Source: Neopararhizobium haloflavum
Lineage (GTDB): Bacteria; Pseudomonadota; Alphaproteobacteria; Rhizobiales; Rhizobiaceae
Reading direction: 5' to 3'
Length of the DNA: 64,000 nt
Assembly: GCF_002750855.1 (NCBI RefSeq)
Contig: NZ_NWUC01000001.1
Span: 310,001-374,000 of the forward strand
Shown here: positions 1 to 64,000 of the stretch, piece by piece
Layout of the letters: each line of letters starts with the position of its first letter
Position numbering within the stretch: position 1 is the stretch's first letter
Notes under the pieces: model-generated
The model's input: the letters and a program-made list of their open reading frames with translations, nothing else
The model's database searches: none
What the model was told of the DNA's origin: nothing
Position numbers and translations under genes: made by a program

Positions 1-111
1 CTTTCCCGCATCCGAACGTCTTGCGAATACTTCCAGCCGGAAAGGACGGGGAGAGTATGCCACGGGCCTGAGAGGTGGGGAAAACGGGGGATGAAAACAG
101 GCGGCGCGTCT

Positions 112-202
112 TTCCCCATCGGCTCGGGCGGCTCTGCCGAGGAAGCCTTGCTGCCGGGCGCTTACGGTATGGATTCCTGTGACGAGCACAGGAATGACGG
201 AG
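112..202 (-). repeat. REP-like intergenic repeat, copy 1
   Basis: This copy is closely similar over about 90 bases to the segment at 363-455, including the shared string CCCCATCGGCTCGGGCG at the left end. Its core at 174-194 is a palindrome, TTCCTGTG-ACGAG-CACAGGAA. Read on the minus strand, the unit is CGTCATTCCTGTGCTCGTCA followed by the second arm. Short palindromes of this kind recur between genes in many Rhizobiales genomes. No coding function is inferred. Confidence 0.8.
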
Positions 203-327
203 ATGGTGGGGCGGTGGCTTCCCGGCATGCCGGAGGAGGGAACGGTGGTGCAATATCGCAACGGGCTGGCGTCGGCGGATGATGTCGCGGCGCGCGTGAT
301 ATTTCGGTTTGGGGCCAACTCCCCGCT

Positions 328-358
328 CGTCACCCCTGTGCTTGTCACAGGGGTCCAT
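328..358 (+). repeat. REP-like palindrome, inverted copy
   Basis: The palindrome CCCCTGTG-CTTGT-CACAGGGG at 333-353, flanked by CGTCA and TCCATG, has the same unit as the two neighbouring copies but in the opposite orientation, with two compensated base changes in each arm. Arm changes that keep the pairing suggest that the folded form matters. Confidence 0.75.
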
Positions 359-362
359 GCCT

Positions 363-455
363 CTCCCCCATCGGCTCGGGCGATGCTGCCGAGAAAATCT
401 TGCTGCCGGGCGGTTGACGGTATGGATTCCTGTGACGAGCACAGGAATGACGGAG
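363..455 (-). repeat. REP-like intergenic repeat, copy 2
   Basis: This is a direct repeat of 112-202, with the same palindrome TTCCTGTG-ACGAG-CACAGGAA at 427-447. Together with the inverted copy at 328-358 it makes a cluster of three REP-like units in alternating orientation just upstream of the curlin-like operon. Confidence 0.8.
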
Positions 456-968
456 GACTGTAGGGTCGGTGATGAGGCGGTTTATTCCCGATAACTGAAA
501 TACCAATCGGTTCGACTTCTGTTGAGAGCGCGTGAAGCGGTCGCTCTACATACGGCAAATGGGTGATATTCGTGTTCAATCTGTATCAAAGCGGGAATAC
601 CGTGTTCCAAAACCGTCTAGATTTCAGGCGGTAAGGTTAAAAACGCGTTTGGTCCATAATGAGAGTCGATTCTTTTTGACTCTCCCGAAAGTGAACGGTA
701 ATTTTACCGCGGGTTAAGGGATTATTAACCGAAACGAAGTGGGCAACAACAACGACATCCGTCGTCCTTGGGGGGATTCCGGAAACCCTTCCGCTCGATC
801 TCTTGCCTGTGGCTGAAAGGCCGCGGCAACGCCATGGCGCGTGAACATGCTGCACCACCGAGCAGCATGGGGGCGAAGCCATGCGCCAAAGCCCGGACCG
901 CAATCGGCCGCCGTTCAACAGCGTTCCCGGCGATCAAGGTCGGGCGGACAACGGGAAGGTGCGTAACA
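456..968 (+). other. non-coding leader region upstream of the curlin-like operon
   Basis: No convincing gene was found here; the reading frames present lack conserved features and ribosome binding sites. The stretch is AT-richer than the surrounding DNA between about 490 and 740. It holds inverted repeats at 661-730 (listed separately) and a perfect 8-bp hairpin, CATGCTGC-accaccga-GCAGCATG, at 846-869, around which GGCGC (836-840) and GCGCC (883-887) could also pair. The promoter of the operon probably lies here, but no clear -35/-10 pair was recognised. Confidence 0.5.
661..730. promoter_or_regulatory. cluster of three inverted repeats upstream of the curlin-like operon
   Basis: Three perfect inverted repeats follow one another: GAGAGTC/GACTCTC (661-667 with 678-684), CGGTAA-TT-TTACCG (696-709) and GGTTAA-N7-TTAACC (712-717 with 725-730). 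The last two are AT-rich, compact and the size of dimeric regulator operators. They sit about 240-300 bases ahead of the first curlin-like start codon. That they bind a regulator is inference; no known consensus was matched. Confidence 0.4.
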
Positions 969-2291
969 ATGACTTCTTTCAAGACAGTATTGATGAGCGC
1001 GACGGCGCTGGGCCTGATGGCGGGTGCGGCTTGGGCAAACAACGAAGCCGATACGCTTCAAATCGGTAACAACAACACCATCTCTATTGAGCAAGGTGAA
1101 GGTAACGGAAACCGCGCAGGTGAGAACAGCAGCAATCCGCCGCTTGGTCCTGTGACGCAAGACGGCTACAACAATGAACTTACAGTCATACAGTCAGGCA
1201 ACGACAACCTCTTTGGTGCAGAGAACGGTGGTAGTGCTATACAGGGACCTACGGGTGCCGTTGGCGCCAACGGAAATGTTGGCTTGGTGACGCAGTCATC
1301 AAACGAAAACAGAATTCGCACGTTCAAGCAACTCGGAAACCAAAATGAGTCAATTATTGTTCAGGAAGGTGGTTCCGAGAATTCGATATACGAATTTAAT
1401 CAGATTGGCCGTGTTAATGAGGCCAACATCACCATGGGTGGTTCAAGGAACAGGCTGAATTTCGTTACGCAGGGAACAAGCCCCGGTCAGCCAATCAGCA
1501 GTGGCGTTGGGAACCAACTCACGATCGAAATAGACGGAAATGATAACGGGTTCAAGGAGAATACCGACTTCTCGGCGGCATCGTTTGCCTTTTCGGTCAC
1601 CGACAGGCCGGGCGACGTTCGTCAAAGAGGAAGCAGAAATGATCTGACTATTGACGTTGACGGCAACTTCAACTTCTTTGAAGTTAGAGATGAAGGTGAC
1701 CACAACTTCGGAGACGTTGTCATCAACGGAAGCAACAACGAAATGGCGATGCTTCGCACCGGCGACGGCAACTCCGCTGTGATCTCGCAGCTCGGCAGTG
1801 GCAATGATATCGGCATTGATATCCTAGGAAGTAACAATATCACTGATGTTCATCAGGAGAATGGCAGCAACGGAGCCGGTCTCTACATAGAGGGTGATGG
1901 CAACGAGCTGAACGTTACCCAAATCCGGCGGGGTGGCGTAGACGGCAACAGCGTCATGGTGAGAATCGAAGGAGATCGGAACAACGCTCCCTCGTCCCCT
2001 GTCTTTACAGGCGCGGCGAGGTCGGCCCGCAATGACGCTAGGGATAATGGTTTCGCCGCAGGTTTCAATGCAGGCGATCTTTTCCAGCGTGGCAGCGGAA
2101 ACTCGGTTGAATTGACTGTGCTTACGGACCGCAATGCGTTCGCCACATATCAGAACGGCAACGAAAACGAGATCACCGGCACGGTTGGCGTTGGCAACGG
2201 CAACCAGGCGGTGGTCGCACAGATTGGTAACGGACACGTCGCCAACTTCGTTCAGAACGGCGACGGCAACAACGTCGGCATCAGCCAGTAA
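969..2291 (+). CDS. secreted curlin-like repeat protein (large, 440 aa)
   Basis: This is a probable amyloid fibre subunit of the curli (CsgA/CsgB) type. Residues 1-23 form a signal peptide ending AGAAWA, with mature protein starting NNEADTLQIG. The rest is a chain of imperfect repeats of about 20 residues with the curlin signature of spaced Gln, Gly and Asn, for example QIGNNNTISIEQGEGNGN near the start, QLGSGND in the middle and QNGDGNNVGISQ at the end. E. coli CsgA is about 150 aa, so this subunit is roughly three times larger. The start was chosen for the signal peptide and the GGGAAGG about 11 bases upstream; longer in-frame starts lack both. It is first of a six-gene plus-strand operon. 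Base composition is much lower in GC than in the next gene. Confidence 0.85.
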   Translation: MTSFKTVLMSATALGLMAGAAWANNEADTLQIGNNNTISIEQGEGNGNRAGENSSNPPLGPVTQDGYNNELTVIQSGNDNLFGAENGGSAIQGPTGAVGANGNVGLVTQSSNENRIRTFKQLGNQNESIIVQEGGSENSIYEFNQIGRVNEANITMGGSRNRLNFVTQGTSPGQPISSGVGNQLTIEIDGNDNGFKENTDFSAASFAFSVTDRPGDVRQRGSRNDLTIDVDGNFNFFEVRDEGDHNFGDVVINGSNNEMAMLRTGDGNSAVISQLGSGNDIGIDILGSNNITDVHQENGSNGAGLYIEGDGNELNVTQIRRGGVDGNSVMVRIEGDRNNAPSSPVFTGAARSARNDARDNGFAAGFNAGDLFQRGSGNSVELTVLTDRNAFATYQNGNENEITGTVGVGNGNQAVVAQIGNGHVANFVQNGDGNNVGISQ

Positions 2292-2300
2292 TTACAATTT

Positions 2301-2329
2301 CAACCGGGCGGAGAAGATCCGCCCGGTTG
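2301..2329 (+). promoter_or_regulatory. intergenic hairpin between curlin-like genes 1 and 2
   Basis: A perfect 12-bp stem, CAACCGGGCGGA (2301-2312) with TCCGCCCGGTTG (2318-2329), has a 5-base loop. No run of T follows, so it is not a classic terminator. A 3' stem-loop here could stabilise the upstream message or partly attenuate read-through, giving unequal amounts of the two subunits. The effect is inferred; the structure is seen. Confidence 0.6.
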
Positions 2330-2351
2330 CTTCAACTTAGAGCGTGAACCA

Positions 2352-3818
2352 ATGTGCGTCCGCGGGCCGCTCGCTTTTCTCGCCGTTCTGTTCTCCATGA
2401 GCACTGCAATTGCTCAAACGCTTGATCAATTCAACCGCGCGTTTCTCGGACAGGTGGGCGACACGAACACTGTGACCATCACGCAGGAAGGCGCGGGCAA
2501 TCTTGTCGGGGAGGATGATCCGGTCTCCCGGCTGAACCAGTTCGGCGACCTCAATAGCATCACCATCGACCAGTATGGCTATGGCAACGATGTCGGGTCG
2601 GCGCTTCGGGTCGGGCCTTATCGCGCCAACGGGCCGAACCAGCGCGGCGAAAGGAACGTTCTTCTGATCGAGCAGCGCAATCTGGAGCCGTCTTCCGGCC
2701 ATAGGGTGGAGGCGGTGGCGCAGCGGGCTTTTAGCGGGCGCGCGGGCGTCGGCAACCTTCTGGAGATCCACCAGGCGAGCCTTGCCGGCGAGGCGGGCCA
2801 GCGGATCGGCCAGGCGGTGCAGGTGGCCCCTGGCACGGGCGGCGCGGCGAATGTCATGCAGATCAGCCAGGCGGGCGGCGATCCCGGCGGCATCTTCGGC
2901 GGCAATGGCGCCGAACAGCTCTGGCAGTGGGGCGCGGGCAATCATTTCATGCTGCACCAGGCATTGGGCGGCAACACGCTGATGACGCTGAGCCAGCGCG
3001 GGACGGACAACCGGGCCGAGGTCGCGATGCGCGGGGCGGGCAATTTCGTCGACCTCATCGAGCAGAACAACGACGTGACGGGCGGGCCGGGCAACCGGGC
3101 GCGGCTTACATTTCTCAGCGACGGCAACGGGCGCGATGACGACACTGGACCTGGTTCCGGGAGCGGGCGTTCGGGCGCGGTTGGCGGCGGGCTGTCGGAT
3201 TTCGCGCGCGATTTCACCGGGCCGCGGCGGCCGGGGCAGGCAGCGATCGTGCAGCTCGGCAGCGCCAACACGCTTTCCTATCTGGCCGATGGCGGGACCG
3301 GCAACCTCTACGGGTTCCACCAGGACGGCACCGGCAACGACGTCGCCGCGAGCGCGATCGGCACGGGCAACGAGATGGCGGCGCTGCAGTTCGGCGACGG
3401 CAACACCCTGTCACTGACGCAGGAGGGCGCGGAGAACCGCGCCAGCGTGGAGCATGCCGGCAGCTTCGGGTCGTTCGACATCATCCAGCGTGGGGGCGGC
3501 AACATGGTCTCGGTGCTGGCGAGCGGCGATTTCATCAACGCGCCGGGCGCGGGGTTCGGCGGGGCACTGATGCCGGCCGCAACGGAACGCGCGCTGGCGC
3601 CGGGGGATATCCGCCAGGAGGGGGCCGGCAATTCTTCCACGGTGCGGGCGCTGGGTGACGCGCACCGCTTCGCCTTCAGCCAGTCCGGCGCCGGCAACAG
3701 CCTCGATCTGGAAATGGCGGGGCAAGCAAACCAGGCGCTGATCGTGCAGGACGGCGAGCGCAATGGCGCCTGGCTGAGACAGAGCGGCCGGCGCAACAGT
3801 GCATCGATACGGCAGTAA
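2352..3818 (+). CDS. secreted curlin-like repeat protein (large, 488 aa)
   Basis: This is the second curlin-like fibre subunit. A signal peptide is predicted at residues 1-21 (ends STAIAQ). The mature part is built from Gln/Gly/Asn-spaced repeats such as QVGDTNTVTITQEGAGN near the start and QDGERNGAWLRQSGRRN near the end, finishing SASIRQ. Unlike the gene before it, it is strongly GC-rich and uses mainly GGC-AAC codons, in line with the rest of the window. The central region, about residues 225-300, is rich in Gly, Arg and Asp and poorer in repeat signature. The gap to the upstream gene is 60 bases and holds a strong hairpin. The ribosome binding site is weak. Confidence 0.83.
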   Translation: MCVRGPLAFLAVLFSMSTAIAQTLDQFNRAFLGQVGDTNTVTITQEGAGNLVGEDDPVSRLNQFGDLNSITIDQYGYGNDVGSALRVGPYRANGPNQRGERNVLLIEQRNLEPSSGHRVEAVAQRAFSGRAGVGNLLEIHQASLAGEAGQRIGQAVQVAPGTGGAANVMQISQAGGDPGGIFGGNGAEQLWQWGAGNHFMLHQALGGNTLMTLSQRGTDNRAEVAMRGAGNFVDLIEQNNDVTGGPGNRARLTFLSDGNGRDDDTGPGSGSGRSGAVGGGLSDFARDFTGPRRPGQAAIVQLGSANTLSYLADGGTGNLYGFHQDGTGNDVAASAIGTGNEMAALQFGDGNTLSLTQEGAENRASVEHAGSFGSFDIIQRGGGNMVSVLASGDFINAPGAGFGGALMPAATERALAPGDIRQEGAGNSSTVRALGDAHRFAFSQSGAGNSLDLEMAGQANQALIVQDGERNGAWLRQSGRRNSASIRQ

Positions 3819-3876
3819 ATGATGTGAAGGTCAGGACCCGCGATGATGGGCGAAGACTATAAATTAACGGAAGACT

Positions 3877-3911
3877 GCAAGACTTCTCCCGCACCATTCG
3901 GGAGATCTTGC
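3877..3911 (+). promoter_or_regulatory. hairpin covering the ribosome binding site of the third curlin-like gene
   Basis: GCAAGA (3877-3882) pairs with TCTTGC (3906-3911), and CTCCCG (3886-3891) pairs with CGGGAG (3899-3904), around a 7-base loop. The right arm contains the only good Shine-Dalgarno match, GGGAG, 8 bases before the ATG at 3913. A folded transcript would therefore hide the ribosome binding site. A TATAAA at 3858-3863 could belong to an internal promoter, but no convincing -35 was found. The regulatory role is inference. Confidence 0.5.
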
Positions 3912-3912
3912 A

Positions 3913-4416
3913 ATGCGACAGTTCATTTCACTCGGATCGGCCGTTGCCGGTGGTCTTGTTCTGGCAAGCCTGCCGGCGCTGGCCGCAGACCATTGGCCGC
4001 AGGATCGGACCCAAGCGGCCAATACGGTGACGCTCGACATCGCGGGGCGGGGCAATGTGCTGACGATCGAACAGGCGAACGCCGGCGCGGCAGGGGCGGC
4101 GGGCAACAGGCTCGATCTCCTGGTGTCGGGCAACGGCAATGGCGGGGCTGGCGAGTTTGCCGGCGCTGCGGCGCAGATGGAAATGCGGCCGGGCGTCCTG
4201 CAGCAGAACGGCGCGGCGAACAGCCTGGAGCTTGCGGTCCTTGGGAACGACAATCTCTTCGCCGTGCGCCAGTCGGGCGCGGCCAACGCGCTGATGGCGC
4301 AGATCTCCGGCCATGCCAACCAGGCTGTCGTCAGCCAGGCCGGACAAAACAACATCGCGGCCTTTTCTCAAGTCGGAAGAGGCAATATAGTGAGTATCAG
4401 CCAGATATCCTGGTAG
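3913..4416 (+). CDS. secreted curlin-like protein of CsgA/CsgB size (167 aa)
   Basis: The length matches classical CsgA/CsgB (about 150 aa). A signal peptide covers residues 1-24 (ends LPALAA). The C-terminal half carries tandem curlin-like units (QQNGAANSLELAVLGNDN, then QSGAANALMAQISGHAN, then QAGQNNIAAFSQVGRGN), ending SISQISW. The final repeats are the most regular of the operon. It could be the nucleator (CsgB role) or a main subunit; sequence alone does not decide. The start is fixed by the signal peptide and GGGAG 8 bases upstream, which sits inside a hairpin. Confidence 0.82.
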   Translation: MRQFISLGSAVAGGLVLASLPALAADHWPQDRTQAANTVTLDIAGRGNVLTIEQANAGAAGAAGNRLDLLVSGNGNGGAGEFAGAAAQMEMRPGVLQQNGAANSLELAVLGNDNLFAVRQSGAANALMAQISGHANQAVVSQAGQNNIAAFSQVGRGNIVSISQISW

Positions 4417-4435
4417 GGCCGAGTTTAGATCGGCC
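4417..4435 (+). promoter_or_regulatory. short intergenic hairpin between curlin-like genes 3 and 4
   Basis: GGCCGA (4417-4422) and TCGGCC (4430-4435) form a 6-bp stem with loop GTTTAGA, starting directly after the upstream stop codon and ending 5 bases before the GGAGG of the next gene. It is the third hairpin in the gaps of this operon. No U-run follows. Confidence 0.45.
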
Positions 4436-4453
4436 GCATTGGAGGTCATGCGC

Positions 4454-5197
4454 ATGAAAAGATTTCAGGCAACCATCCTCTCCAGTGCCGCCGTGATCGT
4501 TTTCTCGGCCGCACCCGTGCCGGCACAGGACAATCAAGTCTATATCGAGCAGCAAGGCAGCGCCAACACGCTGTTCATCGACCAGAGCGAGGCGAGCGGC
4601 AGTACGGTGCGCGGGCTGGAGATGACGTCGGGCGGCAGCGTGACGGCGACGGAGCGGTGGACGGATACGGTCGTTGTGCGTGATGAGGCGGGCGATGAGG
4701 TGACGGAAACCGTCGAGTTCAGCGAGACGGCGACGGCGCGCACGGTCGCCTATGAGAACGCCGATCGGGCCTTGCAGGATGGCGTCGGTAATTCGGCGTC
4801 GATCACCATGACGGGAAATGGCGGCACTGCGCGGCTGCTTCAGGATGGGAACGGCAATGTCGGGGCGCTGAACGTCGGTGCGGGCGGACTCGGGGCTTTG
4901 GGGCAGCAAGGGACGGGCAACATTGCCTCGCTGATGGTCGGCCCAGGGTCGAGCGGGACGATCCTTCAAGATGGCGACGACAATGAGGGAAGTCTGAATG
5001 TCGAGGACGGAAGCGGGTTCCTCAGCCAGCTCGGCAGCAACAATACTGCGCAGTTCACGGTGTTGAACGGCCAGAACGTGACATACATCCAGAATGGCTC
5101 AAACCTGAGTGCGATCAATCCGGGAACGGGCGTCACGGTCGATACGAACAGCGCCGGGGGCGTGACGATCATCCAGTCCGTCATCGGCGGCAATTGA
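4454..5197 (+). CDS. secreted curlin-like protein with atypical N-terminal half (247 aa)
   Basis: A signal peptide covers residues 1-24 (ends APVPAQ). One curlin-like unit follows (YIEQQGSANTLFIDQS). Then come about 55 residues rich in Thr, Glu and Val without the repeat signature (TVRGLEMTSGGSVTATERW and onwards), and then regular units again (QDGVGNSASITMTGNGG, QQGTGNIASLMVGPGSSG, QLGSNNTAQFTVLNGQN). The ATG at 4454 was preferred over 4439 and 4448 because GGAGG at 4441-4445 is 8 bases upstream. The odd insert could be a linker or a site for attachment or nucleation; no function is known. Confidence 0.78.
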   Translation: MKRFQATILSSAAVIVFSAAPVPAQDNQVYIEQQGSANTLFIDQSEASGSTVRGLEMTSGGSVTATERWTDTVVVRDEAGDEVTETVEFSETATARTVAYENADRALQDGVGNSASITMTGNGGTARLLQDGNGNVGALNVGAGGLGALGQQGTGNIASLMVGPGSSGTILQDGDDNEGSLNVEDGSGFLSQLGSNNTAQFTVLNGQNVTYIQNGSNLSAINPGTGVTVDTNSAGGVTIIQSVIGGN

Positions 5198-5198
5198 G

Positions 5199-5561
5199 AT
5201 GCGCCGGCTCATCATGGTCCTGGCCGGGTTGATGGCGGCAGGGCAGCTAGCTCACGCCGATGAGGGTCCGGCGCTCGCCGCCGTCTCGATCGAGCCGGGC
5301 GATGGCGGCGTGACGATCGTCGGGCGGGCGACGGCGCTCGAGGGCGGGCGATACGAGGCGCGGATGGTGATCGAGAAATCCGGCACGTCCGGCCGGACCT
5401 CGACGCGGCAGGGCGCGCATCTCGATCTTGCCGCCGGGGAGAGCGCCGATGTCGCGCGGGTCGGCCTTTCGCTGCAGGCCGGCGACAGTCTCGCGGTGAC
5501 CGTCGAGGTGATGGAGGATGGCGCGGTCGTCTCGCGGGCGACCACGCAGACAACGTATTGA
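5199..5561 (+). CDS. csgH: CsgH/CsgC-like curli assembly chaperone
   Basis: This is a small periplasmic protein expected to stop curlin subunits polymerising too early. A signal peptide covers residues 1-20 (ends AHA). The mature domain, about 100 residues, reads as an immunoglobulin-like beta sandwich with the segment MVIEKSGTSGRTSTRQG typical of alphaproteobacterial CsgH, followed by LAAGESADVARVGLSL. It has no Cys, like CsgH and unlike CsgC with its CxC pair. The start lies one base after the stop of the preceding subunit gene, so translation is probably coupled. Its presence supports reading the four repeat proteins as true curli-type amyloids. Confidence 0.75.
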   Translation: MRRLIMVLAGLMAAGQLAHADEGPALAAVSIEPGDGGVTIVGRATALEGGRYEARMVIEKSGTSGRTSTRQGAHLDLAAGESADVARVGLSLQAGDSLAVTVEVMEDGAVVSRATTQTTY

Positions 5562-5595
5562 GCCGTTCGGAACGCGGCAGGGGAAGGGGCATTCA

Positions 5596-6318
5596 ATGGG
5601 GTCGATACGCGCACTGGCGGTTCAGCTGATCGTCGCGTCACTTTTCGTGGTTCCAGCCAAGGCGCAGACGGAAGCGGAATTCATCGCCGCCTTCGCAGGC
5701 GCATGGCAGACTTTCGAACCCTCGCTCGGCGAGGAGGGCACCTGCCGGCTGACGCTGAACGAGGAACCGTCGGACGCCCACTACGCGTTGTCGGTCGAAG
5801 CCTGCGCGGCTCCGATTTCGCAGGCCGAAACGTGGGGCATCGTCGAGAACCAGCTGGCCGTCCTGGATGACAATGGAGAAATCCTGTTGCGCCTGGGCGG
5901 CAACCAGACACGCATGACAGGCGATACCGCCACCGGCGATGCCGTCATCTTCGAGCGTGCCGACGTCGCCAAGCAGGCGTTTTCGCCCGATGCGCTGCGC
6001 GCCGGCGCCTGCCTCTATCTCGGCTATACGGCCAGCTGCGCGGCGACGGGCGACCTTGCCGCGCCGCGGGCCGTGGATGAGGGCGAGATGGCGGCCGTGG
6101 CCGTGATGGTCAACCTGAACGCGCGCCGCGAGGCCCGGCCCGATGCGGCCGTGGTCGATGTCATTCCCCGAAACACATGCGTTTCGGTCGGCCAGTGCCT
6201 CGAGGCGTCCGACGGGCGCTGGTGCCAGGTGCGCATTGCGGATGCCAACGGGTGGATCCGCCAGCAGACCGTGCGCGCCGGCCGCTGGCCTGTTCTGACA
6301 TACCGCAGCGGCTGCTGA
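5596..6318 (+). CDS. secreted AprI/Inh-like domain plus SH3b domain protein
   Basis: A signal peptide covers residues 1-23 (ends AKA). Residues about 32-105 resemble the AprI/Inh metalloprotease-inhibitor barrel: AGAWQTF, then CRLTLNEEP with a Cys50-Cys70 pair that fits the conserved disulphide, then LAVLDDNGEILLRL. Residues about 165-225 look like a bacterial SH3b domain (VNLNARREARPDAAVVDVI, GRWCQVRIADANGWI). Both assignments come from pattern reading, without a search. The gene is last in the curlin-like operon, 34 bases after the chaperone, with GGGAAGGGG ahead of the ATG. It might protect fibres from extracellular proteases or tether them to the wall; this is inference. Confidence 0.6.
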   Translation: MGSIRALAVQLIVASLFVVPAKAQTEAEFIAAFAGAWQTFEPSLGEEGTCRLTLNEEPSDAHYALSVEACAAPISQAETWGIVENQLAVLDDNGEILLRLGGNQTRMTGDTATGDAVIFERADVAKQAFSPDALRAGACLYLGYTASCAATGDLAAPRAVDEGEMAAVAVMVNLNARREARPDAAVVDVIPRNTCVSVGQCLEASDGRWCQVRIADANGWIRQQTVRAGRWPVLTYRSGC

Positions 6319-6380
6319 GACGGCGAGCAACGGATGCAGGCGCCTATCGAGAAGCGTTGCAAAATCCGTGCCTTGCGGGG

Positions 6381-7433
6381 CTAAGTCGCCTCCAGCACCA
6401 TGTTGAGCGGGGTTTCGGCTGCACGGCGGATATGGGTGAAGCCGCCAGAGCGGATGACCTCGGAAAGACGCCGCTCGCCGGCCTGCGCGCCGAGCGCGAG
6501 GCCCGTCTCCTGGTCAAGCGAAGTCGGCACGCAGATCATCGTGGAGGCCGAATAATAGAGCCTGCCGACAGGGTTGATGTTGTCCTCCAGTGTGTCGCCG
6601 GCCATCGGCTCGACAACCATGAAGGTGCCGTCCTCCTTCAGTGCTTTTCGGATGTGGCGCGCTGCGCCCTCTGGATCGCCCATGTCGTGAAGACAGTCGA
6701 AACAGGTCACGAGATCGAAGGCGCCGGACCCGTCGAAATCCTGTGCGCGGGCAACCTCGAACCTGACATTGGTCAACCCATGCGCCATCGCATGAGCGGT
6801 TGCGGCCGCGATCGAGGCGGGATGAAAATCGTAACCGGTGAAGCGGGACTTGGGAAACGCCTGCGCCATCAGCAATGTCGAGACGCCATGCCCGCAGCCG
6901 ACGTCGGCGACCGTGGCTCCGGCGTTCAGCTTCGCGACGACCCCGTTGAGCGCCGGAAGCCATGCCTGGACCAGGGCGTTGACGTATCCCGGACGGAACA
7001 TGCGTGCGACGGCGCAGAACATGCATCCCGCCTGTTCGCCCCAGGCGACCCCTTTTCCCGACTTGAACGCGACCTGTACCTTCTTCTGGTTCTCGGCCAT
7101 CGCCGCTGCCGTATCGAACGCACCGATCAGATGGACGGGACTGTCCGGTTCGGCGAAGACGTAGGCCTGTTCGGCGGTCAGCGAAAACTGGCCGTCTTCA
7201 TGGTGCACATAGCCGGAGGCTGTCTGGGCGGCCAGCCATTCGCGCACATATCTGACCGCGCAGTCCGTGCGGTCGGCCAGCGCCTCGGCGCTCAGTGGAC
7301 CATGCTCCTTGAGCGCCTGGTATAGGCCAAGCCCGTCTCCGATGCGCACCAGGGGCACACTGACGGCGCCGCCGAGGTCTCCCAGCACCTTGCCAACAAG
7401 TTCGTTGAGCCTTGCCTCGTTCAACTCGGTCAT
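6381..7433 (-). CDS. class I SAM-dependent methyltransferase with N-terminal winged helix
   Basis: This protein of 350 aa has a winged-helix-like region at about residues 20-90, typical of small-molecule O-methyltransferases, and then a Rossmann methyltransferase fold. Motif I is VADVGCGHG (175-183); motif IV-like CFDCLHDMGDP follows. The substrate is not predictable. The start is chosen at the GGGAGG about 9 bases upstream; the frame is open further upstream without support. It lies 172 bases downstream of the hydrolase-LuxR fusion gene on the same strand, so the two may share control. It converges on the curlin-like operon with a 62-base gap. Confidence 0.85.
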   Translation of the reverse strand: MTELNEARLNELVGKVLGDLGGAVSVPLVRIGDGLGLYQALKEHGPLSAEALADRTDCAVRYVREWLAAQTASGYVHHEDGQFSLTAEQAYVFAEPDSPVHLIGAFDTAAAMAENQKKVQVAFKSGKGVAWGEQAGCMFCAVARMFRPGYVNALVQAWLPALNGVVAKLNAGATVADVGCGHGVSTLLMAQAFPKSRFTGYDFHPASIAAATAHAMAHGLTNVRFEVARAQDFDGSGAFDLVTCFDCLHDMGDPEGAARHIRKALKEDGTFMVVEPMAGDTLEDNINPVGRLYYSASTMICVPTSLDQETGLALGAQAGERRLSEVIRSGGFTHIRRAAETPLNMVLEAT

Positions 7434-7605
7434 TGCAAGCACCTCCCGTTGACGGGCCGAAGGTCGGCCGGTTCTCTCACGGCATGGTGCGCGAGGCGGC
7501 AGCGCCAAGCATGAGGCGGGCGTCCCGCCCGCGTGACGAAATTGCGAAGAAAGCCGGGACACATGTCCCTCAGAACCGGTGTCTTGCGAAGGACACGCCA
7601 GGGGA

Positions 7606-8661
7606 TCAGCGCGACAGCGTCTTGACGATCGCCTCGGCACGGCTGTGAACGCCAAGCTTGTCAAAGATCGCCGAAAGCTGATTGCGAACCGTCTTCTCGT
7701 GCTTGCCGAGCCGTTCGGCGATGGTCCGGTTGTCCAGCCCCTCGGCAATGAGATCGAGCACCGCCGTTTCGGCCGGCGTCAGGCCCGCTCCGACAACGCG
7801 CTGCCGCATCGGCCCATCCTGCCCCAGAAAGTCATCAAGCGCGGCCTGAAAGACCGTCCAGGCCGGCTCGCTCGGCAAAAGCACGTGGTTCTTGCTGTCG
7901 AGCGGCACGAACCGGGCCCCGGGAATCGTTGCGGCAAGCCTGCAGCCTTCATCGAAGGGTACGCGCATGTCGCCCCGGCAGTGCGCGATCAAGGTCGGCA
8001 CACGCAGGGCGGAGGCCATATCGAGAACATCGAGCCCCTGCATCTGCCACAGCAATTCGGCCGCGACCTCGGCGGTCGCGGTTTCCCGCTCGAGGTTGCC
8101 CCACCAGCGATGCTGCTCCGGCGTCCCGTCAGGAATGAACAGATTGGTGAAGAAACGGCAGAACGCAGGGTTGTCGCGGCCCCAGCCGATGCGAACGAAA
8201 TTGACCAGCGTGTCTGCTTCCAGGCGCTGTTCCGCCGTCCTGGCGCGGGTTCTGCCACCCTGGGCATAGGCGTTGAGGAGAATGAGGTGCGACACGCGAT
8301 CGGGATGCCTGAGAGCATGGACGATGGCGAGCGCGCCTCCCTGCGAAAGACCCAGAAGGACAAAGCGCGGCTCCTCGACCGTAGCGGCCACGGCCTCAAG
8401 GTCCGCATGCCATGCACCGACCGACAGATCCGCTACGTGGCGTTCAGACAAGCCACAACCGCGCGGATCGTAACGGACGAACCGGTTGCGCGCCGAGAGC
8501 GCTTCCAGCCAGGGCCGCCAGACCGGGCTTTCAAGGTCGTAGTCGACATGGCTGAGCCAGTGAGCGGCGCGTAGGATGACCGGCCCCGTGCCGCAGGAGG
8601 CGACGGCTATTCGGGTGCCATCAGCAGAGGTGCAGAACCGGATGGTCTGACTGAGCTTCAT
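7606..8661 (-). CDS. alpha/beta-hydrolase fused to a LuxR-type HTH
   Basis: This protein of 351 aa has two domains. Residues about 1-280 are an alpha/beta hydrolase with nucleophile Ser106 in GLSQGG, a probable acid Asp231 (CRGDMRVPFD) and His259 (SKNHVLLPSE). Residues about 294-347 are a LuxR/GerE helix-turn-helix (LTPAETAVLDLIAEGLDNRT, then TVRNQLSAIFDKLGV). The fusion suggests a transcription factor whose sensor domain binds, and perhaps cleaves, a small ester or lactone; that is inference. The methyltransferase gene downstream and the gene itself are natural candidate targets. The start at MKLSQ fits the beginning of the hydrolase domain. Confidence 0.85.
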   Translation of the reverse strand: MKLSQTIRFCTSADGTRIAVASCGTGPVILRAAHWLSHVDYDLESPVWRPWLEALSARNRFVRYDPRGCGLSERHVADLSVGAWHADLEAVAATVEEPRFVLLGLSQGGALAIVHALRHPDRVSHLILLNAYAQGGRTRARTAEQRLEADTLVNFVRIGWGRDNPAFCRFFTNLFIPDGTPEQHRWWGNLERETATAEVAAELLWQMQGLDVLDMASALRVPTLIAHCRGDMRVPFDEGCRLAATIPGARFVPLDSKNHVLLPSEPAWTVFQAALDDFLGQDGPMRQRVVGAGLTPAETAVLDLIAEGLDNRTIAERLGKHEKTVRNQLSAIFDKLGVHSRAEAIVKTLSR

Positions 8662-8782
8662 GGTGCCCAGATTACCGCAGCTGCCTTGAACGCGACAGCC
8701 CGAAGAAAAGGCAGCTTTGGGCCAATGGCTGCCGGCAGTCGCCGCAATCGCCCGGTTTGTGCTGATGGCCTTTTGGCTCGGC

Positions 8783-10594
8783 TCAGCTTCTTGGCTTCGG
8801 TTTGCCTTGGTGCTTGCGGGACGGCGCGCGATCGGCCTGTGCAGACTTGCCGCGATGCGGAGGCTTCTTTCCCGGCTTGCCGCCTTTCCCGCCACGCGGC
8901 CCTTCAGGTCGCGCTGATTTTTGCGCCTGTGCGGCCGAAGCGATGACGATGCCTCGCTCGGTGCTGCCGGGCCGCTTGACCGCTGCGGCGAAGTCGTCCG
9001 CCTTGTCGGCCGCGATCTCGAAGCGTGTCTCGGTCTCGTCGATCCTGATCGCGCCGACATCACGCTTGGAGACGCCGCCGGCCTTGCAGATGATCGGCAG
9101 CAACCATTTGGGGTCGGCGCGCTGGCGCCGTCCGATCGACAGTGTGAACCAGACGCCGCCTTCCATATCGGGTCCGCGCGGCGCGCGCGCAGGTGGCGCG
9201 CCGCCGTCGTCATCCTGCCATTTGCTCCGCGCCGGCTTCTTCGATTGCATGGCAGCGGGCGGCAGGGCCGTGATATCCTCCGGTACCGGACGTGCCGCGA
9301 GATTCTGGCGCAGGAACGCGGCAGCGATACGCTCCGGGGGAACCTTTTCCAAAATGTCGGCGATAAAGGCCGCTTCCGTGTCATCCGGCGCTTCGGCGGT
9401 CAGCGCGAGGTCCAGAATTTCCCGGCGGTAGCGGGTCTCGATCTCGGCAATGCCGGGCGCTCCGCGCACGAGAGCCGTCAGTCTGGCCGATGCAAGCACG
9501 CGTTGCGCCGCGCCGCGCCGGTGCTCCGGCACGATCAGCACGCAAACGCCCTTGCGGCCCGCCCGTCCGGTCCGGCCGGATCGATGCAATAGCGTTGCCG
9601 GGTTGCTCGGCACATCCGCGTGGATCACCAGATCGAGGTTGGGCAGATCGATCCCGCGCGCCGCGACATCCGTTGCCACACAGACATGCGCCCTGCCGTC
9701 CCGCATTGCCTGCAACGCGTTCGACCGCTCCGATTGCGCCATCTCGCCCGACAGCGAGACGACCGAGAAGCCCCGGTTGCCCAGTCGCGCCGTCAGGTGG
9801 CGCACCGCTTCACGCGTGTGGCAGAAAACCAGCGCGCTGGTGCTGTCGGAGTTCAGCAGCGCGTTGATGACGGCGTGTTCGCGTTCGTCGCGCCGCACCA
9901 GCATCATCTGATATTCGATGTCGGCGTGCTGGTCGCTCGACGCGGTGGCCGCGACCCGCAGCGCGTCTTTCTGGAAGGTCTTGGCCAGCTCCGCGATACC
10001 GCGCGGCACGGTTGCCGAGAACATGAGGGTGCGCCGCTCGTCGGGCGCGGCGCCGAGAATGAATTCGAGATCGTCGCGGAAGCCGAGGGCCAGCATCTCG
10101 TCGGCTTCATCGAGCACCACCGCGCGCAGCGCACCAAGATCGAGCGCGCCCCGTGAGATGTGATCGCGCAGACGTCCGGGTGTTCCAACGACAAGATGGA
10201 CCCCGCGCTCCAGTGCGCGGCGCTCATTGCGCATGTCCATCCCGCCGACGCAGGTCGCCGTTTGCATTCCGGTCGAGGCGAAAAGCCAGCCGAGCTCGCG
10301 CTGAACCTGGATCGCCAATTCGCGCGTTGGCGCGATGATCAGCCCGAGGGGGCGGGCTGGTGCGTCGAACCGATCGGCGCCGCCAAGCAGGGTCGCGGCG
10401 AGCGCGATGCCGAACGCGACGGTCTTGCCCGAACCGGTCTGTGCCGAAACGAGCAGATCGGCGTCGACCTCGGCCCGCTCAGCCATCTCCATCTGAACCG
10501 GCGTCAGCTGGCGATAGCCCCTTTCCTCCAGCGCTCGAGCGAGCGCGGGATGAACCGAGTTGGGGAGATGCGCCTTGTCGTCGATTGGAGTCAT
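8783..10594 (-). CDS. DEAD-box ATP-dependent RNA helicase with DbpA-like RNA-binding tail
   Basis: This protein of 603 aa probably unwinds structured RNA in ribosome assembly or cold adaptation. All core motifs are visible: Q motif near residues 26-34, AQTGSGKT (51-58), PTRELA (89-94), DEAD (162-165), SAT (193-195) and HRSGRTGRAGRKG in domain 2. Toward the C-terminus, a segment starting VWFTLSIGRRQRADPKWLLP matches the DbpA RNA-binding domain pattern, and a Lys/Arg/Gly-rich tail ends the protein. Homologues are named DeaD, CsdA or DbpA; which one applies is uncertain. The start at MTPIDDK is preferred, although the upstream Shine-Dalgarno is only moderate. Confidence 0.9.
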   Translation of the reverse strand: MTPIDDKAHLPNSVHPALARALEERGYRQLTPVQMEMAERAEVDADLLVSAQTGSGKTVAFGIALAATLLGGADRFDAPARPLGLIIAPTRELAIQVQRELGWLFASTGMQTATCVGGMDMRNERRALERGVHLVVGTPGRLRDHISRGALDLGALRAVVLDEADEMLALGFRDDLEFILGAAPDERRTLMFSATVPRGIAELAKTFQKDALRVAATASSDQHADIEYQMMLVRRDEREHAVINALLNSDSTSALVFCHTREAVRHLTARLGNRGFSVVSLSGEMAQSERSNALQAMRDGRAHVCVATDVAARGIDLPNLDLVIHADVPSNPATLLHRSGRTGRAGRKGVCVLIVPEHRRGAAQRVLASARLTALVRGAPGIAEIETRYRREILDLALTAEAPDDTEAAFIADILEKVPPERIAAAFLRQNLAARPVPEDITALPPAAMQSKKPARSKWQDDDGGAPPARAPRGPDMEGGVWFTLSIGRRQRADPKWLLPIICKAGGVSKRDVGAIRIDETETRFEIAADKADDFAAAVKRPGSTERGIVIASAAQAQKSARPEGPRGGKGGKPGKKPPHRGKSAQADRAPSRKHQGKPKPRS

Positions 10595-10785
10595 GCTCGC
10601 GGCCCTTGTGATGCAGCCGCATATTACAGCCGCTGCCTCGATAGCCGGTCTGCGACGACCGGCGCAACAGCCAATCTGACTATTATTGCCGGGATTGCGA
10701 CCTCGCGCGCGCCGAAGGATCGGCCGCCGTTCCCGTCGCGCGCGACCTGCCGCCACGCATGCAGCCGATGGCGCACGCTGCCGGA

Positions 10786-11943
10786 TCAGCCAGCAGAGGC
10801 GATCGCCGCCGCCAGATCGTTTGTCAGCAGCCGCATCAGATCGGATTGACGATGCGTTTGCGTTTTCTGGAAGATCGCCTTGAGGTGCCAGCGCGCGGTT
10901 TCATAGCTCATGCCGGCGGCTGCGGCAGCCTGCTTCAGGCCATCCTTTTCGATCAGCGAGGTGACCAACCGAACTTCTGGCGCGCTCAGTTGGAACCGTG
11001 CCGCGAGATAATCGGCCGACGGCGGGTGCCGCTGGTCGGGGCTGCTGATCAGGAGCGCGGCAACGATCGCGTCGCCGCAGGAAGCCATCCCGGCATCGAC
11101 GGGGATTGCCGTCAGGGACAGGGTGGCCGCGTCGTCGCGCGAGATGGACAGCACCTCGAAGAACGCGGAACTCACCTTGCCGCGGCAGCCGACAGCGCTT
11201 CGACTGAGGCGCTGCAATCGGGCATCCTCCGACGCTCTCGTTGCGTGGAGCACACCCTGCCTCACGGTGAAGACGTCGCGGGCGGCCAGAAGCGCCTCTG
11301 CCCTGCCGTTGCAGTCGCACATGCGACCGCTACGATCCAGATACATCACAGCCAGCGGCAGCCGTTCAATGACGGACCGGGCCGTTCGCGCAGCGACGCC
11401 GAACCTTGCGATGCGCTGAGAGATTCTGATGGCTTTGGCAAGGTGGCGGGACATCAGGGCATAGTCGCCTTCGTCCGCGGCGGAGAAAGGGCCCTCGTCC
11501 AACAATCTCATGAAGGTGAAGCTGACCAGATGCTCGCCCTCAGCCATAAGCGCGCTGCCGATGGAATGCTCAAATCCCTGCGGCCGAGCCCATTCGGCAT
11601 AAAATGCGCTCTCCTGGTAGGCATTTTGTCGTCCATAGGCCGCGTCGAGCGATCGCTCGGTCAGGATGCGCCCGGGCCGCATGTAACCCGGAACACGAAA
11701 CCAGGGATTGCACGCCGCGATCTCCGGGTATGATTGAAAGAAGCGATCCTCGAAGCCGGAATGGGCCAGAGCGTTGAACTGTGTCGTTCCAGGCGCCTGC
11801 GTGAACAGGATCGTCGCGGCAGCGCGAAAATATGTCTTGAGGGAGTCCAGCAGGTCATCCGATACGACGCAATCGTATGCCGCGCCGTATATCTGCTCGA
11901 TCAGATCAAACGTATCATCGACATGTCTGCGCGGCGACGGCAT
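10786..11943 (-). CDS. LuxR-family transcriptional regulator with N-terminal sensor region
   Basis: This protein of 385 aa has a LuxR-type DNA-binding domain at its end (LSAPEVRLVTSLIEKDGLKQ, then YETARWHLKAIFQKTQTHRQ). The first 300 residues have no recognised autoinducer signature. The middle portion (VIERLPLAVMYLDRSGRMCDCNGRAEALL) looks like a PAS-type fold as in other large alphaproteobacterial LuxR regulators. It is a single gene with about 190 bases to the helicase downstream and a 295-base gap upstream. No clear Shine-Dalgarno precedes the chosen ATG. The ligand and targets are unknown. Confidence 0.75.
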   Translation of the reverse strand: MPSPRRHVDDTFDLIEQIYGAAYDCVVSDDLLDSLKTYFRAAATILFTQAPGTTQFNALAHSGFEDRFFQSYPEIAACNPWFRVPGYMRPGRILTERSLDAAYGRQNAYQESAFYAEWARPQGFEHSIGSALMAEGEHLVSFTFMRLLDEGPFSAADEGDYALMSRHLAKAIRISQRIARFGVAARTARSVIERLPLAVMYLDRSGRMCDCNGRAEALLAARDVFTVRQGVLHATRASEDARLQRLSRSAVGCRGKVSSAFFEVLSISRDDAATLSLTAIPVDAGMASCGDAIVAALLISSPDQRHPPSADYLAARFQLSAPEVRLVTSLIEKDGLKQAAAAAGMSYETARWHLKAIFQKTQTHRQSDLMRLLTNDLAAAIASAG

Positions 11944-12238
11944 AGCATGGGCATCCGTGGAGCCTAGAGCTGGCGATGTCAGTATAACACGATCGCCGGT
12001 GGAGCCGCTATTGGCCCTGCCTCGTCATCCGTCCAGTATTCATCAGTCGAACGAGGCGTGTCGGGCTCCCAATTGAGGGGAGACTCGGTGTGCGGCGGGA
12101 TGATCTAGTTCCGGGCGGGCCTTGGCTGCGAGCGGGTCGGTCAATGCCGGACGAAGACCTGACCGTGCGGCGAACAGCCGACATGATCTGCCCGATTGTC
12201 ATTTCGGACTTTGCACGGCCAGACAGGCGAGGATCGAC

Positions 12239-12529
12239 ATGAGGGCCATCTTCTTCACCGTTTTCGGGGTCTTCATGGCTGTATCGAGCGCCTGGGGCGT
12301 GTCGGTCGACATCTATGCGGTCTGCAGGCTCGACCCCAACGGAGACAACTTCCTGGCCTTGCGCGATCAGCCTGACGTGCGGTCGCGCATGCTGCTCAAA
12401 CTGCCAGCCGGGACACGGATAGAAGAATGGGGGCGGGTCGGGAACTGGATGCAGGTCGATGTCGAGGCCGAGGGCCGCCCGAGCGGCTACGTCCACGCAT
12501 CCTATACCTGTCTCGTCGAGGATCACTGA
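12239..12529 (+). CDS. small secreted SH3b-domain protein
   Basis: This protein of 96 aa has a signal peptide at residues 1-19 (ends SSAWG). The mature part reads as one SH3b domain (NFLALRDQPDVRSRMLLKLP, then VGNWMQVDVEAEGRPSGYVH) with a Cys near each end. SH3b domains in secreted proteins usually bind peptidoglycan or envelope peptides. The start is fixed by the signal peptide and AGGCGAGGA upstream. A second small secreted protein follows 61 bases later on the same strand, and the two may be co-transcribed. Confidence 0.75.
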   Translation: MRAIFFTVFGVFMAVSSAWGVSVDIYAVCRLDPNGDNFLALRDQPDVRSRMLLKLPAGTRIEEWGRVGNWMQVDVEAEGRPSGYVHASYTCLVEDH

Positions 12530-12590
12530 GCCGTCACGACCGGGCCCCCGATTGGCGGGACAGCAAAACGCTGAGCGAAGGAGCGAATAA

Positions 12591-12989
12591 ATGGGTCGCT
12601 TTTCAGGCCTGATGTCAGTGCTTCTTGCGCTGTCCAGCGGCGCGTCGGCCACAGAACTTCCCTTGATGCGCGGCTTCTATGTCGACACCAGCACCACCTG
12701 TTCCAACGCCTCCAATGCAACGCTCTTTCTTCTGCAGCGCGATCAACTCGTCGCGGGCGGAAGGGAGATCTGCACCTTCGCTCAAATCGTCCCGAAAGAC
12801 AGCCGCCATTTCGTCGTCAACGAGGTCTGCGAGACTGTGCGGGAAATGGTGGTGGAATGGACAATCGAGGGCGAGGGCCGCTTTTCGCGGACATACGCCA
12901 ACGGCGAATCTCACAGCGCTCAGTTTTGTCCGCAATCCAGCCTGCCCGAGCCCTGGCGCAACAACGATATCAGCGACAGGATCCGCTGA
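12591..12989 (+). CDS. small secreted protein of unknown function
   Basis: This protein of 132 aa has a signal peptide at about residues 1-20 (ends SGASA), with GAAGGAG 7 bases before the ATG. The mature part is Cys-containing (four Cys), begins LPLMRGFYVDTSTTCSNASN, and has alternating hydrophobic patterns that suggest a small beta-rich periplasmic domain. No family was recognised. It lies 61 bases behind the SH3b gene and ahead of tRNA-Met on the other strand. Confidence 0.65.
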   Translation: MGRFSGLMSVLLALSSGASATELPLMRGFYVDTSTTCSNASNATLFLLQRDQLVAGGREICTFAQIVPKDSRHFVVNEVCETVREMVVEWTIEGEGRFSRTYANGESHSAQFCPQSSLPEPWRNNDISDRIR

Positions 12990-13210
12990 GTGCAAGGCAT
13001 GGGCTGGACAAGCTGCTTGGGCGCTTCACGACGCAATAATGCGGCGATCCGGGGTATGATGATCATCATGGGGTCCGCCGTCGGCATTCGCAGGGCTCTT
13101 TGACGGGCATCGCGGTAATGTCGGTATCAGCGCCTGAAGCCCAGCGACATTGGGATGCGAGCATGCCATTTCGATACGAGAGCTATATAGCTGAAATCAT
13201 TGAAGGTTTT

Positions 13211-13287
13211 TGGTAGCGGAGGAGGGATTCGAACCCCCGACACAAGGATTATGATTCCTCTGCTCTAACCGACTGAGCTACTCCGCC
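13211..13287 (-). tRNA. tRNA-Met (anticodon CAT)
   Basis: The 77-base cloverleaf can be folded by eye on the minus strand: acceptor GGCGGAG/CTCCGCT, D arm GCTC/GAGC, anticodon stem GAGGA/TCCTT with loop ATCATAA (anticodon CAT), T arm GGGGG-TTCGAAT-CCCTC, and an encoded CCA end. The acceptor begins G-G-C rather than with the mismatched C1 of initiator tRNA, so this is the elongator type. A CAT tRNA modified to read AUA (Ile2) cannot be excluded by anticodon alone, but the body resembles rhizobial tRNA-Met. Confidence 0.93.
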
Positions 13288-13433
13288 AGGGCCCGGCGCC
13301 TGGGTGTTTGCCAACGGCTCCGGGTGGGCGGCTTATAAGGTGGGGTGGAATTGGGTGTCAAGCGGGGCTGGTGGGAAATCGGGGCCTGATCGACTTGCGC
13401 TTTTGCCGGACGGCGACTATTGCCTCGGCCATC

Positions 13434-14465
13434 ATGGCTTCGACGATTTCAGATACCAAGCAAGCGGCCGCGGCCGGGTCCACGCCTGCCATCGCCGTCA
13501 TCGGCTGCGGCTATTGGGGCAGCAACCATGCGCGCACGCTGGCATCGCTCGGCGCGCTTGCCGGCGTGGCCGACCGGAACCGCGAGCGGGCCGAGGCGCT
13601 CGGTAGGGAGACGGGCGCACGGGCGCTCGATCCCGAAGCGGTCTTCGACGATCCGTCGATCGATGGCGTGGTGCTTGCGCTGCCGCCGCAATCGCACGCG
13701 GACAATGCGCTTCGGGCAATTGCCGCGGAAAAGCACGTTCTGGTGGAAAAGCCGATCGCGCTCGAGGTCGAGGACGGTGAGGCGATCGTGCGGGCTGCCG
13801 AGGCGGCCGGCGTGGTTGCGATGACCGGGCATGTGCTTCGTTTCCATCCGGCCTTCGAAGGGCTGATGCGCCTGATCGAAGACGGGGTGCTGGGGCGCGT
13901 GCGCTACATCCATTCGCATCGTGTCGGCCTCGGCAAGTTCCATCCCGAGAACGACGCGCTCTGGGATATCGCGCCGCACGACCTGTCGCTCATCCTCGCC
14001 ATCACCGGCGAAGAGCCGGAGCGCATCTCGGGCGAGGGTACGGCCGTTGTCGACCATCTCAGCGATTTCGCCCATCTGCATCTGACCTTTCCATCCGGAT
14101 TGAGGAGCCACGTCTTCACCTCGCGGCTCAATCCCTACCGCGAACGCCGGCTGACGATCGTCGGCGATGCGGCGATGGCGGTGTTCGACGACGTGGCGGA
14201 CTGGCCGCAAAAGCTGGTTCTCTACCGGCACAAGGTCTGGCAGGAGGACGGCCAATGGTCGTTCGACAACGCCGAGCCGGATTATGTGCCGATCGACAAG
14301 GGCATGCCGCTGACGCGCGAATGCGCCCATTTCATCGACTGCATCCGGACTGGCGGCAAGCCATTGACCCCGGTCTCCGACGGGCTTGCGGTGATGCGGA
14401 TCCTGGCGGCCGGCACGGTGCGCCACAAGGGTCCCCAGCCCGGCGCGCCCTGGCCGGGGCGCTGA
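13434..14465 (+). CDS. Gfo/Idh/MocA-family oxidoreductase
   Basis: This NAD(P)-dependent sugar or inositol-type dehydrogenase has 343 aa. The N-terminal Rossmann fold starts IAVIGCGYWGSNHARTL; EKPIALEVEDGEAI matches the conserved EKP motif with its catalytic-site Lys, and HDLSLILAITG is the usual helix contacting the substrate domain. The substrate is unknown; relatives act on UDP-sugars, inositols and glucose-type sugars. The start ATG lacks a clear Shine-Dalgarno and was chosen as the nearest Met to the domain. The gene is convergent with the MFS gene, 11 bases away. Confidence 0.87.
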   Translation: MASTISDTKQAAAAGSTPAIAVIGCGYWGSNHARTLASLGALAGVADRNRERAEALGRETGARALDPEAVFDDPSIDGVVLALPPQSHADNALRAIAAEKHVLVEKPIALEVEDGEAIVRAAEAAGVVAMTGHVLRFHPAFEGLMRLIEDGVLGRVRYIHSHRVGLGKFHPENDALWDIAPHDLSLILAITGEEPERISGEGTAVVDHLSDFAHLHLTFPSGLRSHVFTSRLNPYRERRLTIVGDAAMAVFDDVADWPQKLVLYRHKVWQEDGQWSFDNAEPDYVPIDKGMPLTRECAHFIDCIRTGGKPLTPVSDGLAVMRILAAGTVRHKGPQPGAPWPGR

Positions 14466-14476
14466 GGGCGCGCCGT

Positions 14477-15739
14477 TCAGGCTGCGCCCAGCGGTGGGGC
14501 CTCCTTCGTGCGCCACAGGACGAGGGCGATGACCGCGATGTTCAGCGCATTGAAGGCGATGCCGTTGATAAAGGCGGCCTGGTAGGACCCCGTCCAGTCG
14601 TAGATGAGGCCTGAAAGCCAGCCGCCGAGCGCCATGCCGATGACGGTGGCCATGATGACTGTGCCCACCCGCCGTCCGGCTTCGCGGGCCGGCAGGTACT
14701 CGCGCACGATGATGGCGTAGCTCGGGACGATGCCGCCCTGCGACAGGCCGAAGACGAGCGATACTACGTAAAGCGATGTCAGCCCGTCGAACGGCAGATA
14801 GAGCATCAGCGCGAGCATCTGGAGAATCGAGCCGAGGATCAGCGTGCGTACGCCGCCGATGTGGTCGGCCAAGAAGCCGGAGGCCAGCCGGCTGACGACG
14901 CCGCCAGCCACCATGATGGAGAGCATCTCGGCGCCGGCTGTCACCCCATAGCCGAGATCGGCGCACAGGGCGACGATATGCACCTGCGGCATCGACATCG
15001 CCACGCAGCAGCCGATACCGGCAATCGCCAGCAGCCATTGCAGTGCCCGCGGCGAGAGCGAAACGCTGCCGGCCGTCCGTGGATCGCGGCCGACCGTGTT
15101 GGGATCGGTCTCGGCATCGGGCGGGATGCGCCGCCTCAGCATCAGGGCAAGGGGAATCATCACCACGATGCAGGTCGCGGCCACGACGAAATAGGCGGCG
15201 CGCCAGCCATCCTCTGCGACGATGTCCTTCAGCACCATGGGCCATATGGCGCCCGCCAGATAGTTTCCGCTGGCCGCCGCGGCGACGGCAATGCCACGGC
15301 GGCGGCGGAACCAGTGCGACACGTCGGCGATCAGCGGGCCGAAGGAGGCGGAGGTGCCAATGCCGATCAGCGCACCCTGCAGCAGCGAGAACGCGACGAT
15401 GTCATGGGTCATCGCTGCCCCGGCAAAGCCGGCGCCGAGCATCACGGCGGCGAGGATGAGGCAGGGGGTGATGCCGAACCGGTCGACCACGCGGCCGAGC
15501 AGGAGGTTGCCGAGGGCAAAGCCGATCATCGTCGCGGTATAAGGCAGCGCGGCATCGGCTCGGGCGATCGCGAATTCCTGCTCGACGGCCGGCATGACGA
15601 GGACAACGGACCACATGCCTGCGCTGCCGACCGTGGCCAGCACCACCGAGACGGCAAGACGGGTCCAGGAATAGCGGCCGTCGAGCTCGAACGTCGCCGT
15701 GGCCGATGCCGCGACATTGGGGGAGGTGGATGCGTTCAC
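14477..15739 (-). CDS. MFS transporter
   Basis: This is a major facilitator of 420 aa with about 12 hydrophobic helices and the loop 2-3 motif GRVVDRFGI (degenerate GxLaDRxG); a second copy of that loop, GFLADHIGG, lies in the second half. The sequence resembles the oxalate/formate-antiporter-like and monocarboxylate MFS group, but the substrate cannot be set. The GTG at 15739 was chosen because it follows CGGGGAATT and removes a non-membrane lead; an upstream ATG at 15856 would add 39 unlikely residues. Confidence 0.85.
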   Translation of the reverse strand: MNASTSPNVAASATATFELDGRYSWTRLAVSVVLATVGSAGMWSVVLVMPAVEQEFAIARADAALPYTATMIGFALGNLLLGRVVDRFGITPCLILAAVMLGAGFAGAAMTHDIVAFSLLQGALIGIGTSASFGPLIADVSHWFRRRRGIAVAAAASGNYLAGAIWPMVLKDIVAEDGWRAAYFVVAATCIVVMIPLALMLRRRIPPDAETDPNTVGRDPRTAGSVSLSPRALQWLLAIAGIGCCVAMSMPQVHIVALCADLGYGVTAGAEMLSIMVAGGVVSRLASGFLADHIGGVRTLILGSILQMLALMLYLPFDGLTSLYVVSLVFGLSQGGIVPSYAIIVREYLPAREAGRRVGTVIMATVIGMALGGWLSGLIYDWTGSYQAAFINGIAFNALNIAVIALVLWRTKEAPPLGAA

Positions 15740-16166
15740 GTGATGGAATTCCCCGAACAGTCTGTTGCAGGCCCAAGCCTGGGCACTGACGCGGACTATA
15801 GCGGCGGCAGCGGGCGAGGCGAGCCGCGAATGCGACAGATGGACGCCGCAAGCCATGAATTGTCTTCACGCATCCATTCACGACGTTGAAGAAAAAGCGT
15901 GGAGGCGTTCATCCACAGAAATTTTTCTGAGCCCAGATTGCTGATAGCGCAGCGAAAATCCGGTGCCGGGCCACATCGTCGTGGTTGCATGACACGAGAG
16001 CGCGGCACGTGCGGCGCGTCGCTCGAAAATGCAACACGAGCGTCATCCGCATGCATGTGAATGCGCGGCGAACAACGGGGGCGCGGCTCGTGCGCGCTGA
16101 TCCGGGGCAGGGAGAACATCCTGAAAATTCGAGACAAAATGCATTTCGAAAAGATGGCAACCGCAG
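15740..16166. other. intergenic region with no recognised gene
   Basis: About 430 bases separate the MFS gene from the iron control element. Reading frames here are short, lack signal or domain features, and have no convincing ribosome binding site. No tRNA, repeat shared with the rest of the window, or strong terminator with a U-run was found. A small RNA cannot be excluded by eye. Confidence 0.4.
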
Positions 16167-16183
16167 TCTAGAATAATTCTAAA
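16167..16183. promoter_or_regulatory. Irr-type iron control element (ICE) upstream of bfd-bfr
   Basis: TCTAGAA-TAA-TTCTAAA differs by one base from the rhizobial ICE consensus TTTAGAA-N3-TTCTAAA bound by the haem-responsive Irr protein. It lies about 205 bases before bfd and 33 bases upstream of a good -35 box. In rhizobia Irr represses iron-storage genes when iron is scarce, so this site fits bfd-bfr control. The string CGCAGTCT immediately overlapping its left end also occurs at the rirA element. Confidence 0.75.
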
Positions 16184-16216
16184 CTATTGATTTCAATGCG
16201 CTAAGCGAGGGACATT

Positions 16217-16246
16217 TTGACAAAGTTGAATTCCCGTATCATATAA
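16217..16246 (+). promoter_or_regulatory. predicted sigma-70 promoter of bfd-bfr
   Basis: A perfect TTGACA at 16217-16222 is followed, 17-18 bases on, by CATATA/ATATAA (16240-16246). This predicts a transcript start near 16252, about 120 bases ahead of the bfd ATG. The ICE lies upstream of this promoter rather than over it, so Irr either acts from a distance here or there is another start. Confidence 0.55.
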
Positions 16247-16370
16247 ATGGGCAATCGGCCGAATGAGATCGGCTCATTGTTGTGGAGTTCGTCTTGGCGT
16301 TTTCCGATGTCCGGCAATCATCCTGCACCCACCGCCTGGAGCGCGGCGTCGACGCCGCTGGAGGTGTGCG

Positions 16371-16748
16371 ATGATCGTGTGCCACTGCAATTACATCAGC
16401 CAGAAAGATATCGAGGAGACCATCGTCGCGCTCCTCGATGAGGACCGTTGGCAGCTCATCGTGCCGGCGAAAGTCTACCATGCGCTTTCCAAACGCGGTA
16501 AATGTTGCGGATGTTTCCCCAATGTGGTGGAGACCATCAAACGGGTGAGCGAAGCCTATCACACCCGCAACACACCCAGCGCAGACGTCATTCCATTCCT
16601 GGAGCGGCTGAATGCGCTGCTCGATCAGTATGGAAGGACGAGGCATCATGAAGGGCGACGAACGGGTCATAGAGCGACTGAACAAGGCGCTGTTCCTGGA
16701 ACTGGGAGCGGTGAACCAGTACTGGCTCCACTACAGGCTTCTCGATGA
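16371..16748 (+). CDS. bfd: bacterioferritin-associated ferredoxin
   Basis: This is a [2Fe-2S] protein that delivers electrons to bacterioferritin for iron release. The four ligands are visible: Cys4 and Cys6 (VCHCNY), Cys45 and Cys48 (GKCCGCF), matching CxC-N~32-CxxC, with an additional Cys46. GGAGG 6 bases upstream fixes the ATG. The protein is 125 aa, longer than usual, because the frame runs 101 bases into bfr; residues after about 90 ([20 protein letters not shown]) show no family features and are probably a by-product of the overlap or of a lost stop codon. It is the first gene of a bfd-bfr pair under an ICE box. Confidence 0.88.
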
Positions 16749-17133
16749 CTGGGGTTACGGCCGCCTCGCCAAGAAAGAGCGCGAGGAGTCGATCGAAGAG
16801 ATGCATCATGCCGATCGCATCATCGAGCGCATCATCTTCCTCGAGGGCCATCCCAACCTGCAGACGGTAGCACCGCTGCGCATCGGCCAGGACGTCAAGG
16901 AAGTCCTGGAATCGGATCTCGCCGGTGAATACGACGCCCGCACGTCCTACAAGGAGTCGCGCGACATCTGCCGCGACTGTGGCGACTACGTCACCATGGA
17001 TCTTTTCGAGGATCTCTTGAAGGACGAGGAAGGCCACATCGACTTCCTTGAAACGCAACTCGAACTGCTCGGGAAAATCGGTGAGGAGCGCTATGGGCTT
17101 CTCAACGCCCTGCCGGCCAACGAAGTCGAGTAA
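16648..17133 (+). CDS. bfr: bacterioferritin
   Basis: This iron-storage protein of 161 aa normally forms a 24-subunit haem-containing shell in the cytoplasm. Key residues are all in place: Glu18, Glu51, His54 and later Glu/His of the di-iron ferroxidase centre, and Met52 (EEMHHAD), the axial haem ligand. The length is typical. AAGGACGAGG precedes the ATG. The start lies inside the 3' end of bfd, so the two are co-transcribed and probably translationally coupled. Control by Irr is expected from the ICE upstream of bfd. Confidence 0.95.
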
Positions 17134-17377
17134 TCCACGATCTGGCGGCCTCGCCGCCGTTCCAAATCCGCACGGGAAGGAAGGCGGCGGCAGCGCCGCC
17201 TTCCAGGCGCGCCCCGCGTCGTACATCCAAATCCATCAAGGTCGCTGTATGCGTTGGCAATGCCTTAACGCTACTTTCCGTTAGGGGTGCGTGACGGCTA
17301 TTCGCCTCCAATTCCGCTTGGCGAAATGCATTCCGCATTCTATACAACCGGAACGAGAGAAGGTTGGAGGAGGGGCC

Positions 17378-17584
17378 ATGGAAACGAACTACGAACCGCA
17401 GGTGTACGGCAGCGGATCGGCAGCCTCGCAGCGGTTGGCCCCCCAGGATCGCGTTGCCCTTTTGAACGAGTGGCGGGACGCCCTCGTCATAATCGTCGCC
17501 GACAATCCCGATGCGGTCGAGACGCAGAAGACGATCGAGGCCATCGATCAGCAGATCGCGGAAATTTCTTCAAAAAAAATCTAG
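17378..17584 (+). CDS. small hypothetical protein (68 aa)
   Basis: This short acidic protein has no signal peptide. GGAGGAGGGG directly precedes the ATG, which strongly supports translation. Its second half reads as one amphipathic helix (AVETQKTIEAIDQQIAEISS), suggesting a helical or coiled-coil protein. No family was recognised. It follows bfr after a 244-base gap and is followed by a strong bidirectional terminator. Confidence 0.65.
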   Translation: METNYEPQVYGSGSAASQRLAPQDRVALLNEWRDALVIIVADNPDAVETQKTIEAIDQQIAEISSKKI

Positions 17585-17725
17585 TCGACCTGGAACCGAT
17601 TGCGCGGTCGCCCGTTTAAGGCCTGTAGCGTTCACAACGACGGGTTCTTTCCCCACCCCCCGAAACACCCTGTCCGGCGCTATTAATTGCCTTGATGCCC
17701 GCCCCGAACCTCAAGGCAACTCATA

Positions 17726-17757
17726 AAAACCGGCTCTCCCCCAGAGCCGGTTTTTTA
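17726..17757. terminator. bidirectional Rho-independent terminator
   Basis: The 12-bp stem AAAACCGGCTCT with AGAGCCGGTTTT encloses a CCCCC loop, with T-runs on both strands. It lies between the convergent 17378 gene (plus) and the MHYT-GGDEF-EAL gene (minus, stop at 17784), and can serve both. Confidence 0.9.
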
Positions 17758-17783
17758 TTGCCTGCATTTCGTGTTCTCGCCGG

Positions 17784-19877
17784 TCAGGCGACTTGCCGGT
17801 CGGGTCCTTCGTTCTTTGGCCGGGCAGTCTCGGGCGCAGCAATGCCGACAGGCCCGCTCTGGCGCACAAAGGAATCGAGCTGCGACTGGGGCATCGGCCG
17901 TCCGAAGAAATAGCCCTGCACTTCCTTGCAGCCCTGGGCATTCAGGAATTCCAGATGTTCCTCGGTCTCGACGCCCTCGGCGAGGACCGGGATATCGAGG
18001 CTTGCGCCGAGGATGATCGTCGCGCGGACGATCGCGGCGGATTGCGGGCTCGAAATGACGCCGTCGACGAACGAGCGGTCGATCTTGATCTTGTCGAAGG
18101 GGAAGTTCTTCAGCGTGGCCAGCGACGAATATCCCGTGCCGTAATCGTCCATCGCAATGCGCACGCCAAGCGCCTTCAACTGGCGGACGATATGAAGTGC
18201 GTGGGCCTGGTCGGCGATGATGCCCGACTCGGTGATCTCCAGCTCGAGGCGCGACGCCTCCAGCCCGGAATTGAGCAGCGCTTCATGGACGATGGTCGGC
18301 AGATTGTTCTGCGCCAACTGAAGCGGCGCGACGTTGACGGCGACGCGGAACGGATCCTGCCAGGTCGCAGCTTCGTTGCACGCCTCGCGGATCACCCATT
18401 CGCCGATATCGCAGATGAGCCCGCTCTGCTCGGCGATGGGAATGAACTCGACCGGAGAGACCAGCCCGCGCTCGGCATGGTTCCAGCGCAACAGCGCCTC
18501 GAACCCGACGAGACGGCGGGACGCGGTGTCGTTCTGGGCCTGATAATAGAGTTCCAGCTCGTTGCGGGCGATGGCCTGGCGCAGGTCGAACGCCAGCGCG
18601 CTCTTGGAGCGATTGCTCTCGTCCATCGACACATCATAAAAGCAGATGCGCTGCCCTTCGGCCTCCTTGGCGCGGTACATCGCCAGATCGGCGCGTGTCA
18701 GCAGCATGTCGACGGCGCGGCCGTCCGTCGGGAAGAGCGAGATACCGATGCTGGCGCCGACGGACAGCGGATTGCGCTTGTATTCGAAGGATTGCTCGAC
18801 GACTTCGATGATACGCTCGGCGAAGGCGCGGGCCTGCGACTTGGTCTGAATGTCGGGCTTGATGGCCACGAACTCGTCGCCGCCGATGCGGGTGACGACC
18901 TCTCCATCCCGGAGCGATGCTGCAAGTCGGCGTCCCAGTTCACGAAGAAGGGCATCGCCGGCGGTGTGGCCGTGCACGTCGTTGATCTGCTTGAAGCGGT
19001 TGAGGTCGAAGGCGACGATGGCGAGGCGGGTGGCTGGATCAAGCACGCCGCGGGTCATGGAATCGAGTGTCGTGGTCAGGTAGGTGCGGTTGGGCAGGCC
19101 GGTCAACGGGTCGTGCATGGCCAGGTGGCGATAGCGCTGGATCGCTTCGTTCTGGTTTTCACTGTCGATGAAGTGAACGGCAGCGCCGGCTGCCAGGATG
19201 AGAAGCATGATGGAGACGACTCCCGTCATCATCACGCCCTGCGGCAAGACGAGTTCGGGCATCTGGGACGAGGCGTCGGGAACAACGGTCATCGCGCCCA
19301 TCCCGGTAAAATGGACGGCGCAGATCGCCAGCAAAAGAGATGCGGTGCTGCCGTGGCGGCAATAGCGTGTGTGCGGACGGGCCAGGCGATTCATCGCCAA
19401 CGCCCCGAACGCCGCGCCCAATATGGCGGAAGCGACCACGAAGCTGCGATCCCACTCGACCGTTCCCTGCAAGTCATAGGCCGCCATGCCGATGTAGTGC
19501 ACGGTGGCGATCGACAGGCCGATCAGCGCCCCTCCGACCTCGACGAACATGCTTTCCCGTGCGAGTGCGCTGACCAGCATTGCGATGAAGATGCAGGCGA
19601 CCGCCGCGACCAGCGAAAAATAGGTCAATTGTGCGTCGAACCCATAGGGCACTGATGGCAGGTAGCCGATCATCGCGGTGAAATGGGTCGTCCAGATCGT
19701 GCCACCTGCAAGCAGGCTGGTGAGGAAGAGCCAGGCGATGCGTCTGCCACCGCTCGAGCGGCGCACCCGGCTGAAAAGCCGAATGGTGAGGTAGCAGCCG
19801 GTCGTGCAGATCAGGACCGCGACGGCCAGGAAACGCGGGTCGTGTTCGTAAACCAGGCACGACAGAATTGTCATCAT
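17784..19877 (-). CDS. MHYT-GGDEF-EAL cyclic di-GMP enzyme
   Basis: This inner-membrane protein of 697 aa makes and/or breaks cyclic di-GMP. The N-terminal half has seven hydrophobic helices with three MHYT-type motifs (HFTAMI 65-70, HYIGMA 127-132, HFTGMG 189-194), proposed to bind copper and sense redox gases. GGDEF is intact (332-336, RIGGDEF), and the EAL domain is intact (EAL 460-462, later ELEITES and DDYGTGYSS). Both activities are thus possible. GGAGGG sits 11 bases before the first of two adjacent ATGs. It is a single gene, divergent from pgm. Confidence 0.93.
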   Translation of the reverse strand: MMTILSCLVYEHDPRFLAVAVLICTTGCYLTIRLFSRVRRSSGGRRIAWLFLTSLLAGGTIWTTHFTAMIGYLPSVPYGFDAQLTYFSLVAAVACIFIAMLVSALARESMFVEVGGALIGLSIATVHYIGMAAYDLQGTVEWDRSFVVASAILGAAFGALAMNRLARPHTRYCRHGSTASLLLAICAVHFTGMGAMTVVPDASSQMPELVLPQGVMMTGVVSIMLLILAAGAAVHFIDSENQNEAIQRYRHLAMHDPLTGLPNRTYLTTTLDSMTRGVLDPATRLAIVAFDLNRFKQINDVHGHTAGDALLRELGRRLAASLRDGEVVTRIGGDEFVAIKPDIQTKSQARAFAERIIEVVEQSFEYKRNPLSVGASIGISLFPTDGRAVDMLLTRADLAMYRAKEAEGQRICFYDVSMDESNRSKSALAFDLRQAIARNELELYYQAQNDTASRRLVGFEALLRWNHAERGLVSPVEFIPIAEQSGLICDIGEWVIREACNEAATWQDPFRVAVNVAPLQLAQNNLPTIVHEALLNSGLEASRLELEITESGIIADQAHALHIVRQLKALGVRIAMDDYGTGYSSLATLKNFPFDKIKIDRSFVDGVISSPQSAAIVRATIILGASLDIPVLAEGVETEEHLEFLNAQGCKEVQGYFFGRPMPQSQLDSFVRQSGPVGIAAPETARPKNEGPDRQVA

Positions 19878-20033
19878 GATGGCTAAGCCCTCCAGAGAGG
19901 ATCTGCATAGCCGACCAAATCCAAATAAATCTGAAAGACGCAGCGAGAATTGATCACAATGCGAGATTTCTTTCCGTTTGTGCACGGACGGAAACTTCGG
20001 GCTGCTCGGACGTTTGGCCTTCACACTGCCTGA

Positions 20034-21734
<1,701 letters not shown>

Positions 21735-21823
21735 GGCCGGAAAAGCCCACAATCCCAAAGCTGTCATTGCAACTCATGTTTTCCTGTAGCATGGGTTTGG
21801 AGGCGAACAAATGCGAGTCGCAG

Positions 21824-21840
21824 TCTGGAATTATTCTAAT
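21824..21840. promoter_or_regulatory. Irr-type iron control element upstream of rirA
   Basis: TCTGGAA-TTA-TTCTAAT is a variant of the ICE consensus (TTTAGAA-N3-TTCTAAA), 48 bases before the rirA ATG. It shares the preceding bases CGCAGTCT with the element at bfd-bfr. Irr sites ahead of rirA are known in rhizobia, so Irr and RirA are probably cross-regulated here. It is the weaker match of the two. Confidence 0.65.
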
Positions 21841-21888
21841 TAAGCCTTTATGTAGGGTGGACCCGATTTAAGGATTTGGATCTTCAAG

Positions 21889-22353
21889 ATGCGCCTGACC
21901 AAACAGACCAATTACGCTATCCGGATGCTGATGTACTGCGCAGCGGCCGACCGTGGCAGGTTGAGCCGGGTGCAGGAGATCGCCGCCGCCTACGGTGTTT
22001 CCGAGCTTTTTCTTTTCAAGATTCTCCAGCCTCTGGTCGAAGCCGGTCTCATGGAAACCGTTCGTGGACGCAAGGGCGGGGTGCGCCTGGCCAAGGCACC
22101 GTCCGAGATCACGCTCTACGAAGTGGTGCGCACGACCGAGGACAGTTTCGCGATGGCGGAATGTTTCGAGAACGACGCGGCAGAATGCCCGCTGATCGAC
22201 TCGTGCTCGCTGAATGCCGCTCTCTACAAGGCCTTGAACGCTTTCTTCGCGGTGCTTCAGGACTACACCATAGCCGACCTTGTGGAGAATCGGCCGCAGA
22301 TGCGTTCGCTGCTCGGCTTGATGGAAGCCGAGGGTATCGGCGCCGTTCAATAG
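21889..22353 (+). CDS. rirA: Rrf2-family iron-responsive regulator RirA
   Basis: RirA is an iron-sulphur-cluster regulator that represses iron-uptake genes when iron is plentiful in rhizobia. The protein has 154 aa. An N-terminal winged helix (MRLTKQTNYAIRMLMYCAA) is followed by a recognition-helix region and the three cluster cysteines Cys92, Cys100 and Cys106 (ECFENDAAECPLIDSC). Length, opening sequence and Cys spacing match RirA rather than IscR, which starts differently. The upstream ICE suggests Irr control, linking haem and Fe-S signals. Confidence 0.92.
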   Translation: MRLTKQTNYAIRMLMYCAAADRGRLSRVQEIAAAYGVSELFLFKILQPLVEAGLMETVRGRKGGVRLAKAPSEITLYEVVRTTEDSFAMAECFENDAAECPLIDSCSLNAALYKALNAFFAVLQDYTIADLVENRPQMRSLLGLMEAEGIGAVQ

Positions 22354-22363
22354 GCCGAAGGCG

Positions 22364-22765
22364 TCAGTTCGCCGCCGCCTGTTTTGATTTCAGACCGCCC
22401 GGCTCGAGGTGCCGGTTCAGGAAAATGTCGCCGATCGTCTGGAGCACGCGATAGACGCTGTCGGAGGCGATCGAATAATAGATCGTCTGTGCGTCACGAC
22501 GGGTCGCCACCAATTTCCGTGCCCGCAGCTTCGCCAGATGTTGCGACAGCGCCGACTGGCTGAGACCGACGGTTTCCGCGAGTTGCCCGACCGGCATCTC
22601 GCCGTCAACGAGATTGCACAAAATCAGCAGCCGTTTGGAATTCGACATTGCGGACAGCAGGTCGGCTGCTTCGTCCGATTTGCCTTTCAGCGCCTCGGCA
22701 TCCTCGATCAGCTCGGAGGAGGGCCGTTCGGCCGCGTTGTTGGATTCTGTTCTCGTGCTCATCAT
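22364..22765 (-). CDS. ArsR/SmtB-family regulator, NolR-like
   Basis: This winged-helix repressor of 133 aa has the core LLSAMSNSKRLLILCNLV, then GLSQSALSQHLAKLRARKLV and TRRDAQTIYYSI, which follows rhizobial NolR closely; NolR is a global repressor of nodulation and stress genes in Sinorhizobium. It also resembles the sulfide sensor BigR, sharing the first Cys (LILCNL), but the second sensing Cys of BigR is missing, which argues for NolR. It is convergent with rirA (10 bases between stops). Two adjacent ATGs could serve; no strong Shine-Dalgarno is seen. Confidence 0.82.
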   Translation of the reverse strand: MMSTRTESNNAAERPSSELIEDAEALKGKSDEAADLLSAMSNSKRLLILCNLVDGEMPVGQLAETVGLSQSALSQHLAKLRARKLVATRRDAQTIYYSIASDSVYRVLQTIGDIFLNRHLEPGGLKSKQAAAN

Positions 22766-22823
22766 GACGCAATAACGGCTAGCAACAGGGCAGGGTTCCC
22801 GTCACGCAATGAGACATTCGAAT

Positions 22824-23609
22824 TTAATTGATTGCTCTTGCGCGCTTTGCCATTGCGACGAGGATGCCGCGCAATTGCCCAGCCGAGGCAAGCGGGGCAT
22901 CGAACTCAACCCGGTGCAACCGGTCGCCGCTGGCGATCTCGAACCCGCATGCGTCGATCCCCGTCATGTGCCAGGAGCCTGAGGCTTCGCCTGCAAAGGC
23001 CTTTGCGTAGGCGGCGATGGCATCGCCGTGTTCGCCATTCATATGCGCGATGGCGTCACCTTCCATCTGTGCCAATTCACGACTGGCGGGACTGTCGATC
23101 AGAAGATCGTCCGCGGTCAGGCGATAGGCCCGGCCGAACCCCCCGTTTAGACTGGCCGCAAGTGGTGAGAGGCGAATGAAACGGAAATCGGGAAAATCGA
23201 CGTAGAGTTCCGCCTTCGGATGGCGGGCAAGGAAGCGCTTTCGGATCGCGCCGTAGTCCGGTGCGTCGGGCGGGATCGTTCCGGCGCGGCACTGAACCGT
23301 CAGGCGGGGATGGGCAAGCGGGTCGCCTTTGCCGGGCTCTCCCACCAGCAACGAGGCGCGGGGGTCAGCCTTGAGCGCGTTCGTGTGACCGGAAAGCTGC
23401 GATACGAGGATGACCGGCGCTCCGCAAGGGTCGGTCGCAATGAGTGCGCGCGAGACGGACGGATATCCATTTTCCGGTTCGATGACGCCAAGCGCTCCGT
23501 ACGGTGCGCCGCGCAGCAGGCGGCGCGCCAGCGACAGCGCTTCGGCATCGGTCTCCCGGATCACGCCGGTTCGGGACGCTTCGGCTGGTGGGGACTTTTC
23601 TTGCGGCAC
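22824..23609 (-). CDS. HugZ-type haem-utilisation protein (split-barrel plus DUF2470)
   Basis: This protein of 261 aa belongs to the pyridoxamine-phosphate-oxidase-like FMN split-barrel group. The N-terminal barrel covers about residues 15-165 (YGALGVIEPENGYPSVSRAL, then ASLLVGEPGKGDPLAHPRL). The C-terminal region has the DUF2470/HugZ pattern MEGDAIAHMNGEHGDAIAAY, whose His residues are linked to haem binding or degradation in HugZ. The GTG start follows an excellent GAGGAG; the upstream ATG at 23687 would add an unlikely lead. Its position near rirA fits a role in iron supply from haem, but an FMN-dependent role without haem is possible. Confidence 0.82.
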   Translation of the reverse strand: MPQEKSPPAEASRTGVIRETDAEALSLARRLLRGAPYGALGVIEPENGYPSVSRALIATDPCGAPVILVSQLSGHTNALKADPRASLLVGEPGKGDPLAHPRLTVQCRAGTIPPDAPDYGAIRKRFLARHPKAELYVDFPDFRFIRLSPLAASLNGGFGRAYRLTADDLLIDSPASRELAQMEGDAIAHMNGEHGDAIAAYAKAFAGEASGSWHMTGIDACGFEIASGDRLHRVEFDAPLASAGQLRGILVAMAKRARAIN

Positions 23610-23746
23610 CGGTCTCTCCTCGTTTGCCGTGGAGCGCCAGCATAGCGCGGTGCTCAGATCTGTTGAAAGCGCTGCGTGGGTCTTCAAACAGGCAAGGGAA
23701 TTGGCGACAAGCCCATTACCCGGCTGCGCATCTCACGGAGGATTTC

Positions 23747-24331
23747 ATGGCAAAGCTCTATTTCAGCTACGCATCGATGAATGCAGGCAAATCGACGGTG
23801 CTCCTCCAGGCGTCCTACAATTATCGCGAACGCGGCATGCGCACGCTGCTGCTCACCGCCGCCCTCGACGATCGCGCCGGTTCCGGTCGCATCGCATCGC
23901 GCATCGGGCTCGCCGAAGATGCCACCCCTTTCACGGAGGGCGATGACCTTTTTGCATTCGTGAAGGCGGAACATGCGAAGGGCGCCGTTGCCTGTGTCTT
24001 CGTCGATGAAGCTCAATTCCTCACCGAGCGACAGGTGTGGCAACTGGCACGCGTGGCCGACGATCTTTCGATACCGGTCATGTCCTATGGGCTGAGGACG
24101 GACTTCCAGGGAAATCTCTTCCCCGGCTCCCGCGCTCTATTGGCGATTGCCGACGAACTGCGTGAAATCCGGACGATATGTTCCTGCGGACGCAAGGCGA
24201 CGATGGTGGTGCGGATGGATGGAACGGGTGAGCCGGTGCGGGAAGGGGCTCAGATCGATATCGGCGGCAACGACAAGTACGTCTCGTACTGCCGGCGGCA
24301 TTGGCTGGAACTGATGGGCTCGCGCCTCTAG
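23747..24331 (+). CDS. tdk: thymidine kinase
   Basis: This salvage enzyme phosphorylates thymidine with ATP. The protein has 194 aa, the usual size. The P-loop is SMNAGKST (10-17), Walker B is VFVDEAQFL, and the lasso region carries the structural zinc Cys residues (ICSCGRKA, then YCRRHW). CGGAGG lies 6 bases before the ATG. The gene is divergent from the HugZ gene with 137 bases between starts. Confidence 0.95.
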   Translation: MAKLYFSYASMNAGKSTVLLQASYNYRERGMRTLLLTAALDDRAGSGRIASRIGLAEDATPFTEGDDLFAFVKAEHAKGAVACVFVDEAQFLTERQVWQLARVADDLSIPVMSYGLRTDFQGNLFPGSRALLAIADELREIRTICSCGRKATMVVRMDGTGEPVREGAQIDIGGNDKYVSYCRRHWLELMGSRL

Positions 24332-24466
24332 CGAGGGCCTTTCGTCCATATCCGTCTTTGGTACGGACGGTACTATAGGCCGGTTTCTCTGCCTGTGTCC
24401 TTGCCCTTAATTGTCTGCGACCAGTCAAGCGCCGGCGCGCCGGCCTTCAGGGAGAGAGACAGGATC

Positions 24467-24850
24467 ATGGTCCAGCGCATTGTTCTTGCAGCCTTGTCCG
24501 CTGCCGTATTCGCTACCCCAGTCATGGCGCAGGATGCCGCGGCGGGCAAAGCAGCGTTTCGACAATGTCAGGCCTGCCACGTCGTCGATGCGGAGACCAA
24601 CCGGGTCGGTCCACACCTCGTCGACATCGTCGGGCGGCCTGTCGCATCGGTCGAAGGGTTTGAATATTCGGAGGCGATGCAAGCGTTCGGCGAAGGCGAC
24701 AAGGTATGGGACGAGGCAGCTCTGAAAGAATTTCTCGCCAATCCCCGCAGCGTGGTGGAAGGAACGCGCATGGCCTTTGCCGGGATCAAGGATGAGACGC
24801 GTCTGAGCGACCTGATCGCCTATCTGACGGACCCGTCGGCGGCCGAATAG
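24467..24850 (+). CDS. periplasmic class I cytochrome c
   Basis: This mono-haem cytochrome of 127 aa has a signal peptide at residues 1-21 (ends PVMA), haem site Cys34-Gln-Ala-Cys37-His38, and the likely sixth ligand Met102 (GTRMAFAG). Size and motif spacing match cytochrome c2/c552-like electron carriers. GGGAGAGAGAC lies ahead of the ATG. It is a single gene; the partner oxidase or dehydrogenase is not in the window. Confidence 0.93.
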   Translation: MVQRIVLAALSAAVFATPVMAQDAAAGKAAFRQCQACHVVDAETNRVGPHLVDIVGRPVASVEGFEYSEAMQAFGEGDKVWDEAALKEFLANPRSVVEGTRMAFAGIKDETRLSDLIAYLTDPSAAE

Positions 24851-24926
24851 TCCGCAGCATTCGCCCTGTCCTCGGCGCAGGAATTGCGCTAGCTCTGACC
24901 GGTCCGGAAGATTTGGCGGAGCGTAA

Positions 24927-25820
24927 ATGGCGGACCGGGATGAAGGAACGGCGGATGCGCTGAATGCGCTCCGCTCGGCAATCCATGACGTGCGAGTGGC
25001 TTCACAGCACGTTTCGACGCAGCTTGGGGCACTCCTTGATGGCGATGCGGACGACGATGTGGCCGGCGCGCCGATTCATGATGGCCAGCGTGCATCGGAT
25101 GCCGTCGAAGACCTGGCGGTCAAACTCGTGCCGATCCTGTCCGGGGTCGGCGCTTTCGGCTCGCAGTCCGATGACCCGGCGCCGAAACGTTCGCGCCGCC
25201 GGTTCAGACGGACACCGCCCGAATCGCAGATCAGCGACCTCGACAGGCTGCACATCGCTTCCGCTCTGGTGGAGAACCTGGCGACCCATCGCGGCGCGGT
25301 GCTGCTCGATGTCGAACAACTGGAAGACAAGCTTGCCGCATTGAATGATCGCTACGGTTCGATCCTGCGCGACCTTGACGCCGCAAGGGCGCGTCACGCC
25401 GATCTCGGCTTGAGGCGGCTCGATCTCGACCAGACCGACGAGTACGCCGAGTTGGAAGCGATCGACGCGACGATCGCCAATCTTCAGCAAAGCGAGATGA
25501 CGCTGGTCAAGCGGCGGGAGCACCTGGATGCCCGCCTCGGCCCCCATGAGGCCTATCTCCAGAGGCTCGTGCGACACGTTGCGGCACTGCAGGTGCTGAT
25601 CAACAAGCTGCGGGTCGATATAGAACGCGGGACGCTCGGGCTTGACGCGCCGGGGGATGAGGAGCGACCAGCGGCCGGCTACCTCGCCGCGACCATCGAT
25701 CTCAAGGCTGATGGACTGCTGAGTTTCGACGATGTCGAACGGCGCAGGCAATTGGCGGATTCAGCCTACGCCGCCCGCTTCGGCGGTCCGCTCCCAGCCG
25801 GCGAGCCTGTGGACGGCTGA
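24927..25820 (+). CDS. hypothetical coiled-coil protein (297 aa)
   Basis: No signal peptide or membrane segment is seen. The N-terminus is helical and acidic, residues about 85-100 are Arg-rich (KRSRRRFRRTPPES), and about residues 110-240 form a long heptad-rich coiled coil (VEQLEDKLAALNDRYGSILR, then ARARHADLGLRRLDLDQTDE). No family was recognised. GGCGGAG precedes the ATG. It lies between cytochrome c and putA on the same strand with 76- and 159-base gaps. Confidence 0.7.
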   Translation: MADRDEGTADALNALRSAIHDVRVASQHVSTQLGALLDGDADDDVAGAPIHDGQRASDAVEDLAVKLVPILSGVGAFGSQSDDPAPKRSRRRFRRTPPESQISDLDRLHIASALVENLATHRGAVLLDVEQLEDKLAALNDRYGSILRDLDAARARHADLGLRRLDLDQTDEYAELEAIDATIANLQQSEMTLVKRREHLDARLGPHEAYLQRLVRHVAALQVLINKLRVDIERGTLGLDAPGDEERPAAGYLAATIDLKADGLLSFDDVERRRQLADSAYAARFGGPLPAGEPVDG

Positions 25821-25979
25821 CACCGCCTAAAGTTTTGCCGCTGGCGAGCTGCATGAGCTTTTGGACTGATTTGATGCCTCGGCCAGTTCAAAGTCGCGCG
25901 CAAAAGCCGACAAATGGACAAAAAGCATTCTCTGAATTTGTTATCGTCGCGGCACCCATCTTCGTTCCGGAGCATAGAT

Positions 25980-28900
25980 ATGACGATCCAGACCAATGTG
26001 ACGCAACCGCGGTTCTCGGCGCCCTATGCGGGCGACGACGATCGGCTGATGCGGGCATTTCTTGGCCGTATCGCGTTGGACGGCGCCGCGGACAAGGCAG
26101 TCGATGAACGGGCGGGGCGCCTGATCAAGGCCATCCGCGACAATGCGGGGTCCATGGGCGGCGTTGAAGATTTCCTGCGCGAATACGGGCTTTCCACACG
26201 CGAGGGGCTGGCGTTGATGGTCCTGGCCGAGGCGCTGTTGCGGGTGCCCGACGCGGCCACGCAGGACAAGCTGATCGAGGACAAGCTGCGTGAGGGCCAT
26301 TGGAGCGAACACGAATCGACGGACGGAAAGGGCGATACCTGGTTCGTTTCCGCCTCAGCCTGGGCGCTCGGCCTATCGGCGCGCGTGATCCGTCCGGGCG
26401 AAACGCCCGAAGGCGTGATGCAGGGTCTCGTGCGCCGTCTCGGCATGCCGACCGTGCGTACAGCGACAAGGCAGGCCATGCGCTTTCTCGGACATCACTT
26501 CGTCCTTGGCGAAACGATCGAGGAGGCGCTTTCCCGTGCGGCAAAGAACGAAGCCAAGGGCTATCGCCACTCCTTCGACATGCTTGGCGAGGGCGCGCGC
26601 ACCCATGACGACGCGAAACGCTATTTCAAATCCTATTCCGATGCGATCGCGGCAATCGGGAAAGCGCAGACGAAGACCGGCAAGCGCGCACTGCCCGACA
26701 CGATGGGTATCTCGGTGAAGCTTTCCGCGCTGCATCCGCGATATCTCGCCACGCATCGTGAGGCGGTGCTGAGCGAACTGGTCCCCGACGTACTCAAACT
26801 CGCTCAGCAAGCAAAGACGTTCGATCTCAACTTCACCATCGATGCGGAAGAGGCCGACCGCCTGGAACTGTCGCTCGACGTGATCGCGGCCGTTTTCTCC
26901 GATCCTTCGCTTGAGGGGTGGGATGGTTTCGGCCTTGCCATCCAAGCCTACCAGAAGCGTGCCCCGCAGGTGATCGCCTTCATCGACGAGCTTTGCCAGT
27001 CGCTGGGCCGGCGCATGATGGTGCGGCTCGTCAAGGGCGCTTACTGGGATACCGAGATCAAGCGGGCGCAGGAACGCGGACTTGCCGATTATCCCGTCTT
27101 CACGCGAAAGCCGGCAACGGACATCTGCTACCTTGCCTGCGCACGCGACATGCTGGAGCGGCGCCAACGCATCTATCCGCAATTTGCGACGCACAACGCA
27201 CTGACGATCTCCACGATCCTGGAAATGGCTGGGTCGGATCGCTCCGGGTTCGAATTCCAGCGGCTCCACGGCATGGGTGAGGCCGTCTATTCCGAACTTG
27301 CCAGGAGCAACGACCGCGTGCCCTGCCGGATCTATGCGCCGGTGGGCGGATACCGCGATCTCTTGGCCTATCTCGTCAGACGGCTCCTGGAGAACGGGGC
27401 CAACTCGTCTTTCGTCACAGTCGCCGGCGACAACAAGGTGCCGATCGCGGAACTCCTGCGACGTCCTCAGGACCATCTGTCGCTGGACGAAGGCAAGTCG
27501 GCCCGGCATGCCGCGATCGCCCTGCCGCATGCGATCTATGGCGACCGCCGCAACAGCGCCGGGATCGAGCTTGGATGCGAGGAGTCCCTGAACGGTCTCT
27601 TGAGCGGGATGCGCAGCCATACGGCTCCTGTCGATGCGGCGCCGCTGGTGCCGGGCCTGAAGGTCTCGGGTACGGCACAATCCGTCATATCGCCTGTCGA
27701 TCATTCACGGACGGTCGGCACGGTGCTTTTCGCATCGGAGGCGGATGTCGATCCGGCGATGGCTGCGGCGCGAAAAGGATTTGTGCGTTGGTCACGAATG
27801 CCGGCCGATGCGCGCGCCGCCATCATCGAAAAGGCGGCAGACCTGATGGAGGAGGACCGCGACCGATTGATGTCGCTGTTGTCGCGCGAAGCCGGCAAGA
27901 CGCTGGACGACGGCATCGCCGAGATTCGAGAGGCCGTCGATTTTTGCCGTTACTATGCAGGGCGGGCCCGCGACCTTTTCGGCGCGATGCGCGAAATGCC
28001 CGGCCCGACGGGTGAAGACGATCATTATGGCTGGCGCGGGCGCGGTGTCTTCGGCTGCATCAGTCCGTGGAATTTCCCCCTCGCCATCTTCATGGGGCAG
28101 GTGACCGCCGCTCTGGCGGCTGGCAACAGCGTGATCGCCAAACCGGCGGAACAGACGCCGTTGATCGCATATGAGGCCGTGCGCCTGCTGCATCGCGCCG
28201 GCGTGCCGGCCGATGTGCTTGTCTATCTGCCGGGCGCCGGCGATGTCGGCGCCGCCCTGACACGGCACGCCGCGCTTGCCGGTGTGGCCTTCACAGGGTC
28301 GACCGAAACGGCCCGTGTGATCAATCGCACGCTGGCCGAGAAGGACGGGCCGATCGTGCCCTTCATCGCCGAAACGGGCGGCCTCAACGCGATGATCGTC
28401 GATGCGACGGCGCTTCCCGAGCAGGTGACCGACGATGTCGTCATGTCGGCGTTCCGCTCTGCCGGACAACGCTGTTCCGCCCTGAGGCTGCTCTATGTGC
28501 AGGACGATGTCGCCGATCGTATGCTGGAGATGATCGAGGGCGCCGCCAAGGCCCTCAACATCGGTGACCCCGCCGATCCCTCCACAGATATCGGGCCTGT
28601 GATCGATGAGGACCAACTCGCCATGTTGCAGGCCCACATCGACAAGAGCGGCGCCAGCCAGACAGTGCGGTATGCTGGCAAGCCAATGACCGGTGGCACC
28701 TATTTTGCGCCGCATATCGTCGAACTGGACCGTGCCGAGGCTTTGGACAGGGAGATTTTCGGACCCGTGCTGCATGTCGTCCGGTGGAAGGCGGGGAAGC
28801 TTGATGTGGTTCTCGACAAGATTGCATCGACCGGCTACGGCCTCACGCTCGGGGTGCATTCGCGGATCGACTCGACGGTCAGCCAGGTCGTCGACCGTCT

Positions 28901-29105
28901 CGATGTCGGCAACATCTACGTCAACCGCAACATGATCGGCGCGGTCGTCGGGACGCAACCCTTCGGCGGTTCAGGTCTGTCGGGCACAGGCTTCAAGGCG
29001 GGCGGCCCGAACTATCTGACGCGGTTTGCGCAGGAACAGGTCGTCTCCGTGAACACGGCGGCCGCGGGTGGCAATGCCAGCCTGATCGCGATGGGTGATG
29101 GCTGA
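25980..29105 (+). CDS. putA: bifunctional proline dehydrogenase / P5C dehydrogenase
   Basis: This enzyme of 1041 aa oxidises proline to glutamate in two steps. The FAD-dependent proline dehydrogenase barrel covers about residues 90-480, followed by the aldehyde dehydrogenase from about 510; catalytic Cys832 lies in SAGQRCSALRLL, and the upstream ETGGLNAMIVDAT carries the general base. The N-terminal ribbon-helix-helix DNA-binding domain of E. coli PutA is absent, so this is a purely catalytic PutA of the short class. The start at 25980 is preferred over 25914. No divergent Lrp-type putR was found beside it. Confidence 0.95.
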   Translation: MTIQTNVTQPRFSAPYAGDDDRLMRAFLGRIALDGAADKAVDERAGRLIKAIRDNAGSMGGVEDFLREYGLSTREGLALMVLAEALLRVPDAATQDKLIEDKLREGHWSEHESTDGKGDTWFVSASAWALGLSARVIRPGETPEGVMQGLVRRLGMPTVRTATRQAMRFLGHHFVLGETIEEALSRAAKNEAKGYRHSFDMLGEGARTHDDAKRYFKSYSDAIAAIGKAQTKTGKRALPDTMGISVKLSALHPRYLATHREAVLSELVPDVLKLAQQAKTFDLNFTIDAEEADRLELSLDVIAAVFSDPSLEGWDGFGLAIQAYQKRAPQVIAFIDELCQSLGRRMMVRLVKGAYWDTEIKRAQERGLADYPVFTRKPATDICYLACARDMLERRQRIYPQFATHNALTISTILEMAGSDRSGFEFQRLHGMGEAVYSELARSNDRVPCRIYAPVGGYRDLLAYLVRRLLENGANSSFVTVAGDNKVPIAELLRRPQDHLSLDEGKSARHAAIALPHAIYGDRRNSAGIELGCEESLNGLLSGMRSHTAPVDAAPLVPGLKVSGTAQSVISPVDHSRTVGTVLFASEADVDPAMAAARKGFVRWSRMPADARAAIIEKAADLMEEDRDRLMSLLSREAGKTLDDGIAEIREAVDFCRYYAGRARDLFGAMREMPGPTGEDDHYGWRGRGVFGCISPWNFPLAIFMGQVTAALAAGNSVIAKPAEQTPLIAYEAVRLLHRAGVPADVLVYLPGAGDVGAALTRHAALAGVAFTGSTETARVINRTLAEKDGPIVPFIAETGGLNAMIVDATALPEQVTDDVVMSAFRSAGQRCSALRLLYVQDDVADRMLEMIEGAAKALNIGDPADPSTDIGPVIDEDQLAMLQAHIDKSGASQTVRYAGKPMTGGTYFAPHIVELDRAEALDREIFGPVLHVVRWKAGKLDVVLDKIASTGYGLTLGVHSRIDSTVSQVVDRLDVGNIYVNRNMIGAVVGTQPFGGSGLSGTGFKAGGPNYLTRFAQEQVVSVNTAAAGGNASLIAMGDG

Positions 29106-29138
29106 AGGGCAGGGGCTGAAGATCGGCTCCAACACGCA

Positions 29139-29162
29139 GAAGCCGCCCCATGGGGCGGCTTC
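29139..29162. terminator. GC-rich palindrome between putA and the DUF1236 gene
   Basis: The perfect 24-base palindrome GAAGCCGCCCCA/TGGGGCGGCTTC has no spacer; the transcript would form a tetraloop hairpin. It lies between convergent genes, 33 bases past putA and 24 before the other stop codon. There is no good U-run, so termination may be partial. Confidence 0.6.
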
Positions 29163-29186
29163 GCAGTCGCGGTTCTGATCGGACGA

Positions 29187-29855
29187 TCAGCCTTCGATAA
29201 TGTAGACGACTTCAAGGGTCGTGGGATCGACGATCGCGATGCGGCCATCATCGAGCGCGAAATACTGATAGGTTTCGTACTCGGGGACCACCTCGATGAT
29301 CGTCGGCGGGAGAGGTGCCAGCGTCACGGTGTTCGGAACGACGACGCCCGTCGCGACATCGAAGTCGACAACGACCGGCTCAGGTGCGGTCTCGACAAAG
29401 ATCTGACGAATCTCGGTTTCCTGATCGGCGGTGATATCGAAGGTCCCGGACGTGCCATCAATGTCAGAATCAACGCCGATGTCGGTGTCGCTCGGCGTAT
29501 CGATCTGACCGTCGTCGGTGTCTTCACCAGGTCCGGCGTCGGTCTGCGGATCGTCGGACGTGCCCGGAGGTGTGCTCATGCCACCTTCCGTGCCGGTATC
29601 CGCACCGGCATCGGTCCCGGCGTCTGCATCCGCACCGGCATCCGCACCTGCATCGGCATCTGCGCCAGCGTCGGCTCCACCAGCGTCCGTGCCACCGGCA
29701 TCCGCTCCGCCAGCATCTGCGCCACCAGCATCCGAGCTTGATTCAGATCCGCCGGAGCTACCATCACTGCCGCTGTCCTGGGCGTAGACGGGTGCGATTG
29801 CGAAAGTGCCAGCCATGAGGCTCGCCGCGAGCAGTTTGTGAAGCTTCTTGTTCAT
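29187..29855 (-). CDS. secreted DUF1236-type protein with Ala-Gly-Asp repeat
   Basis: This protein of 222 aa has a signal peptide at residues 1-25 (ends APVYA). Residues 41-92 are a low-complexity tract of DAGGA/DAGAD units. An acidic linker follows, and then a C-terminal domain of the DUF1236 kind (YQYFALDDGRIAIVDPTTLE) common in rhizobial periplasmic proteins. GAAAGGATAACAATA precedes the ATG. The function is unknown; the acidic repeat suggests a flexible envelope spacer or cation binding. It is divergent from fhs. Confidence 0.8.
   Translation of the reverse strand: MNKKLHKLLAASLMAGTFAIAPVYAQDSGSDGSSGGSESSSDAGGADAGGADAGGTDAGGADAGADADAGADAGADADAGTDAGADTGTEGGMSTPPGTSDDPQTDAGPGEDTDDGQIDTPSDTDIGVDSDIDGTSGTFDITADQETEIRQIFVETAPEPVVVDFDVATGVVVPNTVTLAPLPPTIIEVVPEYETYQYFALDDGRIAIVDPTTLEVVYIIEG
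29580..29735. repeat. in-frame tandem low-complexity repeat
   Basis: Degenerate 12-15-base units of the GCATCCGCACCGGCATC type on the plus strand encode the Asp-Ala-Gly tract of the DUF1236 protein. Copies differ mostly at third codon positions, which points to selection on the peptide. Length change by slippage between strains is likely. Confidence 0.7.
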
Positions 29856-30052
29856 TATTGTTATCCTTTCGTTTGGGCACGTCCCTTCGCCCCGGAAAAC
29901 ACGTGACAGCCGTTGAGGTTCCGCCCGTTCTTTTTCAGTTTGCATATGGCGCTGGGACAATGCGTGATGTCGCATGACGCCAAGGCGTGCGTCGTTTCTC
30001 GCTTACAGTGGCAAGCGATGGACAACGAGAACCAATAGGGTCGGGAGGACCA

Positions 30053-31732
30053 ATGACGGCCAACGGATCGGACATCGCCATCGCGCGTGCGGCGAAAAAG
30101 CTTCCCATTGCGGAGATCGGGGCGCGGCTCGACATTCCGCACGAGCATCTCATTCCATACGGTCACGACAAGGCCAAGGTCGCCGCGCCGTTCATCGAGG
30201 GGCTCAATGGGCGAAAGGACGGGCGGCTGATCCTCGTCACCGCGATCAATCCGACGCCGGCCGGGGAGGGCAAGACAACGACGACGGTCGGCCTCGGCGA
30301 CGGGCTGAACCGCATCGGCAAGCGGGCGATGATCTGCATCCGGGAGGCATCGCTCGGCCCATGCTTCGGGATGAAGGGCGGGGCGGCCGGCGGCGGCCAT
30401 GCGCAGGTCGTGCCGATGGACGACATCAATCTTCACTTCACAGGCGATTTCCACGCCATCACCTCGGCGCACAATCTGCTGGCCGCGCTCATCGACAACC
30501 ACATCTACTGGGGCAATGCGCAGGGTATCGACCAGCGCCGCGTCGCCTGGCGCCGCGTCATGGACATGAACGACCGCGCCCTGCGCGAGATCGTCTGCTC
30601 GCTGGGCGGGACGGCGAACGGTTTTCCGCGCGAATCCGGTTTCGACATAACCGTCGCATCCGAGATCATGGCAATCCTTTGCCTGGCGCGCGACCTTGCC
30701 GATCTGGAGCGTCGGATCGGCGACATCATCATTGCGTATCGCCGTGACAAGACGCCGGTGCATGCCCGCGACATCAATGCGGATGGGGCGATGACCGTGC
30801 TGCTCAAGGACGCAATGCAGCCGAATCTCGTGCAGACGCTGGAAAACAATCCCGCCTTCGTGCACGGCGGCCCTTTCGCCAACATCGCACATGGGTGCAA
30901 CTCGGTCATCGCTACGAAAACGGCGCTCAAGCTGGCTGACTATGTGGTCACGGAAGCTGGGTTCGGTGCCGATCTCGGGGCCGAGAAATTCTTCGACATC
31001 AAATGCCGGAAGGCAGGGCTCAAGCCGGCTGTCGCCGTCATCGTCGCGACGGTTCGCGCGATGAAGATGAATGGCGGTGTCGCGAAAGGCGATCTGGGCC
31101 GCGAAAACGTCGAAGCGGTGCGCAAGGGGTGCGCCAACCTCGGGCGGCACATCGAAAACGTCAAACAGTTCGGCGTGCCGGCGATCGTGGCCATCAACCA
31201 TTTCGCGACCGACACCGAAGCCGAACTCGACGCTATGAAGGACTATGTCGCGTCCTATGGAGAGGAGGCGGTCATCTGCCGGCACTGGGCCCACGGATCG
31301 CGAGGCATCGAGGACCTGGCGGAAAAGGTTGCGGCGCTGGCGGACGCGGGGATCGCCCAGTTCTCGCCGCTCTATCCGGACGACATGAAGCTCTTCGACA
31401 AGATCACGACGATCGTGCAGCGCATCTATCGCGGTTCCGAAGCGATTGCCGACAAGAGCGTGCGCGATCAACTTCACCAGTGGGAAGCGCAGGGCTACGG
31501 CAATCTTCCCGTCTGCATGGCGAAGACTCAGTATTCGTTTTCGACCGATCCCAATCTGCGAGGCGCGCCGACCGGCCATACCGTGCCGATCCGCGAAGTG
31601 CGCCTTTCGGCCGGTGCGGGGTTCGTCGTTGCCATCGCCGGATCGATCATGACGATGCCGGGCCTGCCGCAAGCACCTTCCGCAGAAACGATCAGGTTGA
31701 ATGCATCAGGAGAAATCGAGGGCCTTTTCTAG
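30053..31732 (+). CDS. fhs: formate--tetrahydrofolate ligase
   Basis: The enzyme couples formate to tetrahydrofolate with ATP, giving 10-formyl-THF for one-carbon metabolism. The 559 residues match the family. The P-loop [12 protein letters not shown] lies at 68-77, and [20 protein letters not shown] follows it, as is typical. GGGAGG lies 4 bases before the ATG, which rules out the in-frame ATG at 29987. It is a single gene; no folD or gcv genes are nearby. Confidence 0.96.
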
Positions 31733-31909
31733 AGGACGGGCCATCGCAGACACGACCACGGGTTGCGTCCGGCTCGGTTGCCCGCCACTCTTGCCGGTGC
31801 GTGTGGGCCTTTCGTCCACGTCGCCAACACGCGGCTCGGGCTGTCGAATGGGGTCTTGCCGGCCGCGACGATCCGCCTAGGTGGATTAGAAGCGAGAGGG
31901 AGCAAGGCT

Positions 31910-33520
31910 TTGGATGAACTGGCGCACAAGCTCGGATTGCGAACCGATCCGATCATCTTCTTCGTATCGGCCGCATTCATGCTGGTCTTCCTTCTGGCTC
32001 TGGTCATCGCTCCCGAAGCGATCGGCAATGCGTTCGAGGCCGGCCGCACCTGGGTGGTGACCAATCTGGGTTGGTTCTTCATCCTAGGCGTCAATGTCTG
32101 GCTGTTCTTTCTGCTCTGGGTGGCCATCAGCCGCTATGGCGCCATCCGGCTCGGCGGCCAGGATGCCAAGCCCGCCTATGACAACCTGTCCTGGTTCACC
32201 ATGCTGTTTGCCGGCGGGATCGGCACGATCTTGATGTTCTGGGGCGTTGCCGAGCCGATCTATCACTTCTCCAGCCCGCCCCATGCCGATGTCACGCCGT
32301 TCTCCGTGGAGGCGGCGGAAGAGGCGATGGGCTTCTCGCTCTATCATCTCGGCCTGCATACCTGGACGATTTTCACGTTGCCGGGTCTGGCGTTTGCCTA
32401 CTTCATCTATCGCTACAATCTGCCGGTCCGGGTCAGTTCCGTCTTCTACCCGATATTGAAGGAGCGCATTCACGGGCCGATCGGCAAGACGATCGACATA
32501 TTCGCGCTTCTTGGGACGCTATTCGGTGTCGCGGTTTCCATCGGTCTCGGCACGCAGCAGATCAATGCGGGTCTCAGCGAATTGTTCGGCGTACCCGACA
32601 ATGTCGTCACCAAGGTCGCGATCATCGTCGTCCTGACATCGGTCGCGACAGCCTCGATCGTCGCCGGGCTCGACAAGGGCGTGAAGCTGCTGTCGAACAT
32701 CAATATCGCCATGGCGACGGGTCTGATGCTGTTCGTGCTCTTCACCGGCTCGACGATCTTCCTGCTGCGCGGGATCATTGAGACGCTGGGCATCTACATC
32801 GAGAACATCATCCCCATGGCGTTCTGGAACGACATGATGGCGCAATACACCAGCGAAGGCGGCAGCTGGGGCTGGCAAGCGGACTGGACCGTGTTCTACT
32901 GGGCCTGGACCGTGACCTGGTCGCCGTTCATCGGCATTTTCGTCGCGCGGATTTCGAAAGGACGCACGATCCGCGAATTCGTGCTGGGCGTGCTCTTCGC
33001 GCCTTCGCTCTTCACCCTCGTCTGGTTCGCCATCTTCGGGTGGTCGGCGATGGAGATCGACGGCATCGGCCAGGCCGCGCGTGACGCATTGGGCGCCGAG
33101 GCCGGCCAGATGACGGCGGCGGTCGAGGAGAGCGTGCCGCTTGCGATGTTCGCATTCTTCGAGCACTTCCCGTTCACGACGCTCATCCAGGGGCTGGCGA
33201 TCGTCATCGTGGCGATCTTCTTCGCCACCTCCTCGGATTCAGCTTCGCTCGTCGTCGACATGTTGTGCACGGGCGATGCCGAGCCAGGCCCGACGCGCCA
33301 GCGAGTCTTCTGGGGCGTTTCGGAAGGCGCGGTCGCCGTCATGCTCATTGTCCTGGCCGGCGAGGCTGGACTGACAGCGCTGCAGCAGGTCATCACCGTG
33401 ATCGGGCTGCCGATCTTCATCATGGTCTTTGCCATGGTCTTCGCGCTGATGAAGGGGCTTGCGAGCGAGGACGTCAGCGAGGTGGAGGTTGGCGCACCGC
33501 CGAAGCTCAAGGAGCTATGA
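31910..33520 (+). CDS. BCCT-family betaine/carnitine/choline transporter
   Basis: This is a secondary transporter of 536 aa with 12 hydrophobic helices. Signature stretches are WAWTVTWSPFIGIFVARISK (TM8 region lining the substrate site) and FFATSSDSASLVVDMLC. It imports osmoprotectants or quaternary amines; the exact substrate is open. The TTG start follows GAGAGGGAG at a good distance, and no ATG or GTG fits as well; the frame upstream to 31763 is not hydrophobic and is probably untranslated. Confidence 0.88.
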   Translation: MDELAHKLGLRTDPIIFFVSAAFMLVFLLALVIAPEAIGNAFEAGRTWVVTNLGWFFILGVNVWLFFLLWVAISRYGAIRLGGQDAKPAYDNLSWFTMLFAGGIGTILMFWGVAEPIYHFSSPPHADVTPFSVEAAEEAMGFSLYHLGLHTWTIFTLPGLAFAYFIYRYNLPVRVSSVFYPILKERIHGPIGKTIDIFALLGTLFGVAVSIGLGTQQINAGLSELFGVPDNVVTKVAIIVVLTSVATASIVAGLDKGVKLLSNINIAMATGLMLFVLFTGSTIFLLRGIIETLGIYIENIIPMAFWNDMMAQYTSEGGSWGWQADWTVFYWAWTVTWSPFIGIFVARISKGRTIREFVLGVLFAPSLFTLVWFAIFGWSAMEIDGIGQAARDALGAEAGQMTAAVEESVPLAMFAFFEHFPFTTLIQGLAIVIVAIFFATSSDSASLVVDMLCTGDAEPGPTRQRVFWGVSEGAVAVMLIVLAGEAGLTALQQVITVIGLPIFIMVFAMVFALMKGLASEDVSEVEVGAPPKLKEL

Positions 33521-33535
33521 CGGAGCGCCGCGACG

Positions 33536-34438
33536 CTACGGTGCCTGACAGAGCCGGAAACCGCCGTTGCGTTGGGCGATGTCAAGGTGCAGGTGGTCGT
33601 CGTGATAGGGGTCGGATCCGGGGCCGAGCACCGTGGTGAAATAGAGGCAGGCGCCTGAGCCCACGGCCTTCTGGAACGCCTCCGCGGCGTCTCCGTCCCC
33701 TTCCTTCGGAGAGACGGCAATGGTCGTGCCGTCCTCGAACGCAAAGCTCATGATGTCGACCGCATTGCCTTTCGCGTGCTCGGAAATCTTGGCGTCCTCG
33801 ATATTGTTGCGAGAGCGGCAGACATAGGTGGAGCCATGGTTGAGCGCGGTGACTGGGCCGAGATCGAGAGCGGCGGCGGCCGGCAACACCTCCTTCTTCA
33901 CCCAGCGCGCGAGGTTGAGCGCCACCTCGCAGCGCATTTGCGTCTCGGGCTCAAGCTCAATGTCAGGCAGGATCTGCGAAACGGTGAAGGGTGCCGCGAC
34001 GCCGCAGCCTGCCTCGTCGCTGCCATTCGGCAGGATCGGATCGCCGCGCTCGAACGTTGCGCCGAGACCGCGAAGCGCTGCGCGGCACACGCGAAGCGCC
34101 GCCGCGTCTTCCTCGGGTGGAGGAGATACGGTCTCGCTCTCATCGTCGTCGCCGCCTGAGGCATCACTCTGCGACGCCTTGGCCGTATCGTCGCTTTCAC
34201 TGGTTGAAGCTTCGCCCGCCTCGTCATCCCCTGCAGCTTCTTTCTCGGCCGGCTCTTCAGGCTGGTCGGACGGCGGGTCGGGACGTTCGGCGGGAACGGG
34301 GGCTTCTTCTGGGACTGGAGGACGTGCTTCCTGAGCCGAGGGCGGTGTCGAGGAGAGACAAAGGCTCGTGCCGGCCATGCACGCCAGCACGGCGCAGCGA
34401 AAAAACCGTGACCCACGAGCAACTGGATTTTTCAGCAT
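33536..34438 (-). CDS. extensin-like family secreted protein
   Basis: This protein of 300 aa has a signal peptide at residues 1-36 (ends PPSAQ). Residues about 37-115 form a Pro/Glu/Asp/Ser-rich linker. The C-terminal 190 residues carry the extensin-like domain with paired Cys and the sequence SEHAKGNAVDIMSFAFEDG, followed by HDDHLHLD, whose His and Asp resemble peptidase-type zinc sites. A role in the cell wall is presumed. AGAGGGG precedes the ATG. It is convergent with the BCCT gene, 15 bases apart. Confidence 0.85.
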   Translation of the reverse strand: MLKNPVARGSRFFRCAVLACMAGTSLCLSSTPPSAQEARPPVPEEAPVPAERPDPPSDQPEEPAEKEAAGDDEAGEASTSESDDTAKASQSDASGGDDDESETVSPPPEEDAAALRVCRAALRGLGATFERGDPILPNGSDEAGCGVAAPFTVSQILPDIELEPETQMRCEVALNLARWVKKEVLPAAAALDLGPVTALNHGSTYVCRSRNNIEDAKISEHAKGNAVDIMSFAFEDGTTIAVSPKEGDGDAAEAFQKAVGSGACLYFTTVLGPGSDPYHDDHLHLDIAQRNGGFRLCQAP

Positions 34439-34628
34439 GATTCCCCTCTTTGCCGCAGGAGACCGTGGCGCGGCTCCGGTGTCACTTCACGAACGACGTG
34501 CCCGCGCGACATGGTGTGAAACGAATGCGCCTGAGGCCGGAGGGTTCCTCCGAAAGAGGAGATTGTTCGCCGCCGGCCGGCCTGTAGACTGTCCATGCAT
34601 TGGGGCAGGACATCCTTCGGGGGTTTCG

Positions 34629-35003
34629 ATGCGGGGAATTTCCTACTGGTTCTTCCTGTCGGCCGCACTTTACGTCGCCGCCGGAATGATCTTCGGGCTT
34701 TATATGGCGATCAGCCACGATCACACGCTGTCGCCGGCTCATGGCCACCTCAATCTCGTCGGTTGGGTGACGATGGCGATATTCGGTATCTTTTATCATC
34801 TGGTGCCGCATGCGGCTCAAGGGATGCTTCCCCGTGTGCATTTCGTGCTGGCAACGGTGGGACTGTGGCTGATGGTGCCGGGCATCGCCCTTGCAATCCG
34901 CGGAACCACGGAAGCCTTGGCGGCGCTCGGCTCGATCGCAACCTTCGTCTCCATGGTCCTTTTCCTCGTCGTCGTCGTCCGCAGCCATCGTCGCGTCGTG
35001 TGA
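34629..35003 (+). CDS. small heme-copper-oxidase-like membrane protein
   Basis: This protein of 124 aa has about four membrane helices. AHGHLNLVGWVTMAIFGIFY resembles the helix of cytochrome oxidase subunit I/NorB that carries haem-ligand His, and a second His follows (YHLVPHAA). At this length it can form only a fraction of an oxidase, so it is a stand-alone relative of unknown role. The ATG after TTCGGGGGTTTCG was chosen as the start of the first helix. It sits just ahead of the trp leader. Confidence 0.7.
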   Translation: MRGISYWFFLSAALYVAAGMIFGLYMAISHDHTLSPAHGHLNLVGWVTMAIFGIFYHLVPHAAQGMLPRVHFVLATVGLWLMVPGIALAIRGTTEALAALGSIATFVSMVLFLVVVVRSHRRVV

Positions 35004-35019
35004 GGGCGGCCGAATTCGG

Positions 35020-35048
35020 TTGCGCCGCCTGAGGATCGCGGCTAATGA
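35020..35048 (+). promoter_or_regulatory. trp promoter
   Basis: TTGCGC (35020-35025), 17 bases, then TAATGA (35043-35048). The expected transcript start, 7-8 bases further, coincides with the A of the trpL ATG at 35056. Sinorhizobium meliloti trpL is known to be leaderless in just this way. Confidence 0.7.
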
Positions 35049-35055
35049 AATCTGC

Positions 35056-35100
35056 ATGATGACGGCACGCAACAGCAACAATTGGTGGTGGGCTCGCTAA
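35056..35100 (+). CDS. trpL: trp operon leader peptide
   Basis: The 14-codon peptide MMTARNSNNWWWAR has three consecutive Trp codons (35083-35091), like the S. meliloti TrpL ending in WWWAR. Stalling at the Trp codons when charged tRNA-Trp is low should favour the antiterminator and expression of trpE(G). No Shine-Dalgarno precedes it, in keeping with a leaderless start. In S. meliloti both the attenuated small RNA (rnTrpL) and the peptide act in trans; whether that is true here is inference. Confidence 0.9.
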   Translation: MMTARNSNNWWWAR

Positions 35101-35136
35101 GGCGGCCGCGACCAGTCGTGCGTGACTGAAAGACCG

Positions 35137-35171
35137 AAGCCGCCCTGGAGGATCTCCCGGCGGCTTTTTTG
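35137..35171 (+). terminator. trp attenuator terminator
   Basis: AAGCCGCC (35137-35144) pairs with GGCGGCTT (35159-35166), with a nested GGAG-GAT-CTCC hairpin inside, followed by a run of six T. GGCGGC at 35101-35106, right after the trpL stop, can pair with the left arm GCCGCC and so act as antiterminator. It lies 36 bases past trpL and 52 before trpE(G). Confidence 0.9.
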
Positions 35172-35223
35172 TTCCAGCCCGCGCGGGACGCGACATGGGC
35201 CAGAACGAAGAGGGTGACAATCG

Positions 35224-37413
35224 ATGGCGACCACGATGCTTGCGGACGGCTCGGAGCAGTTCGAAACCGAGGGCGGTGTGACGGTGACGCGCGCGCGCAG
35301 GCCGATCAGCTACGACGACGCGATCGACAGCTATATCGACCGACTGGACGAGCGGCGCGGCGCGGTGTTTTCCTCCAATTACGAGTATCCGGGCCGCTAT
35401 ACGCGCTGGGATACGGCTATCGTCGATCCGCCGCTCGGCATCACGTCGAAAGGGCGAGAGATCACGATCGAGGCCTATAACGGGCGGGGCGAGGCGCTTC
35501 TTGCGGTGGTTGCCGCGCATCTGAAAGGCCAGCCCGAGATTTCGCTGCATCCGCTTGAGTCGCGAAGACTGCCGATCACGGTCGACATGCCGTCGCGAAG
35601 CTTTACCGAAGAGGAACGCTCGCGCGCGCCGACCGTCTTCACCGTGATCCGCTCGATCGTCGATCTTTTCCGCTCGGACCAGGACGGCAATCTCGGCCTT
35701 TACGGCGCATTCGGATACGATCTGGCGTTTCAGTTCGACCCGGTTCCCCTCAAGCTCGACCGGCCGGCGGACCAGCGCGACGTCGTGCTGTTCCTCGCCG
35801 ATGAGATTCTCGTCGTCGACCACTATTCCGCAAAAGCCTGGGTCGACCGCTACGACTTCGAAAAGGCAGGCGTTACGACAAAGGGGCAGGACGGGGCAAT
35901 CGAGGCCGAGCCATTTTGCCCATCCGACGTGGTGCCGGAGCGCTGCGACCATCAGCCGGGCGAGTATGCGGAACTGGTGCGCAAGGCCAAGGAAAGCTTT
36001 CGCCGCGGCGATCTTTTCGAGGTGGTGCCCGGACAGATGTTCAAGGAACGCTGCCAATCGAACCCGTCGGCGATCTCCAGGCGCCTCAAGGCGATCAACC
36101 CGTCACCCTATTCCTTCTTCATCAATCTCGGCGATCAGGAATATCTGATCGGCGCCTCGCCGGAAATGTTCGTCCGGGTCAATGGCAGGCGGGTCGAGAC
36201 ATGCCCGATCTCGGGAACCATCAAGCGCGGCGACGATGCAATCTCCGACTCCGAACAGATCCTCAAGCTTTTGAACTCGAAGAAGGACGAGTCGGAGCTG
36301 ACGATGTGTTCCGATGTCGACCGCAACGACAAGTCTCGCGTGTGCGAGCCCGGCTCGGTCAAGGTGATCGGCCGTCGTCAGATCGAGATGTATTCGCGGC
36401 TCATTCATACGGTCGATCATATCGAGGGGCGGCTTCGCGATGGCATGGACGCGTTCGATGCGTTCTTGAGCCATGCCTGGGCCGTGACGGTGACCGGTGC
36501 GCCGAAGCTGTGGGCCATGCGGTTCATCGAGAATCACGAGAAGAGCCCGCGCGCCTGGTACGGCGGAGCGATCGGGATGGTGAACTTCAATGGCGACATG
36601 AACACCGGCCTGACGCTGAGGACGATCCGCATCAAGGATGGCGTGGCGGAAGTGCGCGCCGGTGCCACCCTGCTTTATGACAGCGTGCCGGAAGAAGAGG
36701 AGGCGGAGACCGAACTGAAGGCATCGGCCATGATCTCGGCCATTCGTGATGCCGGCGCGGGCAAGACGCCACAGGACAGGCAGGAGACCGACAAAGTCGG
36801 AGCCGGTCTTTCCATCCTGCTGGTCGATCATGAGGACAGTTTCGTCCATACGCTGGCCAATTACTTCCGCCAGACCGGTGCCGAAGTGACCACGGTGCGT
36901 TCGCCGGTCGCGGACGATCTCCTGGAGCGGCTCGACCCTGATCTCGTGGTCCTGTCACCCGGCCCCGGAAGCCCGAAGGATTTCGATTGCAAGGCGACGA
37001 TCAAGCGGGTGCGGGCGCGCGCAATCCCGATGTTCGGCGTCTGTCTCGGGCTTCAGGCGCTGGCAGAGGCCTATGGCGGAGAGTTGCGCCAGTTGGCCCT
37101 GCCGATGCATGGCAAACCCTCGCGCATCCGGATCGTCGATCCGGGGACGGTTTTCTCCGGACTTCCCTTCGAGGTAACTGTTGGTCGCTACCACTCAATC
37201 TTCGCCGATGCGGCCAGCCTGCCTGCCGATTTCACGATCACGGCCGAAAGCGAGGACGGAACCATCATGGGCATAGAACATGCCCGCGAGCCCGTCGCGG
37301 CCGTTCAATTCCATCCAGAATCGATCATGAGCCTTGGCGGCGACGTCGGTATGAAAATGATCGAGAATGTCGTCGCGCATCTGTCGCGCCGTCGCAAGGT
37401 TGAGGCGGCTTGA
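35224..37413 (+). CDS. trpE: fused anthranilate synthase TrpE(G)
   Basis: The enzyme converts chorismate and glutamine to anthranilate, the first committed step of tryptophan synthesis. The 729 residues equal the rhizobial fusion length. Residues about 1-520 are the chorismate-binding component I ([38 protein letters not shown]). Residues about 540-729 are the glutamine amidotransferase with Cys607 (GVCLGLQ) and His697/Glu699 (FHPES). The fusion is characteristic of rhizobia and some other bacteria. It is controlled by the trpL attenuator. The cation efflux gene starts 9 bases downstream. Confidence 0.97.
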
Positions 37414-37422
37414 GACCTTCGT

Positions 37423-38316
37423 ATGGTTGAAGTGAACCGACGTGTCAGGCGGCTCGCCTTCTGGTCGATCCCCGTCGCCGTTGCAGTGACCGGCCTCAAG
37501 CTGGTTGCATGGTGGGTGACGGGGTCGGTCGCGCTGCTGTCCGATGGCCTGGAGTCGATCGTCAACATCATTGCCGCGCTGATCGCCTACTATGCGATTT
37601 CCTATGCGCAAAAGCCGGCGGATGACGACCATCCTTTCGGCCATCACAAGGCGGAGTATCTTTCTGCCGTAATCGAAGGCGTGCTGATAGTCGTTGCGGC
37701 GCTGGCAATCATGCAGCAGGCCCTGCCTGCGCTCTTTGCGCCGCAATTGCCCGAAGCGCCGGTGACCGGTCTTGCGATCAACATGCTCGCCGCCGCGGTC
37801 AATGCCGGTTGGGCCTATCTCCTGATAACGAACGGTCGCGCGCACCGTTCACCTGCACTGGTCGCCGATGGCCGGCACATTTTTTCCGACGTGATCACGT
37901 CGCTCGGTGTGTTCGTGGGGCTCGTGGCTGCCATTTTCACCGGGTTCGCCATTCTCGATCCGCTGCTCGCCATCATCGTTGCGGCCAACATTCTCTGGCA
38001 GGGGTCCAAGGTGATCCTGGCGTCCGTCGGCGGCCTGATGGACCGGGCCGTGGAGCCGGAGGACGACGCGGCCATCAAGCAGGCGATCGCGGACCACTCG
38101 GGCGGAGCGCTCAACGTTCACGACCTGAAGACAAGACAGGCGGGGGCCGTCACCTTCATCGATTTCCACATGGTGGTCGCCGCGGACATGAGCGTCGCGC
38201 GATCGCACGAAATCTGCGACCGGATCGAGGATGCCATTCGTCGGAAATTGCCGGGAGCACGGATCGCCATCCATGTCGAGCCGGAGGGCGTCAAGGCGCA
38301 TGGCGTGCGCATCTAG
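37423..38316 (+). CDS. cation diffusion facilitator (CDF) efflux protein
   Basis: This protein of 297 aa has about six membrane helices (residues 10-200) and a C-terminal cytoplasmic domain of some 85 residues with ferredoxin-like pattern. Metal-site motifs fit CDF: SDGLESIVNI in helix 2 and ADGRHIFSDVITS in helix 5 (the HxxxD pair). HPFGHHKAEYL lies between helices 2 and 3. It probably exports Fe2+, Mn2+ or Zn2+ against protons. It begins 9 bases after trpE(G) and may be co-transcribed with it. Confidence 0.88.
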   Translation: MVEVNRRVRRLAFWSIPVAVAVTGLKLVAWWVTGSVALLSDGLESIVNIIAALIAYYAISYAQKPADDDHPFGHHKAEYLSAVIEGVLIVVAALAIMQQALPALFAPQLPEAPVTGLAINMLAAAVNAGWAYLLITNGRAHRSPALVADGRHIFSDVITSLGVFVGLVAAIFTGFAILDPLLAIIVAANILWQGSKVILASVGGLMDRAVEPEDDAAIKQAIADHSGGALNVHDLKTRQAGAVTFIDFHMVVAADMSVARSHEICDRIEDAIRRKLPGARIAIHVEPEGVKAHGVRI

Positions 38317-38394
38317 GTAGAGACCTTCAGCTTTGCACCGAAGGGGCTTTGCGCGGCGGGCGCGAGCCGAATGAAAGCTCGGCCAGGAACGTTC

Positions 38395-38640
38395 TCAGGT
38401 CTTCGCTGTCTTCGAGCGCGGCTTGCGCTTGGTCGGCTTGGCCGGTGCTGCGGCCGCTTCTGCGGCAGCCTGTTCCTCGATTGCGAGGCGAGCCTCACGG
38501 AGCCTTGCGGTCTTGGACTCCCGACGATCGACTTCGGCCTGGATGGCGGCGCGCGCCGCGTTGTCCGTTATCTCGGCCTTCGTTTCGGCCTTCGAACGGC
38601 TCGGGCGAAACAGGTTGTCTTTCGTGGTTTCCTCGGTCAT
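38395..38640 (-). CDS. small conserved-looking hypothetical protein (81 aa)
   Basis: This is a very charged, helical protein with an Ala/Glu stretch and a Lys/Arg/Pro-rich tail (KPTKRKPRSKTAKT), so it may bind nucleic acid or ribosomes. AAAGGAG 8 bases before the ATG supports expression. It lies behind cspA on the same strand but a strong terminator separates them. No family was recognised. Confidence 0.7.
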   Translation of the reverse strand: MTEETTKDNLFRPSRSKAETKAEITDNAARAAIQAEVDRRESKTARLREARLAIEEQAAAEAAAAPAKPTKRKPRSKTAKT

Positions 38641-38659
38641 GCCCGAACTCCTTTTCAGA

Positions 38660-38689
38660 AAAAGCAAAAAGGCCGGGATGAACCCGACC
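38660..38689 (-). terminator. Rho-independent terminator of cspA
   Basis: On the minus strand GGTCGGG-TTCAT-CCCGGCC forms a 7-bp stem (one G-T pair) followed by TTTTTGCTTTTT. It lies 58 bases past the cspA stop and 19 bases before the next gene, so that gene needs read-through or its own promoter. Confidence 0.85.
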
Positions 38690-38747
38690 TCTCCATTCAT
38701 CTCAAACGTGCCGGTACATCCGCGGTCACATCCAGATGATATCCTGA

Positions 38748-38957
38748 TTAAGCAGCCTGCAGGTTTTCTGCGGCGCTCTTGCCGGAGCGGTTGTCCTTGA
38801 CGACGTCGAAGCTCAGCTTCTGGCCTTCAACGATCGTGCGCATGCCAGCGCGTTCAACGGCCGAGATGTGTACGAAGACGTCAGCAGCGCCGTCGTCCGG
38901 CTGGATGAAGCCGAAGCCCTTGGTGGAGTTGAAGAATTTTACGGTACCTGTAGCCAT
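38748..38957 (-). CDS. cspA: cold-shock protein
   Basis: This RNA chaperone of 69 aa has one cold-shock domain. RNA-binding motifs RNP1 (KGFGFI) and RNP2 (VFVHIS) are intact. GAAAGGAC lies 8 bases before the ATG. About 180 non-coding bases lie upstream, room for the long structured leader common for csp genes, although no such structure was worked out. Confidence 0.95.
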
Positions 38958-39137
38958 GACGATGTCCTTTCAATCGGTCACGCAGTCTTGCTCGCGCGGA
39001 CGATCATCCGGCGAACGGTTCGGTCGAATTGAGAGGGAAAATCGTCGGGTGCGCCCTCTGGCGCGCGGTAACAAAGTTCAACAAGCAATATCGATGACCG
39101 TCTCCTAGAGCATCTTCGTGTTCAAAACAAGGCGCTC

Positions 39138-39560
39138 TCAACGGCGCCTGTGTGTCAGCGCCATGCCGGAGAGGATGAGTGCGACGCCAAGCGCGCTCGC
39201 GAGAAAAGCGGGGGAGGGCGTTCGCAGCGCATCGAGGACGACACCCGAGACCATCTGGCCACCGATAACGAGCAGTGCGGTGTTGATCGCGCCGATGCGA
39301 GGGATCAGCCAGCTGCCGGCTGCGACGAAGATGACGCCGATGGGACCACCGACATAGGCGTGCCAGGGGGCATCAGCTGCGCCAGGCGGGATGAGGCCGC
39401 CGACGGCGAAGCCGAACGCCGTCAGCGCAACGAAGCCCACCAGATGGTTCCAGAAAGATGCGATGAGCGGCGATGTCGACAGGCTGAGCCGCCCGTTTAC
39501 CTGCCGGCTGACGCCGACCAAAAGGCCGGCCAGGCAAGCAAAGAGGATATTCAACGTCAT
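39138..39560 (-). CDS. DUF606 (YdcZ-type) membrane protein, small subunit
   Basis: This protein of 140 aa has four to five hydrophobic helices (LNILFACLAGLLVGVSRQVN, then GPIGVIFVAAGSWLIPRIGA) and belongs to the DUF606/drug-metabolite-transporter-related half-size proteins. Its start overlaps the stop of the next DUF606 gene by 4 bases (ATGA), so the two are coupled and probably form a heteromeric pair like the SMR pairs. The substrate is unknown. Confidence 0.8.
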   Translation of the reverse strand: MTLNILFACLAGLLVGVSRQVNGRLSLSTSPLIASFWNHLVGFVALTAFGFAVGGLIPPGAADAPWHAYVGGPIGVIFVAAGSWLIPRIGAINTALLVIGGQMVSGVVLDALRTPSPAFLASALGVALILSGMALTHRRR

Positions 39561-40075
39561 GCCGGCTCCATCGCAAAGACGATGATGATCAGGCTGCCGC
39601 AGACGATGAGCGCCAAGGCGCCGATATCACGCAGGTCGGGCCGGCGCCGGGGAAGCCCGAAGAGCCCCCAGCGATCGGCCGCAAGCCCGAACACGACCTG
39701 TCCCGCGAGCCCGAGTGCCAGCGTGCCGGAGAGCGCCAACGGCGAATTCACCGTCACCGCCGTCAGCATGACAGTGACGGCGCCCGAAATGCCGCCGAGA
39801 TAGGCCCAGAGCGGTGCTGGCGTCTTCGCGCCGTCATCGGCGACGTGTCGGCGTAGCGACAGAGCGGCCAGCAGCGCGAGTGCTGCAAGCGTGCCCGTGC
39901 CATGCGCCGTCCAGGAGGAAAAAAGCGCATTGCCATATCGCGCGAGCTCGCCATTGAAATGGACCATCAGCGTCAACAGACCGCCTGTCCCGAAGGCAGC
40001 AGCAAGGTGCAGCGGGTTGATGCGCTGGCGGGAGGGATCGATCATGACGCCGGTCTTCTTGTCTGCGGGAATCAT
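39557..40075 (-). CDS. DUF606 (YdcZ-type) membrane protein, larger subunit
   Basis: This protein of 172 aa has five hydrophobic helices and the same family pattern as its partner (HLAAAFGTGGLLTLMVHFNG, then LAGQVVFGLAADRWGLFGLP). The start is uncertain between 40075 and 40045; neither has a strong Shine-Dalgarno. It overlaps the following gene by 4 bases. A two-gene arrangement of this family is common in Rhizobiales; transport of a small metabolite or drug is presumed. Confidence 0.78.
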   Translation of the reverse strand: MIPADKKTGVMIDPSRQRINPLHLAAAFGTGGLLTLMVHFNGELARYGNALFSSWTAHGTGTLAALALLAALSLRRHVADDGAKTPAPLWAYLGGISGAVTVMLTAVTVNSPLALSGTLALGLAGQVVFGLAADRWGLFGLPRRRPDLRDIGALALIVCGSLIIIVFAMEPA

Positions 40076-40172
40076 CAGGTGAGGCCCACAAACTGCCACG
40101 GCGCGCCTTCGCCGCCTATCCGCCAAATGTCAGCGGAGGTCGACGACCGGTATCCCGGCCGTCGACCAGTTG

Positions 40173-41348
40173 TCAGTAGATCGCCTCGACCGGCCGCCCA
40201 AGCGCGAGCGCACCGGCGTAGTGCGCCTGCTGGCCGGACTGGAGAGGATGATAGCGCGCGCCCTGGATGTCGCGGAAGCGGCGCTCAAGTCCCTGGCTGC
40301 GGTAGAAGCCGGGTCCACCGGCAAGTTCCATCGCCAGTTCGACGGCGCGGATGGCGTTCTGTGCGACCAGTGCCTTGCCGATCATGGTCTCGTTGACGCT
40401 GTCGGCATCGGGGACCGTGTCGTTCACCATCGACACCATGTGCCGGTGTGCGAGCTGGGCAGCGCGAAGTGCCGTGTCCATGCGGCCGGCGATGTCCAGC
40501 GCGTAGGGCGTCGGTTCCTTCCTGCCGGCGAGTTTCACGGCGATGTCGCGGGCGCTTTCCGCAACGCCGAGATAGGCGGCGTAGATCAGTGGAAAGGCGA
40601 TCGTCGCGATGATCTGGAAGACGGGATGCCATTCGCCCGCCTTGCGCGTCAAGGCAACGCCCTGATCGGGAATGAAAAGATCATCGATCAAGACGTCGTT
40701 TGAGCCCGTTCCCCTCATGCCCAGCGTTCGCCATGTCTTGTCGACCTTCACTTCAGCCGCTTTCATCGGGACGCCGAAATGGACAACCTTGGCCGTGCCA
40801 TCTGCCTCCTTGGCGATCGCGCCCGTCATCAGCAGATCGCCGGCTTCGGCGCCGGAGGTAAAGCCCTTGCGGGCCGAGACGCGATAGCCGCCCTCCACCT
40901 TGCGGGCCTCACCCGAGCCGCCGATCCAGTCGGAACCGCCGCTCGACAGCAGAACAATATTTTCGGTAGCGACCCGCCTCAGCAGCGGTTCCACGGCGGA
41001 CACTTTCTGATGACGCCAGCGCCAGGCCGGGATGGCGACCTGATGGGTATGCATTGAAAACGCCAGTGCCGTGGAGCCGCAGGCATGCGCCATACGGCGC
41101 AGCATGTCGGCGAGTTCGGCGACATCCGCGCCGCCTCCGCCCAATTCGCCGGGAACCCCGGCAGCAACGAGGCCGGCTTGCTTCAGCATTGCGTAGTTCT
41201 CAGCCACGAAAACATCCGTTTCGTCCGCTGCCGATGCCCGCGCCGCCAGGGCCGGCGTCAGATCGTTGACGATTTCGGCCAGCGATGCGCTGCCATTTGA
41301 ATGATACGGCTGCCCCAGAGCCGATGCGTCCATTGTTGCAATCGACAT
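40173..41348 (-). CDS. acyl-CoA dehydrogenase-like flavoprotein
   Basis: This protein of 391 aa has the acyl-CoA dehydrogenase fold: an N-terminal helical part, a beta domain (LLSSGGSDWIGGSGEARKVE and GGYRVSARKGFTSGAEAGD) and C-terminal helices (ELAGGPGFYRSQGLERRFRD). A conserved catalytic Glu as in true dehydrogenases is not obvious, and the sequence looks closer to the flavin-dependent monooxygenase branch (DszC/SfnC-like). Either role is possible. AAGGAG 9 bases upstream fixes the ATG at 41348. It is divergent from the HxlR gene, a likely local regulator. Confidence 0.82.
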   Translation of the reverse strand: MSIATMDASALGQPYHSNGSASLAEIVNDLTPALAARASAADETDVFVAENYAMLKQAGLVAAGVPGELGGGGADVAELADMLRRMAHACGSTALAFSMHTHQVAIPAWRWRHQKVSAVEPLLRRVATENIVLLSSGGSDWIGGSGEARKVEGGYRVSARKGFTSGAEAGDLLMTGAIAKEADGTAKVVHFGVPMKAAEVKVDKTWRTLGMRGTGSNDVLIDDLFIPDQGVALTRKAGEWHPVFQIIATIAFPLIYAAYLGVAESARDIAVKLAGRKEPTPYALDIAGRMDTALRAAQLAHRHMVSMVNDTVPDADSVNETMIGKALVAQNAIRAVELAMELAGGPGFYRSQGLERRFRDIQGARYHPLQSGQQAHYAGALALGRPVEAIY

Positions 41349-41492
41349 GATGGTCACTCCTTCATCATTGCGGGCAGATTTTCCGCCCGGACGGCAAGCG
41401 CGTCCAGTTCAGGAAATGAATCGGGCGTCCATGGCGCCTCGATCGGCTTCGCTGTATGCTCGCCGAGGGCTGGCTGCTCAGGGTGATCGGGT

Positions 41493-42188
41493 ATGGAGGA
41501 CCGCGGAGGATACGGCCAATTCTGCCCCGTCTCGATGGCGGCGGAGATCTTTTGCACCCGATGGACGGCGCTCGTCATCCGGGAGCTTCTGAGCGGGCCG
41601 GCACGCTTCAACGACATCCGACGCGGCGTACCGCGCATGTCGCCCGCCCTGCTTTCCAAGCGGCTGAAGGGCCTGGAGCAGGCCGGCATCATCGAGGCGG
41701 AGCGTGGCGGCGGCGGCTCGATCGTGGCCTACAAGCTGTCACCCGCTGGCGAAGAGCTCCGGCCGATCGTGATGGAACTCGGATCCTGGGGGCAGCGGTG
41801 GGTCGAATCCGAGCTGTCGCTGCGCAATCTTGATCCATCCTTGCTGATGTGGGACATGCGCCGCCGCCTCAACCCCGATCCGTTGCCGAAGCGGCGCTGC
41901 ACGATTCAGTTCCTGTACCCCGAACTGCCGGCTGCAAAGCAGCGCTGGTGGCTGGTCGTCGATGAGGGCGACGTCGATCTGTGCGGCTTCGATCCGGGCT
42001 TCGAGGTCAATCTGTTCGTGAGGAGTTCACTGCGCATCATGACGGCCATCTGGATGGGCCTTTCGGCGGTGCGTCATGAACTCGATGCCGGCCACCTGGA
42101 GCTTGAGGGCGACCCCGTCATCTCCCGCGCCATGCAACAATGGCTCGGCCTCAGCCCCTTCGCCGGCGAACCGCGCCGCGTGCAGTAG
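41493..42188 (+). CDS. HxlR-family regulator with C-terminal SCP2-like domain
   Basis: This protein of 231 aa has an N-terminal HxlR winged helix (CPVSMAAEIFCTRWTALVIR with Cys11 and Cys21, then PRMSPALLSKRLKGLEQAGI). Classical HxlR proteins end near residue 120; here about 105 more residues (IQFLYPELPAAKQRWWLVVD and onwards) resemble an SCP2 lipid-binding domain. The extra domain may sense a hydrophobic ligand. It is divergent from the acyl-CoA dehydrogenase-like gene (144 bases between starts), its probable target. Confidence 0.83.
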   Translation: MEDRGGYGQFCPVSMAAEIFCTRWTALVIRELLSGPARFNDIRRGVPRMSPALLSKRLKGLEQAGIIEAERGGGGSIVAYKLSPAGEELRPIVMELGSWGQRWVESELSLRNLDPSLLMWDMRRRLNPDPLPKRRCTIQFLYPELPAAKQRWWLVVDEGDVDLCGFDPGFEVNLFVRSSLRIMTAIWMGLSAVRHELDAGHLELEGDPVISRAMQQWLGLSPFAGEPRRVQ

Positions 42189-42372
42189 ACACTTGCACGC
42201 ACAGACGCCGCGCCCTTTGCTTCAATATCGTCCGAAAACTGCTATAGGAGACCGTCCATCAGGACAGGACCGGTGGTTCCTGGATTTCTCTCATTGCCGA
42301 TGTCGGTTCGCGCCCCGCCCGCACGTCCTTGTGGAGAGCACCGCCTTTCCAGCATTCACATGGGATCCCGCA

Positions 42373-43374
42373 ATGTCGCACATATCGAGCTTTTCGCCGC
42401 GCAACAGTGGGACGGCCGCCATCGATGCGCGCGGGCTGGTCAAGCATTTCGGCGATGTAACGGCCGTTGCAGGGATCGATCTTTTGGTACCCAAAGGGAT
42501 GATCTTCGCCATTCTCGGCCCGAATGGCGCAGGCAAGACGACTTTGATGCGCATGCTCGCCACCCTGGCGCGGCCCGATTCCGGCACGGCGAGCGTCATG
42601 GGACATGATCTCGTTTCCGAGCCCGATGCGGTGCGCGGCGCCATCGCCATGACCGGACAATTCGCCTCGCTCGACGAGGACCTGACAGGCCGAGAGAATC
42701 TCATTCTTCTGGCGCGCCTTTGGGGCTTCAAGGGGCGTCATGCGCGTGAGCGTGCCGATGACCTGCTCGCGGCGTTCGACCTCGCGGCTGCGGCGGCGAA
42801 ACAGGTCAAGGCCTATTCCGGCGGTATGCGACGACGCCTTGATATCGCCGCCTCGCTGATCGTGACACCCGGTGTCCTTTTTCTCGACGAACCGACGACC
42901 GGGCTTGATCCGACAGCACGCAAGGATGTCTGGCGGATGATCCGCGAACTGGCGCTATCGGGTGTGACGATCCTGTTGACCACGCAATATCTGGAAGAAG
43001 CTGATCAACTGGCCGCGCGCATCGCCGTCATCGACAAGGGGCGAAAGATCGCCGAGGGGACGAGCCGCGAGTTGAAGGCGCAGACGGGTTCGGGCTTCGT
43101 GCATGTCTCGCTTGCAGATGCTTCGCGGCGCGCGGCGGCGGCGGCCGTACTTGAGAAAGAACTCGGCGTGGAGATCCAGCAGTCTGCCGAGGGCGCCGAA
43201 CTGTCGGCGATGGCCGGATCTGCGGAGGCCGCCAACCGGGCGCTGGCCGCATTGATCGCGCAGGGGATCGAACTCACCGATTTCTCGATGGGGCAGCCGA
43301 GCCTCGACGAGGTTTTCTTCGCGCTCACCGGCGAGAAGAGCAGGGACGCGGAAGAAGAAAGGATGAGCGCATGA
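42373..43374 (+). CDS. ABC exporter ATP-binding protein (DrrA-like)
   Basis: This protein of 333 aa has Walker A GPNGAGKTT (49-57), signature YSGGMRRRLDIA and Walker B VLFLDEPTTGLDP. The C-terminal extension ending near FSMGQPSLDEVFFALTGEKS is typical of the daunorubicin-resistance (DrrA) group. The predicted role is export of a drug, lipid or polyketide with the permease encoded next. The gene overlaps its partner by 4 bases. The start at 42373 is set by the domain; the Shine-Dalgarno is weak. Confidence 0.9.
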   Translation: MSHISSFSPRNSGTAAIDARGLVKHFGDVTAVAGIDLLVPKGMIFAILGPNGAGKTTLMRMLATLARPDSGTASVMGHDLVSEPDAVRGAIAMTGQFASLDEDLTGRENLILLARLWGFKGRHARERADDLLAAFDLAAAAAKQVKAYSGGMRRRLDIAASLIVTPGVLFLDEPTTGLDPTARKDVWRMIRELALSGVTILLTTQYLEEADQLAARIAVIDKGRKIAEGTSRELKAQTGSGFVHVSLADASRRAAAAAVLEKELGVEIQQSAEGAELSAMAGSAEAANRALAALIAQGIELTDFSMGQPSLDEVFFALTGEKSRDAEEERMSA

Positions 43375-44174
43375 GCGACGCCCCGCCCGCCGTGCTGAAG
43401 ACCGTCGCGCGGCCGCCCAAACCGTCAGCGCTCTCGAACGCGCTGACGTTCGGATGGCGCGCAATGCTCAAATTTCGCCATGTGCCGGAGCAGCTGTTCG
43501 ATCTGGTGATGACCCCGATCATGTTCACGCTGCTCTTCACCTTCGTCTTTGGCGGGGCTCTGGCCGGATCCACCAGCGACTATCTTCAATTCTTCCTGCC
43601 CGGCATCCTTGTTCAGACGGTGGTGTTCAACGCGGTCTATTCCGGCATGGGGCTATCGACCGATCTGGGCAAGGGACTCTTCGACCGCTTCCGCTCCTTG
43701 CCGATCTGGCCGCTGGCGCCTTTTGCGGGGTTGATGGTGGGTGACATCCTGCGTCATCTGATTGCCGCATCGATCATCCTGACGATCGGCCTCCTGCTTG
43801 GCTACCGGCCCGAAATGGGGTTGCCCGGCGTTCTCGGGGCGTTCGCGTTTCTTGTCGCCATCGGATTCGGCATGGGCTGGATCTTCATCGTACTCGGCCT
43901 TCTGATCAGCACGCCGACAACCGTCATGACGCTCGGCTTCACCTTCCTTTTTCCGCTTGTCTTCGCCTCCAACATCATGGTCGATCCGGCCACGATGCCC
44001 GATTGGCTGCGCGCCTTCGTCGACGTCAACCCGGTGAGCCTGATGACGACCGCGATCCGGGGTCTGATGAATGGAGGAGGAAGCTGGGGCGATGTCGGAT
44101 TGGCCCTGATCGCGCCAGCGCTCATCACCGCTGCGCTTGCCCCGGTGACGCTTGCGCTCTACCGGCGCCGGTAA
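43371..44174 (+). CDS. ABC-2 type permease (DrrB-like)
   Basis: This protein of 267 aa has six hydrophobic helices and belongs to the ABC-2 family. The pattern FFLPGILVQTVVFNAVYSGM, then STDLGKGLFDRFRSLPI and LVFASNIMVDPATMPDWLRA, is that of the DrrB/NodJ group. It overlaps the ATPase gene by ATGA, showing a translationally coupled exporter. The substrate is unknown. The leu promoter starts 6 bases after its stop. Confidence 0.9.
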   Translation: MSDAPPAVLKTVARPPKPSALSNALTFGWRAMLKFRHVPEQLFDLVMTPIMFTLLFTFVFGGALAGSTSDYLQFFLPGILVQTVVFNAVYSGMGLSTDLGKGLFDRFRSLPIWPLAPFAGLMVGDILRHLIAASIILTIGLLLGYRPEMGLPGVLGAFAFLVAIGFGMGWIFIVLGLLISTPTTVMTLGFTFLFPLVFASNIMVDPATMPDWLRAFVDVNPVSLMTTAIRGLMNGGGSWGDVGLALIAPALITAALAPVTLALYRRR

Positions 44175-44179
44175 CTGCC

Positions 44180-44208
44180 TTGTCAGTTCGGCCATCCTCG
44201 GCTATAGC
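44180..44208 (+). promoter_or_regulatory. predicted leu leader/leuA promoter
   Basis: TTGTCA (44180-44185), a 17-base spacer and TATAGC (44203-44208) make a good sigma-70-like promoter. The leader ATG at 44216 is 7 bases after the -10 box, the same distance as at trpL, so transcription should begin at or next to the start codon. Confidence 0.65.
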
Positions 44209-44215
44209 CTTGCTC

Positions 44216-44341
44216 ATGAGCAAGAGGCGCGACACGGCATTTAATGCATTCGGCCAGGCGATATTCGCCCGGCCTGCCCGTTCGCGTACGCTCAGCTCGC
44301 TCCTTCTCCTCGGCCTTACACGCGGTTGCCGGGTCCTTTGA
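44216..44341 (+). CDS. probable leu leader peptide
   Basis: A 41-codon open frame starts MSKRRDTAFNAFGQ and ends TLSSLLLLGLTRGCRVL. Seven of its last 17 codons are Leu, with four in a row at 44300-44311. It stops inside the base of a strong hairpin and lies between a promoter and leuA. The layout is that of an amino-acid-controlled attenuation leader. No Shine-Dalgarno is present, which fits a leaderless start. It is longer than trpL. Translation is inferred from codon content and architecture. Confidence 0.65.
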   Translation: MSKRRDTAFNAFGQAIFARPARSRTLSSLLLLGLTRGCRVL

Positions 44342-44390
44342 GGAGCGCCCGGCGGCCGACAAGGCTCGCCGGCCCGACGCTCCTCGACCC
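44331..44390 (+). terminator. probable leu attenuator hairpin
   Basis: GAGGAGCG (44340-44347) pairs with CGCTCCTC (44378-44385) and CCGGCG (44349-44354) with CGCCGG (44367-44372); the base can be extended by GGGTC (44331-44335) with GACCC (44386-44390). The left arm overlaps the last codons and stop of the leader, so a ribosome reaching the stop would disturb it. The 3' tract, CTTTG, is poor in T, so this could be a pause or translation-control hairpin rather than a strong terminator. Confidence 0.5.
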
Positions 44391-44475
44391 CTTTGACAGC
44401 AACGATATTATGACCGATTGAGGTCACCGCCTGCGCGCCGGACCGTCGCGGGTGGAGGAGACGGAGACGAAACCC

Positions 44476-46206
44476 ATGACTGCTCACACCAAGACCGCCG
44501 CCGCCCCGACGCCCCGCCGCGGAATGCCGTCGGCCGCTGCCAAGTATCAGCCTTATCCGGTCATCGATCTGGCCGACCGGACGTGGCCGGCAAAGCGCAT
44601 CGAGAAGGCACCGATCTGGTGCTCGGTGGATCTGCGCGACGGCAACCAGGCCCTGGTCGACCCGATGGGTCACGATCGCAAGGAGCGCATGTTCAAGCTG
44701 CTCCTCGAGATGGGGTTTCCCGAAATCGAGATCGGCTTTCCCTCCGCCTCGCAGACAGATTTCGATTTTGCGCGGTGGTGCGTGGAGCAGGGGAACGTGC
44801 CGCGCGATGTCTCGCTGCAGGTACTCGTCCAGTGCCGCCCGGAACTGATTACCCGGACATTCGAGGCGCTCGAAGGGGCTCACCGACCGATCGTCCATTT
44901 CTATAATTCGACGTCCGAACTGCAGCGCCGCGTCGTCTTCCAGAAGGACGTCGCGGGCATCAGGCAGATCGCGACCGACGCCGCCAAGATGATCATGGAC
45001 ATGGCCGACAAGGCGGGGTCGAAGGGCGCGGACAGCTATCGCTTCCAATATTCGCCCGAAAGCTTCACCGGCACCGAGCTGGAAGTGGCGCTGGAGATCT
45101 GCAATGCCGTCACCGAAATCGTCAAGCCGACGGCCGACAACAAGCTGATCGTCAATCTGCCTTCTACGGTGGAGATGTCGACACCGAACATCTATGCCGA
45201 CCAGATCGAGTGGATGTGCCGCAACCTCGACAACCGCGAGAACCTGATCGTCTCGCTGCATCCGCACAACGATCGCGGGACGGGCATCGCGGCAACGGAA
45301 CTGGGACTGATGGCGGGTGCCGACCGGGTCGAGGGCACGCTGTTCGGAAACGGCGAGCGCACCGGCAATGTCGATGTCGTCACGCTGGCGCTCAACATGT
45401 TCACGCAAGGCGTCGATCCCGAACTGGATTGCTCGCAGATCGAGCGGATGAAGGCGGTCTACGAATACTCCAACCAAATGACGATCCCGGAACGTCACCC
45501 TTATGTGGGGGAACTCGTCTACACCGCGTTCTCGGGCTCGCATCAGGACGCGATCAACAAGGGCATGAAGGCGATCAAGGTCGCGAACAAGGAATTGTGG
45601 GAAGTGCCCTATCTGCCGATCGACCCGAAGGATGTCGGCCGCTCCTACGAGGCGATCATCCGCATCAATTCCCAGTCGGGCAAGGGCGGCATCGCCTACA
45701 TCCTGCAGGAGGACTACGGGCTCAACCTGCCGAAGAAACTGCAGGCAGAGTTCCGCGAGGATATCCAGCGGATCACTGACGAAGAGGGCAAGGAACTGGC
45801 CTCGCGGCGCATCTATGAGCGGTTCATGGAGCGTTACGTCTCGCAGCCCGGATCGCGCCTGTCCTTCATCGATCATCAAACCTTCTCCGATCCGGAGCGC
45901 AAGGGGATCCGCATCGTTGCCGCCGACATCATCGACGCAGGCGAGACGAAGCGCATCGAAGGCAAGGGCACCGGTCCGGTCGACGGCTTCGTCGATGCGC
46001 TCAACCGGCATCTTGGATTGGAGATGACGGTTGCCGACTATTCGGAGCATTCCATGCAGCATGGGTCGAATGCGGCGGCGATCTGCTACATGGAGGTCGA
46101 GCACGACGGACGCACGATCTTCGGTGTCGGGGTCAATCAGAACATCGTCGCCGCGTCGCTCGAGGCAATCGTCTCGGCGGCCAATCGCATCCTCGACGCG
46201 CGCTGA
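44476..46206 (+). CDS. leuA: 2-isopropylmalate synthase
   Basis: The enzyme condenses 2-ketoisovalerate with acetyl-CoA, the first step of leucine synthesis. The protein has 576 aa, of the LeuA subgroup with an about 560-residue core. The metal and substrate motif DLRDGNQAL starts at residue 52; HPHNDRGTG carries metal-binding His. The C-terminal allosteric domain that binds leucine is present (VDGFVDALNRHLGLEMTVAD). GGAGGAGACGGAGACG precedes the ATG. It lies behind the leader peptide and hairpin; the hydrolase gene starts 15 bases after it. Confidence 0.96.
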   Translation: MTAHTKTAAAPTPRRGMPSAAAKYQPYPVIDLADRTWPAKRIEKAPIWCSVDLRDGNQALVDPMGHDRKERMFKLLLEMGFPEIEIGFPSASQTDFDFARWCVEQGNVPRDVSLQVLVQCRPELITRTFEALEGAHRPIVHFYNSTSELQRRVVFQKDVAGIRQIATDAAKMIMDMADKAGSKGADSYRFQYSPESFTGTELEVALEICNAVTEIVKPTADNKLIVNLPSTVEMSTPNIYADQIEWMCRNLDNRENLIVSLHPHNDRGTGIAATELGLMAGADRVEGTLFGNGERTGNVDVVTLALNMFTQGVDPELDCSQIERMKAVYEYSNQMTIPERHPYVGELVYTAFSGSHQDAINKGMKAIKVANKELWEVPYLPIDPKDVGRSYEAIIRINSQSGKGGIAYILQEDYGLNLPKKLQAEFREDIQRITDEEGKELASRRIYERFMERYVSQPGSRLSFIDHQTFSDPERKGIRIVAADIIDAGETKRIEGKGTGPVDGFVDALNRHLGLEMTVADYSEHSMQHGSNAAAICYMEVEHDGRTIFGVGVNQNIVAASLEAIVSAANRILDAR

Positions 46207-46221
46207 TAGGAGCAAGAAGCG

Positions 46222-47007
46222 ATGACGGAACTTCACGCGACAACCGGCGGCGCGACGGTGTCGGGCAGTCCCGTCATTCTTCTGCACGGTTTCGGAGCCT
46301 GCGCCGATGTCTGGGAAAGCGTGGCCGCAAAGTTGGCGGGTACGCACGCGAGCCTTGCCTACGATCTTCCCGGCCACCATCGCTCGATGCTGGCCGATGG
46401 GGTCGGCGGTGCCGGAAGGATGGCGAAGGCCATTCTGACCGATCTCCAAGCGCGCGGGCTCGATCGTTTCCATCTGGTCGGCCACTCGATGGGCGGAGCG
46501 GTCGCGGCGCTCGTTGCGCTGCGCGTACCGGAAAGCACGGCCTCACTAACCCTTCTCGCGCCGGGCGGTTTCGGCCCTGAAATCAACCATCGTCTTCTGG
46601 CGCGCTATGCCTCGGCAACGACGCGCGAGGAGATGCGACTTGCGCTGGAACACATGTTCGGCTGGAACAATGTGGTGCCCGATCGGATGATCGATACGCT
46701 TGTCGGATTGCGCCAGGCGGAGGGCGCGGCCGAGGCGCTGCGTTCCATTCTCCCCTCCATGACCAGCGAGGATGGCTCGGGTGGCAAGGTGCAGGGCATG
46801 TTGCCGCGCGATGGTCTGGCTACGCTCACCATGCCGGTCAAGGTTTTGTGGGGCACACAGGACAGGGTGCTGCCCACCCGCCAGGCGCACAAGCTACCGC
46901 CGCTGTTCGCGGCGCATGTCTTCGAGGATACCGGTCACATGCTGATCGAGGAGCAACCCGATGCGGTCGCAACGCTGATCGCCCAGAACCTTGCGGCCGC
47001 GCGCTGA
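46222..47007 (+). CDS. alpha/beta-fold hydrolase
   Basis: This protein of 261 aa has an oxyanion-hole motif LLHGFGACADVW, nucleophile Ser89 in GHSMGG, Asp in WGTQDRVLP and His in EDTGHMLIEE. It resembles the C-terminal acyltransferase-like domain family near acetoin dehydrogenase E2 and general esterases. The substrate is unknown. It begins 15 bases after leuA with AGGAGCAAGAAGCG ahead of the ATG, so co-expression with leuA is likely though the functional link is unclear. Confidence 0.87.
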   Translation: MTELHATTGGATVSGSPVILLHGFGACADVWESVAAKLAGTHASLAYDLPGHHRSMLADGVGGAGRMAKAILTDLQARGLDRFHLVGHSMGGAVAALVALRVPESTASLTLLAPGGFGPEINHRLLARYASATTREEMRLALEHMFGWNNVVPDRMIDTLVGLRQAEGAAEALRSILPSMTSEDGSGGKVQGMLPRDGLATLTMPVKVLWGTQDRVLPTRQAHKLPPLFAAHVFEDTGHMLIEEQPDAVATLIAQNLAAAR

Positions 47008-47112
47008 AAGCTGTTGCTGGTCCCCGCCGATGCCGTGCGTCAATCTCGCCAAGAGGACGGCAGCTATGCTAAATGGCTGTTTAACGCGCTCTTTGTGACA
47101 AGGTCTCACGGC

Positions 47113-47802
47113 ATGAACGATCACGGCCGACCTGTATCGAAGTCCCGCCGCCTTGCGGAAATCGTGCGGGAGGTGAAGGTCGCCGCCGCCGAGCGGGACG
47201 ACGTCGTCGTAGAAATGCGCGACGCCGACCGGGCGCGACTCGAGCTTCTGGCGCAGTCCCTGGAAGACATCATCGCGGAAGTGCCGGCCGATGACGATCA
47301 GTTCGATCTCGCCTTGTCGTCCGGCCTCCAGCCGCGCTTCTGGATCGATGCTGTCTCGCATGTCCATATGGGACGCGATCGGCGAACCTATCGCTTCGTT
47401 CGCGACACGCGGCTCGGCCGGACGGTCATCAGCGAGAGCGCCAATATGGACCTGACCGCCGACGCGGTCGCACGCTACGTCGCCGAGCGGCTGATCCAGC
47501 GTCAGCGGCTTCTGGAGGGCGATTTCGAGACCATGCGCGAGAGCCGCGCAGGCTCGCGTCGTGATCTCATGGAGCGCCGCAGTTCGCGCGACGACCGCTC
47601 AGGGCGTGAGACCAGTGAGAGGATGTCGCCGCCGACCGGCCCCGATGCACCGCTACCGTCACCTCACGTGACTTCGGCGCCGCGCGATGAGGGCGAAAAG
47701 CGGTCTCGGGCGCTGCTAGCGGCGCTTATCTGGTTCTTCACGGGCTGCATAATCGGCGGGCTCGCGCTCATCACCGTCTTCGCCGAACGCCTTGCCAATT
47801 GA
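47113..47802 (+). CDS. hypothetical protein with C-terminal membrane anchor (229 aa)
   Basis: The N-terminal 130 residues are soluble and mixed (VVVEMRDADRARLELLAQSL, then RFWIDAVSHVHMGRDRRTYR). A Ser/Arg/Pro-rich linker follows, and one membrane helix at residues about 203-225 (ALLAALIWFFTGCIIGGLAL). It is therefore tail-anchored with the domain in the cytoplasm. No family was recognised. Its last 87 bases overlap the end of the phosphoesterase gene on the other strand. Confidence 0.72.
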   Translation: MNDHGRPVSKSRRLAEIVREVKVAAAERDDVVVEMRDADRARLELLAQSLEDIIAEVPADDDQFDLALSSGLQPRFWIDAVSHVHMGRDRRTYRFVRDTRLGRTVISESANMDLTADAVARYVAERLIQRQRLLEGDFETMRESRAGSRRDLMERRSSRDDRSGRETSERMSPPTGPDAPLPSPHVTSAPRDEGEKRSRALLAALIWFFTGCIIGGLALITVFAERLAN

Positions 47803-48777
47803 GAGGGGCGATCCTTCCGGGTCATCCTGGCCGAGCTCGGGCGGAATGTGACCGGGCGGTACAGTCTCGGGCTTGGTCAGATCATCGTCGCTGACCTCGA
47901 CGGGTGTCTTCGTTCCGTCTTCGGGGAGCTGGAAGCGCTGCAGACGGCAGGACCAGTCGTCGGCTTTTCCGTCAATCGTGAAGAAGTTGTAGGCCGCCGT
48001 GGGCTTCTTGCCGCCAGGGCCCTGACTGGCAGAAGCAATGCCGACGACGGGAACGAGGCCGGCCGGCGACTGAAGCCAGTGGATCGTGTTGAGATGTGTA
48101 TGCCCGTGGATCACCAGCTCGGCACCGGCCTCACGCAGCACGCGGCCAAACCGGCCAATGCCGATCATGCGCTTGTGCCAGATCGCGGCGCGACGCACCG
48201 GGGGATGGTGGATCATGATCACACGGAAGAGGCCCGCCTGCTTGGCCTCCTGCAGCAACTCGACGGTGCGGCGTGCCTGGGGGATGCCGAAATAGCCGCT
48301 GGCGACAAAGGGCGGGGTCGCCGTCGCCGTCGAAATCCCGATGATCGCGACGTTCTTGCGAACACGCAGATAGGGAAAGAGCCCGTTGTCGGGGCGGATG
48401 CGGCGGGCATCGTCGCTGGTCATGTAGTCGCGCCAGGCAACGGCGACCTTGTCGTAGGCGCCCGGAACGTAAGCGTCGTGATTGCCGGGCACGACCGAAG
48501 TCGACAGAGAGTCGCCGACCGCTTCCAACCAGGCCGTCGCGACGTCGACCTCATTGTCGGTCGCAAGGTTGACCAGGTCGCCGGTGATCGCCAGGTGATC
48601 AGGGCCGCGCGCGAAGATGTCGTCAAGGAGCGATTCCAGAACATCGCCGAAGAGCGCCTTGCGCCGATTGCGCCGCCAGTTCACATAGCCGGTGATGCGC
48701 TTCGATGCGAGTTCGCGCACCGATGGCACGCGCTCCAGCCCGAGATGGATATCTGAAATATGAGCAAGCCTGAACAT
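47716..48777 (-). CDS. calcineurin-like metallophosphoesterase
   Basis: This protein of 353 aa has the full set of di-metal motifs: HISDIHLG at the N-terminus, GDLVN, GNHD and, further on, IHHPP and HGHTHLN. It resembles the CpdA/3',5'-cyclic-nucleotide phosphodiesterase branch, but the substrate is not settled. The last 65 residues are acidic, Pro-rich and variable, and this part overlaps the convergent 47113 gene by 87 bases. The start is at the first motif, MFRLAHISD. Confidence 0.9.
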   Translation of the reverse strand: MFRLAHISDIHLGLERVPSVRELASKRITGYVNWRRNRRKALFGDVLESLLDDIFARGPDHLAITGDLVNLATDNEVDVATAWLEAVGDSLSTSVVPGNHDAYVPGAYDKVAVAWRDYMTSDDARRIRPDNGLFPYLRVRKNVAIIGISTATATPPFVASGYFGIPQARRTVELLQEAKQAGLFRVIMIHHPPVRRAAIWHKRMIGIGRFGRVLREAGAELVIHGHTHLNTIHWLQSPAGLVPVVGIASASQGPGGKKPTAAYNFFTIDGKADDWSCRLQRFQLPEDGTKTPVEVSDDDLTKPETVPPGHIPPELGQDDPEGSPLSIGKAFGEDGDEREPADYAAREEPDKRR

Positions 48778-48849
48778 CTAGTGAGGCATAGAGACGGGGG
48801 AAAGGAACGGCAAGGCGCAACGCCGCGCCGCGGCCTGCGCGAACGTCTC

Positions 48850-49290
48850 ATGGTAAAGGTGCTGCATCCGTTCTTCCTTCTCAAGCGGCCGATGATCCTG
48901 GGGGTGCGGGCGGCAGCCTTCGACGGTCAGGGACGCGTCTTCCTCGTGCGCCATACCTACGTCTCGGGTTGGCATCTGCCCGGCGGTGGCGTGGAACGCG
49001 GCGAGAGCGCCGGCCAGGCATTGGAGAAGGAACTGCGCGAAGAGGGAAACCTGCGGGTGAATGGTCCACCGCAGCTTTTCGCGGCCTATTTGAACCGGGC
49101 GGCGAGCCGCTGGGACCATGTCTTGCTCTATCATTGCTCTTCCGTGACGCAGGATGCGCCGAAACACGCTGATCGCGAGATTGCCGAGGCGGACTTTTTC
49201 CCAACCGACCGACTGCCAGACGGTACGACCGCCGCCACCCGGAGAAGACTTGAGGAACTGAATGGTTCCACCCCATCGCCCTATTGGTAG
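48850..49290 (+). CDS. Nudix hydrolase
   Basis: This protein of 146 aa has the Nudix box GGGVERGESAGQALEKELRE, followed by EGNL, with the catalytic Glu pair present; Lys replaces the usual Arg and Asn replaces a Gly, as in the LREEGNL subgroup of rhizobial Nudix proteins. The substrate is a nucleoside diphosphate derivative of unknown kind. The frame is open from 48760, which would overlap the divergent phosphoesterase start; the ATG at 48850 gives the usual length. Neither start has a good Shine-Dalgarno. Confidence 0.8.
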   Translation: MVKVLHPFFLLKRPMILGVRAAAFDGQGRVFLVRHTYVSGWHLPGGGVERGESAGQALEKELREEGNLRVNGPPQLFAAYLNRAASRWDHVLLYHCSSVTQDAPKHADREIAEADFFPTDRLPDGTTAATRRRLEELNGSTPSPYW

Positions 49291-49302
49291 TCTGCCCATC
49301 GA

Positions 49303-50292
49303 TCAGGCAGCCTTGGCCAACCGTTCGCGACCGTGCGGCAGGGTATAGTCGATGTCCGGTCCGAGCGGGACGATCCCGGTCGGATTGATGGTCTCGTGAC
49401 TGCCGTAGTAGTGATGCTTGATGTGAAAGAGGTCGACGGTCTCCGCGATCCCGGCCGTCTGGTAGAGTTCGCGGGTGAAGCCGATGAGGTTGCGATAGTC
49501 GACAAGACGCTGCCGGTTGCACTTGAAGTGGCCGACATAGACAGGGTCGAACCGCACAAGCGTCGTGAACAGCCGCCAGTCTGCCTCCGTCAATGTATCG
49601 CCGACCAGATAGCGCTGGTCGGCCAGCTTCTCTTCCAGCATGTCCAGGGCTTCGAACAGGGCTTCGAAATGCTCTTCATAGGCCTCCTGCGTCGTCGCGA
49701 ACCCGCATTTGTAGACGCCGTTATTGACGCTGTCGTAGACGATCTCGTTGATCGCATCGATCTCGGCGCGCAGGCTTTCCGGATAAAAGTCGGGCCCTGA
49801 GGCACCAACCCCGTCGAAGGCCTCGTTGAACATGCGGATGATTTCGGCGGATTCGTTGGAGACGATGGTCTTCTTCTGCCGGTCCCACAGCACGGGAACA
49901 GTGACCCGGCCGGAATACACCGGGTCGGCGGCCGTGTAGACTTGCCACAGTTTCGAAAAGCCATGGATGTGGTCGACCGTTCCGCCATCGCGGTCTTTGA
50001 ACTCCCACCCGTTTTCGCCCATGTGATAGTCGACCACGGAAACGGAGATCATGTCCTCCAGACCCTTGAGCTTTCGCATGATCAGGGCACGATGGGCCCA
50101 CGGGCAGGCATAGGAAACGTAAAGATGATACCGGCCAGGCTCGGCCTCAAAGCCACCCTGGCCAGACGGTCCAGGTGAACCGTCACGGGTGACCCAGTTG
50201 CGGAACTGCGATTCCGAGCGCTTGAAATGACCCTTCGACTTCTTGGTGTCGTACCAGACATCTTCCCACTTGCCCTCCACCAGCATACCCAT
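49303..50292 (-). CDS. yqjG: glutathionyl-hydroquinone reductase (xi-class GST)
   Basis: This cytosolic enzyme reduces glutathionyl-hydroquinones with glutathione. It has 329 aa, the family length. The catalytic Cys63 lies in YACPWAHR, the xi-class signature; later NGVYKCGFATTQEAYEEHF and LTEADWRLFTTLVRFDPVYV are typical of the C-terminal helical domain. It probably helps detoxify quinones. The start at 50292 has GGAG 13 bases upstream, and an ATG at 50286 is the alternative. Confidence 0.94.
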   Translation of the reverse strand: MGMLVEGKWEDVWYDTKKSKGHFKRSESQFRNWVTRDGSPGPSGQGGFEAEPGRYHLYVSYACPWAHRALIMRKLKGLEDMISVSVVDYHMGENGWEFKDRDGGTVDHIHGFSKLWQVYTAADPVYSGRVTVPVLWDRQKKTIVSNESAEIIRMFNEAFDGVGASGPDFYPESLRAEIDAINEIVYDSVNNGVYKCGFATTQEAYEEHFEALFEALDMLEEKLADQRYLVGDTLTEADWRLFTTLVRFDPVYVGHFKCNRQRLVDYRNLIGFTRELYQTAGIAETVDLFHIKHHYYGSHETINPTGIVPLGPDIDYTLPHGRERLAKAA

Positions 50293-50536
50293 CGCGCAAG
50301 GTCTCCATTCCGTTGATCCTTGCTTCCATCTAGAACCGCTGCCTGCAATTGCGAGCCTATCGCGGTGAACGGAGTGTTTTTGCGTTGCGCGCCAGGGAAA
50401 CGCCGTGCTATCGCCAAAACACTCTATGGGAACCAGCATGGCCAACAGACGAGACGCCCGACGATTCTAGTCCCCGCGCTTATTCGCGCGGGTGCAATGC
50501 TTCGTCCGACGTCTTCCTCTTCCTGGTTGTGCATCC

Positions 50537-51127
50537 ATGCCCCAATCCCACACCGTCTATCTGAACGAAGACGCAGCGCACGACGCGGCGATCCGTCTCA
50601 TCAACGAAGAAGCCTTCGGACCGGGACGGTTCGTCAGGGCAGCCGAGCGTCTCAGGGAGCAGGGTCCGCATTGCCGGGAACTCTCTTTCGTCGCCATGGC
50701 CGAGCGCAAGGTCGTCGGTTCGGTGCGCCTGACGCCAGTGTGGATCGGCGCGATCGCGGGGCATCTCCTTGGGCCGCTGGCGGTGAGGCCGGACTACAAG
50801 AATCTCGGCATCGGGCGTGAACTGGTGCGGATTTCGCTGGAGGCGGCCTGCCGGAATGGCAGCGGGGGCGTGCTGCTCGTCGGTGACCCGCCCTACTATC
50901 AGCCACTCGGCTTCAAGCCCGTGCCGGCGGGCGTCATTGCCTTCCCCGGACCCGTCGACCTGCGACGGGTGCTTGTCGCCGGCTGCGATCCGACGGACGC
51001 GCGCCTTGCCGGACTGGTCTCGTGGCGCGCCGATGACCCCGGACCAGATGTCTCAGCGACCCTCACGATACCAGGTGCCGCCGAGAGCCAGGAGGAGCGC
51101 CGCCAGCCCGAGGAAGCCGGCGAATAG
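50537..51127 (+). CDS. GNAT-family N-acetyltransferase
   Basis: This protein of 196 aa has motif A, LLGPLAVRPDYKNLGIGREL, with the acetyl-CoA loop (Gln/Arg-x-x-Gly-x-Gly variant NLGIGR), followed by GDPPYYQPLGFKPV, typical of the YhbS-like GNAT branch. The acceptor is unknown. The last 75 bases overlap the end of the convergent VWA membrane gene; the residues in the overlap are low-complexity (AESQEERRQPEEAGE), so the true end could vary between strains. Confidence 0.85.
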   Translation: MPQSHTVYLNEDAAHDAAIRLINEEAFGPGRFVRAAERLREQGPHCRELSFVAMAERKVVGSVRLTPVWIGAIAGHLLGPLAVRPDYKNLGIGRELVRISLEAACRNGSGGVLLVGDPPYYQPLGFKPVPAGVIAFPGPVDLRRVLVAGCDPTDARLAGLVSWRADDPGPDVSATLTIPGAAESQEERRQPEEAGE

Positions 51128-53122
51128 CGGATAGCGATCCACACCGCGCAGCACGGTTTCGTCAGTGATCCGCAGTCCGATCCGCCCGCCGCCGGCGTCC
51201 CGAACGGCGCCCCGTACCGGCAGCACGCTCGGAACAACGAGCGCACCGTCGCCATCGCTCACCCTTCGGACCGTGCCGCCCGTCTCGGTCGCCAACGGGT
51301 CGAGCCTTTCGGTCGTCGAGACGGTGCCGCGAAACTCCGGCGCATTGACGGCGCCGACATGGGCAAGGGCCGTGAGGTCTCCGCTGGCGACCTCGAACAG
51401 GCCAACTTCCTCGGTGGGCAGTTCAGCCGTGAAGAGGCCGGTCTCGTCTTCGGTCAGTTCCAGTTCCACGGCCTCACCTGTCGGGCGTGTCACGGTAACC
51501 GGTGCGGCTTCATCCTCCATGGTCTGCCGCTCGATCTGAAGCGTGCGGCCGCGCGCGGTGGCGGTCAGGGCCTCTTCTTCCAGCGCCGGCTCTTTCATCA
51601 ACCAGTGGGCGACGCGTCGATAAAGGTCGGTATGCGGTCCGCCGCCCTCGAACCCGCGCGCCCAGAGCCAGCCATGGTCCGACAACAGCATGGCGACGCG
51701 GCCTTCGCCGACGCGGTCGAGAACCAGAAGCGGCTCGCCGTCGGGCCCGTTCAGTATGGTGTCGCCCTCCGGCTCATCGACCTCGACCGCCCGGAACCAG
51801 CGCCCCCAATCCGGCGGCTCGCTCGTGCCGCCTTGAAGATCACGGGTGACGGGATGCTTCCGCCCGTCATCGGAAAGACGTGGGTGGAAGCCAACCTCGG
51901 TGACGTCTCCCGTCGGCACGGCGGGCAGGATCGGGGCCAGCGGTGTCGAAGCGATCGACTGGGTTCCGGCATGTTCCGGGCCGGCCGCAATCAAGAGGGC
52001 GCCGCCCTGGTCCACATACTGCGCGATGTAATCGTAGTAGAGGACGGGCAGCACGCCGCGACGCTGGTATCGGTCGAAGACGATGAGGTCGAATTCGTTG
52101 ATCTTCTCGACGAAAAGCTCACGCGTTGGAAAAGCGATCAGGGACAACTCGTTGATCGGCGTGCCGTCCTGCTTCTCCGGCGGGCGCAGGATGGTGAAGT
52201 GAACGAGGTCGACTGACGCATCTGACTTCAGGAGATTGCGCCATGCGCGCTCACCGGCATGGGGCTCTCCTGAAACAAGGAGCACGCGCAAATTCTCGCG
52301 GATGCCTTCAAGTTCCATCACCGTCTTGTTGTTGGCCGCGGTGATCTCGCCATCGAGCACCGCGGTCTCGAACTCCAGAATGTTGTTGCCGCCGTGCGGG
52401 ACTTCGAACTGGAACATACGCTCCTCGCCCACCGTCACGGTTTCCGTGGCGATTTCCTGGCCGTTGAGGCGGATGTCGACGCTCGCCGTGTCGCCGACGG
52501 AAAGGCCATCATCGACAACGCGGTAGCTGACGCTCTGATCTTCACCGACGATGCCGAAGCGGGGCGCCTCCACCATCTCCACGCGCCGATCCGTCTCGTC
52601 CGGCCGGCCCGTGACGAGGGCATGGACCGGCGCGTTGAAACCAAGCGCGGAGGCACTTTCGGGCACGTCGTGAACCTGGCCGTCGGTGATCATGATGGCG
52701 CCACCGAAACGGGCGGTCGGCACATCCTGAATGGATGAGGCCAGGGTTTCGAAAAGCCGCGTGGAGGGCGAATCCTCGTCTTCACCTGTTGTGCTTTCGA
52801 CAACGCGAACGTCGAAACGGTCATGCCGCGCCAATTGGTCTTGCAGTGCGGCCAGCGTCGCATCGGTTTGCGCGGTCCGTTCCTGCGAACGCTGGCTCTG
52901 ACTGCGATCGACGATGATGCTGACGATGCTCGACAGCGGCGCGCGATCCTCCCTGTAAAGGACCGGATTGAGCAGGGCGACGATCAGCGCGGCCAGCGCG
53001 GCGGCACGGATCCAGGCGCCGCGCACCCCTCGCATCAGGGCAAGGGCAACGAGCACCGCGGCGATGCCGGCGAAGGCAGCGAGCCAGAAAGCTGGCAGGA
53101 GAGGGGACAGATCGAAGGTCAT
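51053..53122 (-). CDS. membrane-anchored VWA-like protein with GATase-like domain
   Basis: This protein of 689 aa has three membrane helices: two at the N-terminus (residues about 8-55) and one at the C-terminal end (about 660-682). Between them is a von Willebrand A-like domain with an intact metal site DRSQS and, later, MITDGQ, then beta domains and a segment resembling a class I glutamine amidotransferase fold (ELFVEKINEFDLIVFDRYQR, GGALLIAAGPEHAG). It is last of the four-gene MoxR operon, 13 bases after the DUF4159 gene. The operon is typical of alphaproteobacteria; its role in envelope or chaperone functions is not known in detail. Confidence 0.82.
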   Translation of the reverse strand: MTFDLSPLLPAFWLAAFAGIAAVLVALALMRGVRGAWIRAAALAALIVALLNPVLYREDRAPLSSIVSIIVDRSQSQRSQERTAQTDATLAALQDQLARHDRFDVRVVESTTGEDEDSPSTRLFETLASSIQDVPTARFGGAIMITDGQVHDVPESASALGFNAPVHALVTGRPDETDRRVEMVEAPRFGIVGEDQSVSYRVVDDGLSVGDTASVDIRLNGQEIATETVTVGEERMFQFEVPHGGNNILEFETAVLDGEITAANNKTVMELEGIRENLRVLLVSGEPHAGERAWRNLLKSDASVDLVHFTILRPPEKQDGTPINELSLIAFPTRELFVEKINEFDLIVFDRYQRRGVLPVLYYDYIAQYVDQGGALLIAAGPEHAGTQSIASTPLAPILPAVPTGDVTEVGFHPRLSDDGRKHPVTRDLQGGTSEPPDWGRWFRAVEVDEPEGDTILNGPDGEPLLVLDRVGEGRVAMLLSDHGWLWARGFEGGGPHTDLYRRVAHWLMKEPALEEEALTATARGRTLQIERQTMEDEAAPVTVTRPTGEAVELELTEDETGLFTAELPTEEVGLFEVASGDLTALAHVGAVNAPEFRGTVSTTERLDPLATETGGTVRRVSDGDGALVVPSVLPVRGAVRDAGGGRIGLRITDETVLRGVDRYPLFAGFLGLAALLLALGGTWYREGR

Positions 53123-53135
53123 CAGCCGGCTGTCC

Positions 53136-55955
53136 TCATTGCCCGAGGCGCTCAAGAAGGGCGGGAACGTGGACCTGGTCGGTCTTGTAGTTGCCGGTGA
53201 GCATATACATCATGATGTTGACGCCCGTGCGATAGGCATATTCGCGCTGCGCGGGATCGGCTGGCACGGTCGGAAACATCGGGACTTCATTGTCATCCAC
53301 CGCCCAGGCACCGGCCAGGTCGTTGCCGGTGATGATGACCGACGAGACACCGTCGGCCGAAGCCATGGCCCTGTCAGCGTCGGTTTCGTCGTCGGGCAAT
53401 TGTTCGATCCACATTTCGCCGCCCCGATAACGGCCCGGAAACTCCGGCAGCAGGTAGAAGGCCTTGGTCAGTACGTGTTCTTCCGGCACGGGTTCCAGCG
53501 GCGGAATGTCGAGGTTGGCGAGAATGGCGCGCAGGCGCTCGGTTTCCGGGCTGGTCTGGTCGCCAAGCCCGGAAAATTGGTCGCGCGTGTCGAAAAGCAC
53601 CGTCCCGCCAGCTTTCATGTAGGCGTCGATCCGGCTGATTGCGGCATCGGAGGGCATCGGGGCCGTGGCGCTGATCGGCCAGTAGATCAGCGGATAGAAC
53701 GCCAGTTGATCGGTCTCGATGTCCAGTCCGGCAGGAGCGCCGGGTTCAAGCGCGGTGCGATAGGCAAGGAAACGGGACAAGCCGACGAGCCCGCGCTCGC
53801 TGATCGCGTCGACGTCCTCTTCGCCGGTGACGACATAGCCGATGTGGGTGGTGTCCAGCTGGGCAAGGATATCAGCGTCCCCCTCATGCGTGTCGCTCTC
53901 CTGCGCGCTTGCGCCGGTCGGGGCGAACGCCGCCGCCAGAACCAGAAGACCGGCAAACAGGTTGACGGTCGCGCTCTTGCTAAAATGTCGGGACAGACCA
54001 CGGAATGCGCCCGACATCACCATGACGATCACCGTATCGACGAGCAACAAAATGAGCGCGAGCGTGAACAGGTGCGGCTTCAGCGGCAGGGCCTCCTCAT
54101 CGACATAGCCCGAGCGGACGATATCCATTGTATCAGGCAGGGCGAACGGCTCCAGCCGGTCATCCGCACGCATGAGGTTGAGCGCGGTGAAGCCGTCTTC
54201 CGTGCCGTAGAGACCGGGCGGGTGCTCGAAAGAGACATCCTGCGCGTCGTCCGTCCCGATCTGCAGCGGCCGAGCGTCGCCGGAGGGGTCTGTCAGAAGA
54301 CCGTCGGCGCCGAGCAGTCGATAGGGCGGGAGCGCTTGCGGCTCGCCGCCGCCCGCCTCGGCCGACATGCCGCTTGCGGCCGAAAGCATCACGGTCCGGC
54401 GCAACATTTCGACGAAGTCGCCGGAAATCGGCAGGTTCGACCACGTCGCCTCGGCGGTGACGTGAAACAGCACGATGCGCCCGCCGCCGACGGCGCGCGT
54501 GGTGACCAGCGGCGTGCCGTCCTCGAGACTGGCCCAGGTGTTGCGGGCAAGATCGGCGGACGGCTCGGCCAGCACCTGCCTGTTGACGATGATGTCCTGC
54601 GGTGGCGGCATGCCCGCAAATGGGCTTTCGGCGGCATAGGGGGCAAGCGCCTGCGGCTCCGTCCATGAAAGGGCGCCGCCGAGCGCACGCTCACCCTGCC
54701 TCAGTTCCACCGGGACAAGCGGATCATCCGCCTCGGCGCCGGCAAGGCGCGGTCCGGCGAAGCGCAGCAGCGTGCCGCCATTCTCGATCCATTGCGTCAC
54801 GGGACCGTAGGCATCCTCCGGCAATGTGCCGATGTCGGCCATGACGAGAACCGATGGCCGGCTCTCCAGCAATTCCGGGATCGCGGCACTGAGTTCGGCG
54901 TTCTCCGGCCGGACCAGATCGGCATAAGGTTCCAGGGCGCGCTCGATGTAGTAGAGAGGCGAAAGCAGCGGCTGTGCCATGTCTGTCGGGGCGCCCGAAA
55001 GCAGTCCCACGCGACGGCGACGGAAACTGTCGTCGAGAAGGAATGTCGTGCCGGCGGTGCCGACGCCTTCGACCGACAGGCGCGCGAAATCGTTGCGCAA
55101 TTCGAACGGTGCAGCGATGCGGCCGCGCCCGGCTGTTTCTCCGGCAGGGAACTCGATGGTGCCCTCTGCGATCGAGCGGCCGCGCACGTCGTGTGCCGCG
55201 ACGGGAACGGATCGGGCCGCCCCCGCATCGAGCCGCGTCGCCTCGATGAGGAAGGCATCGCCGGAATTCTCCGCTTCGGTCAGAGCCAAGGTGTCTGCCT
55301 GTCCCTCGTAGAGCTGCACCGTGTCGACTCCAAGCGCCCTGATCAGGTCCGCCGTCTCTTCCTCGCCGTCTCTGTCGGCGATGCCATCCCCGAGGAGGGC
55401 CAGCGTCGCCGGTGTGTCGTCGCGCGTCGCGTCGACGACTGCGGCCATTGCTCGCGCGCGATCGGTGTGCAGCGGCTGGGGGCGGGCGGCGTTCAGCCGG
55501 TCGCGCGCCTCGGCGGCGGAGGCGGGTGCTGCATTGTGATCGCGATCGGCGGTGAAAACGAGGGAAACCGGTACCGAATGGCTTTCCGCATCGGCAATCA
55601 GCTGTTCGGCGCGGGCGGTGCGCGCATCCCAATCCGGTGCGCTCGCCCACCCATTGTCAACCACCAGCGCCAGGGGGCCGTCGGTCGCGATCGCATTCTC
55701 GCGCGGATTGAAGACCGGATCGGCGAGCGCAAGGATGACGAGCCCGGCGAGCGCGAGGCGCAGGGCCGTCAGCCACCACGGGCTTTTCGACGGCGTCTCC
55801 TCGCGCCGGGTGATGCGTGCCAGGATGCGCAGCGGAGGAAAGATCTCCTCTCGCGGGCGCGGCGGGGTCAATCGCAGGAGCCACCAGATGATCGGCAGGG
55901 CGATCAGTCCGAAAAGCACGGCCGGTGCGGCGAATGCGAGCGGTAGGCCGAGCAT
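53136..55955 (-). CDS. BatA-type N-terminus plus DUF4159 membrane protein
   Basis: This protein of 939 aa starts with a BatA-like part: two helices near residues 5-26 and 60-80, then a VWA-like fold whose metal site is degenerate (VVDNGWAS instead of DxSxS). A middle GATase-like region (PSVLVMADIGTLPEDAYGPV) follows, then helices near 650-700 and a signal-like stretch, and finally the DUF4159 domain (ISRIDAYMKAGGTVLFDTRD, RYRGGEMWIEQLP). DUF4159 is often a separate secreted protein, so this is a natural fusion. The start overlaps the DUF58 stop by one base. Confidence 0.87.
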   Translation of the reverse strand: MLGLPLAFAAPAVLFGLIALPIIWWLLRLTPPRPREEIFPPLRILARITRREETPSKSPWWLTALRLALAGLVILALADPVFNPRENAIATDGPLALVVDNGWASAPDWDARTARAEQLIADAESHSVPVSLVFTADRDHNAAPASAAEARDRLNAARPQPLHTDRARAMAAVVDATRDDTPATLALLGDGIADRDGEEETADLIRALGVDTVQLYEGQADTLALTEAENSGDAFLIEATRLDAGAARSVPVAAHDVRGRSIAEGTIEFPAGETAGRGRIAAPFELRNDFARLSVEGVGTAGTTFLLDDSFRRRRVGLLSGAPTDMAQPLLSPLYYIERALEPYADLVRPENAELSAAIPELLESRPSVLVMADIGTLPEDAYGPVTQWIENGGTLLRFAGPRLAGAEADDPLVPVELRQGERALGGALSWTEPQALAPYAAESPFAGMPPPQDIIVNRQVLAEPSADLARNTWASLEDGTPLVTTRAVGGGRIVLFHVTAEATWSNLPISGDFVEMLRRTVMLSAASGMSAEAGGGEPQALPPYRLLGADGLLTDPSGDARPLQIGTDDAQDVSFEHPPGLYGTEDGFTALNLMRADDRLEPFALPDTMDIVRSGYVDEEALPLKPHLFTLALILLLVDTVIVMVMSGAFRGLSRHFSKSATVNLFAGLLVLAAAFAPTGASAQESDTHEGDADILAQLDTTHIGYVVTGEEDVDAISERGLVGLSRFLAYRTALEPGAPAGLDIETDQLAFYPLIYWPISATAPMPSDAAISRIDAYMKAGGTVLFDTRDQFSGLGDQTSPETERLRAILANLDIPPLEPVPEEHVLTKAFYLLPEFPGRYRGGEMWIEQLPDDETDADRAMASADGVSSVIITGNDLAGAWAVDDNEVPMFPTVPADPAQREYAYRTGVNIMMYMLTGNYKTDQVHVPALLERLGQ

Positions 55956-56884
55956 CAGGACGCCTCGCGCGCATGCGCGGCGGACCGGTTCGACGGCATG
56001 CCCGACAGGTACATATGGAGGGCGACCAGCGCTTCGGACGCCGGGCGGTCGGTGCGATGGGTGGTGTAGCTCCAGCCAAGCCGGCGCATGGTGCCGGCGA
56101 CAGCTTCACGCCTTGCAAGATAGGCCGAGCGATAATCATCGCGAATTGTCTCGGCCCGCCCCATGGTGAGCTTTCCGCCGGTCTCCGGGTCGCGGAATTC
56201 CGTGCGCCCGGCATAGGGGAACGTTTCCTCGACCGGATCGCAAATCTCGAGCAGGTGGCCGCGCACACCGCGCCGCGCGACCGGATCGAGCCGGGCGATG
56301 ACATCTTCCGGCGGATCGAGGAAGTCGCTGACGAGGACGAGATCGCTGCGCCGGTTGACGCCATCGAGACGGGGCATGCCGCTGCTGTCGGGCGAGCGGG
56401 CCAAGGCCGCGGCCAACCGTTCTGCGGCATTGCGGGTGGCAACCGGCTCAAGAATGCCCGGATAGGCGATGCGTTCGCCCGACCGCGCCAATATCTCGGC
56501 CAGCGCGAGCACGACCACCAGCGCACGGCCCTCCTTCGACACCAACCCCAACCCCGACTTGAATGTCATGGAGGGTGAGATGTCGGCCCAGAGCCAGATC
56601 GTATGGGCGGCTTCCCATTCCTTGTCGCGCAGATAGGTATGATCGTCGCGCGCCGAGCGGCGCCAGTCGATGCGTGACAGGCTCTCGCCCGGAACGTAGG
56701 GACGGAACTGCCAGAAATTCTCGCCAATGCCGCGCTTGCGCCGACCGTGCCACCCCGCGATCACCGTGTTGGCAACGCGCCGTGCCTCGACAAGACAGTC
56801 CGGAATGAGAGCCGCGCGCTGGCGTGCACGGGCAAGCGCAGCGGCACTTCCTGTCTTTTCGACGATATTTCCGAGAGGCGCCAT
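55955..56884 (-). CDS. DUF58 protein
   Basis: This protein of 309 aa has the DUF58 core GENFWQFRPYVPGESLSRID, then WRRSARDD, and a VWA-like domain with an intact DxSxS metal site (WADISPSMTF). DUF58 proteins are partners of MoxR ATPases. The start at 56884 is chosen because GGAG lies 8 bases upstream; a TTG at 56896 is possible. It lies 16 bases behind moxR and overlaps the next gene by one base. Confidence 0.9.
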   Translation of the reverse strand: MAPLGNIVEKTGSAAALARARQRAALIPDCLVEARRVANTVIAGWHGRRKRGIGENFWQFRPYVPGESLSRIDWRRSARDDHTYLRDKEWEAAHTIWLWADISPSMTFKSGLGLVSKEGRALVVVLALAEILARSGERIAYPGILEPVATRNAAERLAAALARSPDSSGMPRLDGVNRRSDLVLVSDFLDPPEDVIARLDPVARRGVRGHLLEICDPVEETFPYAGRTEFRDPETGGKLTMGRAETIRDDYRSAYLARREAVAGTMRRLGWSYTTHRTDRPASEALVALHMYLSGMPSNRSAAHAREAS

Positions 56885-56900
56885 CAGCGGCTCCAACTCC

Positions 56901-57917
56901 TCAGGTGGATTGCGAAGAGCGCACGAGGCCCGCGATCACGTCACGCACACTCATCCCTTCCGCCCTTGCGGCAAAGCTCAGCGCCATACGATGCTGCAGA
57001 ACCGGCTCGGCCAGTGCGCGCACATCATCGACGGAAGGAGCCAACCGGCCGTCATAGAGCGCGCGGGCGCGGGCGCAGAGCATCATCGCCTGACCGGCAC
57101 GCGGGCCCGGACCCCAGGAGATGTGCTTGTCGGTCTCGTCATTGCCGTGGCCCGGCCGGGCCGAGCGCACAAGATCGAGGATAGCGTCGACCACGCTCTC
57201 GCTGACCGGCATTTGCCGGATCAACGCCTGGATTTCCTGAAGCCGCGCAGCATCGATGACTGCCTCGGCCTCAGCTTCCTCCACGCCGGTGGTCTCAAGA
57301 AGGATCTTTCGCTCGGCCGACAAATCCGGATAGCGCACGTCGACCTGCATCAGGAAGCGGTCAAGCTGTGCTTCGGGCAGCGGATATGTGCCTTCCTGTT
57401 CCAGCGGATTTTGTGTTGCCAGAACGTGGAATGGGGCAGGGAGGTCGTTGCGTGCCCCTGCGACAGTGACGTGATACTCCTGCATCGCCTGCAAGAGTGC
57501 CGATTGTGTGCGCGGCGAGGCGCGGTTGATTTCGTCTGCCATCAGCAATTGGGTGAAGATCGGGCCGCGCACGAAGCGGAAGGAGCGTTTGCCGGTTTCG
57601 TCCTGGTCCATGACTTCCGACCCGATGATGTCGGAGGGCATGAGATCGGGGGTGAACTGGACGCGGCTGGCCGACAGGCCGAGCACCGTGCCGAGGGTGA
57701 CGACGAGCTTCGTCTTTGCAAGGCCGGGCACGCCGACAAGAAGCGCGTGGCCGCCCGACAGGATCGACAACAACGCCTGTTCGACGACATCGTCCTGGCC
57801 AAAGATGACGTTGGCGATCTCGGAGCGGATGCGGGCGATGTCTTCGAGTGCGCGCTCGGCGGATTGTACCATCGCCTTTTCGTCGAGCGGCTTCGTCACG
57901 GATTGCGTCACACCCAT
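56901..57917 (-). CDS. moxR: MoxR-family AAA+ ATPase
   Basis: This protein of 338 aa has Walker A GVPGLAKT (62-69), Walker B LLMADEINR, sensor 1 ATQNPLEQEGTYPLPEAQLD and the C-terminal helical lid. MoxR ATPases act as chaperones that assemble or activate VWA-containing proteins; three such proteins follow in the same operon. GGAGTGAGACG lies before the ATG. It is divergent from the DUF1285 gene across 197 bases. Confidence 0.94.
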   Translation of the reverse strand: MGVTQSVTKPLDEKAMVQSAERALEDIARIRSEIANVIFGQDDVVEQALLSILSGGHALLVGVPGLAKTKLVVTLGTVLGLSASRVQFTPDLMPSDIIGSEVMDQDETGKRSFRFVRGPIFTQLLMADEINRASPRTQSALLQAMQEYHVTVAGARNDLPAPFHVLATQNPLEQEGTYPLPEAQLDRFLMQVDVRYPDLSAERKILLETTGVEEAEAEAVIDAARLQEIQALIRQMPVSESVVDAILDLVRSARPGHGNDETDKHISWGPGPRAGQAMMLCARARALYDGRLAPSVDDVRALAEPVLQHRMALSFAARAEGMSVRDVIAGLVRSSQST

Positions 57918-58114
57918 CGTCTCACTCCGGCAGGGGCTTTGCGCATGGATCGGGGGCTTTGGCGGCGCGACGAAATGCGCAAAGGCATTTTCACATCGAC
58001 GGCGGCCGGTCGATCGGCAACCATCCTGTTCACGCAGCTTATTCTCTCGACCCTTGGTGGCAAGCGACTTTGCAATAACTATGTGGTGAGTTAGGCGGAA
58101 AGCTGGACGGAACG

Positions 58115-58750
58115 ATGGCACACGAGACCACGAACAAGACAATCACCGGGGCCGACGCGGACAATGGCGGCGCTGCGGGGCTGGCTGCGCTGATTTCCCG
58201 CGCGGCATCGACCGAGCGCGGCCTGCCGCCGGTCGAGCGCTGGAACCCGCCATTTTGCGGCGATCTCGACATGGAAATCCGGGCAGACGGCACATGGTAC
58301 TACCTCGGTACGCCAATCGGGCGCGAAAGGCTCGTGCGACTCTTCTCGACCGTCCTGCGGCGTGACGAGGACGGAAAGACCTACCTCGTGACACCTGTGG
58401 AAAAGGTCGGGATTCGGGTCGAGGACGCACCCTTTCTCGCGGTCGAGATGTCCGCGACGGAGCGCGGCGGTGTCCAGACGCTGACCTTTCGGACCAATGT
58501 CGGCGATGTGGTGGAGGCGGGCCCGGATCGTCCGTTGCGCTTCGACGTTGCCGGCGATCATGATTCGCTGAAGCCCTACCTTCACGTGCGCGGACGCCTG
58601 GAAGCGCTGGTCTCACGGCCACTGATGTATGATCTGGTGGAACTGGGGGAGCGGCTCGATATCGACGGGGAGGAAATGTTCGTGCTGCGCTCCGGCGGCT
58701 CGGTCTTCCCGATCATGCCTGCCGCACGGCTTGACGCGTTGGCGCAATGA
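58115..58750 (+). CDS. DUF1285 protein
   Basis: This protein of 211 aa has the DUF1285 pattern: VERWNPPFCGDLDMEIRADG, then WYYLGTPIGRERLVRLFSTV, then DGKTYLVTPVEKVGI. The structure of the family is a two-domain beta fold of unknown role. The gene starts a compact operon with the CoA pyrophosphatase and CCA enzymes (two ATGA overlaps), an order seen across Rhizobiales and divergent from moxR. Confidence 0.88.
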   Translation: MAHETTNKTITGADADNGGAAGLAALISRAASTERGLPPVERWNPPFCGDLDMEIRADGTWYYLGTPIGRERLVRLFSTVLRRDEDGKTYLVTPVEKVGIRVEDAPFLAVEMSATERGGVQTLTFRTNVGDVVEAGPDRPLRFDVAGDHDSLKPYLHVRGRLEALVSRPLMYDLVELGERLDIDGEEMFVLRSGGSVFPIMPAARLDALAQ

Positions 58751-59409
58751 GCGGACCACTTGCGGCGATGAACAACCTGTCCTTCTCGGCGTCGGATTTT
58801 CGCGAACGGGCACTCGCACACAGACGCTCTGCCGATGACGTCGCCGCCGCATTCCGTGATCACGGGGATCATCAGCTCAATCCCGATCTGGTGGCCGATC
58901 TGGAGCGGGTCGCAAGCCGCGACGCAGCCGTGCTCATTCCCGTGATCGACGATCATGCATCCGATGCCCGCATCATCCTGACCATGCGGGCCAAGGCGCT
59001 GCGCAAGCATTCAGGCCAGATCGCCTTCCCGGGCGGCGCAATCGACCCGGAGGATGCCTCGCCCGAAGCCGCGGCGATGCGGGAGGCACAAGAGGAAATC
59101 TCCCTCGACCCCCGCTTTGTCGAGCCCGTCGGACGGCTGCCGCTTTATCTGACGATGACCGGCTTTCGCATCACCCCGGTGCTCGCCTTGGTAAAGCCGG
59201 GTTTCCGCCTTCAAGCCAACCCCGAGGAAGTCGATGATGTCTTCGAGGTGCCGCTTTCTTTCCTTATGACTCCGGGGAATCACTTTCGGGAAAGCCGGGT
59301 GTGGCAGGGCCGGGAACGGCACTATTATACGATGCCATATAATGACCGCTTCATCTGGGGGGTGACGGCGGGTATTTTGAGAACGCTTTACGAAAGGCTC
59401 TATGCATGA
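58747..59409 (+). CDS. Nudix CoA pyrophosphatase (NudL-like)
   Basis: This protein of 220 aa has the family-specific LRKHSGQIAFPGGAID directly ahead of the Nudix box with AMREAQEEISL. Such enzymes split CoA or acyl-CoA to 3',5'-ADP and phosphopantetheine. The gene overlaps the DUF1285 stop by 4 bases and the CCA start by 4 bases, so all three are translationally coupled. Confidence 0.9.
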   Translation: MSGPLAAMNNLSFSASDFRERALAHRRSADDVAAAFRDHGDHQLNPDLVADLERVASRDAAVLIPVIDDHASDARIILTMRAKALRKHSGQIAFPGGAIDPEDASPEAAAMREAQEEISLDPRFVEPVGRLPLYLTMTGFRITPVLALVKPGFRLQANPEEVDDVFEVPLSFLMTPGNHFRESRVWQGRERHYYTMPYNDRFIWGVTAGILRTLYERLYA

Positions 59410-60701
59410 GCGCGGGGACGACCATGGACCGAACGGCGGCGGACCTGTCAGGGTCGGACTGGTTCAAGGACGAGAACGTGCAGACCATCATCGGGCTGCT
59501 CAACGCCGATGGTGGAGAAGCGCGCATCGTCGGCGGCGCGGTGCGCAACGCTTTGATGGGACTTGCCATCGGCGATGTCGACATCGCGACGACATTGTTG
59601 CCGGACGAGGTCATGGCGCGGGCCGAAAAGGCGGGAATCAAAACAATACCCACCGGCATCGACCACGGCACGGTGACGCTTGTGCGGAACGGTCATCCCT
59701 TCGAGGTCACGACGTTGCGCACCGACATGGAAACCGACGGGCGGCGGGCCGACGTGGTGTTCGGCACCGACTGGGCGGAGGATGCGGCGCGGCGGGATTT
59801 CACGATCAACGCGCTCTACCTCGATGCTCAGGGAAAGGTGATCGATCTGGTCGATGGCCTCAACGACATCGAGACAAAGACGATCCGGTTCATCGGCGAC
59901 GCAGATCTGAGGAATTCCGAGGACTATCTGCGTATCCTTCGCTTTTTCCGGTTTTTTGCCTGGTACGGCGAGGGGCGGCCGGATGCTGACGGGCTGCGTT
60001 CCGCCGCGCGACTGAAGGCTGGACTGGAAAAACTCTCCGCCGAACGCGTGTGGATGGAATTGAAGAAGCTTCTGTCGGCGGAAGACCCGTCGCGGTCGCT
60101 CTTGTGGATGCGGCAGACCGGTGTCCTGACTGCCGTTCTGCCGGAGACCGAAAAATGGGGGATCGATGCCATCGCCCCGCTGATCCACGCGGAAGAGGTG
60201 TTCGGCTGGGACGCGGACCCCTTACTGCGGATCATGGCCATGGTGCCGCCCGATCCCGATCGCGTTGCGGCAATGGCCAAGCGTCTGCGCCTGTCGCGTG
60301 CAGAAAGCCGCCGGCTCGTCGGCTGGGCCCGGACACAACCCGTCAAGCACGACATCGGCGACATGGCGTTCAATCGGGTGCTCTATGGATGCGATCTCGC
60401 ATCAATGCGCGACTGGCTGCGCCTGGCGCTTTCTGCTGCGCGTCAAAGGGCGCGGTCCGACACCAACGCCCTGGCCGAAGCTGCCGGCTATTCGCGGCTC
60501 ATCGCGCGCCTCGACAAGTGGAAGCGCCCGGCATTCCCGCTCAATGGGGATGACCTCAAGGAGGTGGGTCTCGAAGCCGGTCCTGAACTCGGCGCTCTGC
60601 AAAAGACGCTCGAAGGTCTATGGCTTGAAAGCAATTTTACCATGACGCGCGACGACCTCCTTTTCGAAGCCGTCGCGCGCTCTCAACAATCGCAATCGTG
60701 A
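59406..60701 (+). CDS. cca: CCA-adding enzyme / tRNA nucleotidyltransferase
   Basis: This class II nucleotidyltransferase of 431 aa adds or repairs the 3' CCA of tRNA. GGAVRNALMG begins at residue 43, with the metal carboxylates Asp57 and Asp59 (GDVDIA), RRADVVFGTDWAEDAARRDF (motif C, RRDF) and a helical tRNA-binding tail. An A-adding-only or poly(A) role cannot be excluded by eye. Its stop abuts the convergent DUF1059 gene with no gap. Confidence 0.93.
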   Translation: MSAGTTMDRTAADLSGSDWFKDENVQTIIGLLNADGGEARIVGGAVRNALMGLAIGDVDIATTLLPDEVMARAEKAGIKTIPTGIDHGTVTLVRNGHPFEVTTLRTDMETDGRRADVVFGTDWAEDAARRDFTINALYLDAQGKVIDLVDGLNDIETKTIRFIGDADLRNSEDYLRILRFFRFFAWYGEGRPDADGLRSAARLKAGLEKLSAERVWMELKKLLSAEDPSRSLLWMRQTGVLTAVLPETEKWGIDAIAPLIHAEEVFGWDADPLLRIMAMVPPDPDRVAAMAKRLRLSRAESRRLVGWARTQPVKHDIGDMAFNRVLYGCDLASMRDWLRLALSAARQRARSDTNALAEAAGYSRLIARLDKWKRPAFPLNGDDLKEVGLEAGPELGALQKTLEGLWLESNFTMTRDDLLFEAVARSQQSQS

Positions 60702-60896
60702 TCAGCTGGCCGCTTTGCGGGCGGTGTCTTCGCTTATGCGCTGCTTGATGTTTTCCACCATGTTCTCGCGCACGGTGGCTTCGCCATGCGCACTACGCAG
60801 GTGGTCTACCGCGCGGCGAACCACTTCCGCCTCTTCCTCGGCCGACGTTTCCCATGCGCATCCTGGTACGAGGGAACCGCATTGAAAGGTTTTCAT
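60702..60896 (-). CDS. DUF1059 small protein
   Basis: This protein of 64 aa has the DUF1059 opening MKTFQCGSLVPGCAWETSAE with two Cys, then a helical part with DHLRSAHG. The function is unknown. AGAAGGGAG lies before the ATG. It lies between cca (convergent, no gap) and hemF (same strand, 77 bases upstream). Confidence 0.85.
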   Translation of the reverse strand: MKTFQCGSLVPGCAWETSAEEEAEVVRRAVDHLRSAHGEATVRENMVENIKQRISEDTARKAAS

Positions 60897-60973
60897 CGCT
60901 CGTCTCCCTTCTGTTCATGTGAAGCAGACGAGGGAAAAACGCGCTGGGCCTGAGAAAGTTCACCCGGGCGGGA

Positions 60974-61885
60974 TCAGGGCCAGCGCACGACCGGCGGCAG
61001 GGACGACAGGATGGAGTCAACATTGCCGCCTGTCTTCAGACCGAAGATGGTTCCCCGATCGTGCAGCAGATTGAACTCCACGTACCGGCCGCGGCGCACG
61101 AGTTGCTCGTCCCGATCGGCCTCGCTCCAGCCGGAATTGAAGTTCGCGCGCACGATCTTGGGGTAGACGATGGCGAAGGCGCGTCCGACATCCTGCGTGA
61201 ACGCAAAGTCCGCGCTCCAGCCCCCGTCCTCTTCGCCAGAGCGTAGCCAGTCGTAGAAGATGCCTCCGATGCCGCGCGGCTCGTTGCGATGCTTCAGGAA
61301 GAAATACTCGTCGCACCAGGCTTTGTACTTTGCATAGTCCGCCACGGGATGCCGGTTGCAGGCGATCTCCATAGCGCGGTGGAACAGCAGCGTGTCGGGA
61401 TCGCTCTGTGTGCGACGCCGATCAAGCACCGGCGTCAGATCGGCACCGCCGCCGAACCACTGACTGGTCGTGACCACCATGCGGGTGTTCATGTGCACCG
61501 TCGGCACGTTCGGGTTGATGGGATGAGCGATCAGCGAAATGCCCGATGCCCAGAATGTCGGATCCTGTTCGGCGCCGGGAATCTGACTGCGGAACTCCGG
61601 CGAGAATTCGCCGTGTACGGTCGAGGTGTGGATTCCGGCCTTTTCGAATACGCGGCCGTTCAGCATCGACATGACGCCGCCGCCACCCTCGCCGCCGTCG
61701 CGCGCCCAGGGCGACTGCACGAAACGGCCCGGTTCCATGTCCGCGAGCGGGCCTTCGACCTCGTCTTCCAGCGTCTCGAGTGCGGCGCAAAGCGTATCGC
61801 GCAGGGTCTCGAACCAGGACCTGGCGCGCGCCTTCTTGTTTTCGATGTCGTCCGGGACGGCCGCCGGAAGGTCCGGTCGTTCCAT
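60974..61885 (-). CDS. hemF: oxygen-dependent coproporphyrinogen III oxidase
   Basis: The enzyme decarboxylates coproporphyrinogen III with O2 in haem synthesis. The 303 residues match the family. Visible motifs are [22 protein letters not shown] (with conserved His), [10 protein letters not shown] and [20 protein letters not shown] near the end. The start at MERPDLP follows CGGGGG; the frame is open further up but not conserved-looking. It is divergent from the 86-residue gene at 62066. Confidence 0.95.
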
Positions 61886-62065
61886 GTTCCATGCCCCCGT
61901 TTGCTTGTTGCTGCTCGACGGCACGATTGCCGCTCGCACGCCATTTTGCAACCAGCCGGTCGCGGTATTGCCAGCCGGTGCCGATTCGACTCGCATTTCT
62001 CAAATGGCGCGATTATCCTTTTATTCAGGATTGTGGAAGCCGAAGCTTGATGAGGTCAGGGCGCC

Positions 62066-62326
62066 ATGGCCAAACGACAGCCACCGCCGCCGATGGACGG
62101 TCTTCGCCGTCAGATCGCGAAGGGCCGGCGTGAAGGTCCACGCGGTTCGGCGTCCTCCTTCATTCGCGAGACATTTGTTCTGCCCCGCCTTGCCGCCCGC
62201 GCCAAAGCGCGCGAATGGCTCGATACCTGGCCGAAGGCGGCCTATTGGACCGAGATCGAGACGTGGCGGCAATTGCCCGACGATCGCATCGAATTCACCA
62301 TGCGACGGCTGCCGACGGCCGACTGA
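62066..62326 (+). CDS. small basic hypothetical protein (86 aa)
   Basis: This Arg-rich protein has no signal peptide. It begins MAKRQPPPPMDGLRRQIAKG and contains AREWLDTWPKAAYWTEIETW, with four Trp in a short stretch. The size and codon usage look like a real gene, and it fills the space divergent from hemF. No family was recognised. Confidence 0.65.
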   Translation: MAKRQPPPPMDGLRRQIAKGRREGPRGSASSFIRETFVLPRLAARAKAREWLDTWPKAAYWTEIETWRQLPDDRIEFTMRRLPTAD

Positions 62327-62364
62327 CCGGGAACGCGGCGGCGATTTTCCCCGTGCATATGGCA

Positions 62365-62395
62365 TTGACCTCAACTTAGGTTGAGGTCTTATGAG
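62365..62395 (+). promoter_or_regulatory. SoxR-like operator within a MerR-type promoter
   Basis: The inverted repeat GACCTCAAC-TTAG-GTTGAGGTC (62367-62388) contains CCTCAA-N6-TTGAGG, the half-sites and spacing of known SoxR boxes (CCTCAAGTTAACTTGAGG). It sits between TTGACC (62365-62370) and TATGAG (62390-62395), a 19-base spacer as in promoters twisted open by MerR-family activators. It points to the plus strand, but only 119 bases remain before the trmL stop and no convincing gene follows. No soxR gene is in the window. Confidence 0.7.
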
Positions 62396-62507
62396 ATGGG
62401 CTCCACAACAACGGAGCTCACCCATGCCATCACTGAAACGTTCGATCCTTTCCATCCAGAGATGGCTGAAGCGGTGCGCCGGAGCCAGAGCTCTCCCTTC
62501 GCCAAAT

Positions 62508-62975
62508 CTAGCGAGCGTGCCGCAACTGGCGCATGGCTTCTCCGCACACAATGGCACTGGCCATCGCGACGTTGAGCGATCGCACTCCGGCCTGCATGGG
62601 AATGGTGAGCCTGATATCGGCGCGCTCATGGACATCCTTGGGCACTCCCGCGCTTTCGCGGCCGAAAAGCAGGATGTCGTCGGCTCGGAATTCGCAATCG
62701 GCATAGTCCTCGTCGGCCGCTGTCGTCAAAAGAACGAGACGGCGCTGCTCGGATTCTCGCCATGCATCGAAGGTTTCGAAATTGAGGTGGCGGTTCAACG
62801 CAGCACGTTCCACGTAGTCCATGCCCGCACGCTTCAACGCACGGTCGGTGAGATCAAATCCGGCCGGCTCGATGATTTCAACGCTGCAGCCGAGACATGC
62901 GGCAAGCCGAATGATGGTGCCGGTATTGCCCGGAATGTCCGGCTGATAGAGGGCGATCGCCATGCGGTTACTCAT
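62508..62975 (-). CDS. trmL: tRNA (cytidine/uridine-34-2'-O)-methyltransferase
   Basis: This SPOUT-fold enzyme of 155 aa methylates the wobble base of tRNA-Leu. Visible family features are LYQPDIPGNTGTIIRLAACL, DILLFGRESAGVPKDVHE and IPMQAGVRSLNVAMASAIV (the trefoil-knot SAM site). An alternative ATG at 62981 adds two residues; no strong Shine-Dalgarno precedes either. Immediately downstream lies the SoxR-like promoter, pointing against it. Confidence 0.93.
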   Translation of the reverse strand: MSNRMAIALYQPDIPGNTGTIIRLAACLGCSVEIIEPAGFDLTDRALKRAGMDYVERAALNRHLNFETFDAWRESEQRRLVLLTTAADEDYADCEFRADDILLFGRESAGVPKDVHERADIRLTIPMQAGVRSLNVAMASAIVCGEAMRQLRHAR

Positions 62976-63393
62976 GCGCATGGAGGTATCTCGGGCCGCG
63001 CGACCTCGCAAGGGCGGAAAATCCGGGCGCGGTCAGGCGTTTTTTATCGGGAGGGGGTGGCGGATTGTCGCATCATTTTGTATGAGACCATCCGCAACAC
63101 GCGCAGCACGGAGGTTTGCATGGACATGACAGACGGCCATCGCCTTCCGGCACGAACAATGACAGCGCCACGGTTGCCCATTTTCTAGCGTTCAGCCAAA
63201 CCGCCATCTGCGTCATCCGGTCGTCGCGGTCAGTGGCATCCGGCTCACATCGGTCAAGCCGCGCATGCGGCAGCGGCCATGGCTGCGCCTTTGTTCTTCT
63301 TCTCATTTACCCGGTGCAGCAGACGATCTGTCTGTGTCGCGCCAGGCGGTCCCGACCGCCCGCTTCTGCGCCGGCCATTCAAGGATCAACGAT
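62976..63393. other. intergenic region between trmL and the ABC exporter
   Basis: These 418 bases hold no recognised gene. One 22-codon frame at 63120-63188 starts ATG 5 bases after GGAGG and could be a small peptide, but has no other support. The promoters of trmL and of the ABC exporter should lie here; no clear hexamers were assigned. Confidence 0.4.
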
Positions 63394-64000
63394 ATGTTCG
63401 ACTGGTTCGAACGACGCCTCAATCCCTATCCCGCCGACCCGCCCGGCCGTCCGCCGGAAAGCTTCGTCGCGTTCTGCTGGCATTATTCGCGGCAGGCGTG
63501 GCCCTGGCTGCTCGCCATGGCCTGTCTGACGGCGCTGATCTCGATCGGAGAAGTGCTGCTTTTCGGCTTCCTTGGAAGCATCGTCGACTGGCTGGCGGCG
63601 GCTGACCCCGACGGCTTTCTTGCGCGTGAGGGCACGACGCTGGCCGCGATGGCGGCGCTTGTGCTCGTCGGCCTGCCGCTGATCGTGCTCGTGCAGTCCA
63701 TGCTCATTCACCAGACGCTGCTCGGCAATTACCCGATGATCGCGCGATGGCAGATGCATCGCTATCTGCTGCGCCAGAGCCTCGGCTTCTTTGCCAACGA
63801 GTTCGCTGGACGAGTCGCGACCAAGGTCATGCAGACCTCGCTCGCCGTGCGTGAGACCGTGATGAAGATGCTCGACGTCTTCGTCTATGTGGTGGTCTAT
63901 TTCGTCTCGATGATCGTGATGATCGCCAGCGCCGACCTTCGGCTGGTGCTGCCGCTGCTCTTGTGGCTGGCGATCTATATTTCGCTGATCGTCTATTTCG
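63394..64000 (+). CDS. ABC exporter, transmembrane part (cut by window end)
   Basis: The first 202 codons are visible. The protein begins MFDWFERRLNPYPADPPGRP, followed by hydrophobic helices (WPWLLAMACLTALISIGEVL and later VFVYVVVYFVSMIVMIASAD) and the intracellular-loop pattern GNYPMIARWQMHRYLLRQSL with FFANEFAGRVATKVMQT. This is the type IV (MsbA-like) exporter fold; the ATPase half should follow beyond the window. The substrate is unknown. Confidence 0.85.
   Translation, partial: MFDWFERRLNPYPADPPGRPPESFVAFCWHYSRQAWPWLLAMACLTALISIGEVLLFGFLGSIVDWLAAADPDGFLAREGTTLAAMAALVLVGLPLIVLVQSMLIHQTLLGNYPMIARWQMHRYLLRQSLGFFANEFAGRVATKVMQTSLAVRETVMKMLDVFVYVVVYFVSMIVMIASADLRLVLPLLLWLAIYISLIVYF

Follow-up and report, generated by a model that had tools for sequence, protein, structure and literature searches.

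A probable curli subunit locus of Neopararhizobium haloflavum with a conserved curlin-4/Inh-SH3 gene pair

Introduction

In E. coli, unfolded curli subunits leave through CsgG; CsgF forms the lining of the channel and brings in the nucleator, and CsgE, which caps CsgG, is believed to act as a subunit carrier (PMC7304575, available sections). The available part of a survey by Dueholm et al. (2012; PMC3521004) describes an alphaproteobacterial form that consists of csgF, csgG, several csgA/B genes and csgH, with no csgC, csgD or csgE, and it reports that curli systems can have as many as six unlike csgA/B copies, with subunits reaching 529 aa. In a later survey, subunits had between 4 and 62 repeats, and just 2% of the CsgA-bearing genomes were without CsgG (PMC10192328, available sections). 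The csgE gene is not a defining part of the alphaproteobacterial form, which has been reported without it (PMC3521004).

The window analysed here is a stretch of 64,000 nucleotides, bases 310001-374000 of its contig (NZ_NWUC01000001.1), from the 4.17-Mb genome of N. haloflavum. A first-pass annotation, made from the letters of the window, had proposed a curlin-type amyloid operon with four unlike subunits, a CsgH-like chaperone and no csgEFG. We find that this is very probably the half of a curli (type VIII secretion) locus that encodes the fibre subunits, and that it carries a conserved module of a fourth curlin type (curlin 4) and a two-domain secreted protein (Inh-SH3).

Results

Six genes occupy positions 969..6318 of the window on a single strand, separated by spacers of 60, 94, 37, 1 and 34 bp, and the order at the complete locus is csgF-csgG, a 1.7-kb gap, four curlins, csgH and Inh-SH3 (Table 1). 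All four of the long proteins pass the cut-off of the Pfam curlin-repeat profile (Curlin_rpt, PF07012; 20.7 bits), their signal peptides were judged by eye, and their QxGxxN counts were reached in 0 of 2000 shuffles of each protein. The proposed run of four adjacent, secreted curlin-repeat proteins is therefore upheld, and with it the view of a curlin-type amyloid operon whose subunits are large and unlike. Relatives of subunit 2 (476-570 aa) and of subunit 3 (166-185 aa) were each identified with phmmer in three related genomes of the family sample. The chaperone assigned to the frame right after the subunits was likewise confirmed, as this 120-aa protein exceeds the NCBIfam CsgH cut-off of 35 bits; the same frame scores 16.2 bits with Pfam CsgH (cut-off 27) and 25.6 bits with Pfam Tafi-CsgC (cut-off 25).

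Table 1. Features of the curli locus, in window positions except for csgF and csgG, which are given in contig positions.
Feature	Position	Strand	Details
csgF	contig 307555-308019	same as subunits	1.98-2.45 kb left of base 1; 91.7 bits
csgG	contig 308081-309250	same as subunits	0.75-1.92 kb left of base 1; 183.9 bits
Right part of the 1718-bp csgG-subunit 1 gap	1..968		two adjacent repeat pairs
Curlin subunit 1	969..2291	+	440 aa; signal peptide by eye; 10 QxGxxN motifs; Pfam PF07012 68.6 bits
Curlin subunit 2	2352..3818	+	488 aa; 16 QxGxxN motifs; PF07012 74.6 bits
Curlin subunit 3	3913..4416	+	167 aa; 4 QxGxxN motifs; PF07012 31.1 bits
Curlin-like subunit 4	4454..5197	+	247 aa; 6 QxGxxN motifs; PF07012 23.0 bits
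CsgH amyloid-holding chaperone	5199..5561	+	120 aa; NCBIfam NF041112 67.8 bits
Inh-SH3 two-domain secreted protein	5596..6318	+	240 aa; 8 cysteines; PF02974 28.6 bits, PF06347 25.7 bits

The genes for export had seemed to be missing because the window edge cuts the locus. Directly to the left of base 1, on the strand of the subunits, lie csgF, whose product matches positions 4-132 of the 132 in the CsgF profile (cut-off 25.8 bits), and csgG (cut-off 20.8 bits), which stops 750 bp short of base 1, leaving 1718 bp up to subunit 1, and encodes the one CsgG match in the whole genome at E <= 0.001. The first-pass annotation had named a complete csgEFG set at this place as the finding that would make the locus an ordinary one, and had suggested a genome-wide search for the three proteins, with a distant csgG as a supporting result. 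That search did find CsgF and CsgG, but next to the subunits, and of the three reported absences only that of csgE holds: the best CsgE score in the genome is 11.8 bits, below the cut-off of 25, using a profile that recovers the E. coli control. A CsgE elsewhere in this genome was accordingly rejected at the profile level, and the same profile search returned no CsgE in any of 35 CsgF-bearing genomes, N. haloflavum included. The lack of csgE and the large, unlike subunits are those of a known kind of system, and the seeming lack of the exporter is an edge artefact.

The repeat pairs in the gap measure 39 bp at 100% identity and 50 bp at 86%, with a spacing of ~252 bp. A promoter and terminator scan, which was not used as evidence, marked one site as promoter-like, against 1.8 in shuffles, and 11 as terminator-like, against 7.6 (sd 2.7). 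Further upstream, an ABC transporter was considered as part of the system and rejected, its only other matches being frames of 30-35% identity. Five queries, mostly from the upstream side, showed that the gene preceding csgF differs among N. haloflavum, Rhizobium albus and Mangrovicella, that both Donghicola clusters have 42% relatives of the upstream Mangrovicella neighbour close by, and that some upstream genes recur within one genus (g149). The presence of the same cluster in R. albus and Mangrovicella while the preceding gene is unshared supports the curli assignment.

The last gene of the run, to which the first-pass annotation drew no special attention, encodes a protein that matches the Pfam Inh domain (PF02974, cut-off 25 bits) and SH3_4 (PF06347, cut-off 24.1 bits). 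A sequence search with this protein found Omp19 (7mhw) at E 1e-6. An AlphaFold2 model built with 21 sequences (pLDDT 81.8, pTM 0.75) gave U-Omp19 (7mhw) as its best Foldseek match (E 5e-6), followed more weakly by a marine protease inhibitor (E 2e-3) and by an Erwinia inhibitor in complex with a Serratia protease (E 5e-3); matches to bacterial SH3 domains, several of them cell-wall-binding, were weak (E about 0.07 and above). A make-up of Inh barrel plus SH3 domain is thus supported, by profile matches and by the predicted model. Six cysteines are invariant across the 21 sequences, two of them within the Inh region, and all 21 have Q-S or Q-T after the signal cleavage site as judged by eye. 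In the available sections of PMC9486555, I38 inhibitors are described as plugging the protease active site with a short N-terminal stretch, and the activity of Omp19 as being carried by its disordered N-terminus. In the model of the Inh-SH3 protein, residues 26-33 are predicted to be helical and the first 20 residues have low confidence.

To place this gene among relatives, several genome samples were searched. In the family sample, exactly four of 81 genomes carry a full-length Inh-SH3 gene, each directly after csgH and in a shared layout: N. haloflavum, R. albus, which falls in the same sample genus, Mangrovicella endophytica and Consotaella salsifontis. The three relatives are 46-57% identical to the window's protein, and the remaining family matches at E <= 0.001 are weak (best 9.7e-8) and mostly confined to one domain. 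The order sample of 397 genomes yielded 15 matches at E <= 1e-15, of which 14 are near full length, all in genomes with a full-length CsgF, and the fifteenth (G150) holds the C-terminal part only. A scan of named genomes returned seven loci, three of them in genomes that the family sample had already supplied. Among plasmids, Aureimonas sp. AU20 gave the one full-length match, right after csgH and annotated only as "SH3 domain-containing protein", and Sulfitobacter gave a partial one. In the class sample, Inh-SH3 occurs in one of 385 genomes, that of N. haloflavum itself, and CsgF in seven (six over the cut-off).

These searches provided 22 distinct loci for mapping (L008, L037-L039, L059, L061-L063, L094-L106 and L113): four from the family sample, four further from the named-genome scan, 13 further from the order sample and one plasmid. 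One genus supplies 13 of the 22. In every one of them, the window's included, csgF and csgG lie in the same cluster as the full-length Inh-SH3 gene. The usual order is csgF, csgG, large curlins, curlin 4, csgH, Inh-SH3, with csgH directly before Inh-SH3 in 19 loci; in Consotaella (L039), Inh-SH3 sits between csgH and csgF-csgG. The other three loci, from two Donghicola species and an alphaproteobacterial MAG, have Inh-SH3 directly after curlin 4 with frames overlapping by 4 bp, and a CsgH profile built from four proteins detected no csgH there. The large curlin nearest curlin 4 measures 476-570 aa in the 19 loci with csgH, its orthology to subunit 2 having been tested within the family sample. 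A curlin of about 166-185 aa precedes curlin 4 in 16 of 22 loci; none is listed in L061-L063, L103 and L106, and L059 has a 69-aa frame only.

CsgF itself was found in 31 genomes of the order sample, 22 with matches that reach the profile end and nine with matches limited to the first 54 or fewer positions. Inh-SH3 is lacking (at E <= 1e-15) from eight of the former and from all nine of the latter, which means that some CsgG systems do without it. Six of those eight full-CsgF genomes were mapped (L107-L112, leaving out G172 and G310). The idea that Inh-SH3 follows from giant subunits was rejected, as L107 has subunits of 593 and 519 aa and no Inh-SH3.

A curlin-4 profile, trained on 15 curlin-4 proteins, matches all 22 Inh-SH3 loci, 15 of them being training rows; the seven untrained rows score 176-311 bits, and the best other protein among the matches listed scores 85.5. 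In the three loci without csgH the match comes in two pieces because the middle part is missing. Partial curlin-4-like proteins occur without Inh-SH3 in the sister loci L110 and L112 (77 and 85 bits), and one is encoded on a Sulfitobacter plasmid (76 bits). AlphaFold2 predicts a strand-rich protein (pLDDT 72.0, pTM 0.67) in which an insert at residues about 56-101 would form a long beta hairpin with a low-confidence base. In the alignment, genus g149 has a shorter insert and Donghicola has none, so the hairpin is not the conserved part of curlin 4. A fold search with the curlin-4 model returned no solved fold at E <= 0.001, and the structural description of curlin 4 stays with its predicted strands.

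CsgH has been defined by two cysteines distant in sequence (PMC4838910, available sections), and the window CsgH has none. Among 22 family genomes with CsgH, the matched span is free of cysteine in four, exactly those with Inh-SH3, and has two cysteines in the other 18. Of 13 g149 loci, 12 were compared (L098 was left out); judged by eye, 11 of these lack cysteine past the N-terminal signal part and the twelfth has one. A cysteine-free CsgH is not exclusive to Inh-SH3 loci, however, because among CsgH-like proteins of CsgG loci without Inh-SH3 those of L109 and L111 also have none; that of L107 has two.

In a tree of 29 CsgG proteins, the 22 Inh-SH3 loci fall on one side of a single branch (95/97), which recurs in 94% of 200 bootstrap trees and with none of 500 shuffles as low, in a tree where long branches may attract, near-copies inflate clustering and the root is not known. 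This one branch suggests that the Inh-SH3 curli loci form one sub-type.

A different picture emerged for most csgH-bearing relatives. CsgH is present in 22 of the 81 family genomes (21 over the cut-off), CsgF in five of these and CsgG in the same five; the other 17 have no CsgF or CsgG at E <= 0.001 anywhere in the genome, and the curlins next to their csgH are short, for the most part about 120-210 aa. The question of another export route does apply to these csgG-less relatives, and not to the window. In a search for a shared exporter beside csgH, the only clusters, among those listed, to reach at least 14 of the 17 loci were curlins, csgH and overlapping frames on the opposite strand. One cluster of mixed frames near csgH spans 12 of these loci.

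Discussion

The locus shares curlin repeats, CsgF, CsgG and a CsgC/H-type chaperone with csgBAC/csgDEFG of E. coli, from which it differs in that its genome lacks CsgE, its four subunits range from 167 to 488 aa, CsgH stands in for CsgC and an Inh-SH3 gene is added. It resembles alphaproteobacterial curli in csgF, csgG and csgH beside the subunits, in having no csgE and in its long, unlike subunits; the available part of that survey, however, names neither an Inh-SH3 gene nor a conserved fourth curlin type (PMC3521004), and the window has both. Its CsgH resembles that of Rhodopseudomonas palustris (PDB 2N59) by the NCBIfam profile but, being cysteine-free, falls outside the two-cysteine definition (PMC4838910, available sections). 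The Inh-SH3 protein shares a predicted barrel fold with Inh/I38 inhibitors and Omp19 (7mhw, 1smp_I, 6iy4) and differs from them in its SH3 fusion, its predicted helical N-terminus and its place in a curli operon. What appears to be new is the conserved curlin-4/Inh-SH3 pair, for which we found no description in curli systems. No paper linking Inh-SH3 to curli was found in the open-licence PMC literature (text without supplements or figures); the available part of PMC11406972 makes no link between Omp19 and curli, and that of PMC12620975 contains neither 'SH3' nor 'curli'.

We lean towards a sub-type of alphaproteobacterial curli with a hitherto undescribed two-gene module, an atypical curlin 4 and its dedicated Inh-SH3 partner, which would act in subunit handling or fibre anchoring beside a CsgG that works without CsgE. 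Subunits would leave the cytoplasm by Sec and be kept from aggregating in the periplasm by CsgH, and the CsgG channel with CsgF would export them unfolded, without CsgE, to fold outside the cell into a beta-solenoid amyloid. The SH3 domain may hold Inh-SH3 at the cell wall near CsgG, where the Inh barrel could shield or present unfolded subunits, curlin 4 foremost. Of the roles considered for Inh-SH3, an accessory one in the periplasm that aids curlin export is tentatively the favoured proposal; against it, the known relatives of the barrel inhibit proteases, an activity that need not bear on curlins.

The protease-inhibitor relatives lead to another account, in which Inh-SH3 is a true I38-type inhibitor that guards curlins, in the periplasm or on the fibre, from a secreted metalloprotease and has no chaperone or export role. 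The Inh match over its Pfam cut-off, the fold matches to U-Omp19 and to the marine and Erwinia inhibitors, and the Q-S or Q-T shared by all 21 sequences after the cleavage site speak for it; the predicted helix at residues 26-33 would leave little free N-terminus to plug an active site, and we regard this account as somewhat unlikely. We think it improbable that Inh-SH3 instead belongs to the base of the fibre, as a structural element or an anchor, or binds curlin 4 at the cell surface: the tight pairing with curlin 4, down to the 4-bp overlap in three loci, and the cell-wall-binding domains among the weak SH3 matches fit such a role, but eight cysteines suggest an oxidised periplasmic protein.

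Slimmer still are the chances that Inh-SH3 replaces CsgE as a periplasmic adaptor of CsgG. CsgE is absent from all CsgF-bearing genomes searched, the Consotaella gene lies between csgH and csgF-csgG, and every mapped copy accompanies csgF-csgG; yet the eight order-sample genomes with full CsgF and no Inh-SH3 have no CsgE either, so CsgG systems lacking both exist. The original suggestion, export by a distant CsgG or by another route, arose from a run whose exporter genes lie outside the window, and it is scarcely credible now that csgF and csgG adjoin the subunits on the same strand and hold the sole CsgG match of the genome. With that pair adjacent, and with the lack of csgE and large subunits already published, another export route is not needed here.

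For the curli of these bacteria, the Inh-SH3 protein is a clear candidate for a new component, and it makes this sub-type of curli simple to recognise by sequence. The locus also raises a testable question, namely how alphaproteobacterial CsgG manages without CsgE. A protease-inhibitor-type fold tied to amyloid export would, to our knowledge, be new.

csgH loci without CsgG or CsgF matches

When whole genomes were searched at E <= 0.001, CsgF and CsgG each gave 0 matches in the 17 family-sample genomes that carry csgH at loci L041-L057, and no exporter cluster was recognised near csgH among the clusters listed for the 12-16 kb of each of these loci. PMC3521004 likewise raises the question of how subunits leave the cell in such csgG-less systems. 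Short curlins adjoin csgH in all 17 genomes.

Short CsgF and a giant curlin

In a profile search, the CsgF match ended by profile position 54 in 9 of the 31 order-sample genomes with CsgF, and that of genome G038 likewise went no further. The matched part corresponds roughly to the segment lying within the CsgG channel in the E. coli structures, as described in PMC7304575. When eight of the nine genomes were inspected for motifs, five loci (L086-L090) had short reading frames, 94-104 aa long, and the other three gave no usable frame. Short-CsgF loci comprise L086-L090, L036/L040 and further order-sample genomes. The giant curlin of L040 adjoins csgG, an 81-aa CsgF and a CsgH match below the cut-off.

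Repeats upstream of the subunits and a plasmid-borne cluster

Between csgG and the first subunit gene of the window, each 39-bp repeat copy contains the near-palindrome ATTCCTGTGACGAGCACAGGAAT and is preceded by a 50-bp repeat (86% between copies).

Coordinates of the giant curlin and the 39-bp repeat
Feature	Window	Locus	Description
Curlin		L040:6642-10163	1173 aa, 39 QxGxxN motifs
39-bp repeat	164-202, 417-455	L008:13664-13702, 13917-13955	Two identical copies, csgG-subunit gap

In Aureimonas sp. AU20, the entire curli cluster (L113), including the gene for the secreted two-domain protein Inh-SH3, is carried on the 489 kb plasmid pAU20a, with a sigma/anti-sigma gene pair upstream.
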